Positions 1-64,000 of a stretch of 64,000 nt of DNA are shown here, piece by piece. The notes under the pieces are model-generated. The model had not been told where the DNA came from and searched no databases. It was given only the letters and a program-made list of their open reading frames with translations. The stretch comes from Schizochytrium sp. TIO01 (lineage: Eukaryota; Sar; Bigyra; Thraustochytrida; Thraustochytriidae). Location: positions 2,155,102 through 2,219,101 of the forward strand of contig SMSO01000025.1 of assembly GCA_004764695.1 (NCBI GenBank), given 5' to 3'. A program made the position numbers and the translations under genes. Numbering within the stretch: the first letter of the stretch is position 1; each line of letters begins with the position of its first letter.

Positions 1-2261
1 ATTGCCCAATCATCGCCACCTGAAATTACGCGATCGTTCTCTGCTACAACGCACACCACCTGGGTGGTGCGGGTGTCGAACGTTTGCATGATAGGGCCTC
101 GATAATCTGGTAAACTCTGCGTTAATGACTCAAATCCTCCTATAGTAGGTCTATGGACTGATATTACAAGAGGATGATACTTCGGCATGCGAGAGCGAAT
201 CTGGCACGCAAGTTCGTCGATATCACGACTCAAAACGGACATATTTTGCCGAAGAAATTGCGGTGTAGCACAACATTCAAAGAGGTCATACGTAGAACAA
301 GTTTGAATGATGTCGCCCAAGCGATGGTATCGCTGATCTGGCGTAGGACCACCACAATCAATACTACGGTAAAGCCAAGAAAAATTATGTAAAAGATTGA
401 CTGCGTCTTCTCTTCTTCCGCACTCGAGAAGGTGGAAAAGACTGTGCTTGAGTGCAAATTTTTCCATCTCGGATCCTGAAAACTTCCTGGACACAGACAT
501 GCATAAGTTAGCAAGGTCATCGTGACCAGTGTATAGATTTACATATAGATCAGGGCCGGCACGAGCACGATCTGATATGAACTCAATAAACTCAGGAGAT
601 AAAAAAGTTATGCTTTCATGCTCCACAGTGAAAATATATGGAACATTATTCATGAGCTGGCTTGCATTCTCCAGTGAAACAAGTTGAGGCAAAAATGCCA
701 TTGGAAGAGGTTCTCGAGCCATGCAGATAGCCCGAAGTAGCTTCTGGTATCCTACGTGGTTGCCGCCTAGGAAATGGGTAAGTAGTAGTCTAAAGGACTC
801 TTGCAAGATTGAATCCATACCACGAGAAACCAGCTTACGAATGTCAGAGTCGCGAAGAGTCCCGGGCGTGAAGTCTCTGTAGAATTTCTCTTCAATTACT
901 CGAGCCCAAGCATAGGAAAATGTTGGTGCTGCCTGAATTGCGAGTACTGCATTCTCGAACTCCGAAGGTTGAAGGACAAGAGGTTCTAGTCGGCTTCGAA
1001 GGTAACACAAAATGTTCGAACGAAAAACCGATGCTTCAATTTGATAATGCACCAAATCACAACGTTCCAGTTTGCTAGTAATAGCAGCAGAATTACGGCA
1101 AGAAACGATAAGTCCAAGCCAAGCTGGTGTTGCGTCGGCCCATGCGTCTGTAATAATTCGTCCCAAAGTACTACGCTGGGACACATCCGCTTGATCAATA
1201 CCATCTAACACCACAAGAATCCTAGCCGGAGGAACAGGAATTTTGGAGCATGGTATGACAATGCTATGTTTGAAAAGCACTTCCGGATCTGTAATACTTG
1301 TAAGGAAAGGAGGGAATTCTTTTCGCAGACCTGGTAGCAATTTGCTTAATTGAAATGCAACAGAAAGAAGAGCCTCACACACACTAAGTGATGTTGGCAC
1401 ATTTGGAGTAAAGAAGTGAGCTGCACCAATGGCCCATGTCCTACTCATCGATGTGAAGGAGAGGCGACGACGCTTCTTTTTTTGTAATTGTAACTCTTCC
1501 ATGTGAATAGTATAAGGCACAAGCTTTTCGTCAACGCATAATCTCGCTAGTGTCACTGATTTTCCTGAGTAAGCGGCGCCTGTTAATAAGAGAATACGTG
1601 AACGAACAGATTTGTCACGGGCCCATCCTGAAATGGTATCTATTACTTGATTGGAAACAATACTTCTAAACTGTAGGGCCTTTGCACGAATGTACTGGTA
1701 GTGATCAGGCGTCGCCATGTGTAAGGGTTTTCGTTGAATCAACTCAGGACCTCTCTTAGGTGGTCTTCGAGCGCATTCGCTCATCATATGCGCTAGGGCA
1801 TGCATACTCTGATCAAAATTTGGTTCTGTCGGAAATGTGGTCGCCGGAGCGCCGCGAAATACAATTTCTAGAGTTTGTGGCCAGCGCTTTTGCTTCATCG
1901 CGGCCTTATCAAAGGCTATGGCAATCATGTGTTGGGGTTTAATGCGTGCTGCAAGCTGAAATTCAAACGCCGCAGGGATGTAATCGGGATTACCATTGAC
2001 ATATCTCAGGTAAGATTTGTCGAGACATACCAAAACTACATTGCATTTCTGAACTTGTTGTCGATGCCAGACTTTGTCTTTGTTCCTTCTTTCTGCCTCT
2101 TTAAGATTTATCAAGATGTTCATCTCAGGTCGGGCAGCAAACCAGTTCGCAAGAACCTGAAGGTGTCTTAGGGTACTTATATTATCTGGACCATCCTCAC
2201 TCGTTACAAATGATGGATGAACCTCAACTACGCGTTTATGGCCGAGGGTTAAATAGCTCAT
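1..2261 (-). CDS. TIR-like/NACHT/WD40 STAND NTPase, 3' part missing
   Basis: An uninterrupted frame runs from an ATG at 2261 off the left edge, giving at least 753 residues. Residues 1-150 look like a TIR-type domain, with alternating hydrophobic strands and a block reading KCNVVLVCLDKSYL that resembles the middle strand and helix of TIR folds. A NACHT-type NTPase follows, with Walker A GAAYSGKS near residues 223-230 and Walker B ILVVLDGID near 345-355. An all-helical region comes next, and in the last 30 visible residues a segment with VVCVVAENDRVISGGDD looks like the first blade of a WD40 propeller. STAND proteins of this layout act as ligand-triggered switches: the sensor holds the NTPase closed, and oligomerisation activates the N-terminal effector. 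The domain calls are from motif recognition. The TIR call is the weakest, because the usual first strand is poorly matched. The propeller lies outside the window. Whether the effector cleaves NAD or only scaffolds cannot be told. Confidence 0.78.
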   Translation of the reverse strand, partial: MSYLTLGHKRVVEVHPSFVTSEDGPDNISTLRHLQVLANWFAARPEMNILINLKEAERRNKDKVWHRQQVQKCNVVLVCLDKSYLRYVNGNPDYIPAAFEFQLAARIKPQHMIAIAFDKAAMKQKRWPQTLEIVFRGAPATTFPTEPNFDQSMHALAHMMSECARRPPKRGPELIQRKPLHMATPDHYQYIRAKALQFRSIVSNQVIDTISGWARDKSVRSRILLLTGAAYSGKSVTLARLCVDEKLVPYTIHMEELQLQKKKRRRLSFTSMSRTWAIGAAHFFTPNVPTSLSVCEALLSVAFQLSKLLPGLRKEFPPFLTSITDPEVLFKHSIVIPCSKIPVPPARILVVLDGIDQADVSQRSTLGRIITDAWADATPAWLGLIVSCRNSAAITSKLERCDLVHYQIEASVFRSNILCYLRSRLEPLVLQPSEFENAVLAIQAAPTFSYAWARVIEEKFYRDFTPGTLRDSDIRKLVSRGMDSILQESFRLLLTHFLGGNHVGYQKLLRAICMAREPLPMAFLPQLVSLENASQLMNNVPYIFTVEHESITFLSPEFIEFISDRARAGPDLYVNLYTGHDDLANLCMSVSRKFSGSEMEKFALKHSLFHLLECGRREDAVNLLHNFSWLYRSIDCGGPTPDQRYHRLGDIIQTCSTYDLFECCATPQFLRQNMSVLSRDIDELACQIRSRMPKYHPLVISVHRPTIGGFESLTQSLPDYRGPIMQTFDTRTTQVVCVVAENDRVISGGDDWA

Positions 2262-3919
2262 GATAGATCTCAGGATCTATCTATCGTCAAAGCTAACTCG
2301 CCAAGGTACCAATTATTAAGGCAGGCTCGCAATGAAGTTTTGCAATAACTTCTTCAGATCGTGTACAGTCTTTCCGTTTTCGTTGCCTTATGTAGATTAC
2401 AGTCAAACATTCGACACCTTGTCAAAATCAGCTAAGACAAAAGTGGGCAGTACTCAGGAATAGTGTTTGCCTAGATTTCTGTCGCCGTCATTGCCGCCAT
2501 ATACCAAACGTTCATGTTTTACCTCGTTTATTAAGTTTATTCCTCTTTTTCAAGCAAGTAATCTCTCTCTTCTTTCAAGCCGGTCAGTCAATCGATCGTT
2601 ACCGTGTACAGGCCCTATACATTTCTTCTTTTAACACGGTTTTCGACAGTGAAATTATAGTAGACATCGTGGGATATATTTCATAATTTGCCCCCATGCA
2701 TTCATGCAGAAAATTCCAATTACACCACAACGGATACCTGAATGTGTAAAGGTCATATTACTCAAACACAACGGACTTTGCTTTGTGGTGCCACTGTGGA
2801 ATCATATTAGCAAATATGAAGAAAATGATACAACAACTCGAGGTAAAAATTGTTAGGACCACAGGGTTAGCAAATGACTTAAAGGCTGGGCATGACTAAA
2901 TTGACGCAAAACTCTTATTTGGTAGCCCTTGTACCGTTGAATATCCCCCCCCCCCAAATTAAAAATAATTGAAATAAATTGTTAAATAATTAAATCCCAT
3001 CTACCTAATATTCTCTTTTAAAAAATAACAAACTAATGAAAGTGCGTTGCGTTGCGTTGTCACATCTACTTCGACTAGCGCAACAAAAGGTACCCTTACT
3101 ATGCTAGAAAAGGGAAAGAATGAATGAAAGAATGAAATAAAAATGCACCTAGCCCGAGACGTTATTTGAAAACTCAAAGAATAGGCTAGACCATCCACCT
3201 TCCCCTGGGAAACTTGGAAAATTGCTGGTGAAATTGTCGCAATCAAATATCTGATTTTTTGTCCCCTCTTACAATTTCAATGAAACCTAATCGATGATGG
3301 TGTCAAGAAAATATGAATGGTGGTTAAGCGAATTAGGATTGTCTTGCAATCAAAACACTCTGACACATTGTTTTAGGAGCCCTATTTGTTCACTGTCTCC
3401 GTTGATTTTCGGAAGTTAATGTTGCAGCACCAGCAACAAAGACAACACAACAACCTTGATTATTTCGCTTCATGTCTTGCATGCTCTTTGAACCAGGTAC
3501 ACAACAAAATTACTATGACAGCAGTATTTTTTTGTCTCGAATAAAGCAAATGCACCGTGTCCTGCATCCGATTGCCATTTGATACTTTTCACTTCTTGTC
3601 CCGGCAAGATGTCATCTGCTCTTTTCTTATTTTTACTTTTTTTTTTTTAATAGTAAGAACCATGTTATAATATGTCCTATGTGGCAATACCTGTTCAACT
3701 GGCACAGCATCTCGAAGGTCTCTGTTCGAATTTTACCGATACTGCCAAACGGGTCATCTCAAGGCGAACCTGGTTAAACGAATATTATCAACTCTGTCCA
3801 AAGAGTTATAGGAATATACCCATTCCCGAATGCGACGATTCCAATGCATGGTTTACTGACTATATGCGTCTTTTAAAAATAGGATAAAAAATTCAATGTT
3901 GCTATTATTGTTATTGTTG
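2262..3919. other. Intergenic, AT-rich, no convincing gene
   Basis: This is about 1.66 kb between the start of the NACHT gene and the stop of the ankyrin/WW gene. It holds an 11-base C run at about 2945-2955 and a 12-base T run at about 3637-3648. A 71-codon ATG frame on the plus strand (3672-3887) has no recognisable motif. I see no RNA gene. The first 300 bases before 2261 should contain the promoter of the NACHT gene, but no core element stands out. Confidence 0.6.
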
Positions 3920-6900
3920 CTATTGTTGTTGCTGCTGCTGTTGTTGTGGATCCACACAAATGAAAGCCTTGAAACTTTTTATTCTTTGTTTCGCGTACTT
4001 GTCAAGGTGGACTAGCAACTCGAGGACATATAAATGTGCATCTTCGAATTCTTCTTTGGCGTCTTGAGACTCCTCCTTTGGTTTGCAGAAACGAATCGCA
4101 AGATGAAATACAAGTTGCACCCATTGATTAAATGGTACTTCATGCGATTTCAAGGAGCCCGGTGAACCAGGTTTTCGTATACTAGCATCCAAAAAAAGTT
4201 GCAGAAGGTCAGATTTTGAGCAAAATGTAGGACAGATGGAGAAGTCAGTTGCAAAAAGAACCATCTCTTCAACAGTAATAGTTTTCTGTGTCGCTGCCCG
4301 GCCTCGTTTCTCTGCTATCAGCGCATAAAATAAGTATACCATCTTAAGCTGCGACACATTAGCCTGAAGAATCTTCCGAATTGCTCCTGTGGCAAGGCGC
4401 TTAGATTCCTTCTGGTATATTCGACTCCTTTGTTCCACCTCAAGGCCAGCTTGAACGCACGTAGGTACTAGACTCTCTTTGCAGTATGTAAGTGCAGGGC
4501 ATGCCATTTTGACAACTACTCGATCCAGAGACTGTAAAAAGGCCTCAAAGTCCAAGTATTGAGCTTGATCTTTAGATGCCTCGAAGGATGTATCTACAAC
4601 AGCGTCTCTGTCAAACATGGATAGTTTTAACGAACCCGCATCTAGGAGACGTCGTAAACCATCTTTAGGCATACCTTTTGGAGGTGTAGAATATGCACGA
4701 TAAAGAGCATACAAAAGGCTATTTTCCCCTGATTTCCCAACAACGTCTTCATCCTTGGAGTTAATATATTGCATATGAACAGAGACAAGAACCTGAACTT
4801 GTGGGGTTTGTTGGGATGCTCGTCGAAAAACATCAACACAATCGGAGTCCAAAACAGATGAGGGTTTAATATGGGCTGGTTGGGGAGCGCCCCCTCCAAT
4901 CGAGCGGGAACTTGGCGTTGTTGCTAATTTTCTTACGCTATGACTCGAAATAGAGGCATTCGAAGGTGTTGGAGCACCTGTTGATTTGGAAGCTGCAGCA
5001 ACGCTAGCAGGTACCTTAGTTCGATTCATAATTTGCGCTCGCTTCAGTGCCCTAGCCTTACGCCTTTCTTGCAACTTTTGCTGCAATTTATCGTTCTGTC
5101 TCATTCGCTCAGAACTTAGCAAAGATGCTAGTTTCTTTACTTCCTGCCCATGTTCAGCAAGAATCTCAGCCTTTTCCTTTTCTTTTTCTTGTTTCTCATT
5201 CGCCGATTCGATCTGCTCTACTAATTTTGCCGTTTGTTCAGCTGTAGCTTTCATTTTCTCTTCGAATTCTTTACGTAATTTTTCTGCAATTTCCGCTGCA
5301 GCTTCCGCTTTAACAGATTCTTTTAAGGCCTCAAGCTCTTCAGTGCGACCCCTCATACTAATCACCATTTCTTGAGCCTCTGATTCTGCATGTTGCCTAA
5401 ACTGCTCTTCTTCTTCACGTTGCAGACGAAGTCGTTCCTCCTCTGCATCGGCAGGTAGTTCCCATTCACATTCTCCAGATTCGTTATTATAGTAAAATAC
5501 ATCGCCTGTTACTGGATCTTCACATTCGCTCCAGCTTAATATCTGCTTTCGAACAAAAGCACGTTGGCGAATTTGTTCTGCCTCACTAATCTCCGCACCT
5601 TCATCTTCAACGCTAAATCCAAAACCAGTATCTTCTCCGGCAGGGAGTTCGTCTTGGAGTCCAGCAGGCACCTCCCATGAAGATTCTCCAGTAATTGCAT
5701 TCCAATAAAAGGGTTCACCAGTTTCTTTGTCAATAAACTGTGCCCATTCACCGCGCCAGTCCAATATCTGACCATCTTGCCGCCGCGTACTCCATGGAGT
5801 ACTTGCACGATCCTCTTGATTACTTTCCTCTATGGGATGATTAAATGCTTCCCAAGACTCCTCATTTGCGCCAATACCGGTATTGAGATGGAGAAAAGAA
5901 GCTCTCATACTACCGTCTAGCATTGGCAAACCTGTAAAATCCTGATACGTTTGGGCTGATTGAGGCCTCATTGAACCAAAATAGTTTCGTCCTAAATCAA
6001 AGCCTGCTGCAGTCTGTGGTCTGCCATTGAAAAAACCCCCGTTGTTGTCGTATGGCAAATTTTCGAACTGCTGTTGCGACCATACTAGTGTGGCAGCACG
6101 TTCATATTGAGACTTGTACAATGTATTCATAAGGTCATCAATGTATTTAGCGCATTCTTCTTGCCCATTCAAGCTAGCAAGATCCTTTGCAGTATACCCT
6201 TGATGGTTGGCGAGTCGAATAAGCTCAAGATCAAGAAAGCCTTTAAACGCTTTAATGCATTCTAAACTACCATTACAAGCAGCAGCATGCAATGCGGAAT
6301 CGCCATAGCTATCTTGAATAAGCAGCATTTTATGGATGTCGCATAATGGGTTATCCAAAATTTCTGTAACAATATGTTTTTTGTTGGTTGCGCAAGCTGT
6401 AAACAAAGGAACTCTACCGTGCTCATCTATTGCAAACAAATCCCCGTGTGCATCCATAAGCATCTTGCACGATGCTGTGCAACTGCATACGTGAAGAGGA
6501 GAAAACCCTTTGTTGTTGCGGATATTGACATCAATCTCTGGTTGCTGCAATAACAGATTCAGCGTAGCTTGATGACCGTAGTATGATGCCACGTGCAAAG
6601 GTCGATCTCCTTCGGAGTCACCAAGATTTAGTAAATCTGGGCGTCTCTGTAGTAGCTCTGCACAACATTCTACATGATTTTGCGCAGCTGCGTAGAACAG
6701 TGGAGTTCTTCCAGATGTGTCAAAGGCTGTAAACCGAAAATTCCTTTCTAAGGCACGCTTCAGGACCTGTAAGTTTCCTTCGTGAGCAGCAATATGAACA
6801 CCAAATCGGTCATCGTAGAGCTCATCGTTATCGCCTTCGTCATAAACCTCACCATTGTATGCATATGTATCGTCTGCAAGTGTTGAATTTCCATTAGTTG

Positions 6901-7186
6901 TATCATATGTTGCCGCTTGGGTTGCTCCTTGTTGAGTGTAAGCATAGTCTTGCGTGAAAGGGTGCGAGGCTTGGCTACCACCACGAGGCGAAACAGGGGG
7001 TAATGACTCCTCGTCTGCTTTCATTTCTGTTAGAACCTGTCCTGGCTGGAAGCCTGGGCGCATCAACTTTTCGAATTCATCATTTCGCCCACCTCGTGAA
7101 GACTTCGGCCTTGGCCGAGGTGCCGCCTCGCTAGAAGTAGGGTGCGAACCATCGTCACCCTCACCATCGCTTGGTGTATTGCCCAT
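3920..7186 (-). CDS. Ankyrin-repeat, tandem WW, coiled-coil scaffold protein
   Basis: The gene is one exon of 1088 residues. The start MGNTPS fits an N-myristoylation signal (Gly2, Ser6), so membrane anchoring is likely. Residues about 126-350 are ankyrin repeats with the usual TPLFYAA, PLHVASYYGH and ALHAAACNG cores. Two WW domains follow: one at about 480-506 (Trp, then FYWN, then WEVP), the other at 551-579 (Trp, FYYN, WELP). From about 580 to 720 there is a highly charged Glu/Lys/Gln coiled coil, then a basic stretch and a Ser-rich linker. Residues about 790-1075 are a helical region with hydrophobic helices and loosely EF-hand-like spacing, which I do not recognise. The protein ends in a Gln run coded by mixed CAG/CAA. 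WW domains bind proline-rich ligands and ankyrins bind proteins, so a scaffold role is inferred; no enzyme motif is visible. No ortholog can be named. Confidence 0.85.
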   Translation of the reverse strand: MGNTPSDGEGDDGSHPTSSEAAPRPRPKSSRGGRNDEFEKLMRPGFQPGQVLTEMKADEESLPPVSPRGGSQASHPFTQDYAYTQQGATQAATYDTTNGNSTLADDTYAYNGEVYDEGDNDELYDDRFGVHIAAHEGNLQVLKRALERNFRFTAFDTSGRTPLFYAAAQNHVECCAELLQRRPDLLNLGDSEGDRPLHVASYYGHQATLNLLLQQPEIDVNIRNNKGFSPLHVCSCTASCKMLMDAHGDLFAIDEHGRVPLFTACATNKKHIVTEILDNPLCDIHKMLLIQDSYGDSALHAAACNGSLECIKAFKGFLDLELIRLANHQGYTAKDLASLNGQEECAKYIDDLMNTLYKSQYERAATLVWSQQQFENLPYDNNGGFFNGRPQTAAGFDLGRNYFGSMRPQSAQTYQDFTGLPMLDGSMRASFLHLNTGIGANEESWEAFNHPIEESNQEDRASTPWSTRRQDGQILDWRGEWAQFIDKETGEPFYWNAITGESSWEVPAGLQDELPAGEDTGFGFSVEDEGAEISEAEQIRQRAFVRKQILSWSECEDPVTGDVFYYNNESGECEWELPADAEEERLRLQREEEEQFRQHAESEAQEMVISMRGRTEELEALKESVKAEAAAEIAEKLRKEFEEKMKATAEQTAKLVEQIESANEKQEKEKEKAEILAEHGQEVKKLASLLSSERMRQNDKLQQKLQERRKARALKRAQIMNRTKVPASVAAASKSTGAPTPSNASISSHSVRKLATTPSSRSIGGGAPQPAHIKPSSVLDSDCVDVFRRASQQTPQVQVLVSVHMQYINSKDEDVVGKSGENSLLYALYRAYSTPPKGMPKDGLRRLLDAGSLKLSMFDRDAVVDTSFEASKDQAQYLDFEAFLQSLDRVVVKMACPALTYCKESLVPTCVQAGLEVEQRSRIYQKESKRLATGAIRKILQANVSQLKMVYLFYALIAEKRGRAATQKTITVEEMVLFATDFSICPTFCSKSDLLQLFLDASIRKPGSPGSLKSHEVPFNQWVQLVFHLAIRFCKPKEESQDAKEEFEDAHLYVLELLVHLDKYAKQRIKSFKAFICVDPQQQQQQQQ

Positions 7187-8174
7187 AATACTCCTCGTGC
7201 CCTCTTGTGAAGACTATGTATAGTACGGTGATATAGTGTACGAAGGCACTTCAAAAGGTTGATCACCCAGCGCAGGCGAAGGCCCGCGCTTGGTGCCTTC
7301 GGCAGGAATTGTAGCTCTTTTCAATTCAATTAGAATCAGATGCACCTGGGTCAATGCTGTTGTGCCTCAGCTGGCTGTGTGCATTTTTTTCGAACTCACT
7401 TCGCTTTGATACTATTATGAGGTCAAAGTTGGGAACCTCATTTAATTTGAGAACATGACCTTGATGAATTGGTTATTGTAGTCAGGAAAACATTTCTTTT
7501 AACTTGATATCATTTTATTCTATCCACCAGGGGTTTCTGCTCCAGAAAACCAAGCTAGAGAAGAGAAGCTATTGCAAACATCTTTATGCCTCAAACATTT
7601 TCTTTTCTGGTTTTCGAGATATCTTTGTATAAAAGAATGCTAGCATGAGCCGAAATATAGAGATGGGTTGTAAAATGCACTTGAAAAAAGATAAATAATA
7701 AATAAAATTAGAAAGACTTCGCTTGTATGGGGTGTGTGCTATACTTCTAGCTAGCATAAGAGTATAATAGCGAAAAGGAAGAGATCCGTTCAATCCTCTG
7801 TGCGCGTTGCTGACTCTCTATGGATGTTAAAACCAGGTTTAAAAAAAGTATCGAAGTCAATCATATAGAGAACAACTCACAATTGTTCAATTTGCCATTA
7901 GAGATAAGAAATAAAGAAAAATTCAAGGTGAAGTGAAAGAAGCACCTATACGTTTTGGGCTTTGTGTAAAACAATGAATGAAGGAGAATAAAGTTTGATC
8001 CATGCGCACCCATTGCGACTAGGCCCTTAATCTTGTACGAACAGAAATTGAAAGAAAAAATCTGAATAGATCAATGCCCAAGAGTTCGGCAAATACCTGG
8101 AGTCTTAGGGAAAACAAAAGTTCAGAAAAAAAAAAAAAATTATAAGCAGCAGAGTATGTCCGTGTCAATGTTGT
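7187..8174. other. Intergenic, no gene seen
   Basis: About 990 bp lie upstream of the ankyrin/WW start. The first 150 bp are less AT-rich and should hold its promoter. The rest is AT-rich with an A run of about 14 at 8125-8140. I see no open frame with protein-like composition. Confidence 0.55.
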
Positions 8175-8466
8175 AAGTGACTAAGAAACCTTCGACGCAG
8201 GAAGGCGCGTTGGTAAAAAAAAACGCTCAGATGGGGTGGCAGGAAGAGTATTATTGCCATAGCCTTTGCAAATAAAACCTTTTTTTACTTTTTTGCGAGA
8301 CGAGTACAAAACCTCGACTTTCCAGGAACCGAGGAAGAGTTTTTTCTGTGAGAACATTAATCTTCTCCGCGGTAATTGGGGACATTGCTTCAGAGGCTGA
8401 ATTTGAATTATCCCGGCATATGTCCTGCTGCCTCTCGCAATGTTTAGGCAAGCCTAGAGAGGCCAA
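8175..8466 (-). pseudogene. Decayed copy of the 3' end of the 9878-14434 gene
   Basis: The minus-strand translation of this stretch mirrors the last 75 to 110 residues of the neighbouring 1518-residue protein. The segment LTEKTLPRFLESRGFVLVSQ aligns with VTEKNLHKFFENHGFTLISQ. Before it, an Asp/Ser-rich run matches the parental acidic linker. After it, the parental RGYGNIIVSSTPSDRRF is matched by YGNNTLPATPSERF, but only after a shift of frame, and the parental RGFLRRRFL is matched by DNA encoding RAFLRRRFL in yet another frame. Stops interrupt the upstream part. The similarity is visible at nucleotide level as well. The reading is a tandem duplicate of a once complete gene that has lost its frame. 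How far the relic extends towards 9.6 kb is unclear. Confidence 0.65.
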
Positions 8467-9877
8467 TTATCCTCTCTTCCAGATTTTGTAAGCCATTCGT
8501 GGTTGTTTGATATGAAGTCGGATTCTGCACCTTAATTAGATGTAGTTTCCCAATTAAGAAAGCTATTTAAAGATTCAGTTGCAGAAAGTTGAAGATCAAT
8601 CATATCATGGGAAGAACTGCCTAAGAACTCCAGGAAAAAGCCATGGACAACCAGCTTCTGTATGATCAAAATTGTAACCAAAGCTTTCTTTAGCTTTCGA
8701 AAAATTATCGGTAGTAAGGGGAAATGAATGAAATCAACAAAGTCCGCCAGCTGCAATGTTTGTAAGCTCTCAAAATTAGATGGTCAAGTCTGCGCATCGC
8801 CTGTTTGAGATACAAGTTTCGAATCAACAACTATAGAATGCCATTTAGGAGTACTCACCTTGTCAAGAGTAGCCTGGATTGCAGGCCATTTCTTATCTTG
8901 AAGATTCGAGTGAAGAGTGTTAGCAGTACGCTCATATCCGCTTAAATTCTCTTCATGTTCTGAATGATATATGGTATGATATTTACTTCCTTGTGAACTC
9001 GCATTATCCTCAATCTCCTAGGGAAGCAGCATACTTTGCAAAGTATTACAGGGGCTGTGAGGGCCAACCCGCACTTGACACAAATTTCGGGCAGAGTTTA
9101 TTGGCTTTGAATGGTTCATCAGTCCCTTTTAGTCATCATAGCTATTTGCCGGAGGCGCCCAGGTCGTATTATTTGATACATGTATATCTTCCTTCTCGAC
9201 ATCACATAGGAGCTTCTCCCAAGGCTCAGGTATCATACTGTCCCCAATTTCTGTATTCTGATATTCTGTGTTCTGAGTTTGCGTTGCAAAGATTTTGATT
9301 GCTAGGGCCTTAAAATGCGACATGGGTCCCGGTTCCAAGAGCTGTGCCGCAGCATTTACAAACTGTTCAAATGTCAGTTTTCTTGGGATTTCACCAAGAA
9401 CAACATTTTATTACCTCCTGTTGAGCTGTACCTCGGAGCCAAATTCGGCGAATTTAAAATGATCAAATTTTGCTCAATGCCGTCAATCACCTGAGTGGAG
9501 TTAAAGCATCAGATGTGGCAAGGGATTTCGCCTTGACCCTCAATTTCGAATTTCAGAGTTTACTCAAGAAACAGATTCCCTCTCATTGTAAGGAGAAAGG
9601 TTAGTTTCTTACTTGTAGCAGATTCTTTTCACAAATTGCCTCAAGCCGAAGCATCATGCGGATTTACAGAGTCATCTCTTCATTGTTGTTAAAACCAATA
9701 CAGTTTTGGTGTAGGGAGTTCTGACGCACACTTAGTGTTATTTTTAGAAAACATCTTCAAGGCAATATCCTGGCTTAGACATTGTGTCTTTGCAATGCAG
9801 AGCAATAATGCTCCCAGGTCTGTTAGTAAGCTAGTTTTCTTTATAATCAAATTCAAATGTTTTTAGTTTTCATATAT
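8467..9877. other. Intergenic, possibly containing more of the decayed duplicate
   Basis: This AT-rich spacer lies between the relic and the intact gene. On the minus strand a frame stays open from about 9412 down to 9129, with protein-like content (FEQFVNAAAQLL, then EPGPMSHFKAL). It has no good ATG and I could not align it to the neighbour. It may be an exon of an unrecognised gene or a piece of the duplicate. The last 100 bp before 9877 should hold the 3' UTR of the next gene. Confidence 0.4.
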
Positions 9878-12800
9878 TTATTGCAAGGAAGAACCTAGAA
9901 ATCTACGGCGTAGAAACCCACGTAAATTTAAAAGAAAACGACGGTCAGATGGTGTCGATGAGACAATGATGTTGCCGTAGCCCCTACGAAAGTATTTTCG
10001 GTGATTTCTTTGAGAAATAAGGGTAAAACCATGATTTTCGAAGAATTTGTGGAGGTTTTTTTCAGTCACGCAGTCCAATTCTTCTTCAGTAAAAGGTGGC
10101 GGTAAAGTTTCTTGTTCATCAATCTCATCTTGTGAGGCAAGATCTGACCCCGTACTGTCAAATGACCCTTCCATGCGCAACCTAGGAAGTGAAAGAACGT
10201 CAGGGTTCGACTCAGAAGACGCCAACGCATCCTCATTCAACTGTTTGTAGCTGGAGTATGTACGTTTTGGGGAAGCCCATTCATAATCCAGTAAACCTTG
10301 CACTTGCATTGAATCCCTTTTGAATTCTAACCTCTGGTTGGCAAGATCATAACTGGAGTACGCGTACTCAGATCCGTCATTAGAGAGCTCCTCTTCACCT
10401 TTAGGCGCTCTTTCTTGACCTTCCTTGTCAGAAATAGGATGTTTTGAAGTTATATACCGCGGCTCACCATGGCTTGAAGAATCACTCTCATTGCCTGTGA
10501 GGTCAAAAGACCTAGGGTCCTCCCGAAGGCTCTGAACCAGGTGTGAATACATTTCATTGTTGCTTGGAGAAAGCCCTCCGTGTGCTGTTCTACTACTCTT
10601 TTTCTTCGCAGATGATTGTTTCCTAACGCTGGGGACTTGCCTCATCCGGAAGTCTGGCATTTCTTGAGATTGAACGGTCGGTGGTCCTTTTAACCATTGT
10701 CCCGCAACTTGCTGAGGCAAAACCTGAGGGAGCGGCAATTGCTTCTCAGAACCTTGGGTTTCAGATTCTGGCTGGTTCACCGATGTTATAAGGCCGCTAA
10801 TGACACTCTGGAATGAGTCATGAGAATAACATTCTCTGAGACTGGGGGAGTCCCCTCTCAACGACTTCGCAACGCACAACACCTCATTTTCTTCTTGGCA
10901 ACTACCCGCCACACAGTAACATTCGTCGACAGAACCCTCGTTCGAGAATGTTGATCTTTCATCTTCCTCGGAAACAAAATCTTCTGCGTCCGACAGGTTT
11001 TGCTGCCATGTATCCACTCCTGGTGACAGGGTTGCCCACCCACACGAGTCTTTTGTACTGGAGGCCTCCCATGACGCACTGAAATATGCAGCTGTGTAAT
11101 AAGTGGCATCAATTTCCTCAATTCTGTTCGTCTTCGCTTGACCCCGACACACTGTTTTCCAAGCAGTTGAGCTTTGCAAGCTATTGCAATCGGCAGGATT
11201 CGGTTCAGTTTTCGAATCATTGACCATGGGTATTGGCAGGCTAGTATCCATAATTCGCAGATCGCTTTCATTGTCAAACGTCTCTGGGTTCGCTGGCTTC
11301 CATGGGGGTGAATTAGGAGATAGTGGCTTGCTCTTGTTTTCAGACTTTCCGTTCTCCAACTGTGCCCCTAAATAATTTTGCGAGGTAGTTTGACATTCTT
11401 CATATGGTATGGCTGGCTCAGAATCGGATAATATCTCGTGGCCTTGGGAAATATCGTCGATGTTTGAGAATATTAATTTCTCATCTTCCTCAGAATCAAA
11501 GTCTTCTGCGTCCGACAGGTTTTGCTGCCATGTATCCACTCCTGGTGACAGGGTTGCCCACCCACACGAGTCTTTTGTACTGGAGGCCTCCCATGACGCA
11601 CTGAAATATGCAGCTGTGTAATAAGTGGCATCAATTTCCTCAATTCTGTTCGTCTTCGCTTGACCCCGACACACTGTTTTCCAAGCAGTTGAGCTTTGCA
11701 AGCTATTGCAATCGGCAGGATTCGGTTCAGTTTTCGAATCATTGACCATGGGTATTGGCAGGCTAGTATCCATAATTCGCAGATCGCTTTCATTGTCAAA
11801 CGTCTCTGGGTTCGCTGGCTTCCATGGGGGTGAACTAGGAGACAGCGGCTTGGATTTGTAGCTCTGCAGCTTAATTTTATTCACGAACTTTAGTGAATCC
11901 GCTCCCCATGCTCTAGTTCCAGAGTCTTGAACAGGTGCGACAGAACCATGCGGGCGGTTTACCTCCCGCATACTAAGAGCAACTGGTTTTCCTTCAGTTG
12001 GGGCCGAACTCTGGTTGATGTATTCTTTCGCACGCGTATCTTTGCTCGAGGAACCAACAAGAAGCGGAAAGTCTTTCGAACTAGGAAACGCAACTGGTTC
12101 TGTCTGAGCATTTAGAGTTTCGCTGCGAGAATCATTTGCCCCGCTCCCTTTTATCTGCCAAGCCTTAGCTTGTGGCATAGAAGCAACGTCAACGGGCTTA
12201 GGGGTATAATGTTCTACAGCCGCACTCTTGGGAGGTGGATACCTTGTCACAGGAGTGGGAGATGAATTTGTTCGTGAAGAAATGACACTTCCTTTTTTGT
12301 TTGAGCTTGGTCGTTTTGAGACCACAAACGGGAAAAAAAGATCTGACGAAGTCATTTTGGGCTCAGCCTTTTGTGAGTTTGGAGCACCAGCACGCCACTT
12401 GCCAGATAATTGTGGAAGGTTTCGTTCCTCCACCAATTCTGGTGATAATTTATGAGCACGCTTAGGCTTGGAGTTCGTCACAAGCGTCCACTCATCGTCG
12501 ACACTGCTGATTTTCGATACTAAATGTGGATCTAATGCTTCAACGGATTGTTCGTTTGTACTCAAGTGACTGCAGACGCGATCATGAACTTTCCTATTTA
12601 AGGCAGTGTTCCTCTCTAAGAAAGAGACGACAGGATTTAAGCTATCGTTAACCTCTTTATTTTGTTGCGTCTGTTTAGGAGAGGGCCTGCCTGTTTTAGG
12701 AGATAAGACCATATGTACAGACGATGGGGCAAGGGCAAGCGGTTGACCCTTGCATTCTTGTTGCTCCTCCTTCTCAGCTCGATTCGTAACACGTGCTTGA

Positions 12801-14434
12801 TGGAAGAGATTCGAAACCGATGAGTCGGTCCTTGAAGGTGCAGGGTGGTAAGCTCTGCGTAGCTTTACCAGCCAGGACTTAATACGGGCTTTGAATTGGA
12901 GCAAAGCAAAACATTTTGCCCAAAGCTTTAATGCTTTGAGGCGGTCCCTTGAAGATTGCAAAGTCAGGTGCCTTATTAAGATTTCCTCTTGCTTATCTAT
13001 GCTTAAAGACATACCTGTTGACTTTAACTCGGGAAAGCATGCACCATGTTTCTTAAAGCACTTGTGACAATGCAACTTCAAGCACTTTGGGCAAACAAAT
13101 TGTAATCTCCCACCTACTAAGCCTATTCCGGAGCATCCAAGACATGTTGCCAACTCCACACCGTGTTGAATTTTTGTATACCTCTCACGAAGATTCTTTT
13201 GACGTATCATGTCACCAATGATCTGTGCTTTAAAACCAAGGTTTGGCTTCGCATTCGCACTTAATGTCAATCTGACATTGCTGTAAAGTACTATACCTCT
13301 ATCAACATAACATAGTTTTATGACAGGTAAGGTTGGAAGGACCTTCTCTTTGTATCGTGCATCAACCTTTGCAATAGCATTGACTTTCTGCGTCAGCAAG
13401 TCAATGTCTGCTTTATTTTGGCCTTGGATGAGTGCTTTAGGAAAGCTTCCCAATAGAAACGCAGTTAGGTCTTCTAAATTCGTCTGAAACATAGCGTTCC
13501 TCGAACGATTTTTGAAGCTATCTACACACGAAGCAAAACTTTGAGAATTGCCGTCAGGAATAGTATATGCCTTGACTGGAGCAATTTGTTGTAGGGAAAG
13601 CATTATCTCAAGTAGATGTTGATAGCTGCGGGGGGTCGTTTTACAGCATGGTGCTTGCGAGCCTTCATCCAAAGCCAATGAAGCACACTTTTGACACAAT
13701 GCACTGCAACATGTTGCACAGAATCTGCATGTCAATAGGATGACGGCAGCTTTGCAGCCCCTTCCCTTACAAAGGCTGATTTCTTTTGCTGGGCTCGCGT
13801 CCTGCACAAATTTGAAGAAGCACATATCGTAGAACCTCAGCAGTGCCCAGAATTCGTTGAGACGAAAAGGGTGGGTTTTGGCGTCATGTTTCCTGGTGAT
13901 TACGACTTCGTGGGTGCCGTTCACGTATAGCTTCTTTTTGCCAGAGGGGCGAAGATCAATGATGCGTCCAAGGGCGCTTCCCGGGAGACCAAGAATCCCA
14001 TACCTCAATTGGTATTCTTGTATCGACTTCTTTTTCGCATAGAATATGAGACTCTTGGAGTCGCGCGAGAAAAACAGAGTCGTAGGCATTATGCCAGCCA
14101 AGGATTTTGCTGTACGTATTAATTTGAAACCGACCACAACTTGCTGGTAGCATATCTTCGCTTCATCGTCCGAAAGCTGTTTCTCTTTGCCTACGTTTTT
14201 TCGGAAGTTTACCCAGTCCATAACGTCTATCCCATACGTAGGGTCTGTTGTTAACTTGCTCCAGTTCTTGTACAACATCTCTAGTTTGGTCATCTCAATC
14301 CCACGATTCTCAAGGATTCTTTTCATCTGCTCTGCAAAGCAGCTGCCTTCCTCTAGGATATTGCGGAGTGGCATCGTCTCTTGCATGCGCTCCTTTTGAG
14401 CTTGCAACTCATCCTTAACCTCCCCCAAGTCCAT
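9878..14434 (-). CDS. Large PH-like, Cys-rich protein with internal duplication
   Basis: The gene is one exon of 1518 residues from an ATG at 14434. Residues about 110-210 have the strand pattern of a PH-like domain (LFFSRDSKSLIFYAKK, then IIDLRPSG, then ITRKHDAKTHPF, ending in a hydrophobic helix). A Cys-rich patch at about 220-270 (CKGRGC, CRFCATCC, CQKC, CC) and a second at about 425-465 (CLGC, CPKCLKLHCHKC, then H and C) look like zinc-binding modules of B-box or treble-clef kind. The C-terminal two-thirds is Ser/Pro/Asp-rich and probably disordered. It carries two nearly identical blocks of about 130 residues that start KPLSPSSPPWKPANPETF in one copy and differ by two residues there in the other. 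The last 60 residues form a folded-looking tail, TEKNLHKFFENHGF through RRGYGN to basic RGFLRRRFL. The same tail occurs in the decayed neighbour, so it is probably the conserved functional end. Lipid or tubulin binding is possible, but no function is recognised. Confidence 0.8.
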   Translation of the reverse strand: MDLGEVKDELQAQKERMQETMPLRNILEEGSCFAEQMKRILENRGIEMTKLEMLYKNWSKLTTDPTYGIDVMDWVNFRKNVGKEKQLSDDEAKICYQQVVVGFKLIRTAKSLAGIMPTTLFFSRDSKSLIFYAKKKSIQEYQLRYGILGLPGSALGRIIDLRPSGKKKLYVNGTHEVVITRKHDAKTHPFRLNEFWALLRFYDMCFFKFVQDASPAKEISLCKGRGCKAAVILLTCRFCATCCSALCQKCASLALDEGSQAPCCKTTPRSYQHLLEIMLSLQQIAPVKAYTIPDGNSQSFASCVDSFKNRSRNAMFQTNLEDLTAFLLGSFPKALIQGQNKADIDLLTQKVNAIAKVDARYKEKVLPTLPVIKLCYVDRGIVLYSNVRLTLSANAKPNLGFKAQIIGDMIRQKNLRERYTKIQHGVELATCLGCSGIGLVGGRLQFVCPKCLKLHCHKCFKKHGACFPELKSTGMSLSIDKQEEILIRHLTLQSSRDRLKALKLWAKCFALLQFKARIKSWLVKLRRAYHPAPSRTDSSVSNLFHQARVTNRAEKEEQQECKGQPLALAPSSVHMVLSPKTGRPSPKQTQQNKEVNDSLNPVVSFLERNTALNRKVHDRVCSHLSTNEQSVEALDPHLVSKISSVDDEWTLVTNSKPKRAHKLSPELVEERNLPQLSGKWRAGAPNSQKAEPKMTSSDLFFPFVVSKRPSSNKKGSVISSRTNSSPTPVTRYPPPKSAAVEHYTPKPVDVASMPQAKAWQIKGSGANDSRSETLNAQTEPVAFPSSKDFPLLVGSSSKDTRAKEYINQSSAPTEGKPVALSMREVNRPHGSVAPVQDSGTRAWGADSLKFVNKIKLQSYKSKPLSPSSPPWKPANPETFDNESDLRIMDTSLPIPMVNDSKTEPNPADCNSLQSSTAWKTVCRGQAKTNRIEEIDATYYTAAYFSASWEASSTKDSCGWATLSPGVDTWQQNLSDAEDFDSEEDEKLIFSNIDDISQGHEILSDSEPAIPYEECQTTSQNYLGAQLENGKSENKSKPLSPNSPPWKPANPETFDNESDLRIMDTSLPIPMVNDSKTEPNPADCNSLQSSTAWKTVCRGQAKTNRIEEIDATYYTAAYFSASWEASSTKDSCGWATLSPGVDTWQQNLSDAEDFVSEEDERSTFSNEGSVDECYCVAGSCQEENEVLCVAKSLRGDSPSLRECYSHDSFQSVISGLITSVNQPESETQGSEKQLPLPQVLPQQVAGQWLKGPPTVQSQEMPDFRMRQVPSVRKQSSAKKKSSRTAHGGLSPSNNEMYSHLVQSLREDPRSFDLTGNESDSSSHGEPRYITSKHPISDKEGQERAPKGEEELSNDGSEYAYSSYDLANQRLEFKRDSMQVQGLLDYEWASPKRTYSSYKQLNEDALASSESNPDVLSLPRLRMEGSFDSTGSDLASQDEIDEQETLPPPFTEEELDCVTEKNLHKFFENHGFTLISQRNHRKYFRRGYGNIIVSSTPSDRRFLLNLRGFLRRRFLGSSLQ
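10940..11335. repeat. Direct repeat copy A inside the large PH-like gene
   Basis: About 395 bp are almost base-for-base identical to 11462-11857. Corresponding bases sit 522 bp apart, a multiple of three (174 codons), so the reading frame is kept. Differences are few and cluster at the ends, for example the Glu/Asp-rich exit of each copy. This points to a recent in-frame tandem duplication. Confidence 0.9.
11462..11857. repeat. Direct repeat copy B inside the large PH-like gene
   Basis: This is the partner of 10940-11335, in the same orientation. It encodes the same Pro-rich PPWKPANPETF entry, the central WKTVCRGQAKTNRIEEID part and the Asp/Glu-rich exit. The about 127 bp between the two copies is not itself repeated. 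Confidence 0.9.
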
Positions 14435-15605
14435 CTTCCTCGCCTCTTGCCCGAGTTAGTGAACGAGGATTTGCCTTTTGTTCCTCGTGCTCGTCTCGCT
14501 CTGCGTGGGTTTCTTCTTCCCTTCCTTCGTTGCAACTGCTTCTTCGAGTTCCGGGTTTGCTGCATTGATCGATCTGGTCGCACAAGGCCCCTTTCACTCC
14601 TTTCGCTCTAAAATTCGCTTATGCTCTGTCTTCCAACCCGAGCATAGTGGAAGAATGATGCAATCAATCTTTCATATACCAAGGATTCGGAAACTGTGCC
14701 GCTCTCAGTAGGTAAACATCAACACCCCGTTATTCTTGCAGTCTGCGGCGAGATCTGATCGCAGACTATCGCTCACTCGAGGGCCACTCCAAAACAATGT
14801 CGGCTAGCCCTCCAAGCCCTTCGAGCCCTTGCCTTCAATCCATTCGCCATGATCGAAGATGGTCTTGATCGTCACGTCCACTCAGGCGCCAAATTTTACA
14901 CATGAGAGCGCTCTCAAGCGGTTGACTTCTATAGTTACTTCTATATAGTGCTTACCTACCTACCTTCACCTCATCGCACAACAAAAGTAATATTGCATAA
15001 CTGCCGAGTGATTTCTATCCACGTGCATTCTTCTTTGCCGTCAAAGCCCAAGTTTGACTGTCAGGTAGCTCGCGGGGCCCAGCAGGGGTAGGCCTGGCTG
15101 TGTCTGAAATTAAACTAGCTTTGGGCGCAAGGGAGGGCTGCCGGGATTGTTGATGTCTTCGACTTGGGCTGATCTAAAGTTCTGAGTTTCCCTGAAAAGT
15201 TCTTCCTCAATGGGTCGCTTCATTCTTTTTCTTTTCCCCACTGCCGATGGGAATCCTAACTCCTTAAGTGCCCCCCTTCTCGAAGTCTTCTCCACTTTAC
15301 CTCCTTGGGCTAGCGCATTACTTCAAGCTACTTAGCAAGTTTTAAAATATGTGTCTAACTCCCACAATAACCCCATATAAGACTGGTTAGTAAGCAAACA
15401 TCTGCTCTCAGAGGGTACATTACTTAGTTGAAGTCCAATCTGCTCAGGCACCCACTCGTGCTCCGATTGTTCTTGCTGCCGATTTACTCCTCGCAGATTG
15501 ATTCAGGCGTCTTGTCGGTGCTGTTCGACTTCCCGCCGTTGGTTCCATTCCTCTTGTCGCTTTTTGCCGGTCTCGTCGTTCTCTCCGGTCTCTTTTGCTC
15601 ATCCG
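14435..15605. other. Divergent promoter region between the PH-like gene and the FKBP gene
   Basis: About 1.17 kb separate two genes read away from each other. It contains a run of overlapping TACC/TACCTA units at 14951-14966, a class of motif seen in other spacers of the window. A basic 61-codon minus-strand frame (15110-15295, with GKRKRMKRP) lacks an ATG and is not called as a gene. On the plus strand the FKBP frame stays open for 36 codons before its first ATG, beginning with a TTG. Confidence 0.55.
14951..14966. promoter_or_regulatory. Candidate TACCTA-type spacer motif
   Basis: Overlapping TACC units form CTTACCTACCTACCTT between two divergent starts. Similar TACCTA/TAGGTA clusters lie at 19823-19838, 43636-43646, 49213-49224, 59219-59232 and 60221-60238. 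Function is inferred only from position and recurrence. Confidence 0.3.
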
Positions 15606-16661
15606 ATGTCGTTCAAGTCAGGCGCCTCCATGGCCATGGCCTTGAGCCGCGCTTCTATGGCCTCTCAGCGTTCTCTGCGCTCGCTGCGCTCTCTACGCTC
15701 TGGTCTCCCCGGCGCGCTCTCTATCCGCTCTGCTTCAGTTCTCTGCCCTCGTCTCCTCAGCCCTATTTCCACTCAGGGTGTTCGGAGTCTATCCTCTTCT
15801 GGCTCGTCTTCAGGCTCGTCTCCTTCGTCCACGCCGCCGCCCCCTGGGGAGTTTGTGCGCAAAGGTGACATGGTGGAGGTGGACCTGCTGATTCGCGATC
15901 CCAGTGAGTCCGCAAATGGCGGTGTCCTTGTTGATACTTCTGTTGAGGGATCTCCTGTGAGCTTTGTGGTCGGCATGGGCCAAGTCATCGTAGGGTTGGA
16001 ACAGCGCGTCCTGGGCATGCGTCTTGGGGAGTCGTGGAAAGCGACCCTGGGCCCTGATGAGGCTTTTGGACATATTTCCCAGGATCTTGTGGTCAAAATT
16101 CCTTTGCGCAAGGACGAAGATGGCCGGATTGTCGAGACTGTGCCCGAAATTGACCACGTCGTGCGCTTGAGCAATGGAGCTGTTGGCACAGTGGTGTCAG
16201 TTACTGATGACTTTGTGGAGATTGACACTAACCACAAGATGGCAGGCAAGGACATTGAGGTTGAACTCAAGCTACGTGAGATTAAGGACCAGCTTGAGGA
16301 GGCGTGGTCTGGCGTACGCGTAGAGACTGTCACGGAGGGTGACAAGATGAACTACCCCAGAAATGGAGACATGGTCCATGTTCATTACACCTGCCAGCTC
16401 GCGAGCACCGGCAAGATTGTCGACTCGTCGGAGGCTACAGGACGCCCCCTTAGCTTCCAGATTGGCACGGGCCGAGTCATTCCTGGCTGGGATCAGGGAC
16501 TTCTCCGCGTTAGCCTTGGCGAGCGTGCGCGCCTTTATGTTGCTTCTGAGTTTGCCTATGGCTCTAAGGGTGCTGGTGGTGGTGTGATCCCCCCTAACGA
16601 GAACCTTGTCTTTGATATTGAGCTCATCGGTATCAACACTCTCCGCCCGCCTTCTCCTTAA
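15606..16661 (+). CDS. Two-domain FKBP peptidyl-prolyl isomerase (SlyD-type + FKBP12-type)
   Basis: The product is 351 residues from the first in-frame ATG (15606). Residues 1-60 are Ser/Arg-rich and almost free of acids (SMASQRSLRSLRSLRS), typical of a mitochondrial or other organellar presequence. Residues 86-227 match bacterial SlyD: GVLVDTS at the start, GQVIVGLEQ, the DEAFG turn, then an insert-in-flap module, closing with the SlyD signature NHKMAGKDIEVE. Residues 248-345 are a classical FKBP12 fold with VHYTC, DSS, LSFQIG, RVIPGWDQGL, FAYGSKG and VFDIEL. The pocket residues equivalent to human FKBP12 Tyr26, Asp37, Phe46, Val55, Ile56, Trp59, Tyr82 and Phe99 are kept, while Phe36 is a Val. 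It should catalyse cis-trans isomerisation of proline bonds, with chaperone activity from the SlyD-type flap. The SlyD domain is rare in eukaryotes, so endosymbiotic or lateral origin is possible. The stop lies 439 bp from the stop of the convergent EF-hand gene. Confidence 0.92.
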   Translation: MSFKSGASMAMALSRASMASQRSLRSLRSLRSGLPGALSIRSASVLCPRLLSPISTQGVRSLSSSGSSSGSSPSSTPPPPGEFVRKGDMVEVDLLIRDPSESANGGVLVDTSVEGSPVSFVVGMGQVIVGLEQRVLGMRLGESWKATLGPDEAFGHISQDLVVKIPLRKDEDGRIVETVPEIDHVVRLSNGAVGTVVSVTDDFVEIDTNHKMAGKDIEVELKLREIKDQLEEAWSGVRVETVTEGDKMNYPRNGDMVHVHYTCQLASTGKIVDSSEATGRPLSFQIGTGRVIPGWDQGLLRVSLGERARLYVASEFAYGSKGAGGGVIPPNENLVFDIELIGINTLRPPSP

Positions 16662-17100
16662 GCAGCGTGTGCATAGATTGATTGATCATGCGATTGGCTG
16701 ATTAGTTGATTAATTTCATGCGTTCAAGAAGTTGCCAGGGAAACACTTTATACCCTTAACTTGAAATAAGTGAAGGAGTTAGGTTTGGAGTCCTTTGATA
16801 TTTCCTCATATGCTTCAAATGAGCGTTATTGGAGCTATTCAGGCACATCCTTACGATTGCCTCCTAAGGGACCATGTGAGATTATCCATCGAGTATCCAT
16901 TTAGCAGAATATCGCGCTTGCTCTGATAGTATTTCTTATTGAAACTTCTAAACTTCTTTTCTGCTTTTGACATACACAGGTACGAAAGCAACGACAGTGA
17001 TTAAATTACATTAAAATATCTGACACATTTGCGAATATTTGACAATCCAAACTAAATGGAGAAAACAAAAGGTGATTAAAGAGCTTGAAGGAACAGATAT
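16662..17100. other. Convergent 3' spacer
   Basis: AT-rich 3' flanks of the FKBP gene and the EF-hand gene, which point at each other. Nothing beyond UTR-like sequence is seen. Confidence 0.6.
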
Positions 17101-19427
17101 CTAAGCATCTGAACTTTCAGAGCTTTCTGAATCAACGTCTTCCAATGACAGAAGTCCTAGTTCCTCACTTGGATCTGACAGTTTCTTAAGAGATGTAGAA
17201 GCGTCCGGGGTTATACCGTAGAGCTCATTATCAATTCGCTCCTTGTCTAGCTGATGCCTACGGAGAAGCTCAACAGAGTCAGTGCATAGACTACGCGTAA
17301 CAATGTGGCGCACGTTTTTAGGCAATTTACGAGCTTTTTCACGCCAATGAACCTCTTCCAAAGGAATCTGTGCCCTTCGCTTATGGTTATGCTTCGGGCC
17401 ATATGCATGCAAAATCATATCACAGTCTGCACAATATTCTGCGTTGCATGAGACACAGCGAATTGTGGCTTCATTCTTACAAGATGGATCTTCGCACCAG
17501 CCTTCGCTATTAAGCAGGTATGGTTCAGCCCAAAGAGTGTCTTGTGTTGCCGGGCAATGAAAGTAAAACTGCTTGCTCTCTTGATCCAATATTTTCTGCC
17601 ATTGCCAATCGCGCACAAGTTTATCGTCTACCTCACGAAGGAGCAGAAATTTTTTATATAAATAACCAACTTTCTCTACATGTGCATCGTTGCGATCTTT
17701 GATAATCTCTGCGATTAAGGTGTTCTGGTCGCAAGCCTTACGAGCAATATATTCGTTTCTCGCTCTCTCTTCACCAGCTTGTCGTGCTTTCTTTGTAATC
17801 ATACCCAATCGATTAGTGCTGTTCTCGTCGCGGAGAGCATGCTCACCACCAACAATTCGAAGGTGATCTCGACCTTCCGGTGTTCTGAAAAAGGCTCTCG
17901 CTTCTTCTTCCACTAAAGCAATCGCTTGTACATATAGTTGCTTCTCGGCTTCATCAATACATTCTTTGCCGACTTTTTCAAGTTTATTGACAGCATTTTG
18001 AAAATCTTGTTTTGCTTTAGCCGCGGCTTGGGCGAGAACCTCATTCTCGGCAAGTTGCTCTTCCTCTTGAGACGCGAAGATTTCCATACTTTTCTGTTCA
18101 TAGGCTTCTACTGCTCTTAGATAAGCAACCTGACATCGTTTAACCAATTTGAGGGTATTTGATGCGTCTTCCCGCGTTGCAGTGCGTTTAATTGTTTCGT
18201 TGAATTCATAGATGTTTCCCTCTGAATCTGCTTCACTTTCCTCCAGAATTGCCGGGTTCAGGCCACTGATGAGCTTCTTCTGTGTATTGAGGCTAGAACT
18301 ATCTTCAACAGAGCGCGATAGTAGACCGCTACCAAGACTTGATGACTTGATGCCACCCACAATAGATCCATCCAATGGAGATACACTTGGAACGAAATCC
18401 GGGACAACACGACCTCCTGCAAGAGCACTGTTGCTAGAAACTTGAGAAAGTCGCATGGTTTTCTGTTTTTCCACTATATCCCGGCGTTTTCGTAAGAGGA
18501 TATTATCCGTGGGTTCAAGCTCACCAAACGTTTCAGTACGTAGCTTCGTTCGAGCTTCCCAGAAGTTTAATCCCAACAAGCGATTGCGTAAGTTCGCTTG
18601 CACTTGAACAACTGGGCGTAGTAAAGACTCATGTTTTTCTGCGAATACTGTAAAATCCTGTAGGTTCATTTCCTCAGTAATTTCAGAGACTATTGCTTGC
18701 ATACTAGCAGGTGTCTCAGGTGAATTGTGGACCATACGTACGAGCGCGTCGCATTGGTATTTGTTGATTGTCATTTTGTGGTCAACATCAAAAATATCCA
18801 TCGAATACTTGCACAATCTTGTAAAGTTAAGAGTACAAAAGTTCCAAACACCGACAACAAATTCTTCAAAACTAAGATTCTCGCTTCCGTCAAGGTCAAA
18901 TTCACCAAACAGTCGATCAACAAATTTTGATCTTGTGATGCCATAGAAGTTGTAGAATTCTTCGAGTCCAATCCCGCCCGAGCCACTAAGGTATAATAAT
19001 ATCCAGAAGTTAGTTAAAGTTCCAGACCAGGGCCTCACTTCTTCTATACATTTGAACTTACTCTTGATCCAAGTCAACAAAGGTTTGGAATAGTCGGAGA
19101 CCAATGTTTCCATTCGAATCATCCTTCTTTGACAAACTTATTACTATTCATTCCATTAATTTAAACTGTTAGGTTCATTTTCTACATACTATGCATGCGT
19201 CTACAACTTACGTTGAATGCTCTCAAGAGTTTCCATAAGACCATTTTCAACTTTGAGCGTGTAGAACTCTTTCAGAGTCATGCTCTGGGATCAAAGTCGT
19301 GAGTTAGCCTTGTAAGTTGATGTCTACATATCAATACAGTTTGGCTTTGTGTATCGAGTGGGTTCCAGATTCTAACGCAATATTATCATGGCACTAAACT
19401 TACCCCCATATACGGCCGCCATGGCAT
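17101..19427 (-). CDS. EF-hand, coiled-coil, WW, B-box protein (four exons)
   Basis: The model is 19404-19427, 19213-19285, 19062-19143 and 17101-18985, giving 687 residues. The three introns have GT-AG ends and lengths of about 118, 69 and 76 nt. Splicing the last intron restores an EF-hand: VDLDQ joins to DGSGGIGLEEF, a perfect calcium loop. A second loop, FDLDGSENLSFEEF, follows about 30 residues later. The frame also stays open through that intron to an ATG near 19122, but that start would destroy the first loop. Residues after about 330 form a charged coiled coil. Near residues 530-565 a WW-like segment (Trp...FYFHC...LWAEP) is followed directly by a B-box zinc finger, CEDPSC, CVSC, CADCD, H and H. 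The domains suggest a calcium-responsive scaffold, but no ortholog is named. The very first 8-codon exon (MPWRPYMG) is the least certain; translation could start at the Met at 19282. Confidence 0.82.
18986..19061 (-). other. Intron 3 of the EF-hand/B-box gene
   Basis: The donor reads GTAAGT and the acceptor ACCTTAG. Removal joins codon GA|T (Asp) and completes the calcium-binding loop DQDGSGGIGLEEF. This is the strongest direct evidence for an intron in the window. Confidence 0.85.
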
Positions 19428-19998
19428 TTGCTGTCCTCCGCAAACCATTGTGAAAGACAACTATTGTGAACAGCCAAGCCCAATTATACTCTCAACCTCT
19501 TTTGAGGCTTTGTTTAGCTCCTCTGATGAGACAGGAGGCCACGCGTTTCGGCTTCTCAGCACAGCTTAAAGTTGCGTTTGCGTTCTCCGCGTCACACTGG
19601 CTTCAAATGGGTTTCCTCGCCTTTCGTCGCAGCAGCTTTACCCTACCAGACCATTTCGTTTGTTCTTATAATTCTTCAGATTGATGAAGAGCTCCTGACT
19701 CAAGGTTTTATTATACGTGATGTACATTCACAAATAAATGTACTTCAGAACTCATGTGTCGGTTGAGCAGTATCGTGCACGATGTTGTAATTTAGGTATT
19801 TAGCTAGTCACTATTCGAGTAGTAAGTAGGTAGGTAGTCTCAACAAGAGAATGGGTGAAATTATATAGTTACGGTGGACGCATGGGCAAATTTCGATGCT
19901 CGCTCTTTTTTGACTGACCAGAGCAAATAGATTTGCAAACTCTAGTCTCATGCGCTCGTAGAGTACAACGCTTTCAATTGCAAAACTTGGGCGCTGCT
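19428..19998. other. Divergent promoter region of the EF-hand and F-box/JmjC genes
   Basis: 570 bp separate two starts read outwards. It contains TAAGTAGGTAGGTAG at 19824-19838, the reverse-strand form of the TACCTA motif. The F-box/JmjC frame is open for 22 codons before its first ATG, so its 5' UTR is probably short. Confidence 0.5.
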
Positions 19999-22900
19999 AT
20001 GCGTATCCAAAGGCAAGGTGGCTTCCAAGCCTTCGAGGCACCTTCATTACATGCAAATTCTCAAGAAGACTCATGCTCGTCGCGCTGGCAGGCGGACGGA
20101 AGGGGTGCCGATGGCAATGCTCGAATCAAAGAGTTGAGTCGATTGAATAGATCAGAGGAGGCACTTGCACTTCTTCGAAAACAATTCCAGATCTACAAAG
20201 CATCGCAAGAGCTACCAAACCATCTTAACCTCATGGGGATCTTTCATGAAGGGCCTCTTGTGCAGAAACGCGAAGAAGAAGCCAAGGTAGTAGTTGAGCA
20301 GGAGCTTCTGGGAGATGTTGGGGAGACCCCAGTCCTAGGTGGGCTTCCCCACAAACTCTTGAATGAGCTTTTAGAGTGGCTTTCTGGCAAAGACCTGCTT
20401 GCAATGGGAGCTACGAGCTTTGGTACGTCACGACATTTGGAATGATGGATAATTTACAAGGCAGCTAGCTTCTTGATTTACGAAACTTGCTTTGCGGAAA
20501 AAGTGATTCCAGCAAAATGAAAGAACCGAGGAACTAACCTTAAACATTGCGATATACACGATTCTATGATTTGTATGCTGCTATTATGAATGCTATGCAT
20601 AATTTAGGTTTAAATGTGTTCTGCAATGAGGAGCCATTATGGATGGCCCTTTGCCTACGTGACTTTAAAGGGGCCATACAGCGTGATGGGACATGGAAAT
20701 TGACCTGGGTGCTTACGAAGGGCCTCGTGTGGCGTGGGAATCCTTATCTTCGGCTGAAAAATTACAACCAGAATCCCCAGGACCAAGTGTTTTATAATAT
20801 TTCTCGTCCAGCATTTCGTTCAACATTTCTCAGCAACCGGTATTACTGCTGCCATGTTAATTTAAACGGGTTTTATCCTACAGAGGAACGCATTGAGCGC
20901 GTGCATATTTCTGATCGCGAGCGACTAAATCCTGCAGCATTCACACTCGAGTTTGACCTTCCAAGAAAGCCAGTGGTCATTCAGGGCGCTATTGACTCAT
21001 GGCCTGCAATGAAAAAGTGGTCTATTGAAGACCTTGCTTTACGCTGCGGGGAAAATATCAAATGGAGTGTTTCCCATGCGATCGATGAGGTGCCACAGTT
21101 TGACGTATCTTTAACGCAATACAGCACGTACATGCATAAGCAAACAGATGAAACACCTTTGTACATTTTCGACTCTGGTTTTGGAGAAAAGGTTCCAGAA
21201 ATGCTGCAGGAATATTCTTTGGATACCTTTGGTGGGCTCTTCAAAGAAGATTGGCTTAGCGTTCTTGGGAAAGAAGGTCGCCCGAAGTTCCGCTGGTTTG
21301 TTGCCGGTCCAGCTCGTACTGGTGCTCCATGGCATAAGGATCCTAGCTACACAAGTGCTTGGAATGCTCTGGTGCGCGGTCGCAAGAGATGGGCTCTATA
21401 CCCTCCTGGCAAGACCCCTCCCGGGGTAGGCGTTGCTTACGAGAACGATGAAGATGAATGCCCAGAGGATGTAGCAACGCCCTCAAGCTTGCGTTGGTTC
21501 CTCGACGTCTACCCGAGTCTTTCCTTGGAAGAGCGACCTCTGGAGATTATTCAAGAGGCTGGCGACACAATTTTTGTTCCTGCAGGTTGGTGGCACCTGG
21601 TCCTTAATCTCGAAGATACAGTGAGTGTAACACAAAATTTTGTTAACCAGGCAAATGTGCGTGCGGCAACAATGGAGTTGTGGTCGGACCGTGGTGGGGA
21701 GTTTGTGGAAAATTGGGCACTCAAAATGCAACAGCAAATGCCATCCCTCACCCCACTTATCGACAAGGTCCTTTTGCCTCTTCGAGAGGGTTATCCCAAT
21801 GGCTCGGCATATTCATCATCTTTTCACGATCTAGAAGGATGGGTGGACAAATTGAGCGCAGTTTTAAGGCACCACAAGTTGATATCTGGGCTCAAGAGCG
21901 ACCCACCATTGCATGTAAGTGCCTTCCAGGTGTTGGGGAGGCGCCTGAACCCAACCTTTGAACATTTAGAGTCAGGTCTAGTTATCAAGTTCTTCTCGCA
22001 CTTTGGTCAAGGTGACCTGGATGCAGGGTCCGCCGCAATCGAATCTCCATGGGAACATGACGGTCATGGAGCTTACCGAAGCGAAGTCGGATCATTATTG
22101 CTGTACGATTCAGTGCACCATTCTGGAAATCTCCCAGATAATTTACCTCACCTTGTTGCTCATGGCGAATATTACTCTGAAGGGTATGGCTTGTCTTGGC
22201 GCTGGCCATATGTAATCGAGACGCGAGTTCCAGGGCAGACCTTAGGGAAAGTACGCGAAGCTCTCTTACAAAAAGTTCTTGATCAATCCTCTGCAGCTGC
22301 GTCTGGGGGTGGTTGGAGTGTTCCGAGCGTACCTACAACTCTTGAGTCCCAGTCTCTTGAGGAACATCCTAAAGATCACAGTGCAAGTATGCTGTCTCTT
22401 GCTTCCTGGCTCGGCGCTCGTTTGCGAGTATTGCATGACCTTTCGCAAATCACAGGACCTGGACCTACAGTGCTGTATCAGCATATGGAGTCCTTTACCA
22501 GACTTTTGCAGATCCAGCGCAAATATGCAGTAAGCTCTCATCTACGGAAAGCTCTGTTGCCTGCGCCCCTTTTGGAGAGCATGGCCAATTACATCGATAC
22601 GAACTGGGCAGGCTTGTGCTGCGTCCCAAGCCACGACTACGTCGGCTTGCACGGGGACCTTCAAGAGGAGAACGTGATGGTGCAATGTGATGCTTTGAGT
22701 GAAGTGGCAAAGACCGAGTCATATCTTTTGCAAGTGTGGGGGGGACTTTTGGCAGGTGAGGAAAATTATTTGCATGCTTTGGTCCATCGATTAGTTCATG
22801 TCGACAAGTTGCGCCTCAGTGCATTAATCTTCGTCGATGATCATGATCTTGTAGAGCTCGGAGTCCCCTTTGGTCTGAGAAAGGCTCTCCTGCGAGGCAT

Positions 22901-23372
22901 TGCACAGTTGAGACGAGAGACAGAGCTAGGCCCAGGTGCGTCGCAGGGGGTGGGAGCATGCAGTTCTATCTTCGCGGACCATTACAAAGATTCTTCAGGC
23001 TATTTAGCAGGACAAAATTCAAGCTCAGGAGTAAAATCGGGCAAGGCAGCGATTGATTTTCGTCCTGTTGGTATAATTGATTACGGCGATGCACGTGCTG
23101 GTGATGCGTTATACGATTTTGTGGCAGTTCAAATTAGCACATTTCGCTGTGAATCTGCATCTTGGACAAGATTCATGCAAGCCTATAGATGCGATCACCC
23201 TCATATCCAAGCTCGATTAGCTCAGGGAAGTCGCCTTTCAGACATCATGATGTGCTTTACAATCTTACATCCTTGTGGAGCACTCGAGCTCGCCAAGGAG
23301 TACCGGCCGCAATTATTTTCAGGGACGTTGTCCTGGTCTCTGATTGCTGAGCAACTCTTTCCTTTTGCCTAG
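19999..23372 (+). CDS. F-box + JmjC oxygenase + APH kinase-like protein with inserted SAM-like domain
   Basis: The model joins 19999-20422 to 20608-23372 (GTACGT donor, ATTTAG acceptor, 185 nt) and gives about 1062 residues. The splice joins two halves of an F-box (about 115-165: LPHKLLNELLEWL, then ATSFG, then EEPLWMALCLRDF). The JmjC domain (about 220-500) is close to JMJD6: GAPWHKDP supplies His384 and Asp386, TSAWNALVRGRKRW follows, and GWWHLVLNL supplies His471, the full Fe(II) triad. From about 590 on is an aminoglycoside-phosphotransferase fold with the catalytic HGDLQEENV at about 823 and metal-binding IDYGDA near 966. Between these two motifs sits about 60 residues resembling a SAM domain (VDDHDLVELGVPFG, then RKALLRGIAQL). 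A plant family (Arabidopsis JMJ21) is known to combine F-box, JmjC and APH parts; the SAM insertion is the unusual element. Likely roles are SCF ligase recruitment and protein hydroxylation or demethylation. A residue pair near 50-65 may form a short helical repeat. Confidence 0.9.
20423..20607 (+). other. Intron of the F-box/JmjC gene
   Basis: A 185-nt intron with GTACGT donor and ATTTAG acceptor. It interrupts the F-box after the Phe of ATSF; joined, codon G|GT gives Gly and the frame continues into the F-box helix LNVFCNEEPLWMAL. Reading through would meet stop codons. Confidence 0.85.
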
Positions 23373-25100
23373 AGATACTGACCATTACAGAAGTTCCCGC
23401 TCCTTTAAAAGAAAGAAAAACGAGAAAAGAAAAGAAAAGAAATGAAATTAAAAAAAGCAATGAATTTTTAGCCTCGTCCGGGTTTCCGACAAAGGTGTTT
23501 GACCTGTGATACTCTTTTTGCGCTGCTTCTAGACTCTCATGATGCTTTTATTAAAGGCGTGAACACACACCGTACCCACCTGCACGTCGCGGTGTTTCAT
23601 CGTGTCGTCATCATTAAAAAAAAAAAAGATCAATAGTAGGCCTAGTTGGAGAACTTAAGCAATAACATTTATAAAAATCAAAATTCCTTTTTTAAATTGA
23701 AACTAACAATAGCATTATTTTTGTTTTAACAAAAAGAAGAAAATAAGTATTCTATAGGCCTACGACGGGACCTAGGCATATTCATCTTGTGCAATTGCTA
23801 CAAACTTTTCAGCGACTACCTCTACAAGTAGAAGAAAAGGCCTTTTTGTTTTCACGAATCAACGCCCTTTTACAGTAATTCCAATCACTCGATGTCCTGG
23901 GCTTTTCGACCACCTGTGATCAATTGCTCAAGGCATCAAACGCACCAGGCTTTACACACTTAGAGAGCCCAAACGCCTGAGTCCCCAGCCGAGCAGGGAT
24001 CTGCATATCCTAATTGAAGTACTGCCAGTACTAGGTCCCTCCCTGCCTAGAAGACAAGCTGCCATCCTAGTCCAACTCTCCATCTCGTTCGGCACACACC
24101 TGCTGAGGGTACTTCTTTAAGAGATAACATAGTTAACATAAAAGCATTCGAGTTGAAGTTGCCGGGGCTGGCCTTGCACACGAAGCAATCGCACACCCGA
24201 CAACTACCTAACTTGAAGATATTCTCTAGAGCAAGCCTCAGGGAGCCCGACAATGCACACATTGTAGTAGGGTACCTCCTTTGAATTTTCCAAGACCTAG
24301 ACCGAGCTGCACGTCTCGGCTCTCGGAGAACAGCGCGAATCAAGACTTCAACTTGAACTTGTGCAAGCAGATAGATATTCCAAAACAATTGGAATCGTAC
24401 AATCGCATGGTATGAAAATATTTATTCAAGTTCTGAAGGCTCTCTCCAGCAGAATACGGGACCTATAGGGTGAACTTAAGTTTATACCTTTCAAGTTTGT
24501 TTCTTCTGGAAAAACTCGTACTAACTACTGCTATCTAGGTACCTAGTGTTGTTCTATCTATCACCTTGGAATCAAATCCACATTATCGTAGTAAGGTCCT
24601 TCAAAACAAGCCTCCCGACAGTCAGTCAGACTCTGATTGCAAAAAATCTTTGCCTCACGCCAATAAGCGTACACACGCCACGCACACGGTCCCAGTACAC
24701 ACCTCCTCACAAGAGAATAGCTATAACTCAGACTATGGCGACCTCCATTTCAAAGATCATCGGATCATGAAGTTGATCAAGATAGTTATCATACACAACT
24801 TGAAGACTAGGTGTACTCATGCTTAAAGCAAAGTGGGCACGTGCATAAAACTAATTGCCGGCTCTTCTACCATGACGAGAAATAACGCTACCTAGTACTG
24901 AGCTCTAAGTTATTCTAATTTATGTTTTATATTCTTGTCTTCATCTTTTCATAGATAACAATGGAACGAGGTCGAGCGGGGGAATGATTATCTTTATGTA
25001 GTCTCGGTGAGGGTCGTGGCTTCCTCTTCACTATAATTGCCAATGAGCGTGTACTGTGTCAACGTTGCTTCGGCTTGAGTTGTTAGTTGAACACTCGAAG

Positions 25101-25124
25101 CAGCGAGCGAGCGAGCGAGCGAGG
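25101..25124. repeat. GAGC tetranucleotide repeat
   Basis: About five units of GAGC, giving alternating Ser/Glu/Arg in translation. A short microsatellite in the gene desert. Confidence 0.8.
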
Positions 25125-26486
25125 GACGACCTCAAGGTATCGATCTTTCTCACTCATCGTAGGTTAAGTGCGAGAGTCTTAACTGCAAAGTTGTCTTGGC
25201 CTCAAGACTTGCCTATTTCGAAACCATTTCAGCCTCTGTTGAGCTCACTGCCTTGTTCTTCTTCTCCTTCAAGTTGGAGGCACCACGTGGAGAGTGTTAT
25301 AAAAGTGTGTTAGTCCACGTGGTGTTGGTGCAATGGCGCTTATCAGTGCTTACAGGGACAATGGCACTACAATGCTACCATTTCCATATCGCGGCATTAA
25401 ATTGTTATCAAAGAATGACACCTTCATTGATGTGTTGAGAGGGAACTGCTCGATGCGCTGCAAAATGCTCGGTAGGTGGTGCACAATATAGATAACTCGG
25501 ACCTAACAGGAAGTGTTTCATGGGCGATTCGTGGGTGAAATAGTGCACCGACAGGGAGGGAGTGAACGGCATTTCTAAAGCATTCTGGTTAGAGTAGGAA
25601 CTTGACAGAGCGTCTGGCCGCATCACTAGGTACCTAGCAGTATTGAGGTCATTCCATATAAAAAATCCGGAGTCAGTCCAGGCTCGGCTAACTTAGGAGA
25701 TTCGTACTCATCGACATACTTTTAGTTTTCTTTTGAGTTTGATGAGTTGCTGATATCTTTCTTTTTTGGCATCGTCGTCCCTTAATTTAGTGTCTGATCC
25801 TTTCCCTCTTTTCAAGTAAAGTTGACATTGTAAATATTGCTTCAGTATAAGTTCAAAAAAGCCAAGTTCAAACTCGAGCCGCTGTGTGCACTCACAAAGT
25901 CTGCATCACTGGCTAATTCTACATAGTTCTTTCTGTGGGTTAAGCACACAAGGGCGGATCACTCTCGAAGACATTCTCTCATCATCTGATGCCCAGCTTT
26001 TAGATTTTTTCATAGTTTTGTGAATCGAGCTGTCTGTCCGCTAAAGGTAGTTCTTGTTTTTCGAGTGCTCACTGCTCGATCTGTCCAAGTATAAGCGTCT
26101 AACGCAAACTCAAATTGAAGGTGTTTGCTTGCCAGGTGGTTTGTGCGAGTTTAATCTTCACGCGCCGCGTTGCGACTTCCACGTGCTGTGGTCTCTCTGT
26201 CTGCAATGCGAAGTTTTATTATTTATTCATTCTGTAGAGAATTACTTTAGTCACAGGCTAGTTAGTACCTAGCATTATTCTGTTTTATCTTTATTCCAGT
26301 TACTAACAATGGTTTCTTTAAAAGTTTTATTTGTTTTTTTAAAAATGATGAAGAGGAAAAAGAGAAAAGGTAATAGGTAAAATAGTAAATAAATAATAAA
26401 TGACTTATAATTTGAATGATAGGAGTACTTCAAAGCATTAGGCATATTATTTCAATTAAAAAAATAGAAGCTAAAACTTAAAAAAA

Positions 26487-26526
26487 GACTAAAACTAAAA
26501 CTAAAACTAAAACTAAAACTAAAAGT
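26487..26526. repeat. ACTAAA hexanucleotide repeat
   Basis: Six tandem ACTAAA units within an A-rich stretch. The unit is telomere-like only in length; it is not a standard telomeric unit and there is no chromosome end here. Confidence 0.85.
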
Positions 26527-28961
26527 AAGAAAGAGAAAAAGGAGAGAGGAAAGTGCACAAAACGTGCGCAAAAGCTAGAGTGATTTAGAAGCGAAGCGTT
26601 ATTTTTCTTCAAGTCTACATATTTTTCTGCACTGTAACTTTAGTACTGGATGGAGTCTTAGCTTCGGGTACATTTGCAGAGCTAAACTTCTTTCAACATG
26701 GCTAAACAGAAAGCTTCGAGCCACCGAATTGAAAAGATTCCCTGGCAATTAAATAGATGAAGATAAGTAAAAGCAAAAGCAGAAAGACAACAAGAACTTG
26801 AACAGAAAATAGGAAGGAAAGTAAAACATTTAGGGCTGAACTTTGCAAATTTTAGGAAGCATGAATCCAACAGAAAAAAAAAAATCGTCGGAGATGCGAG
26901 TAAGTAAAATGGAAGAGATCTAAAAATCTAGAGCACAGAGCGCGGTGGGTCACTTGAATGCATCTACAGGATTAATTAAATTTCAACATCAATTGACTAT
27001 AGAGAAAGCATGTTATAGGGAAAGACATGCTTCACAAAGCACAATAGATATATTATTTAGTTGTTAGTTTTTGCCAGAAAGAATTGGTTCCATTATTGAC
27101 AAGTAATGTCTTGTCAAATATGATGCATGTTTGCGAATGTATTTTAGCCTAGGTATCTCCAATATCTTACTGTTAAAATAGCAGTACCACTATAAGGATA
27201 CTATATCCTTCGTCTTGTGTATTGAAATAATGAAGGTGATAACTATTTCGTTAAGAGTTCGATTCTTGGTGATGAATGAAGATGCTAGTACAAAACTCGA
27301 ATCAACATTAGGTTCGGCCAATTCGGAGTTGGGTGAGCTTAAACCAAACCATGCGAGTAGAGGAGAGCAGATTTTATCTGCACATTCAATTAAAAAAAGC
27401 AACAATTAAAAAAATGAGTTAGAAGAGAGCTGCTATTGTGAGCTGAAGATAGTTCAATCGCGGCAGGCGGACTATTTAGTCCTTGTGTTTTATGCAACCA
27501 ACTCTAAAACTAAGAGGGACACAGTATCGGAAATGCTTTTGCATAAAAATTATAATACTTGGTCATTGTTTATTCCGATAGTTTGTTTTTGAAAGCAGTG
27601 AAAATTGCCCAGGTCATACTAAAATATTTCCAATCATAACTGCCATTCTCCAGCTTCTGCGGATATAGCACGTTGTAATTCTCACTGACGAATCCCAACT
27701 TTTCTTTACAAGTATAACTATAGTAAAATATATATAAAAATCAATTCAATAGATCCTGAGATCATCATAAAGGAATTAAGGGGGTTAACATTTACTAAAA
27801 AGACCACAGTTTATAGAAAGTCTGTAGAGACTGATGCCAATCTGTTTGTTCATATTAAAAATAAATGAATATTATAAAATTTGGCTTGGAATATGGTTAG
27901 CAACTGCTAGTATTACCCCTGCTATTGATGACTTCTAAAGAATTGGGTTAGAAAACCTCCAGAACTCTTTTTCTAACGTTTCACACCTCGGTTGACGACG
28001 GCTCTTCAGCGTCTGTAAGTGTGTTGAGGCCACTTTTGTCTAAACCTGGCCTTCGCGATGCTCAAGTCCCACGATGCAACTTGTTCGGACGCCATGGTGG
28101 CAACATTTGCTTCTTCGGGATAGTATAACAGAATTAGATACTATAGAAGTATAAATTCATTTGCAGCAAAGAAGGGGCTACACGGAAGCAGAGCCAAAAA
28201 TTGTATCAGCTCTCTTTCAAAGCAGAAATGCCGGTGCCTCGACTCACATCTTGGTTCGCTGAGGGGTTTTAAAACCAAGTACACATGACGACTTTAATTT
28301 CAAATTTGGCAATTGACATAATAGTTTCCATAAAGCTTCAAGATGTCCTTGGTTTTTATTAAACTTTCTCTTCCACATAGCTCAGCCTAAAATCAACGCA
28401 GGCTTTTAGATGGAGCCAGTCGCCACTCGCTGCCGCCGCGCTAGCTTTCCGCAGAAGCCATGCTACTTAGGCAGAGACTCGTGTGAATAAATCGTGAGTT
28501 GACTAGCTGCCTTTCCAGTTTGGATCTGTCATGATTGAACTCAGGTGTCCACTGGAACTTGTGTTCTATATTCAAGTTTCAACACCTCAATTTCGGATGT
28601 GTAGGTATTTATTCCTACCTAGGCAGTATCACAGGATCAAACAGAGGTTTGGGTGCACAAGCACTCGGAAGACCAAAATGCATAAAGGCGACGCGACAAC
28701 GTAGAGGCTTCTCAGCAAATTGCTCAAATACCCGCGCCACCTGAAAGTGTGTGCGCAAACGACTCGAAGTGGGTGCACAGGCGTGCGAGCGTGTGAGCGA
28801 GTGTACGTGCGCACAGGCTCTTCTCTAACTCGTCCAACTCAAAGTTGGCAGCTGCCAAAACATTTTAATTTCTGACATCAATTTCTCTACAGAATACTAG
28901 AAAACAGCTAGCATGTGTGACCTAGCAGACGTCTACAGCGCTAACCAGCTAGGCAAAAATA

Positions 28962-29022
28962 AATATATAAATAAATAAATATATAAATATATAAATATAT
29001 AAATAAATATATATTTATATAT
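28962..29022. repeat. AAAT/ATAT low-complexity block
   Basis: About 60 bp of alternating AAATA and TATA units with no G or C, ending in TATATATTTATATATC, which can fold on itself. Confidence 0.8.
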
Positions 29023-29263
29023 CTAGCTAGGTGCTGTCTTTCGCAGAGTTTCTTACTTCCGAATGGCTTTCTTACTTCCGTATGGCTACAATTGTACGAC
29101 CGATTTTATGAAATCTTGGATTCTTTTCTTTTCTTTTCATAGGTGCATGTTTTGGAAAGAATGGCCAACATCTTTTTCTTTTTCTTAATTGTAAAGAAAA
29201 TAAACAAAGAAAGGAAAAAAGTAAACCTACCTTCGAAGGGTGAAAAGGAATACTCAGCGAAAG

Positions 29264-29343
29264 GCAATCAAATCAATCAATCAATCAAATCAAAATCAAA
29301 ATCAAAATCAAATGAATGAATGAATGAATGAATGAATGAATCT
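29264..29343. repeat. AATC then AAAATC then AATG repeats
   Basis: Three related units follow each other: AATC, then AAAATC, then eight or so AATG. The gradual change of unit suggests slippage plus point mutation from one ancestor. It marks the left edge of the microsatellite island. Confidence 0.9.
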
Positions 29344-30060
29344 CTTGTAGCAGCAGTAATACGACCGGCGAGCGAGTGCCAAAGAGTTGTCGGGACCCGC
29401 GCCAATTTGTGGAATCCCGCTTGAATATATTGCTCATTAGGCGGTACGACCCCTCCCTCCTTCAGGCGCGCTACAATGCCCGGCATCGAGTGAGCGAGCG
29501 AAAGGCACAGACTCGATTTGTTGTGCACTCTATGCAAAAGAAAACAAAGAAAAGAACAACAAAAGAAACAAGCTTGCTTATTGGTCTCGTCATCGCCATC
29601 GTTATCGCATCATTATCATCACCGAAGGCGGTGCTCAATCAAATCAACGCTGATCCTGAATAAAGTCATGACACTTCATCAGTAGAAGTAGGTCCTAGAA
29701 TCAAGTTCTTTCAAGTCGCGGGATTCGATTGATAGCTAGCTAAGCTAAATAAGCAGGGCGTCCAAAGATAGCAGGCACAAAAGATATTCTATTCGCCGAA
29801 GCGACTGCCTGCTGATAAGAGGACACACGATTGAAGAAACTCACTCATTGGCACTTCAAGCCGGTCTTTCTTTGCCCCATACTCACGTCCTCTTCGCACA
29901 TCGCGAGTGGGTTGATTGATCCACAGAGCCTCAGCGCCGACCTCGATTTGCATCCCCCCAACTTTCCTTTCTCCTTTCCCCACGAAATAAATCCCTCAGA
30001 GCTTTACACTACTTTCAAAGTTAAGAGTTTTTGAATGTAAAAAATAAATTTATACATATT

Positions 30061-30082
30061 AAAAAAAAAAAAAAAAAAAAAA
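30061..30082. repeat. Poly-A run of 22
   Basis: A 22-base A homopolymer followed by GGAG. It could be a retroposed poly-A tail, but no gene-like sequence precedes it on either side, so a simple homopolymer is the better call. Confidence 0.9.
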
Positions 30083-31136
30083 GGAGTAAAAAAAGAGATA
30101 AATTGCTCTTTGATCAAATTGCTTTTTCTGTAAACACAGTTTTCGCATGTTCTCAATTGGTTTCAATTTAAGTTTGAGTTTTATGAAAAAGGCTTTGTCA
30201 GAAGAAAAGTGTTTTGCAGAGCGAAGGAAAGAGAAGAACACGCATTCACTCCCTTCCCTTTCCAAGGTCTTCTTCTACTCTCCGTATTAATACTCCTGCA
30301 AATTGTCTCTACACGCCATAATAAGCACTCCGCACACTTCCAGCCGTTCTTTCTGGATAATCAGCAACAGAAAGGAAAGAAGCCCGGCAGAGACTTGGTC
30401 CCTTGGATTTTGTCTTCGTTTGGAGGCGTTTGTTAATTTAGCTTCGAGGTTTTCAAAGGTATATGATGCTCGCGGCTTGCAGTGGGTACCTGGTGTATCG
30501 TCCGAGGCGTTCAACCCTTCTCCCAAACCAAATGTGCTGGCATTGGGCAGGCTTTGAGGGGTAAGTAATTAATCCCTTTCTGCACAATATGTATAAAGGC
30601 GCTGCCTAAGATTTCACACACTGACAAATTGAACCTAGGCTCAGGTAACGAACACTACCCCCATCCTGCAGGTGCTAGGATTTCTGTTGTTTCTGTTCTG
30701 TTGTGTTTCGTGTGTCAGTCAGTTGCTACACGTTTCGAGTGAGTCTCTTCAACTTGTGTCCAATTCGAGACTTGCGATGAAAGGAGGTGAGTGACAGACA
30801 ATATGGAATCCTCTTCGGCTCTCTCGCACCCTCTTTACCATCTCCTTCTCGATGCTCTTGCGATGGTGGATGTTCAAGTTGACTGCGTTTGCCGAGCTTT
30901 CTCTTCAAGCTTGACTTTTATCAAGTCTCAAGTCTCTCCTTCCAAGCTTCTTCTGCCGATGCGTTTCGGTCCTCTCCTCGCCAGCAGCGTTTCAAAGTCT
31001 CTTCTGCGCACCTACAGCTACTCCTACCAACATCACCATTCTTAGGCATCGAATTCTGTTTGGCTATCCACCACCGAGGTGGTCCTTTCCAGGTTTCAAC
31101 TCCACGCACGCTTTGGTTTCCACGAACGAACATATA

Positions 31137-31138
<2 letters not shown>

Positions 31139-31174
<36 letters not shown>

Positions 31175-31188
31175 AATGAATGAATGAT
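31139..31188. repeat. TA dinucleotide run with GAAT tail
   Basis: About 15 TA units followed by GTATGAATGAATGAATGATTG. It is able to form a cruciform. Confidence 0.9.
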
Positions 31189-31438
31189 TGCTCGAATTCA
31201 CTCGTTGGATGGATGAAGCGTTTCTACACGTTCAAGAGGCGCGGTTTCAGGCCGATGGAATCCGTGCCGCTTGAGATTCGTCCAACGAGGACGCTGCGCG
31301 ACAACTCGAGCCGGGGCCTAATGCCTGAGCAAAGGTGGATGCACTGTCAATATTGCACAGTCGTTCGTGCACTCGAGGCGAGCAAGATAGTGAAAGCCCT
31401 TTTCGAGGTTCATCCAGGGAGGTCACTCACAAGAGTCA

Positions 31439-31472
31439 CAGGCAGGACAGGCAGGACAGGCAGGACAGGCGA
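31439..31472. repeat. 9-bp repeat GGACAGGCA
   Basis: Three to four tandem units. In translation this gives Gly-Arg-Thr repeats, but the host frame is not a credible gene. Confidence 0.85.
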
Positions 31473-31755
31473 GCGGACAAGACCGGCCTGCCGACTCTAT
31501 GACCACCCTGCGGATAGGCTGGGCTCGGTGGCCTTCAGGCTCGGCTTGCTTTCTTGCTTTCTTGCTTGCTTATCGATGGCAGCTAAGACCTCAAAACCTG
31601 CAGAAATCAGTCACTCAATAAATATCTTTCGTCAACGGATCGTTCGCCGATACTCGCCAGCTCACACCAAGTAGCCCCCTCACCAACTTCCGCGGTTTCT
31701 CTGCGTGAAGAATTGAAGCCCGCACAGCCCTCGCCGACGGGTAGCCGAGACGAAC

Positions 31756-31801
31756 TGGGCTGAGCTGGGCTGAGCTGAGCTGAGCTGAGCTGAGCTGAGC
31801 G
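31756..31801. repeat. GAGCT pentanucleotide repeat
   Basis: Eight or nine units; the first are variants reading GGGCT. Each GAGCT overlaps the palindrome AGCT. Confidence 0.9.
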
Positions 31802-32006
31802 CGTCAAGGCGGCTTAATCAGGAGCTGCTTCTCCGCAATTGCGTCCTTCGACAGCCAAAATGACATCTTCTTCGCGCACAAACTGAAAAAATCTTTGTTG
31901 TAGACCCCAAAGAGAAAGTAAAAACAAATATCTTTATTTAAAAAGTCCGAGTCTGTCTGAGCGAACTGTCTCTGTTCGAGCTAAATTAATTATTTCCCCC
32001 AAAGAA

Positions 32007-32118
32007 CGAATGAGTGAATGAGTGAAGGAGTGAATGAGTGAATTAATTAATTAATTTATGAATTAATTAATTAATTAATTTATTTATTTATTAAAACTCT
32101 TTCTTTCTTTCTTTCTTC
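32007..32118. repeat. GAAT/GAGT, AATT and TTTC repeat cluster
   Basis: Tandem GAATGAGT-type units, then AATT units broken by single changes, then TTTC units. Three different tetranucleotides abut within about 110 bp. Confidence 0.85.
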
Positions 32119-32259
32119 TCCGCGCTCTCCTTTCTCCTCTTGTCTTGCAAGCGTGCGCGACTTTCACGCGTGGAAGCCAGCAAGAAGCGCGCAGCGGACG
32201 CACGCCTGGAAGCGGCCGTCGCGAGCCTGTTCTTTGCCGCGATCGGGCCACGCCCACCT

Positions 32260-32270
32260 GCTCCTGCTCC

Positions 32271-32301
<31 letters not shown>

Positions 32302-32305
32302 CGCT
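32260..32305. repeat. CTG/CTC trinucleotide repeat
   Basis: About a dozen CTG-type units with CTC and TTG variants. It lies in a locally GC-rich patch of the desert and, unlike the Gln-coding repeats elsewhere, not in a credible gene. Confidence 0.85.
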
Positions 32306-32382
32306 GCCTGCCGGCCCGGCTTGGCAGGAGGATGAGCTTGTCCGCCGCACGAGCCTTCGCAATCGGCGGCAAACTCATCCAA

Positions 32383-32640
32383 TTATTCATTCATTCATTC
32401 ATTCATTCATTTATTCATTCATTCATTCATTCATTCATTTATTCATTCATTCATTCATTCATTCATTCATTCATTCATTCATTCATTCATTCATTCATTC
32501 ATTCATTCATTCATTCATTCATTCATTCATTCATTCATTCATTCATTCATTCATTCATTCATTCATTCATTCATTTAATCATTCATTTAATCATTTCGTT
32601 CGTTCGTTCGTTCGTTCGATCGATCGATCAATCGATCGTT
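32383..32640. repeat. ATTC microsatellite grading into GTTC and GATC
   Basis: About 195 bp of almost pure ATTC (occasional TTTATTC variants), then short AATC, GTTC and GATC/AATC runs. Translation gives the HSFI pattern, explaining the long open frames over it. It is one of the two longest microsatellites in the window. Confidence 0.95.
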
Positions 32641-32928
32641 CATTCCTCGTGGATAAAAAATGGAGGAATCAATGAATCGATCGACGGATTGTTGATGCAA
32701 TAAATAGTTTGGTCGCTGCGCTCTGATCTGGCAAACAACAAGCCCATAAAGCGAGTAAGAAAGCCCGTAGGTGAACCGACTGAGGAGAAACAAGGAAGAG
32801 GATCCTCCCTCAGATCCCTTTCTTTCTTCTCCGTATCTTGGTATACTAAGAGTCGCACTACCGGCGATAGAGCCTTCACACAGATAGCAAGTAAGTGTGA
32901 AGGCATGTAACAAATGTAAATAAGCATT

Positions 32929-33147
<219 letters not shown>

Positions 33148-33461
33148 CTGTTGTTATTTTCTTCTTTCATCATATAGATGTATTTTCAACTTAAGAAACA
33201 CTTTGAAAGAAATGAGGAGGAGGAAAAGGGGATTAAAAACAATTAAAAATAGCGGATACAACGCAGTGCAATCAATACACAGTCCGAGGCATACACAACC
33301 GACTACTTTCTTACAAAGATAGATACTTCAAGTTGGTCGAGTCGCTTACTGACTCTCCCTGCGTTAGCTCATGAAGCACTGCGTTAGCTCTTCCGTTTAT
33401 CTCACCCTGCGGCTCATCGCTATCATTTCCTGAAAAACTAAGTGAGGTTAGAACGATTAAA

Positions 33462-33512
33462 ATGAAGAAAGAAAGAAAAGAAAGAAAAGAAAAGAAAAGA
33501 AAAGAAAAAGAA
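33462..33512. repeat. GAAA/GAAAA purine repeat
   Basis: About 50 bp of mixed GAAA and GAAAA units, so the purines are on the opposite strand to the TTTC array at 32929-33147. Confidence 0.9.
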
Positions 33513-33711
33513 GCAGGTGAGTAAATAGATCCATCCAAGCCTGACGAGCCTCGACTCGATACTCTCTCTTCTCTGAAGAAAGACTTACGGGAGCAGCGAT
33601 AAACTCTGTCTGCGGCCGAGGTTGGTTCACGAATATCTGAGCAGCGGAAGTGCTTTGCCACGTCCCGTCCAGCCAACCCGCCTTTCTTCAGAGAGCCGCA
33701 AGGATCGACGG

Positions 33712-33763
33712 TTTGTTTGTTTGTTTGTTTGTTTCTTTCTTTGTTTCTTTGTTTGTTTATTTG
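33712..33763. repeat. TTTG/TTTC tetranucleotide repeat
   Basis: About 12 units, mostly GTTT with some CTTT and ATTT. Confidence 0.9.
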
Positions 33764-35398
33764 TCCATTTACTGCTCTCGAAGGCAAATTCGCCGCCTCC
33801 GCGTCTTTCGAGACCTCGCAATGCAACGCAATTAAATTAAGAAAACTCGAGAATGTAGCAACCGTGGACGAAATTCCTTCGCGAGAGCATCGAATTGTAG
33901 ATAGACGGAGGACACGCTCAATCCATTGCGCCTTTTTGAGAGAGGCCGAAAGGCCGCGGGTTTATTTATTTTGAGGGACTGACGCCATCATCGGCAACGC
34001 TGATACTGAGGATTCCGCCGTAGAAGAAGATATTATGGAGAGGATATTTATTGTATTAATTCTATTAATTATGTTTGCTATTGGAGACCCGAAAGCGTTG
34101 GTTTTTTATCCAATGATGGATATTTTTACGTCGACAGACTTCAAAGCGTGAGCGGAATACATACATTCATTCATTCTGCCCCGAAAGGGCGAAAGGAGGA
34201 AGGAAGAACAGGTAAGGGCCTGGTTCCGATAAGGGTGAGTGAAGCGGTATGGCGTGTAATATCGTAATTGGTTTCCTTCTGGTTTGGTTTTTCGTTTTGT
34301 TTTTTCTCTTCGGCTGGCTGATTTTTAATTGATTGTTCTTTGCTTTTATAATTAAAAAAGTTATACTAAAATTTACATTAATTACATGAAAAGCTATAAA
34401 GAACACCAAAAGAGAAAAAGAATCGTTCTGTCAAGGAGGTTGAAATTGAATTGTTACCTGCATAAAGTGTGAGATCGAAGCGGGTCTTTCGCGCAGAAAA
34501 TCGAAAGCTCCCATCCGAAATGAATTCATGTTCTGCGAATGATTGACTGACTGACTGATTGATTGATTGACTATTCGTTTGCAGCGTTTATGGCCGTGTA
34601 CGATTTCTGGGCTGTTCGTTCATTCATCGAAATGCCTGATCTGGGCCAAGCCTTCGCGCTCTTTCGAAGTCCCCCGCCTGGGCGAGTGATCTGGCGGACT
34701 CGATGCGAATTTTGGCCAGCTGCTTCGCTTCGAGAACAGCGGTGAAGAAGAAGAAGAAGAATTAATCCATCCAGGCTGGCCATGCTTTCGTTTCGCTTCG
34801 CTTCGTTTCGTTTGTGGCCCATTCTGCGATTGGCATTCATTCTGGCATTGGGCAAGATTTGCGAATAAGTTAAGTGCCTCAGGCTTCTGCTTCTGCGTAG
34901 TCCGTCCACGCACACGCACACACGCACAGCTATCTCCAAACCTCGCGTCGCCCGCAGAGTTTGCCTTGCCTGCTAGATCTTCAAGCTCTGACTTGGCGCC
35001 TGCCTACAACCTAAAACCTACAACCTAAAACCATGGCGGGATGTATCTTTGAGGTGCCTAGCTAGCTAGAACGAGCCTGCACATGGTCTGTGTGTAGCGC
35101 TAGCTGGGTTTGGGATGGTCTTGCGGAAGCGAATGCACAACGACAATCAGGCTGGGAACAAGCTCGACTGAGGATCCCCACTCGACTCCAGTCGACGTGG
35201 ACGCAGAGGCGCGACGTTGCCGAGGCAGGCAGGGCCAGGAGCCGAGCCCACCGCCTCCCATGGCGATGTGTAATATCCTCTTCTGCTCCGGGGTTTACGC
35301 AGTTCTGGACAACTTAACTTTGAACTTGAAGCCCGGCACCGCGACGAAGTCAGACACGTATGTAATCAAGCAATCAACCAATGCGCTTCGAGGCAGCC

Positions 35399-35433
35399 AG
35401 CTAGCTAGCTAGCCAGCCAGCCAGCCAGCCAGC
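35399..35433. repeat. AGCT and AGCC repeats
   Basis: Three AGCT units pass directly into five or six AGCC units, at the entry to a GC-rich patch (35.43-35.66 kb). Confidence 0.88.
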
Positions 35434-35965
35434 CTTCGGCAACGTCAGCGAGCTTGGCGGAGACGGCGCGCGAGAGCGGCGCAGAGCTCGCAGCGCCTCC
35501 TCTCCGTGTTCGGGCTGTACCTCGTGGGCGGCTTTGCCAACCTGGCGAGAAGGGGCGGGCCGAGGAGGCCTCTCGGCGGGCTGGGGCGCCTCGCCGTCGG
35601 CTGCCAGTGGGCGGCGAGTTGGAATGGAACCATCCCGCCCAAGCTCCAGGGAGTGGGAGGATACCATCCATCCTCCTGTAAAACGCAGTTTGTTTGTTTG
35701 TTGGTTCGTTCGTTTGTTCGCGTGTTTGAAAAGTTCGTTTGGTTGAAACGTTCGTTTGGTCGTTTACGATAACCAGAACTCGGAATTCTCCAAATGACGC
35801 ACCCATTCATTCATTCATTCATTCGTTCGCTCGCAAGACACAGACACACAGAACCATCGCAGCGACCTCTTTCGCAGCGCGTGGGGTGTCACGGGCTATT
35901 ATTATCGCACACCCGCTGTGCAGGGAGACCTGGAGCCAGGCTGCCCGAGACGAGGGTCCTTGGAC

Positions 35966-36058
35966 GCGAAGAACTCCAAGAACTCCAAGAACTCCAAGAT
36001 CTACAAGATAGATACATAGATATATAGATAGATATATAGATAGATAGATGTATAGATG
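35966..36058. repeat. CAAGAACTC 9-mer then GATA-type repeats
   Basis: Four copies of a 9-bp unit AAGAACTCC followed by about 60 bp of imperfect ATAG/GATA units. This is the right edge of the microsatellite island. Confidence 0.85.
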
Positions 36059-37510
36059 TGGCAGATTTCCAGGAACGGGGAAGCCCGACTCCAAACAGAA
36101 CAAAAAGAACAGCACGTTTCAAGGCTGACGAGTTCTTTCTGGAAAGCAGCTGTGAACGGAGGATCCTTGGAGCGAAGGGAAAGCTTTCCGTTCACGGCGA
36201 CAATGGGTTTCAGGGGATGGTTAACTTGGGCTCTCTCGTTAAGCTCGTGGGAGTCAGAGCGGATTGAAGGATCGTGCAAAGTGGAGGTGGAAAGAAACGA
36301 AACGATTGTCCTGCAAAGGAAGAGAAAAGGAAGTACACAAGTTCAAGGTATCGATCGCACTCTGAACTCTGTCTGCGAAGGACTTTTTAAAAATAAATAT
36401 TTATATATCACATAAATTAAAATAAACTAAAATGAATTAAATTTAAAAATGTATTCAAAGCAAAATAAAAATATTAGGAATATTGAAGTGCTACCTCAAA
36501 GCAAAGGGTATTCTCCCATCTTGGCTACTGCTAGAATCGAAAGAAGAAAAGTAAATGAAAAAGGGAAAGGGCACTTTCTATCTGAGGCCGCCTACTCCTT
36601 GCACACAGCACCATCGCCTGTCGCAATGCGCTGACTTATAGAGACCTTGATGTCCTGTTTTATCATTCTATTACTCGTCCGGCAACACTTCGTATCGAAT
36701 TCTGTTTCTTCTGTGCTTTGGTTCATTCGGGATAACTAAAATAAAATAAAATAAACTTTTAAAATTGAAAAAGTGACTTAAATACTTTTTGAAAATGATT
36801 TGTTTAAAATATAAATTATTTTATATTAAAAAAGGTTTTTGAGTTTTTAATCAACAAAAAGTTTTAGGAAATAAAAAGTATAATCATTCGAAGAAAAGAC
36901 CCCGAAGTTCAAGAACTACGATCATAATCATAGAGACTACAAAAATATTCTGCATAACATTCCGAAACCTTTGCAATATTCGATCTACCTGTACTACATT
37001 CATTTCCCGCATAATATCGAAATCAGATGCTTCTTCCTTCCTGACTATTGAGGAAGTGGGGGAACTGATCAAGAAGAGAGATGTGCACACCTGTGTGTGT
37101 CGACGACATCCATGTGCGCCCACTGAGGCCGAACTTTAGAGGGAGCGGGTATTCCATCAATAGTGAATAGGAGAGGAGACATTCTGGAGTTGTACCACTG
37201 AGCCACTATTGGGAGATTCTTTTGCGTATAGGTCACTGGGCAGAGGCGTCCCGAGATACTAGGGTCTCTCCTCAGTAATTTACAGTGTGGTCCTTCGGAA
37301 AACTTTGTCCACCTTCCCCAGACTTACAGAGTGCCTCTACTTATTTTACACTACTGATAGTATATACAAATAGTACTAGCATGGGACGAAAGTTTTTTTA
37401 AATAGGGGGCATTCCATTGAGAGAGATTCACACATGGGCAAGTGAGAGGCAGTGATGTAAGAGGGAGAATCGCTCCAGTGGAGGATAGAGGTAGTGGAGG
37501 CAAGATAGCA

Positions 37511-37776
37511 ATGCGGTCTTCGATTCCGCGCGCCGCGATTTCAACTCCAGCAGACCTGCAACTCGAGATCCACAACAACAAATCCGAAACCAACCAACCA
37601 AGGTAAGTGCGCAGCTACAGCGACGACCTGAGCAGCCAGCAGCAATAGCAACAGCCTCATGCGATACCTGCTTTATTCACAGCTTCCGAGACAATATTTG
37701 CTATAGCCGAAGTAAAAGTTCAAGGACGTCAAGTGACTCCTTGGAGCTTCGAGTTCTGATTCTTCGCCAAATCTAG
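37511..37776 (+). CDS. Candidate two-exon small gene, 61 codons
   Basis: An ATG at 37511 opens a frame that reaches a textbook donor (CCAAG|GTAAGTGC at 37603). A pyrimidine-rich acceptor, TTTATTCACAG, ends at 37682. Joining the two keeps the frame open to a stop at 37774-37776, for about 61 residues rich in Ser, Asn and Arg. Donor quality and intron length (80 nt) match the supported introns of the window. No homology is recognised. The same sites could instead be a 5' UTR intron of the small gene at 38311. Confidence 0.25.
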
Positions 37777-38278
37777 GCAAGTCGAAGCGAAGGATTGTGA
37801 AAGCTAGGATCATGTCTGTTCTTGACGAGCTTGTTTGTCTGAACTGTTGAGACTCCATAGCATGTAGAACGATTAAGCCTGCTCGCCTGTAAGCTCGGCT
37901 TGCAACCTCACGGTGGGCTTACTTCTATTATTCTTAGTCTCCTCAGCTTTGACTATCTTGTCAAAACTCCTACTCACACTCTGAAGGTTTCTAGACAGAT
38001 CCCAGATTAGTCCGCGAATAAGGCAACCGGCGGATTGTGCAAGCTCGCTAGCAAGTCTTCTCGAAAAAGGGTCTTAGCGAGGGGAGTGTAGGAACTTTGA
38101 GGTGTGTGCACACTCAAACACACGCTCGATCAACCTCAGACGTGGTGGGACATCCGTGGGGAGACCCAGGATTGGTACCATCTCGCCAGATTCGATGATG
38201 GAGGTGCTGCTAAGGCTCGACTCGCAAACAATTACAAAACTTATCAACCGTGCAATGAAAACTAACGAAGAGTGGCCT

Positions 38279-38285
38279 TATAAAT
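38279..38285 (+). promoter_or_regulatory. TATA-box-like TATAAAT
   Basis: TATAAAT sits 26-32 bases before the ATG at 38311. If it is used, the 5' UTR would be only a few bases, so it may be fortuitous. Confidence 0.3.
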
Positions 38286-38310
38286 TCGATCATAACAGAA
38301 AGTAGATACC

Positions 38311-38568
38311 ATGGGTGACAACGCTCCTAGCGCTTCTGACCTTGCCGCCGCCAAGCTGACCAAGGTCACCACGACCGAGGCCACCGGCGAGCCCTCCGAG
38401 GAGGAGAAGGCTGGCTTCAAGAAGATCTGGGACGAGTGCGACGGTGACTTCGACAAGGTCAAGGCCTCCCCCACCTTCAAGAACTCCAAGTGGCACCACA
38501 ACTTCGACCCCAAGGACAGCGACCAGTTCGCTGCCGGCGTGCTCAAGGGCCTCGCCTTCGAGGACTAA
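38311..38568 (+). CDS. Small acidic protein with extreme codon bias, 85 residues
   Basis: ACCATGG gives an ideal start context. The protein is acidic and soluble: Ala/Thr/Glu-rich for residues 1-30, then EEEKAGFKKIWDECDGDFDKV and a Trp/His/Asp-rich centre (KWHHNFDPKDSDQF), ending GLAFED. No signal peptide or membrane segment is present, and I do not recognise the family. The centre vaguely recalls an EF-hand loop but lacks the spacing. Third positions are nearly all C or G (AAG, GAC, GCC, TTC, CTC), while neighbours use a mixed set. Such bias is the usual mark of a very abundant protein. It stands alone on the edge of the gene desert, 1.6 kb from the next gene. Confidence 0.8.
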   Translation: MGDNAPSASDLAAAKLTKVTTTEATGEPSEEEKAGFKKIWDECDGDFDKVKASPTFKNSKWHHNFDPKDSDQFAAGVLKGLAFED

Positions 38569-40212
38569 ATATAAATCCTCCTTGCATTTACTCAACTCTC
38601 TTAACCATACAGATAGACCTTTGCACATTCCCCACGGTCAAATGAAATTCAATCTTCCTCTCTTTTAGTTTTTATTTTCCTTCTCCAAATGTTTCTTGTT
38701 TAATTTAAAACAAAACCAAGCAAATTGTTTGCCCAGCTCTAGTGCTGTTGGATTCACAAAAGGCTCTACTCAGTTTAACAGAAGGGGCAATTTTCTTGTG
38801 TTTTACTCTTAGCAGAAAATTTGACTAATGGAAGCCTCTAACGCAACTTAGCGTGAAGGATCTGCAACTATCGATCAGTGAGCTCAATATAAATGGATAG
38901 CTATGTTCAGAAGTGTTTACTTCAAAGACAAATCAGTAAAATGACCCTAATCTAAACTCCTGCATGTGTATTTATGGCTAATTACTAAATTATTTCACGG
39001 TCTAGCAGATGTCTGAAGGTGTAGTAGCCAGCTTTCAGGGACTTTTCAAAATGATCGTAGGACAATTTGCAGAATAAACTTTCTTCCTTTTCAACGTGAG
39101 AGTATCTAACTAGCTCACTAACGCATTAAAATTGAAAGGAAGGCCGTGTCAACTCTGCTAAAGAGTGCCGCCGTATTAGTCTTAGTAGCGATAAAACTCT
39201 AACACAAGTCCTTCTGTGGTCTCGCTAACGCAATGACGCGGTTGCTTAGAAATCATAAACCTGCACATTTTGCGAAACCTCGAGTTGAGATCCTTTTGAA
39301 AATTCTAAGACCGACACACTGCTTTTAATGTCATTTTGGAAGATGATCCTTACATGTTTTTGACTGCCATCTCTTGGGTGTTAAGTCCGAGGCCAAGAAA
39401 TATACTACAGTTCTAGTTTTCCAAATTAGTTTTTGTTTCCTATTGTGAATGCTATTTCTCTGTTTATGATCATGGATATTTGGGGGATTTCTGTTTGCCT
39501 TGGTAATTTTCTTAAGGCGAATTAACATCATAAGAGATATGACCATTCGTTTCAAAAACAAATGCTATATTTGAAAACTAATTAAAATTCGAGTAATCAC
39601 CTCCTCCTTTCTGAAAAGCAAAATGAAAAGAAGAGAAAAGACTAGTCTCAAATCCGCTCAGTTCACTTAAACAGAAACGTCCCCTAATTCTTTTACATCC
39701 GTCAAGACTAACTGAACCTATATATCAGTTAATACTCGACACGTTACACAGAGTTTGTGACTTCGTCTTGACCCAAGCATAGATGTCACCTTTCTTTAAG
39801 GATCCTGTGCAATCTACATCGTTTTAATTTCTTGCTCCTGACTCGGTATTTAGATAAAAGTTGTCTTATTCAATCTGCATAATGCTTTAGTATCCACACT
39901 ACTTATTCTACTTATTACATGAGCAATCGTAGGAAAATCAGACAGCCGCCAACTTGAAGTATTCCTCAACGTTTGAGGCATACAGCTACCTTTACATTAT
40001 ACTTTGTAAGGCTTGTCTTCTTCTGGGTAATGTTCGCAGAGCAATACATAGCATATGGTAGGACTGCTCATCTACCTAAGTAGGGAGTGAAAATTCGTTT
40101 GAAATATTCGAACATAAAGTTTGGATGGATTGACGCAGTTGACGAGCCACCATTCCTGGTTCTTGGCGCAGAAACCTTTGAGCCTAGAGTTTCCACCAAG
40201 ATAGAAAACGCA
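38569..40212. other. Intergenic, AT-rich
   Basis: The first 100-150 bp should be the 3' UTR of the small protein gene. The remainder shows no credible frame. CTACCTAAGTAGGG at 40073-40086 lies 130 bp before the methyltransferase start. The SET frame stays open upstream of its ATG to about 40087, so an unseen 5' exon or a non-ATG start cannot be excluded. Confidence 0.5.
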
Positions 40213-41721
40213 ATGCAATTCGCAGGAGCAACTGCTGGCGTGGTGTCTCAGGATGCTATTCCTGCTGCTCGACTTTCTTCGCCGCAAATCTTTGCTGATG
40301 CTCCGGTAGAGATGCTCTTTGGCAAGGGCATTATGAGTGGCCAGCCGACAGAGCGTGGACTTTTTGCAACGCAAGATCTACCCGCCGGCTACGTTGTCTT
40401 TGAAGAAAAGCCGCTGGTGGCTGTGCAACTAAACAAGGCCGAATGTGCTGCTTGCGAGCACTGTTCGAAATTCCTCGGCAAACTTAGCAACGCCAAATCT
40501 CTTAGCGTCGATGTGGACCGCGCAGACCTGACTGAAATCGTGCCTTGTGATGGTCTCTGCGGAGAACTTTATTGCAGCGAGACATGTCGTGAGGCCTCTA
40601 TGGAGGCAGGTCATGAGCCTCTTTGCTCTGGGCGTTGTGAGAGCATGGAGGAGCCTTTGATTCACTTCAAGGTTCACGCAATGGAGACTCTTGATGCCTT
40701 CTTGCTTGCTGGTAAAGCATTCGCGCAGGTGCTCGCCAATGCGATGGTAGACTTTAAAAAGGAGGGTGTTCCTTGCTCTCCAGTATGGTACAACATTGAC
40801 CAGTTTGCACCTACCACGGGCACATTGGCAGACACTGAGGAGAACGATGATGAGCGAGCATTTCTTGAGTCGCTCTGCGAGACGTCTTATGATTTCCTCA
40901 TTGGAGCCTTCAAACATTACTTATTTCGCCAGGGTATGGATGCACAAGAAGGCGAGAATCTGTTGCGCAGTTTTACACTATACAGATATTCAAATCTTAT
41001 GCTTAAACTTCGACGCAACTCTTTTGGCATTTCAGTGCCCAACCCGCTAGTTGAGCACGTGTCAGACTCTCAGAAAACTCTTTCTGAAGAGGACCTAGAG
41101 ACCTTGCTCGGTTCTTATGTCGAAGAGCTTCGCCAGGAGGAGCTCCACAATGATTGTGAAACCTGTGATAGTCATGAGGGCCATGACGACGACGAAGACA
41201 AGCACAAGGGGTGTGCTCACGGTGATGACGAGGATTGTGATAGCGATTACCCTGAATATGAGGACGAGCTTAATTACAATGCCAAGGACTCTTCACTTGC
41301 CAAGTCTGACGCTAAGGATGCGCCGAAAAACCCTGGTCCTAAAGATTCAAACAGTGGCGCAAGCGATGACGATGATGACGACGATGACGATGACGATGAC
41401 GAAGAGCTCACTGTGCCTTTTGTGGTAGAGAACATTGAGGATTGGTTTGCACCGGTGGATGGCGAGGCCCTCTTCTCAGGTGCATGCGTCATTAACCACT
41501 CAGCTCAGCCGAATATTCGCATCGAATACGTCGATTGCAACAAATGCCGGGCGGTAACCTTACGTGAGATCCCGTCAGGCACAGAGCTTGTTCATGATTA
41601 TGTCCGTTTTCTGTCAGCTAGCAACAGCGCTGCGTTTAATAACGATGTCAGCTTGGAGGATGCTGCTGAGGAGCGCAAGCATGTTATTGCACAATATGGT
41701 ATTGAGGAATCATTTGAGTAG
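40213..41721 (+). CDS. SMYD-like SET/MYND protein methyltransferase
   Basis: The product has 502 residues from the first ATG (40213). Residues about 35-75 give the SET N-lobe (TERGLFATQDLPAGYVVFEEKPL). Residues about 79-142 form an interrupted MYND-type zinc finger: CAACEHC, then CDGLC, YCSETCREASMEAGH and C. The catalytic SET C-lobe is near 430-475: CVINHSAQPNIRI (the NHSxxPN motif that binds S-adenosylmethionine) then REIPSGTELVHDYV, where the usual catalytic Tyr is in HDY. Between the lobes is a long acidic insert with a His/Asp-rich stretch and 13 consecutive Asp coded by mixed GAT/GAC. SMYD proteins methylate histone or other lysines in nucleus or cytoplasm. The post-SET Cys cluster is not obvious. 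Specific orthology (SMYD2, SMYD5) cannot be set. Confidence 0.85.
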   Translation: MQFAGATAGVVSQDAIPAARLSSPQIFADAPVEMLFGKGIMSGQPTERGLFATQDLPAGYVVFEEKPLVAVQLNKAECAACEHCSKFLGKLSNAKSLSVDVDRADLTEIVPCDGLCGELYCSETCREASMEAGHEPLCSGRCESMEEPLIHFKVHAMETLDAFLLAGKAFAQVLANAMVDFKKEGVPCSPVWYNIDQFAPTTGTLADTEENDDERAFLESLCETSYDFLIGAFKHYLFRQGMDAQEGENLLRSFTLYRYSNLMLKLRRNSFGISVPNPLVEHVSDSQKTLSEEDLETLLGSYVEELRQEELHNDCETCDSHEGHDDDEDKHKGCAHGDDEDCDSDYPEYEDELNYNAKDSSLAKSDAKDAPKNPGPKDSNSGASDDDDDDDDDDDDEELTVPFVVENIEDWFAPVDGEALFSGACVINHSAQPNIRIEYVDCNKCRAVTLREIPSGTELVHDYVRFLSASNSAAFNNDVSLEDAAEERKHVIAQYGIEESFE

Positions 41722-42467
41722 AATCCCGCCCCTATAAAGTATCAGGGAACTCGCAAACTGATTTCTTGCAGAACAATAAAAACTTAGAATTTAAATTGTA
41801 TGTTTGTCTTGGCATCTTTTTAGTGGTTATAAAATATTCATTCTTCTTATCAGTTCGTTCAACAACGAGAGTAATTCATTAACCAACACAAGCGCTTCAG
41901 TCCAGAAAATGCAATGATCAAGAGAAGAAAACTTTCTCTTGTAGATTAATCTGACATTTCTAAACTAGATATCACAATACAAAGCAACACAGGCCCTTTT
42001 GAGGAATCGAAGCACGAAGTAAAAGGAAGCTTGGAAAGATGTTTTTTGTTTTGCCGAATGCTAGAAAGAAATAATTTTGCTTTGTATGTTTTTTTTTTTT
42101 TTGCAATGTTTTAGAAACTTCAATCAGAGAAGTGTGTGATAAGGGTCAACACCTGTAATTTTGAAAAGGAAGACAGGGCTGCGTACGGGGATTGAAATGT
42201 TGTAAATGTAGTTTGGTTTAAGGCAGACAGGAGAGATGCTGTTGCGCGCATATGCGTGTAAGTTTGTTCCAGGTAGTGGTGAGATAGAAATCAAGACAGA
42301 GAAGAAAAATATGGAGGAGGCAGTATTCTGCTTTATATCCATTACTAGAGGTTCAGCAAACACAAGCCCCGCCTCATACTAAAAGGGAAGCACGAGATCG
42401 CTATTCTTCATCATTTGCTTAAGATCTCGTTCTACTCGCCCACAACCCAGCCAGCAATCTATAGCTA
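41722..42467. other. Convergent 3' spacer
   Basis: 745 bp between two stop codons. AATAAA-like sequence follows the SET gene stop by about 50 bp, and a T run of 13 lies near 42089-42101. No gene seen. Confidence 0.55.
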
Positions 42468-43421
42468 TCACTGGTAAAGCTTAATAAGCTCATCTGAAAC
42501 AGCTGACGGCGTGAGCACGCCGAGGTCCGTGAACATGAGTGTGATATACTCCGGCGCCGTGTAGTCAGAAGTTACTGACGTCACCGGTTCGCTCTTAGGC
42601 GCTGGCGATGGCAATTCCTGTGCACCCCTGGTATCCACACCGCCTCCGCCGACTTCCATAAGTTCCTTCTGCGCCAGGGGAAACACTCTGCTAAATTTAA
42701 AGCTCTCCGCAGCCACATAAACCGGCTTATCGTGTGCTTTCGCCACCACCGCTAGCGGCATCGTTCCCACGTGATTAATGAGCCCGCCATTCTCAGTAAG
42801 GCCCTCCGCACCCAAGATAACAGTATCTACGCGTTCCATGAAATATCCAACAGCAGCATCTTCAACAAGGAGCGTGGGCACCCCAATCTGTGCGAGACGG
42901 TCAACGATGCGAGGTCCATCTCCACCAGAGAAGGTGACAAAGACGTCAAAGTTACGGCCCTGTGCAGCAGCTCTGCGAAGCACCTCCATGACGGCGCGAG
43001 AGTAGCCATGAATCATGACAACAGAACCGTTTTTGATGAATTTCCATCCAAAAGATGCAAGGCGATCGCGGCTGTGAACAAGGCGCTCCGCAAAAATCTC
43101 TCCACGTTGAACGAGAACTGTTTTTACTTGGTCAAAAGAAACACCAACGGGGAATTCGGTGGCACTGCGAGTGACATAGTTAATAAAGACCTCACATGCG
43201 GCATTGACGGGAACGAACATTCGCGGACCTCCTGACTCGCGGATAGAGTCGCGAACAGCATCAGCGGCGGCTCGAAGCTCATCACCAAGACCCATGATGG
43301 TGCTGGCACGGGTGGCGCGGAGAACGCCAACGAGAGCTCGGATGGCGGCGACAGCCTCGGACTCATCAGAGTCCGAGCTGCGAGCATTGTCAAAGGCGGC
43401 GACGACCTCTGCGGAAACCAT
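42468..43421 (-). CDS. EIF2B1: Translation initiation factor eIF2B subunit alpha
   Basis: 317 residues in one exon, close to the family's usual 300-305. The N-terminal helices (ASTIMGLGDELRAAADAV) match the regulatory subunits. The Rossmann-like C-terminal half has the family blocks FVTFSGGDGPRIVDRL, GVPTLLVEDAAVGYF, DTVILGAEGLTENGGLINHVGT and PVYVAAESFKFSRVFPL, ending in YITLMFTDLGVLTPSAVSDELIKLY. eIF2B is the guanine exchange factor for eIF2. The alpha subunit dimerises to bridge two tetramers and senses phosphorylated eIF2. A Pro/Ser-rich insert sits before the last helices. It is a cytosolic housekeeping gene converging on the SET gene. Confidence 0.95.
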   Translation of the reverse strand: MVSAEVVAAFDNARSSDSDESEAVAAIRALVGVLRATRASTIMGLGDELRAAADAVRDSIRESGGPRMFVPVNAACEVFINYVTRSATEFPVGVSFDQVKTVLVQRGEIFAERLVHSRDRLASFGWKFIKNGSVVMIHGYSRAVMEVLRRAAAQGRNFDVFVTFSGGDGPRIVDRLAQIGVPTLLVEDAAVGYFMERVDTVILGAEGLTENGGLINHVGTMPLAVVAKAHDKPVYVAAESFKFSRVFPLAQKELMEVGGGGVDTRGAQELPSPAPKSEPVTSVTSDYTAPEYITLMFTDLGVLTPSAVSDELIKLYQ

Positions 43422-44363
43422 CGTGGATGAAACCTGAGCAGATGAGGCGGAAGCAGCGAGACGAGTTTGGGCTGATTGCTCCGCAAACTATTGTCAATCA
43501 AACTTCTCTTCTTTTTATTTAGCACATCATAAAGGTCTTATCATGTCATATAATAGTAGTAGAGATGCTACGAGTGGTTGATGATATAGAAAATGTAGAG
43601 AAAGGGAAACAATGGTAAGTGGCCGTAGCAAGGTCTACCCACCTACCTAGAAGAAACTGATTATTATTATTTTTTTAAGTTGACCATTCGTAATTCTGAG
43701 TTTTGGAAACCAAGATACACCTCTATGCGATATGGAGACAATCATCCCAGCAATTTTTTAATTTATTACAGGAGCGGATGCTCGAACGTGACCATAGGTA
43801 TTGAATTTCTGACTTTTCTTTGAGTATCAATATGTCCTATCGAGTAGTGATTTTTAGAGCCAGGTCCTAATCGGTGCGTGGTGAACATGGGACTTGGCAA
43901 TTATTGACGGAGGCATATAGAGATACAGTTGCAATGGAACTGGTGTAACTGAGTGGAGACAAGCAAGGTGTTTGAATTTGACACAAAATGGCAACGGAGC
44001 AAGAAGAAATCAAAAGGTATGTGCCTTTGCAGTTATATTTTTTTCATTAATTCAGTCCATGAAGAGATCAAGCAAGAAAGACCAAATTAAAAACAAACTA
44101 TCTCGATTCGGACCCTATACTTTTTATTTTGAAAATATCATGATACGCATACCCTCAAGAATTTGCCATGCCGCAGGCGTATGAATATATCGTCGTGTTT
44201 GGGAGGATGCCAAGGAGCGACGGGTTAGAGTAAACGTACCTTTGCTTTGGGTATTGATTTTCTTAAGGGAATGCGTGTGATCAGGAAGGTAGTATAGGGC
44301 AGTAAACCGATTCCATGAGCCTCGCTGCCAATGTGAACAGAGCCTCTTCAAAGCCAACCAGAT
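43422..44363. other. Intergenic, includes promoter of eIF2B-alpha
   Basis: ACCCACCTACCTAGAAG at 43636-43652 is another instance of the TACCTA spacer motif, about 220 bp upstream of the eIF2B-alpha start. The rest is AT-rich without a gene. Confidence 0.5.
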
Positions 44364-46733
44364 TCATGAGCCAGCCTCTCCAGTTGTATCACCATCCAGG
44401 GCAGGCCAGGTGTAAGCCTTTAAAAACCCAGGAAGAGAAGCCTTTGTATCAACTAACGAAGAGTCCTGAGCAATGTAGCAGACATCAGGGTTTCTAACAA
44501 CTAGTCTTTGCCAAGCTTCCTGATCTTCAGGGTGATCTTCACGAATCATAAGCTGAGAACGAAGCGTTGACACTGCCAGCGAGGGGCGGAATGCTTGACA
44601 TATAACGCGCAAAGCTTTATAGCGAACATAATCAACGATCAAGTCCATCAGTAAACCACTCATCTCAGTAGCATGCTTGTACAAACGGAAAAAAGTTGCG
44701 TAAAGGCCATGCTCACAAGCATCAAATACCGCCAGGGCATGTCGTACAGTGCGTGATACGCGAACATGGTGAGGCATAAATGACAAAAGGGTGACCATTT
44801 CAGCACTAGCATTATCATACTTCTGCTTCACATATAGACGATAAAGAACGCTGCACGCTGCGAATTCCTCACGCGAAGCAGTAGATCCAACCTCTGTTTC
44901 CCGATACAAGTCCTGCAGTTGCGTAAGACAGCGATTGAATTCTTTCATGTCAGTTTGGCGCAAGGCAATACGCGCATGAGTTTCATACGCAAGAGCAGTA
45001 AACTCGCTCTGGATCCCTTGAATTTGAAGATCCTGACGAATTGATTTTAGCTGATTGCAAGTCCAAAGGTATGTTACTGATGTATTATCTTTTCTCTTTT
45101 GAGACTTTCGCGTTTTGGTTCTGCTCTTGTTATGTGGGCTTTCCTTCCACCGACCCAACACCATTTTCAGGGCCTTCTTTAACACCGGCTCCGGTCGCAC
45201 AGATCCTGGATCAGGAACCGAAGTTAAGCGCAAAAAGTCCTTCTCAAGCGTTTGACAAGTTCCTTTAATAGAGAATTGAGAAAGATCTATTTCCACCCCC
45301 ATATCTTCTGCTTCACGCATCGCTGCAGCAACCCGCCGAGCCTCATTGCCTGCTGCATAAGGATCATAGCGATGCGTCGGGGTCAGACCTTTGCTATTTG
45401 ATTCATTCTGAAAGCGAGCAGCACGTCGTTGCTTTGCTTCGTGAGAAGAATACGACCCACCTCCTCTCCCTCCATCTCCGCCTACTCTTCCCTCGCCACT
45501 ATTATGCCTGTTACTGTTGTTATAGCTGTTGTTTTTGAAGTTTCCTCTGAAATTGCCATTCCCATCTCCATTTCCACGCACATTGACAGAGTTTGCGCCC
45601 TTTGGCGAAAATGAGCGCTGCTCTGGGTTCTGCTGCTGCCAAGCATTCCAGGTAGACTGTTGCTGTCTCGGCTGGAATGGTGTGCTTTCAATTGTAGAAC
45701 CTGTGTCATTCGACCATGTCTTTGTCTGTTCCTTGCCCGAGCCTGCGCTCTCTCGAAGCGCACTTGAAAATTGCTGCCAACCGCCTTGACTCTGTTGCCA
45801 CTGTTGCTGTTGCTGTTGCTGTTGTTGCTGCTGTTGCTGCTGCTGTTGTTGTTGTTGCTGCTGCTGTTGTTGTTGTTGCTCTTGCGGCTGGTTGGCAGCA
45901 ACATCCCACTTGCGCTTTTTCCGAGGCGAAGGTGAGGGCAGGTGACTTCGTTGCCCCTCTGGGGGTTGCGCAGAATTGCTTTCTGGTCCTTTGGGGTGGT
46001 ATTGGCCAGTCGTAGCTTTCTTAGCTTGCGAACTCACAGTTGCATCGGGGGCAATCAAAGGCTCTTTATCCCAGTTCCATGACCAAAGCGCTCCGCGAGA
46101 CATTGTATACTCGATCCTGGTTTTCAAGTGACGATCTACACTAGATTTCTCTGCTTCATTCTTACACTTTGCATAAACTCTCTTAATATAGCTCTTGAGC
46201 GACGGAGGCCACCCAGTTCCAGACGAAGCCGACGACGCCTCTGTTTCTTGGCCACCCTTCGCTGCACTTTGCCGAGATGCATCGCTAGCAGCGATTTGCT
46301 CTTGGATGTGGTGCGGCACAGGCTGGCCCATTCGCGTGTAGTACTCAGCCCACGCTCGGCACTTCTCGTAGTATTCGTCCCATTGCTTCTTCAAGTCAGC
46401 TTCCTGAACTGCAGATCCAACTGAGTTCTGTTGGAGAGTTGATTGTTGTTGTTGTTGTTGTTGAATTGGTGGGTTTTGATGATGATGATGAGTTTGATGG
46501 TTCTGATGATTATTCTGAGGATACCCGCTCTGGCCTTGCCAGCCTCCACCATATTGCTGCTGCTGCTGCTGTTGCTCATAGCCATGGTATCTGTTTGCAG
46601 GGTTCTGCTGCGGGTACCCCTGATGCGGGTAATACGGGTTAGTTCCATACGGTGCGTGCGCCGCCGAGGTGCCAAGTTGCTGTGGCGGCGGCGCATCGTT
46701 GTGGGGTGGATGGCTTTGTGGCGGATGCCACAT
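44364..46733 (-). CDS. SAC3/GANP-domain protein, THP3/LENG8 family
   Basis: 789 residues, one exon, from MWHPPQ at 46733. The N-terminal 110 residues are Gln/His/Asn-rich. Residues about 105-150 hold a short conserved helix (KQWDEYYEKCRAWAEYYTRMG). A basic NLS-like PRKKRKWDV stands near 275-285, followed by about 29 Gln (mixed CAG/CAA) and an Arg/Gly/Asn-rich part. The C-terminal 250 residues are the SAC3/GANP/THP3 fold: LKKALKMVLGRW, YLWTCNQLKSIRQDLQIQGIQ, ETHARIALRQTDMKEFNRCLTQL and FFRLYKHATEMSGLLMDL. Yeast Thp3 with Csn12 acts in transcription elongation and mRNA maturation, and a nuclear RNA-linked role is expected here. Glutamine tracts are polymorphic-looking but in frame. Confidence 0.9.
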   Translation of the reverse strand: MWHPPQSHPPHNDAPPPQQLGTSAAHAPYGTNPYYPHQGYPQQNPANRYHGYEQQQQQQQYGGGWQGQSGYPQNNHQNHQTHHHHQNPPIQQQQQQQSTLQQNSVGSAVQEADLKKQWDEYYEKCRAWAEYYTRMGQPVPHHIQEQIAASDASRQSAAKGGQETEASSASSGTGWPPSLKSYIKRVYAKCKNEAEKSSVDRHLKTRIEYTMSRGALWSWNWDKEPLIAPDATVSSQAKKATTGQYHPKGPESNSAQPPEGQRSHLPSPSPRKKRKWDVAANQPQEQQQQQQQQQQQQQQQQQQQQQQQQQQWQQSQGGWQQFSSALRESAGSGKEQTKTWSNDTGSTIESTPFQPRQQQSTWNAWQQQNPEQRSFSPKGANSVNVRGNGDGNGNFRGNFKNNSYNNSNRHNSGEGRVGGDGGRGGGSYSSHEAKQRRAARFQNESNSKGLTPTHRYDPYAAGNEARRVAAAMREAEDMGVEIDLSQFSIKGTCQTLEKDFLRLTSVPDPGSVRPEPVLKKALKMVLGRWKESPHNKSRTKTRKSQKRKDNTSVTYLWTCNQLKSIRQDLQIQGIQSEFTALAYETHARIALRQTDMKEFNRCLTQLQDLYRETEVGSTASREEFAACSVLYRLYVKQKYDNASAEMVTLLSFMPHHVRVSRTVRHALAVFDACEHGLYATFFRLYKHATEMSGLLMDLIVDYVRYKALRVICQAFRPSLAVSTLRSQLMIREDHPEDQEAWQRLVVRNPDVCYIAQDSSLVDTKASLPGFLKAYTWPALDGDTTGEAGS

Positions 46734-47475
46734 GGTCGCAAGCTGGCAGGCAGAACAACAAATGAAGTGCTGCCACCCAACGACCCAAGCTCCGCAAACG
46801 AAGAGCGGAGAATAAAAGGGAAAACGATAACAAGATTAGGCCTCCTTGGCTGCCCAGTGCGCCAAACCTGGACCCTTCCCTCGTCAGCGAAGGAGAATGA
46901 GCACTTAGCCTGCTTTGTTTGGGCTTATGATCTATGATCGTTGTCTTTCTTTCCTCTCATCATTATTTAGGAATGGCATGAGAAAACCCAAAGCGAAAAT
47001 AGAGATTCCTGGAACGTTCCACAATCCATTCATTTGCAGGTACGTACCAGTAGTAGTTGCATTAAGCAACTGTAATAATAAGCAGAAAAGCGCGGTTACT
47101 CAACCTCCTAGGACAGCATCGTAGATTCACTTGATAAAGCTTCCTTAATCCCTCAACTTTTGCGAAGCAACGGCCTGAGGATAGCATGATATCAAGACGT
47201 ACGCCTTCTTTTATTCTATGTGCATGACACATGTAGCATCTTTCGATACTGATGCAACTCTGTGAAACGAATTCTTCAGCACCTAGCTCATTTTCTACGC
47301 ACTTTTCTTATCCCCTGATCTCAAATCAGGGTTTCAATTTGCTGCCCGCACATGCTTGCTTCCTTAATAAACAAACATTAAGACTGCTTCTGACCAAACG
47401 AAATGGAATAGAATTGTGGGCCTGAATGAGAAAGAAACGAAACAACGTAAGCCCTCAAGATATATTCTTATCTCA

Positions 47476-47506
<31 letters not shown>

Positions 47507-47839
47507 GAGAGAGAGATAAGTCTAGTCCTGCAGACAGTGCGCGTGATCGCTTTAAACAGATTGAAGTTTAATTTTTAAGATTCTGAATATCGCAGCGAAC
47601 GGTGCTAAGCAGAGGATTTAAAGATATTAGTAAGGCAAATAGTACGTGTGAGACAGGATCAAGAAATAAAGTAAGAATGTTATATGTAGTAGCTGGTATG
47701 ATTATATGAGAAGAAACAAACGAGGAGCAGATACTCAGCGTATAATATATTTTGAGCACTTACTCAACATCCAGAGTGAAAGCTGCACTTGGGATACAGC
47801 GTAATTCTTTGAATTCCAAACCAAATCAGGCAGCAAAAA
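46734..47839. other. Intergenic
   Basis: 1.1 kb. The first part is the promoter of the SAC3-domain gene. It includes the palindrome at 47467-47520, and the right end is the 3' UTR of the biotin ligase gene. No gene seen. Confidence 0.5.
47467..47520. repeat. Composite palindrome (CT)n(TA)n(GA)n
   Basis: CTTATCTC, then CT repeats, then six TA units, then GA repeats and GAGATAAG. The arms are complementary over at least 18 bases, with a 10-base excess in the left arm. It could extrude as a long hairpin. Confidence 0.9.
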
Positions 47840-49084
47840 TTACATGCGCTTCGAGATGAGACCCTGGAAAAAGTCAAATCGATTTCCGTCAGGGTAGAGC
47901 TCGAATCGCAGTGATGCATCCGACGCATCGCGGGCTACCAGGCATCCTCCAGACGCAGGCGAGATCCCCTCAATAATAACCTTGCGCCCCCCCTCATCCT
48001 GAAGTGTTACCTCCTGGCCATTATGAAGCCACGCCCTCTCATAAGCATCCTGCAGGCGCCGCGTGAAGCCTTCTCTTTCGAACTCTTCGTGCAAGGCATC
48101 GTACTTTTCTAAGATTCTTGCAAGAACCTGTTCTCTAGATACTCGCGGTCCCTTACCAATTGCGTTAAGGCACGTCGTGGGTTCTTCATTGTCCACGTTC
48201 AGGCCCATGCCAATACAGACCTTAAACTTGCCTCCAATGCTCACAGACTGACACAAGATGCCTCCGATCTTTGTAGACCTATCTGCGTAGATATCGTTTG
48301 GCCATTTGATTCCAACATTGGCATCCTCGAAGCCCTCAAAAGACTTGATGGCATCCACGATTGCCACGCAAACCAAATATTGCACGAGTGGCAACGTACG
48401 ACCCTCGCGAACAGAGCTGAGGAAGGTCACAAGCAAACACCCTGGAGGACTCGTCCACTGATTCGAGCCCCGTCCCTTTCCTGATGTCTGTACGTCTGTG
48501 ACGCAAACCGTTCCTTCGGGCATTGCCAAGCCGTGTTCGTAAAGCGAAATTTGCGTGGATTTGAGCACATGTCCATATAAAAGAGTCTTGCCGTAGACCT
48601 CGGATGAGCAAAACCCTGGTGAAAGAAATCGGTCTACGTCAAAAACAAGCGCATCGGCAGGCAGTTTAGCGGCATCAGGATTGCCTTTGAAGTTCTCCTG
48701 AGCAGCGGCACGCCACGCCGCTTGCTGGCCAGAGGCTCGCCAAGCAAGAAGACTCTCGTACGCGTGGACGTCCTCAGGGCCACGGTATAGTTCTCTGAGC
48801 GCCTTGTGAGATCCAGGTACGGTGCTGGAAGTAGCGACGATGAGGTCCATCCGGTTAGGGGTAGAGGAGGACGCGCTATCCACATCCATCGACGAGGTCA
48901 TGGCGGCCATTATGGAGCTTGAAGACGGCGGTGGCGGAGAAGAGACCCAAGGAGCGAAACTAGAAGCCGCCTGGAGAGCTTCGAGAACTGCCTGGGGCCT
49001 CGGTGAGGAGCGAGCGCGTCTCCACGCGAGCCTTTGCATCGGTCTGCCGCCTGGACTTCGCCAAGGTCGAAGAAGAGGTCCCAT
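47840..49084 (-). CDS. Biotin-protein ligase (holocarboxylase synthetase)
   Basis: 414 residues, one exon. The first 50 residues are rich in Arg, Ser and Pro with few acids (MQRLAWRRARSSPRPQ), so mitochondrial import from the first Met is likely. A second Met at residue 59 or 62 could give a cytosolic form. The catalytic BirA/LplA domain starts near 165. GKGRGSNQW at 202-210 matches the biotinyl-AMP loop (GKGRGGNVW in human HLCS), KWPNDIY at 260-266 holds the conserved Lys, and KIGGIL and GMGLNVDNEEPTT follow. A C-terminal SH3-like barrel closes the protein (LHNGQEVTLQDEGG). It activates biotin with ATP and attaches it to the Lys of carboxylases such as acetyl-CoA carboxylase, which would serve fatty-acid synthesis. 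Confidence 0.95.
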   Translation of the reverse strand: MGPLLRPWRSPGGRPMQRLAWRRARSSPRPQAVLEALQAASSFAPWVSSPPPPSSSSIMAAMTSSMDVDSASSSTPNRMDLIVATSSTVPGSHKALRELYRGPEDVHAYESLLAWRASGQQAAWRAAAQENFKGNPDAAKLPADALVFDVDRFLSPGFCSSEVYGKTLLYGHVLKSTQISLYEHGLAMPEGTVCVTDVQTSGKGRGSNQWTSPPGCLLVTFLSSVREGRTLPLVQYLVCVAIVDAIKSFEGFEDANVGIKWPNDIYADRSTKIGGILCQSVSIGGKFKVCIGMGLNVDNEEPTTCLNAIGKGPRVSREQVLARILEKYDALHEEFEREGFTRRLQDAYERAWLHNGQEVTLQDEGGRKVIIEGISPASGGCLVARDASDASLRFELYPDGNRFDFFQGLISKRM

Positions 49085-50891
49085 GAGTCCATGATCCTTT
49101 TCTTTCTTTTCTTTCTTTCCTTTCTTTTCTTCTTTCTTTACTCATCTTCAAAGGCCAAATTAATTGAACATTGTCAGTAGAAGTAGTAGGGAGGCAGTAG
49201 TAGCTCTATTAGCCACTAGGCCGACCTACCTTCTCAGTAGTAAGTAAGTAAATAAGTAAGTAAGTACACTATCAAAAGGTCGTAGTTCTTCTTATCAGCT
49301 GCAGCAATGCTATAGGTATGTATACTTGAAGGACCTTCTAGTTCTCTCATGACTTTATGTGGGGGGAAGAAAGCATTGCACAGATTGAGGAGAAGGACCC
49401 AATTGTGTTCGACTTTGACAAGAAAGAAACGACCTTTGCCAAGCACATATCATAGAGCTCTGGGAGGCTCTGATGAGATAATAGATTACTGTGGCGATTG
49501 ACGTTTTCTCCAAGACGGTATACCTACCGAATGTTCTACCTAGTTTCAGAAACGAAGATGGATAGTACCGATTGAGCAGAAGATGGAGCGCGAATTGTTT
49601 GGTTCTGGACATCTTGTGAAATCGTGATTTAGTTTTCAGGGAAATGAGTCTTTTTCTTTGGAGGGGAATATTACACGATCATAAAGACTCGTTGCGTTTA
49701 ACAGGGTGGAGCCTTGCTGCACATGTGTACAGACAGCAGCTCTTGGGTGGCTTCTTCTATCAAATTAGCGTCATCCTCCACATTTGCATTTCCTGTCCCA
49801 AAGTCCTTCGCAGTGACAAATGTGTTCATAGAACAACATGAACTAGCTGAGAGCTTCCACTGGCGAAGACATTGGGAGACCCCAAGTGGAAGAGCAACTT
49901 TACTCGCTCAGGTTTCAAGATATGCATTGATCCTAGACTAATGAAATTCAGAAGTGAAGCAAGCAGGCTCAGCCATTGCTTAAGGCAGATTCTGGTGTCA
50001 TTCAGTGAGCTGTCTGTTTTGGTATTACCTATGTCCCTATGGTGTCTCACCCAGAAAGTGCTCTTGACCCAGTCCAAATGCTAATTGATGCTGAGCTTCT
50101 TTCTCTTCGTTCTCAATACAGTCTCCGCAATTACAGGTAACAATATCAATTAAGAGGGAATCTCTTTGATACTTGAGGGTCTAAAGTGTGTGGAAAAGCA
50201 CAACCAACTCTACTATGAAGGCCTGGCAAGTTGCCAAAACCTACTCTAGAGGCACGAGCACAGGCTTCTGAGCGTGCTCACTGGCTTCCCCTTAATTTGG
50301 AGCTTGCTATCATTTATAGGTAGTTCCGCAGAACTTGTTGTAGATCAAAGCGAACTTGAAGTGAGGATGAAGTGCTTTCAGAGGGTGTGAGCAAAGCTTT
50401 AGCTTTGCTAAAGTTCAAGCTGCGTAATACTCTACTAGAGACAGTGCACGATTTTTTGACCACTGCATGGGTAAGACCTCAGGCGAAAGCGAGCTTGGGC
50501 GATTGATTCTCTCGATTATTGTTTGTTCCTTGGAAACTTTTTACTTGAAAATGTTCTTACTTTCACTTAGATATGGTCTTAGGCAATAGTAGCTAGCTAG
50601 TAAATATGGTATGGGTAGAACGAAGGTGAAGCTAAGACCAGCGGGTCTTTTGGTGATCATTAGGCGGTCGAGGATCTCACGAATCCAATCCCCAAACCCA
50701 AATCCTCAAACCCAAACTCTACGACGAGTCGTGCAGGGCTTCAAGAAGGTCGGGTTTCGAAGAACAGCCTCATTGAAGGGGGCTGAGTAGAAGTGTGGAT
50801 AGCCGGCTTGCTTACTTGGTTGTTTACTTTTTTTCGTTTGTTGTTGCAAGATCCTAGCAACGCAGGAGCTTGAGGATTGTGAAGCTCGAAG
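49085..50891. other. Intergenic with short repeats
   Basis: 1.8 kb. A TTTC-type run lies at 49099-49139 just upstream of the biotin ligase start. TACC and TAAG-type clusters follow at 49213-49266, including about six AAGT/TAAG units. Frames of 60-107 codons are present on both strands, but none has protein-like composition or a plausible start. The end before 50892 is the promoter of the next gene. Confidence 0.5.
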
Positions 50892-52019
50892 ATGTCTGCC
50901 TTCAAGCGCGTGGCAGTGACATCTGCTGCTCTCGGCGTCGCTGCAGTGACTGTTTACACTGTTCCTGTGTTTAAAGAAACACGAACAGGATGTTATTTGG
51001 CATATCATTACCCATATGATGTCCTGCAAAAGGGCACTTACAACGAAACTGCTTGGCGGCTAGGCCTTGGCACGCTTGGAGGTCTAGGATCAGCATTTGC
51101 ACTGGCGAGAGGCGTTGGAGGTGCTGCGGGCTCCTCAAACCCAGTCTTAGGAATTCCCAAAACTGCTTTGGCCATGTTTACAGGCATGGTCACCTTCTCC
51201 CTGACACTCCAATTTACGGATTACATTGTCCCCCCAGCACACCGAGCCACAAAATTTGTAATGTACGCTTTAGATGGTCTAGTTGCAGATGTTGCCGGTC
51301 GTAGTGATGGAGACCTTCCGATCTGGGAGAAACGCGATGGAATTACTCGCAACGATATCGAGCGCTACGTCGAGCACGAATCTGCACGCAAGAAAGTTGT
51401 CGGCGAAACCTCGAACACCACCAGTGGGTCGCTTCCTGTGGAAGACCCGATTGAGCGCCTCAGCAAGCTTGACGCAAGTGGACTCGAGAAGGAACTTGAG
51501 AAAGATACGCTTTCTGGCAATGTCCGCAAGCGTGCCCTTGAGATGCACCGCCAACAGCTGGTCTCTGGCCTCCTGAAGATGCGGCGCGAGCAAGAGCTCC
51601 TTGATCAACAAATCGCATCTAAGCAGCGCGGCATGAAGCAGCTCGGCAGTGGCCCACAATATGATGACATGAAGGAAAGTTTGGAAAATTTGCACAATCA
51701 GGTGAAGGACCTTGACAACCGCAAGGCTTCTTTGAAGGAAACGGCTGCCAGAGTACATAATGCTAGCCTCAACACACTCTGCGAAGCAGAAGTGTTTGTG
51801 AAGGTTCATAAATTGGAGGAACTCCGTGAACGTCAGCTTACCATGGCTCAGCAGGCTCGTGATTCAGGATCTTTCGACCGTATGGTCTTGCGTAAGCAGC
51901 TTAGGGCCATCGATGCTGAAAAGTACGATTTGAAAAAGTCTGCCAAGGATGCCTTTGGTGTTCGCATTAGCAAAAAGGCTGCTTCTGTGGAACCCTGGCG
52001 CCATGTGCTCGAACTGTAG
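50892..52019 (+). CDS. Two-helix membrane protein with coiled-coil tail, unknown
   Basis: 375 residues, one exon. Residues 5-28 form a hydrophobic helix (VAVTSAALGVAAVTVYTVPVF) that could be a signal anchor. Two further hydrophobic stretches lie near 55-75 (Gly/Ala-rich, WRLGLGTLGGLGSAFALA) and 90-112 (ALAMFTGMVTFSLTLQF). From about 150 to 345 it is a charged coiled coil with heptad-like Leu spacing. There is no enzyme motif. The short N-terminus before the first helix and the long soluble coiled coil suggest an organelle-membrane protein with the tail on one face. I do not recognise the family. It converges on LZTFL1 with 235 bp between stops. Confidence 0.8.
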   Translation: MSAFKRVAVTSAALGVAAVTVYTVPVFKETRTGCYLAYHYPYDVLQKGTYNETAWRLGLGTLGGLGSAFALARGVGGAAGSSNPVLGIPKTALAMFTGMVTFSLTLQFTDYIVPPAHRATKFVMYALDGLVADVAGRSDGDLPIWEKRDGITRNDIERYVEHESARKKVVGETSNTTSGSLPVEDPIERLSKLDASGLEKELEKDTLSGNVRKRALEMHRQQLVSGLLKMRREQELLDQQIASKQRGMKQLGSGPQYDDMKESLENLHNQVKDLDNRKASLKETAARVHNASLNTLCEAEVFVKVHKLEELRERQLTMAQQARDSGSFDRMVLRKQLRAIDAEKYDLKKSAKDAFGVRISKKAASVEPWRHVLEL

Positions 52020-52254
52020 ATATACAAAACTAAACATTATAGACTATCATTACGTTGGCAGAGGTATCACCTGTAAACCAGCTTTGTAATTGCCATGCTC
52101 TACCAAGAGGACTTGACCTGTGCCCCATACGCAAGAACTAGCTGTTATCTTTTTCTTTCTTTTCTAATATGGAAGAAATATACAGAAAATTAATATTAAC
52201 GAAAGGGGGGAATCGTGATATAATGATAAGTACGGGTTTTATAAGTTATTCAAT

Positions 52255-53181
52255 TCATTTATGCCGCAACGGTGTATCCTCATGGAAGTCGCGAACAATA
52301 TTAGTTCCATCAGGTTCGTATTGGACAAGACGGCGTCTCAAATCCGTCAGCTGATCTGTCTTTTGCTGAAGTGTTTTACGCATTTGTTGAAATTGCTTAG
52401 ATGAACGAAACCGCTCAGTGACATCGTCGAGGTCAATGTCCCGTGTCTCAAGTAACAGTTGTCGAGCATCTGCAAGTTCGGCACGAAGGTCGACAGCAAC
52501 GCCACGCTCGTGGTCAAGATCTTGCTGCAGAGCTAAAAGCTTAGATGAATCATCTTCGCCTTTGCTTTCCTCTGCGCTGGATGTGCCCGTACTCTGACGC
52601 TTGGCAGTCTCAAGCTGGAGCTTTAGAGCCTCGATCTCATAGGTGTGATTCGAAAGAAGCTGCCGAGCACGGTCCAGCTCGTCTTGAATACTTTCCTTTT
52701 CACGGTTCACAGTATTAATTTGACCTTGGAGTTGCATGTTTTGATCCACAATGCGTTGCTGCTCATCGCGAAGCGAGACAAGACGATTGGCCTTGGTCTT
52801 GTGACTCGATGCGCTTGGTCCATCCAAACGAATCTTTTCCATCTCGGCGATAAGATGGGTATCCTCGATTTTAGAAGTGTCCATTTCCAGCTCAAGATCT
52901 TGAGCATCCGCATCCTGGAAAAGCTGCTGGATGGCCAACATGCTCATACTCACAGTTCTACGAAGATCGTCCTCATAGCTTGTCCTGATAGACTGGCACA
53001 ATGTCTGCAGAATATCCTTTACTTCATCCGGGTCAAGAAGTGAGTCTCCATCAAGCCGTGCTTCCTGAACATCATTAAAAATCTCTTGGATTTCTTGAAC
53101 CTGAACCTCCCGTTTCTGCTTAAAGAATTTTTCGTACTTTGCCAACTGGACTTTATGGAAGTCACTCAGATATCTTGACAT
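52255..53181 (-). CDS. LZTFL1: Leucine-zipper transcription factor-like 1 (BBSome regulator)
   Basis: 308 residues, against 299 in human. The N-terminal 110 residues are helical and resemble the family's EF-hand-like head (VQEARLDGDSLLDPDEVKDIL). The rest is a coiled coil. The family signature at the C-terminus is clear: FRSSKQFQQMRKTLQQKTDQL followed by LRRRLVQYEPDG; human LZTFL1 ends KDLRKRLAQYEPED. LZTFL1 controls BBSome and membrane-receptor traffic in and out of cilia. Its presence argues that this organism builds a flagellum. It is transcribed divergently from cystinosin, with 745 bp between the starts. Confidence 0.93.
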   Translation of the reverse strand: MSRYLSDFHKVQLAKYEKFFKQKREVQVQEIQEIFNDVQEARLDGDSLLDPDEVKDILQTLCQSIRTSYEDDLRRTVSMSMLAIQQLFQDADAQDLELEMDTSKIEDTHLIAEMEKIRLDGPSASSHKTKANRLVSLRDEQQRIVDQNMQLQGQINTVNREKESIQDELDRARQLLSNHTYEIEALKLQLETAKRQSTGTSSAEESKGEDDSSKLLALQQDLDHERGVAVDLRAELADARQLLLETRDIDLDDVTERFRSSKQFQQMRKTLQQKTDQLTDLRRRLVQYEPDGTNIVRDFHEDTPLRHK

Positions 53182-53926
53182 TTTCTAATTCTTGCGTAAA
53201 CAGAAGTTCCCTTGAGGCTCTTCACGTCTTGTATTTAGACAGATTTATTACCGGCGTAAGTCAAAAAATTAAGAATCACCGCTAAAGCAGCAAAGTCTAT
53301 TCTCCGAGTTCTGCCAGGCTCTTTACGAAGTACAACCTTGTGAAAGACTAGCTTGTCTTTGCAACAGCAGTAGCTCCCAGCTACACTACAGAAGCACCCG
53401 TATGACTAGCAAAACCAAACAGGTTTGGATTTGCTTGATCCCAAGAGGCAGTACTCTTGACCTACTTATGCGGTCTAAACCTCTCAATCTGTATTGGCTT
53501 TTCCGGTTCTGTAAATAATTTGGCCGTTGTGCCCCTTCACTTAAAAAAGACTCTTCCCAAAGATTCATAACAATAATAATTACCCAAACTTATAGTCCGC
53601 CAGCTCTTTCTTTTCTCAAGATATGCTATTAACCAAAGCCTGTTTCTTGCCTCGTAGACTTCTCTTTCAAAGGCTCCAAGGACCAGGGCCGATCGCCTCC
53701 AGCCTTGGACCTCTTCCCTCTTCGCGACTAAGCGGATCAGGCCGTTGGGGCCTGCCACCCCGACCGGAGGTTTTGGAGCGGATCGGTTTATTGTCTAAAA
53801 AAGAAGCTTGAAGAAATTGGTATCGTCTCCATTAAGATTAGCAGCTTCAGGAATCCCTTTTCATAGATATCGTCCTTTCTCTGTAAGAAAGGAAGCGTAG
53901 CAGAGTTCAAAGAAGCACCAGGAATC
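53182..53926. other. Divergent promoter region of LZTFL1 and cystinosin
   Basis: 745 bp between two outward starts. No TATA box or repeat stands out; a purine-rich stretch lies just before the cystinosin ATG. Confidence 0.5.
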
Positions 53927-54922
53927 ATGCCGAGGAGGCAAAATTATGGCGCAGCTGCGCTTTGCGTTGTTGTGGGTCTTTTTATTGTCGTCTTGATAGT
54001 TCTGGCGTATGCAAACCATGATCCGGGCACTGGGGAGCCCAAAGCTGGATTACTTAAGGCACTTTCATGGGCTATTGGTTGGCTATACTTTTTGGCGTGG
54101 TCGATTAGTTTCTATCCTCAGCTAATTCTTAATTACCAACGCAAGAGCACTGAAGGGCTTTCTTATGATTTCATTTGGCTTAACCTTCTCGGATTTGTTG
54201 CGTACAGCGTTTTTAACGTAGCGTTTTATGCTTCACCGAGGGTTCGCGAGAGCTATCGTCGAGCCCATGATGGTGAAGAGAACCTTGTCCGGGCTAATGA
54301 TGTCTTCTTTGCTCTCCATGCAACCGTAGTGACGGGCTGCACACTAGCCCAGATGTATTTCGCTGGCTACCGTCGTCCAAAGGGCGTTTTGGTGCGCCCG
54401 GTAGTCCGTTGGTTCATTGCGATTGCCATCATCCTTAGCGTTATCTATTTGATTGGTGTGGTATCTCACGGAAGCCCCATGTGGAACAAAGACGCGTCGA
54501 GCAACTTCTGGACTATGCTCGAATTCTTGTATTTTGTCTCTTACATCAAGCTCGTGGTATCCTTTGTAAAATACTGTCCCCAGGTATACCTCAACTATCA
54601 GCGCAAGTCGACTCAGGGATGGTCGATTGTAAATGTTTCTCTAGACTTTACAGGTGGATTCCTTTCATTTATGCAACTTTTCATCGATGCGTCTTTGGAA
54701 AACGATTGGTCTGGCATCTTTGGTGATCCGGTCAAGTTGGGATTGTCTCTTTTATCGTTGGGTTTTGATATTATATTCATGGTACAGCACTTTGTGCTCT
54801 ATAGTGACAGGGATTCAGAATACTACTACGCCTCAAGCACACGCCACGATTCCGACACACATCTTGATCTTGATGTTGACGGTGAAGGCTCGGATGAGCG
54901 CCGCCCGCTTGCGCGTGGTTAA
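53927..54922 (+). CDS. CTNS: Cystinosin, lysosomal/vacuolar proton-cystine symporter
   Basis: 331 residues with seven predicted helices and two PQ-loops: YPQLILNYQRKSTEGLS at 63-79 and CPQVYLNYQRKSTQGWS at 217-233. The C-terminal part follows human cystinosin closely (SLDFTGGFLSFMQLF, then IFGDPVKLGLSLLSLGFDIIFMVQHFVLY), and the Asp needed for proton coupling is kept at about 281. The long lumenal N-terminal domain of the animal protein is missing, which is usual in protists. The animal GYDQL sorting tail is also absent. The acidic tail ends DERRPLARG and could carry a dileucine-like signal instead. It exports cystine from the lysosome or vacuole. It converges on the Frizzled-like gene (269 bp between stops). 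Confidence 0.95.
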   Translation: MPRRQNYGAAALCVVVGLFIVVLIVLAYANHDPGTGEPKAGLLKALSWAIGWLYFLAWSISFYPQLILNYQRKSTEGLSYDFIWLNLLGFVAYSVFNVAFYASPRVRESYRRAHDGEENLVRANDVFFALHATVVTGCTLAQMYFAGYRRPKGVLVRPVVRWFIAIAIILSVIYLIGVVSHGSPMWNKDASSNFWTMLEFLYFVSYIKLVVSFVKYCPQVYLNYQRKSTQGWSIVNVSLDFTGGFLSFMQLFIDASLENDWSGIFGDPVKLGLSLLSLGFDIIFMVQHFVLYSDRDSEYYYASSTRHDSDTHLDLDVDGEGSDERRPLARG

Positions 54923-55191
54923 TGACATAGTAACTACTCTAGTGATTTCTTGTTTTTCTCTCATTTCTCTATATTCTAACCTCACTCTGACCTTGTGTCA
55001 TTGGGCCTCAATGCAAACGGCCTAGTTCTTGCCTGAGATTTGCTTTATTTCTGGCTGGCTGTTGCTTTGCTGTATCGTACAACCAGCACAAGGCAAGTGT
55101 TGAAGCTTGGCAGCAATGGCTTATAAGAGGATTAGCGCGATTTGGGTGACTCTTGAGACGACCTGTCGCGAGGTGTCGTCTCAGGTACTTG

Positions 55192-57813
55192 TCAGAGTGA
55201 AGGGTGCCCCGAGGGCTGCTGGGGAGCTTGTGGCCTCGAAGGTGTGGATTGAAAGTGCTGTTGATTCTGAGGAGATTGTGGTCTAAAAGGGAAAGTTTGT
55301 GAAGAGGCCGGTTGTGCTGTGTATTGTTGTTGCCCTGAGAACGGTTGTGAAGAGTGAACCTCCTGTAAACCAATTGGCTGAGAAACATGGGGTTGAAGTC
55401 TGAGGGATGCGGACGGTGGCAAAGGGGCAAGAGGAGCACTGATATGAATAGGTGCAAAAGGTCCACTCACAGTAGGATCTCGATTCCGCGTAGTGTTTAC
55501 TCGTGTAAGATTTGCCTGGGGATCGTCATCTTGATCGACTTCATCAATAAAAACATGACCCCGTGAGGGAGTGCGCCGGAAGGAAGAAGCAAAACCGGAC
55601 ATGTGTTTGCCCGCAAATTCTGAAATGTGCTTGCCTGTGAAGGAGGTGACGCCTGTGGAGTGTGAGCGAGCGGTTGAAACAGAGGGCCGAGGTTCGTCGT
55701 AACGTCTCGATACATGCTTCAAATGCGCAATTGTAAATGATACACCGAATGCCAGAGGAATCATTGCCCAAGAGAAGTAAAAGACTAAGAAAATTGCATG
55801 TGAAGGCAAGCCATAAGCTTGTGCCCCTCCCTCATTACCGAAGAGTTCGGAAGAAGACGGGGCATCACTGCAGGTGTAACACACATCTGGGTACACAGTG
55901 CTGAAGCCATCTAGTATACATTTCGCGCAACAGCTTGTTGCATTGAATGCGGTGTCTTGAAGACTTTCGACGCACTCATAATAGCCTTCATTGTTGGAAC
56001 AGTCCCACCATTGGAACATGGCTGCAGCGAAGTTTCCTAGCGGCAGTTCAATCAGCATAATCATTACAAATGATAAAACCACAAAAAGAAAATTTGAAGA
56101 TCCAAAGCGGATGCCCTGCGCTGTAATGCGGAGAGCAAGGCCTTCATCTTTGACTCTTCTGTTGATAGTCTTCCAGTTCTGTGAGGAGCCAGAGCCATTT
56201 GCTCTTGAGGGAACTGAGTCTGACGCATGGCTGCTCGACGACGACATAGAATTTGCCGAGTAAGATATGGTTGTAGTCGTTGCAAAGTCCATATTACCTG
56301 TAAACACCTTGATACAGGAATTCTGTTCTGAGCGAAGCATAAGCGAAATCGAGATAGCCATAGCAAGCCCAATCGTACTCGCGCAAATGAGTGGTAGATG
56401 AACGAGAATAAGTTCGCACCAGGTGTATCGCAGACGAGGGAAACACAGAAACGCATTGCGAACAAAAAATCGGTTCTGAAACTCGACCAGCATTCCATCA
56501 TTGTTGTAGAGAGTGAACTCCTCAAGCACAAGGGCAACAGTGCCGAATATAGCGGGCACCAGAACTACAAACAAAAACTCGTATAATCGCTCTCGTCGGG
56601 ACCCGCGGTAGTTCTGCATCCGAGTTGCTGCTCGCACACGAAGCCAAATAATGACGAGAGTCAGTGTACAGCTATTCACCAAGGCCTGCAGAAAGAAAGG
56701 CGACAGTTTGGTAACCCAGCATGCTGCTGATTCCTTGATTGTATCTCCACTTTGCGAGATTAGACCCACTTGAAAATTGAGGATTGCGGCTGGAAGTGCA
56801 CTCATGGATACAAATAGAATACCGCAGAGTGCAGAAAGACGGAAGAGCTTGATCACAACTTTCTTGCGATCTGTGCGATACTTGGGTCGGTGAAAGCTCA
56901 GAACAGGTCGTCTCCTTTGCTGGCGAACTTCTTGCGACGACTTATAAAATGCAAACGCATTGAATGGCAAACTGAGGAGAGCAGGCACAACAAAAATGAG
57001 CCACATAGCAGTCCACTCAACGTCGGTGTAGACGGGAAAGCGCTCAGGGTACTCACAAGTAATACTATTGCTAGATGTGCGGCCCTGAGTAGCAACCAGA
57101 GGATACACGCAGGTAACATTGTCATATCCCGCCCCAGTGGCAAGTTCCTCCAAATCAGTTTCACTGAGACTGTCAGTGCTCGAAGATTGATCCCAAATGT
57201 CACTTCCGATCCATTCATTTGGCCTAAAAAAGTATTGCGGCTCTTCAGTTGTTGAAGTAGCTGAGCAAGACGTGATGAGATTGCTGTGTTTTTCGAAAAG
57301 TTCAGAGCATTTGGAATTGATGAGCTCACAAGCCTCAGTTGACATTTTGATCGGGGCAAAAACTCCGTTGTTGTTGCCTTCTTGGCATACGGGGTACTTG
57401 GATACGCAAGCATATGCCCGGAAAATACCTAGGCACTCAGCATTAATTGTAGCGAGGGTGGTGGATAGCTCAACTTCAACAGCAGCGAGCTTTACTTCAA
57501 CTGCTAAAATATCTGCAAGGTCAACCTGACCACCCTGGGGGTTGGGCATATAAACCACATGATCGCCCAGGATATCTGCACAATATAAGCTCTCCTCCTG
57601 TGATGGATACTCGTAGCATCCAGAAGTATTTCGTCCACCATAGCCGAGCATGAAGAAATTAGTATCCACCACAACTGTTTGAAGCGTTACGTAATCAATG
57701 CCATCTGTGTTGATATCCTCTGTGTACGAACAACTGTCCAGTGCCTGTAAGTTCTGCGTTACACATAATACCATGAGACCGGCCAGGCCAATGGCGCTGC
57801 GAGACCTCAACAT
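55192..57813 (-). CDS. Frizzled-like seven-helix receptor
   Basis: 873 residues, one exon. A signal peptide (1-24) ends at LQALDSC. Residues about 28-185 are Cys-rich and follow the Fz/CRD pattern in the second half (ECLGIFRAYACVSKYPVC, then TEACELINSKCSELF and a final C). A Ser-rich spacer leads to seven helices near 266-290, 322-346, 369-395, 411-433, 465-494, 571-600 and 667-698. The loop between helices 6 and 7 has seven or more Cys. Helix 7 is followed by HLKHVSRRYDE; the KTxxxW motif needed for Dishevelled binding in animal Frizzleds is not seen. The tail is Pro/Gln/Ser-rich. Frizzled/Smoothened-like receptors outside animals are known from amoebae and fungi; ligand and coupling here are unknown. 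Confidence 0.85.
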   Translation of the reverse strand: MLRSRSAIGLAGLMVLCVTQNLQALDSCSYTEDINTDGIDYVTLQTVVVDTNFFMLGYGGRNTSGCYEYPSQEESLYCADILGDHVVYMPNPQGGQVDLADILAVEVKLAAVEVELSTTLATINAECLGIFRAYACVSKYPVCQEGNNNGVFAPIKMSTEACELINSKCSELFEKHSNLITSCSATSTTEEPQYFFRPNEWIGSDIWDQSSSTDSLSETDLEELATGAGYDNVTCVYPLVATQGRTSSNSITCEYPERFPVYTDVEWTAMWLIFVVPALLSLPFNAFAFYKSSQEVRQQRRRPVLSFHRPKYRTDRKKVVIKLFRLSALCGILFVSMSALPAAILNFQVGLISQSGDTIKESAACWVTKLSPFFLQALVNSCTLTLVIIWLRVRAATRMQNYRGSRRERLYEFLFVVLVPAIFGTVALVLEEFTLYNNDGMLVEFQNRFFVRNAFLCFPRLRYTWCELILVHLPLICASTIGLAMAISISLMLRSEQNSCIKVFTGNMDFATTTTISYSANSMSSSSSHASDSVPSRANGSGSSQNWKTINRRVKDEGLALRITAQGIRFGSSNFLFVVLSFVMIMLIELPLGNFAAAMFQWWDCSNNEGYYECVESLQDTAFNATSCCAKCILDGFSTVYPDVCYTCSDAPSSSELFGNEGGAQAYGLPSHAIFLVFYFSWAMIPLAFGVSFTIAHLKHVSRRYDEPRPSVSTARSHSTGVTSFTGKHISEFAGKHMSGFASSFRRTPSRGHVFIDEVDQDDDPQANLTRVNTTRNRDPTVSGPFAPIHISAPLAPLPPSASLRLQPHVSQPIGLQEVHSSQPFSGQQQYTAQPASSQTFPFRPQSPQNQQHFQSTPSRPQAPQQPSGHPSL

Positions 57814-60800
57814 GATTAGCTCTCGGTGTCTATTTCAACGATTAGTCACCCGGAGCCCCAAGCCTCAAGCCTCAAGCCACCACAAAACTGCTTTGCTCTG
57901 TTAAAGCAATTTTGTGTACGTTTATGCAAGGCAGCAACAACCCCAAAGAGTATAAGGGAGCTTTGTGCACGTGCGGATAGACTAGGCGTCCTCGCGGGAC
58001 CCGCGCGTGGCGCAGTGAGTAGCGCAGCGCGCCACAGCTACGCTATTCGCGAGCAAGCAACGCAGGGTTGTTGCGCGGTAAGCTGTGCTACGTCTTGAAG
58101 GTCTCCAACCAGCCAATGAGGGTGAAGAATACGATAGGCAACGTGGGATGAGGTTATGGTCACCTCTTCTTGCTACAGAGAAGAGTCCTGCAAATTTCTT
58201 TTTCTAGGCAAAGCTTGTTTGCAGGTAATAAATTTGTCTGGACAATGTTGTGTGCGCATCGCCAAGTCGTGTAATTTAGGTGTTCTTGCTTAAAAGGTTC
58301 CTGGCACATCATGAAGTCCAAATGGTTAGACTCGCTTTCCTCCATCATGCTATTCCATACCCTGGGCGGTTCGACCTGAGCGGCACCATCTCTGTGTCGA
58401 ACCTGATCTCAGCGCGGAAGTTTGCATGATGCTGAGCTGGGCGGAAAGGCGATGTTGTCACGGGAGCTAAGCTAGATGGCGGAGGGAATGGTGGAGTGAC
58501 GGATGCTCTTCTGCGTTGAAAAGTGCGCACTAGTTGTAGAAAATACACTTAAGCACTTGGCATCACCACCAAGATCATTGCTAGTACGTCTATCAACAAA
58601 AACTTTAGGGAGTTTTCACGAAAGTAAAGGAGTGCGCACTTTTTTTTGTAACAAAAACAAATAAACTCTACCACTTTTAGTAATAACTCTATCATGATAT
58701 TTTTGCAAGCGCGTGAATGTTTCAAAGATTTAGAAAGAGTGAGAAAAACTGATATTTACTAATAAGGGAACGGGAAGGTGGCCACCACTCACCATCGGCA
58801 GTAAATTACTCGCCTACGCACTACCTTGGAAATACGAAAAGCCCAGGCAAGGCAGCAGTGGTGCCTTCCCAATCTGCCGTTTATCTTGCAGGTCTCGGTT
58901 TTGACTTCGCTCTCGCGTCGAAACTTTGGGAATCACGAGAACAGGCAGTGCGTCGCTTTATAATGCGGAGCACGTTATGTCGAGATCTCAGCAACCTCCG
59001 AGCGTCGAGGAGAAGGTACGAACGAGTGCTCAGAGCTCTCGGACTACCAAACGAGAACGGCTGACTTGATGAACTAGACAAGGTTGGGACAATGTATGAA
59101 GCAACTCAACAAACAAACAAAACAAACAAACGAACGAAGCAAGCCAGCAAGCGAGTAATTAAGAAAAATCGGAAAGCATAAAACATGCAGACACGGCCTC
59201 AACTGCGGTCACTACCTTGTAGTACCTAGGTAGTAGCAGAGAACTTCGCTGCTTTGTGAACAAGCTCGCTGTCCACTGCGCAAAATATATGAAAAAGCCT
59301 CAACTCAGGACATGGTAGCCAGCTAGCTAAAGCTACACTTAAGGGCTGCAGTAAGAGGGCAATCTACCCACTTCAAAAGCATTCTTTACTGGAGTAGGTA
59401 GTAGACATGTGGAATGGGACCTGGAAAAAGCGAAGGTCGCGATAGCCAAAAGGCTGACTGTGGAGTTAGTAAAGTAGGTGGCGAGCCCAGAGATTGCAAA
59501 GGCTCCGATGGTGAGGGTGCGAGGTTCACCTCCTTTGCCTGGTACATACATACATACATGCATGCATATATAGATTCTCTCACGATTGCAGGGTTGAATT
59601 ACCAAGTCCTTCGGGTTAGCCCGAGTGGTCAAGTGGAGGACATATTTTGATTCAAAGCTTCATTAGAAAGATGGTGATGTTATCTACGCCTTCTGTCTGC
59701 TACTGGGCCCATACCCAATTGTCTGGATCAGCACGATCATTGAAGTGCATGAATCAACGATTGGCTAGCAGAGGCTACGGCTAGCTCAGCTCCACTGGTC
59801 CCTCCCTTGATTCTTTGCAATATACGTCAGTCATTACTAGGGACTACTGAGTTTACTATGAGCGCGTCTCTTTTTATGATGGAAACAGATCATATCCATC
59901 CCAACCACAAGTAGCTATCACACGACAAGTTGTACGCATCGGAATAAAGCCCATACTTCTACTGTTCATAGACTTCAAACAGTTACGATACGATAAAGAC
60001 GCTAGCTGCTATACTTTGGATGGCTGACGAGGTCGTGGCTGCACTTTTGCTCTTAATTTTTATTATGTTTTACGTACGAAGTGAACAACCAACAACGCAA
60101 GCGGAAGGGGTCTGTGCAATATTGTACAGATCAGCCAAAGCAAGCTTGCAGGCTGCATGAAGTTATCACTAATTTTCACACAGCCATGCAATCACAAAGT
60201 TGGTGGATAGCAAATGGTATTACCTACCTAGTACCTAAAAGTAGCAACAGAGGGGTATCTGCTCTGGCTTTCTATGCGAACTCGTGCAAAAGAAGAAGTT
60301 ATAATTTTTATTTGAAAAAAACGATGAAAGAGTCTACTTGCCTTTTAAAATGCAGTACACAGCCCGCATTTCCTGTCAGCTGTCGAGAAGTACAGTAGGT
60401 TTATTGCCTCGATAATGTCTGTCGTTAAAGGAGCATCTCCTAGTCGATTTAAAAAAAAATAAAAAAATTCAGAATTGGTAAAAATAATAACAACAACAAA
60501 TACAACAAAACATATATGAATAAAAGCTAAGCGGAGGGTCAGGAAATACGTTAGTTTCGGACATCAGGCTCTAGCAAACTGATGCTTTCATGCTCCTATA
60601 TTTTGTAATTCTTTACCAACGCGTCCGCCGTTTCTGAGGGGAGTCCTGTTTTTGCTTCGCTTCACCTAAAAATCCAAATCAAGATATGCGTGTGCAACTT
60701 TGTCGCAGCGCGTGCACAAGTTCTACAGTATAAGATAGGTAACCTTATGAGCAGCGCGTGCACAGAAGGATAAAACAGTCTGTGCCATACTTCAGTCTAC

Positions 60801-62204
60801 TGGGGTTTGAAAGAATAGTTATTAAATGGTGAGGCTTGAAGGATTAAACTTTCTTGAGTGAAGCTCTCATAAATTATTTTCTTTCTGATGTAAATTACGT
60901 TTTACAATATATACACAATTGCAGAACCGATCCTTTAGACTGGATATGAAATATTTAGAAATAAAATAAAACTCCATGAGAGGGGATGCTATTCTTCAAC
61001 GTTGTTTTGGTCATAGATCGTAATAGTCAGTAGAGTAAGGAGATTAAGACGCACATCCATGCTCTGAACACCAGCAGCATAAATAAAAGGAGAATATTTA
61101 TAAGCGATATCAGGAGCAAAATAGTGCAGTCAAGTATGATACAACATCTATTGGCAACATATTTTTCTTTGAAGAATGCTGTTCTGGTCTGATTACTAAA
61201 GCTGCTAGTCTAAAAGCTACAAGCTTTCAAGCACCCTCTTCTTCCAATGTAAGGGTTTCAGAATTGTTAATTAAATAAATAAACGAAAAACAAAAGGGGG
61301 AAATGCGCAAGAAACCCTTGTCCTAATTACAAGACTAAAGATGCTTTAGCACCTATGCTTTCTATTCATGTGCAACTCCACATCATGCAGGCTGAGCTAT
61401 CATTTATTCATGGAAAACGAGACGGAATATTCCTCATTTGTGATGCGCACCCAGAGCGATGGAGCATTTAGATTCCAAAGGGCGCATGAGACCGCGAAAA
61501 AAGAAAATAAATAGTGATTCCGGTTATTTCCTAACCAACGCACACAGCGATCCTACAAGGTAGAGATGACCATTCCTAATTAAGGTGTGTGCGCCAGAAT
61601 AGATTTTCGTAGTATTTATGCTCGAGCGAAAGATCGTTTGAGCTTGGCTTGTGCACGCAAAAGGAAACAAAAAAAACAAGAAAAATGCCCTTTTCAGAAT
61701 TGTTGAAGTTGGAAAAGATAGAGTAGAATAATAGCCTCGCTGACAGAATACGTGTCACTATTTCTAAAGAGTCAATCACCAGCACGCGCGTCAATACTAC
61801 CTAAGACTTTATGAGATTACATTTTACTTTACCTCGTAAAGAATGCGAATCCTGGAGTTGACTTGAAAATTGAAAGCAAAAACCGAGGCAACTGAGGTTT
61901 ACTGGGTGCAACTCAATCAACTAAATTCAAATATAGCTCTTGTCATTAATTTAAAGTTAAAACTATGGTGCACAAGGTCACATGAACGATTCAACTCCTA
62001 AATTTACTCTGCGAAAGATCCAATATTTTAACACAACTTACCAAGATCAACGTATGATCCTCTTTAGGCAAACGCAAATTTCAAGTACTAGAGTACGAAA
62101 GCATTGATCCCTTTGAAAAGCTCAATAAACATCGTATGTGAACCTTTAGCAGACCTGCACACAGCCGGTGTTATTATCCATATCTTCAGATCAATACTAG
62201 TATG
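57814..62204. other. 4.4-kb intergenic region
   Basis: The first 300 bp are GC-rich and hold the inverted repeats at 57992-58035, probably the promoter side of the Frizzled-like gene. A frame open from about 58753 to 59064 may be an exon (see findings). AAAC/ACGA-type repeats lie at 59105-59150, an ATAC/ATGC run at about 59545-59567, and TACCTA clusters at 59219-59232 and 60221-60238. The remainder is AT-rich with nothing recognised. Confidence 0.5.
57992..58035. repeat. Two GC-rich inverted repeats
   Basis: CGCGGGACCCGCG (57992-58004) is nearly self-complementary. GTGGCGC (58007-58013) pairs with GCGCCAC (58029-58035). Both lie about 180 to 220 bp upstream of the Frizzled-like start and stand out from the AT-rich background. 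Confidence 0.75.
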
Positions 62205-63939
62205 TCATGAAGGAGGCTTGGAGAATGTTGATGTAGATGATATCGCATTTGATGACCCAAGTCCAGTCTTTTTGTTCGCTCCCCTTCCCCCAATAGCAAC
62301 AGCATTAAGGGGAGTGGTGATACCTTGGGCACGTGCCCCTGCACCTGCACCATGTATCCAGCCCATTTTCAAAAGCAATTGTGATCCCTTACTCGAGGCT
62401 GGAATCGGCGCCTCGACCGGGGGAGACGATGTGGGAGGCGTCACTGGAACAGGACGCTGGTCAGAATTATGCGTAGAAGATCTTGACGAACTGTGCATCT
62501 GCGAAGTCTTCAGGTTTTGCTTGTGTAATATAGACCGGAGCTCGTGGCGTTGCAATTTCTCTCCTGAAGGAAATTTGCGGAGGCACAACATGCAAACGTG
62601 CGGAGGCTTGGGAACTATTGTAACTCTCTGAGAATCGGGGATATCTTTTCGAGCAAATTCCGACACGTATTGGTGGTCGCTAGCCGATGCTCCCTTTTTC
62701 CGATTTAACCTTCCTACCGCCGTATTTTTGGCTAGTTCAAGTCGAATTGGCGGAGCTTGCGCCAGCACCATTTCATTTGGTGATCCTTTTGTTATTGACG
62801 AGTAAGACTTGCTCAACATATTCTTTTCTCCACAAGATCCAGCTTGCAACTTTGGGTTGTCCTGGTCAAATTGTAGTTTAGGTTGTAGCGGTTGGTCATA
62901 TGGTGCATATTTCGTTGTATAATCTGCTCCATTATTATACACGTTCGTTAGGGGAGGCGGGGCTGAGCTTGATGGGAGTGTATGCAAAGCTGATGATGAT
63001 GTCTGCTCAATAGTCGAGTTAAACCAAGTTTGGTGAGATAGACCCTGAGAATCCATCAATTCAGGTGGGGGTCTTGCGAGAACTACAGAAATATCCCCTT
63101 TTATATTGACAAGCCCTTTATTTGCAGAGGCACAGTTTAAGGCTGTTTGTGCCCCATCTGCGCTGGAAAACTCTACGTAAGCTGTAGGCCCTGCTGCTTG
63201 TAAGCTTTTGATTGGTGCGAAGCGTTGCATCGCACGTTTCAAATCCTTTTGGGTCAAAGACCTAGGAATGCCAGACAAGCGTAGCATTTTACTTGCACCT
63301 TGAATGTGAGCTGACTCTTTTACTGTAGCATCCGTGCGCAACTCTGAGAAAGTGGTGTTGGACGATATTACCGATGCCGACCTTGATCTCGCAAATGCTG
63401 AGTCCAGTGAATGTTCCTATGTTATTCAGTGCAACGTGAGCGTTCACACAATACATGCAATTGAATTCATCGCAAGAGTCGTGTTACATCTCCCATTGTT
63501 CAATGCTGTTAGTCAATCCGTTTCTGGTATATTGCCCTCTTATGCCAAGTTCAACTCAAAGCGACCTGTTTTCAAGCTTTTTATTTTGTTCTTGCTCATG
63601 AAAAATGTCTCCTCTATGCTTGTCATTACAAGTGTTACGCAAATGACATCATGAATTGCTATGAGGGCTTTCTTGTGTGTTTGTCAGTACCTCGATGGTC
63701 CTTGGTTTTATGTTCTGTGGCTCTTGACGCGAAGCAGAGTCGTCAAGACGCAGTGGTGTCCACATGCTCTCATCTAGCTGCTCCTTCCGCAGACGCTTTC
63801 GCTCTGCTCGGCTTCGGCGGCCTTGCGAAGGAGGGATGTTGCTTTCTGCACTCTCGACCGACTGTGCATCGCGCCCATGCTTCATTGTCTCGCTATCTCG
63901 GACCTTGAGACTTTGCCAGAGACCTTCGTGTTCATTCAT
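62205..63939 (-). CDS. RRM, C2H2 and G-patch splicing-type protein (two exons)
   Basis: The model joins 63691-63939 to 62205-63416, giving about 486 residues. The 274-nt intron has donor GAG|GTACTG and acceptor CATAG|GAAC and is phase 0. The N-terminal exon is charged (SRAERKRLRKEQLDE). An RRM occupies about 115-185 (LRLSGIPRSLTQKDLKRAM, then TAYVEFSSADGAQTAL). A C2H2 finger near 320-345 (HVCMLCLRKFPSGEKLQRH, then HKQNL) and a G-patch near 400-450 (LLLKMGWIHGAGAGARAQG) follow the order of RBM5/RBM10. In those proteins they act in 3' splice-site choice and recruit DHX15 through the G-patch. Without splicing, the second frame lacks an ATG before residue 20. No zinc finger of RanBP2 type or second RRM is seen, so it is a reduced relative. 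Confidence 0.85.
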
Positions 63940-64000
63940 TATTTTCTTGTAGATTGAAAAAAACAACAGAGAAAAAGCTGCAAATACCTAGCTAGAGATA

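Follow-up and report, generated by a model that had tools for sequence, protein, structure and literature searches.

A SAM-like insert between the catalytic loop and the metal-site motif of an APH-type kinase in an F-box/JmjC protein

The gene located at positions 19999–23372 of the plus strand in the window (the whole stretch of 64,000 nucleotides analysed here, C24:2155102–2219101, from a host genome of 64.06 Mb in 37 contigs) raises the question of what kind of segment separates the catalytic loop from the metal-site motif of its kinase. As read from the predicted protein of 1062 residues, the order of domains is F-box, JmjC and aminoglycoside phosphotransferase (APH)-type kinase, the catalytic motifs are present, and the kinase is interrupted by the insert between two of them.

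Analysis of the open frames indicates that the gene consists of two exons and one intron. A stop codon at 20443–20445 closes the frame begun at 19999, so that the span 19999–23372 is not a single open frame. The second open frame is of a different phase and 941–942 codons long, its exon 2 part being read from 20608. Both frames are joined by a predicted intron of 185 bases (20423–20607, plus strand; GTACGT...TTTAG) which has GT-AG ends and contains stop codons in all three frames. Exon 1 (19999–20422, plus strand) begins at the first ATG downstream of an in-frame stop, is open up to the GTACGT donor and encodes an N-terminal extension and the first part of the F-box. Exon 2 (20608–23372, plus strand) extends for 920 codons without a stop, ends with the stop codon at 23370–23372 and encodes the end of the F-box, the JmjC part and the kinase with its insert. 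The minus strand of the gene region has no open frame of at least 100 codons starting with ATG, GTG or TTG. Unspliced, exon 1 matches the Pfam F-box with an E-value of 0.028 over positions 3–28 only, whereas the spliced piece matches the F-box-like family PF12937 with an E-value of 1.2e-4 over positions 3–47 of 47, and this extension of the match supports the exon junction. The F-box(-like) domain thus split by the intron comprises residues 115–159 (20341–20660, plus strand). An F-box had been proposed in an earlier reading of this DNA (hereafter the sequence-only reading); the match across the splice agrees with it, although its score of 22.2 bits lies just under the cut-off of 24.3.

The JmjC/Cupin_8 region of the JMJD6 type (20919–21690, plus strand, ends approximate) is matched by the Pfam families Cupin_8 (1.5e-18) and JmjC (2.3e-16) as well as by JMJD6 structures (E-values of 7.9e-53 and 4.9e-52), and in the JMJD6 alignment His384, Asp386 and His471 of the HxD...H motif are in place. 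The APH-type kinase region (21978–23369, plus strand, start approximate, interrupted by the insert) is matched in two stretches by PF01636 (E-value 1e-6, 29.2 bits against a cut-off of 23.2). Both the JMJD6-like JmjC domain with its His-Asp-His triad and the APH kinase, as claimed from the letters of the sequence, are above their Pfam cut-offs. The nearest solved kinase structure is the hygromycin-B 7''-O-kinase 6iy9, which phmmer aligns in three collinear pieces with an E-value of 1.4e-6. The NCBIfam model APH_7pp_Ia scores 39.7 bits, far below the family cut-off of 640; the kinship is distant, and therefore a substrate shared with APH(7'')-Ia is not implied. In the 6iy9 alignment, the catalytic loop HGDLQEENV (residues 823–831; 22650–22676, plus strand) is placed, and the metal motif IIDYGDA (residues 964–970; 23073–23093, plus strand) is aligned to GIVDFTD. 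The HGD...N loop and IIDYGDA resemble the usual kinase residues, and the Lys in LVIKFFS and the Glu in YRSEVGS, judged by eye, presumably do so as well.

The insert lies between the second and third of the 6iy9 pieces, where phmmer leaves a gap of 124 residues in the window protein against 3 residues in 6iy9. Taken singly these pieces are weak (E-values of 0.056, 16 and 22), so the support for this placement rests on their collinear order. The distance from the catalytic-loop Asn to the metal-site Asp motif is 135 residues. Among eight other APH loci examined out of 23 matches in the same genome, seven have 14–27 residues from the loop Asn to the next D-motif, a range obtained with a loose motif pattern which the eighth locus, L005, did not fit and which overcounts the loop length in at least the locus L006. 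The sequence-only reading had placed the insert correctly between HGDLQEENV and IDYGDA, and its coordinates and motifs (HGDLQEENV 823–831, VDDHDLV 884–890, RKALLRGIAQL 899–909 and IDYGDA 965–970) hold in the protein, but the length of 124–135 residues is about twice the 60 or so that it had given. The insert is composed of a SAM-like part of about 76 residues (approximately residues 841–916; 22704–22931, plus strand) and a Gly/Ser-rich tail of about 41 residues (22932–23054, plus strand), which has no Pfam match and a coding-like codon use.

Our analysis suggests that a SAM domain is the most likely identity of the former part. When modelled on its own, at moderate confidence (pLDDT 70), the insert shows five helices (model positions 4–17, 24–37, 42–45, 50–56 and 60–78) in SAM order with a long C-terminal helix. 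When this model is used in a Foldseek search, ranks 1–33 of the best 50 rows are all SAM chains and non-SAM chains appear from rank 34; the non-SAM rows given by VIA-align are two of NusA and one of a plant mitoribosome chain. A phmmer search of the PDB with the 80-residue insert returns five sequences under an E-value of 10, of which the top two, the SAM domains of USH1G (0.035) and BICC1 (0.27), are SAM and the other three are not. With a SAM profile built from 15 of the 61 SAM_2 places in the same genome, hmmsearch scores the insert at 10.9 bits, a value reached by 2 of 5000 shuffles (one at 15.4), and among the 805 open pieces from the window exon 2 ranks first, though with an E-value of only 0.67. 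The corresponding hhalign score is 23.65 (probability 46.8%) and is reached by none of 300 shuffles. The best three of 38 hhalign tiles all contain residues 885–910, with the next tile at 15.1. Sequence alignments to SAM domains span 34–49 residues and cover the C-terminal half of the domain only. Profile and prediction together give a SAM-like sequence in the C-terminal half and a predicted SAM fold for the whole.

No SAM family of Pfam was found up to an E-value of 10 for the exon or insert pieces, in a search whose filters discard most weak matches. The insert is likewise absent from the list of 61 places returned by a whole-genome SAM_2 search, and the window protein is unlisted at an E-value of 1 when the same-genome profile is run with default filters on 1988 pieces. 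Because the Pfam cut-off for SAM_1 or SAM_2 is not reached, we class the segment as SAM-like by fold and not as a member of a Pfam SAM family. The SAM character put forward by the sequence-only reading is supported by the predicted five-helix arrangement and the profile shuffles, while the comparison with the Pfam SAM_1 and SAM_2 profiles gave no match; a search by fold returns SAM, a search by Pfam profile does not. On sequence grounds the similarity to known SAM domains appears to be beyond chance, marginal as it is in each single search and with no score that is decisive.

The absence of a Pfam match, the moderate pLDDT and the fact that helical bundles attract many structural matches would all fit a loop, helical or disordered, with no kinship to SAM domains and SAM-like by chance, at a site which merely tolerates long loops. 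Plant proteins of the F-box/JmjC/APH type probably also carry a longer variable stretch at the position of the insert, which points in the same direction. However, sequence and structure searches converge on the same nearest proteins, the SAM domains of USH1G and BICC1, an agreement that is not fully independent because Foldseek also uses sequence. The failure of any shuffle to reach the hhalign score, and the first place of the exon among the open pieces of the window, even at so modest an E-value, also speak against a chance resemblance, which we regard as unlikely.

It could also be argued that all or most of the insert is an intron which happens to be open and stays unspliced in this reading, and that the mature kinase has a short linker. 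The region does contain 54 frame-keeping GT[AG]...[CT]AG pairs of at least 60 bases, and one donor, CAG|GTGAGG at 22756, looks like a consensus site. However, the codon score of 22692–22931 is 0.08 bits/codon in frame, whereas the two remaining forward frames score -0.40 and -0.19, and the actual intron of the gene, unlike the insert, scores -0.24. The SAM and tail parts (0.08 and 0.09) compare with 0.14 for the JmjC part, -0.01 just before the insert and 0.12 after it. This measure is weak, since in one 40-codon window of the insert, 22770–22889, an antisense frame scores 0.07 against 0.06 in frame. An in-frame stop is lacking in only 249 of 20000 shuffles of 22756–23010 and in 19 of 20000 shuffles of 22680–23054, and the SAM-like stretch would itself fall within the candidate intron. 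Codon use and the open frame thus make a retained intron quite improbable, in line with the sequence-only reading, which had treated the segment as coding. Splicing confined to the tail, with a start at 22936 for instance, may occur and would leave the SAM core intact. An error at the level of the whole gene, with a pseudogene or two genes read as one, seems even more remote. In its favour are the change of frame from exon 1 to exon 2 and a gene model predicted from sequence. Against it, a single GT-AG intron suffices for the F-box-like match to run full length through the junction, the 920 codons of exon 2 are free of stops and have a positive in-frame codon score in 35 of 44 windows, and plant JMJD6-class proteins are described as combining these same domains (PMC3567966, PMC10178440).

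Comparison with known proteins suggests that the three-domain architecture is already known, as had been stated from the sequence, and that the SAM insertion in the kinase is a variation on it. The F-box and JmjC domains are conserved in JMJD6s in a tomato survey, and one of its two JMJD6 clades has a C-terminal APH domain, PF01636 (PMC3567966); the three domains occur together in JMJD6-class proteins of several plants (PMC3567966, PMC10178440); and AT1G78280 is named JMJD6B in a table of a strawberry paper (PMC4822149). Plant JMJD6-class proteins of the AT1G78280 type therefore have the same three domains as the window protein, but the portions available to us, compared by description, mention no SAM domain (PMC3567966, PMC10178440, PMC4822149). 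JMJD6-like proteins with F-boxes are described from plants, protists and fungi, and animal JMJD6 is given as 'JmjC only', in an older study (PMC2453528). JMJD6 shares with the window protein the JmjC domain, the iron-binding motif and flanking residues being aligned at the E-value of 7.9e-53, but unlike it has neither an APH kinase nor a SAM domain. APH(7'')-Ia (6iy9) is collinear with the window kinase on both sides of the insert, but has 3 residues where the window protein has about 124. The name JMJ21 we take to denote the AT1G78280-type protein. The SAM domains of USH1G (SANS) and BICC1 are 24–25% identical to the insert over the matched stretch; they are modules of scaffold or RNA-binding proteins and are not known to be nested in a catalytic fold. 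Among the matches listed from the open-licence literature, as far as their accessible text goes, neither an APH kinase with an internal SAM domain nor an F-box/JmjC/APH protein with a SAM domain was found, and the SAM-bearing kinases among them included Ack1, the Eph receptors and a pseudokinase of Plasmodium (PMC6544628).

In its own genome, the exon 2 protein finds ten places besides itself, and all ten matches fall in the JmjC part; the 80-residue insert finds only itself. The three closest places are L025, L026 and L027, and the open frame of L026 contains JmjC only. L025:1015–2460 (plus strand, C13) is an F-box and JmjC paralogue with no APH match in its open frame. L027:661–2697 (minus strand, C13) is an unusual JmjC fusion, in which a 679-codon frame combines a JMJD6-like JmjC domain with Gly_transf_sug (DXD motif, 9.6e-10). 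The genome is rich in SAM domains, with frames of 2424, 2109 and 1557 codons having several SAM_2 matches each; multi-SAM_2 frames are located at C33:4367424–4373660 and C7:528540–541398.

Scans of viral and prokaryotic sequences returned no orthologue of the window protein, in collections that may omit records of its own or a very near genome. In viral contigs, two stretches fitted the pattern in a protein scan and 18 were found with the JmjC alignment, none of them confirmed, and a degenerate DNA pattern of the JmjC signature had no match. The kinase gave 17 stretches in genome contigs, none confirmed, and nothing in plasmids by tblastn at an E-value of 0.01. The JmjC alignment yielded 29 confirmed loci from 161 stretches of genome contigs, all 29 bacterial; identity of the best segment is 21–27% in 27 of them, 28% in one and 53% over 30 residues in one. 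On these loci the APH and SAM profiles gave one weak APH match (L037, E-value 0.015) and no SAM match, in a scan that is insensitive because neither profile listed the window protein itself at an E-value of 1.

Taken together, we consider it probable, with good confidence, that the gene encodes one polypeptide of the plant F-box/JmjC/APH type, with a JMJD6-like 2-oxoglutarate oxygenase, in which a SAM domain with a flexible tail separates the catalytic loop of the kinase from the strand of the metal-site Asp, the SAM domain presumably serving in docking or self-association. The insert would be situated at the turn that connects the strands of the catalytic loop and of the metal site, exposed at the C-lobe surface, where the kinase could still fold and may remain active. 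The SAM domain would then dock a partner or associate with itself, and such contacts could gather or position the enzyme and, via the F-box, an SCF-type ubiquitin ligase. Docking or oligomerisation, from a loop exposed on the kinase, is the most likely role of the SAM domain. In the model, the region of helix 4 carries a net charge of -4 and that of helix 5 one of +3; these opposite charges would suit head-to-tail SAM contacts, which we take as a hint only. Owing to its place between the catalytic loop and the Asp that binds the metal, the SAM domain might also gate the kinase through its binding state. Self-association or binding of a partner SAM would in that case switch the kinase allosterically and link, within one protein, phosphotransfer and 2-oxoglutarate oxygenation to the assembly of a scaffold and the recruitment of a ubiquitin ligase, a proposal that we consider unlikely. 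To our knowledge, no substrate has been established for the kinase part of F-box/JmjC/APH proteins, and a recruiting module within the kinase as envisaged in the docking role would offer a handle for finding partners. It would also allow one to ask, in a natural system, whether regulation acts through the loop that separates the catalytic motif from the metal motif. If true, the SAM domain would be nested within a catalytic fold instead of adjoining it.

Three other genes of the window are worth recording. The neighbouring gene at 17101–19122 (minus strand) has EF-hand and B-box matches under their cut-offs, and the one at 3923–7213 (minus strand) contains ankyrin repeats and two WW stretches. 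The JmjC gene also shares the window with a gene for a SET-domain protein (E-value 2.5e-10) at 40084–41718 (plus strand).
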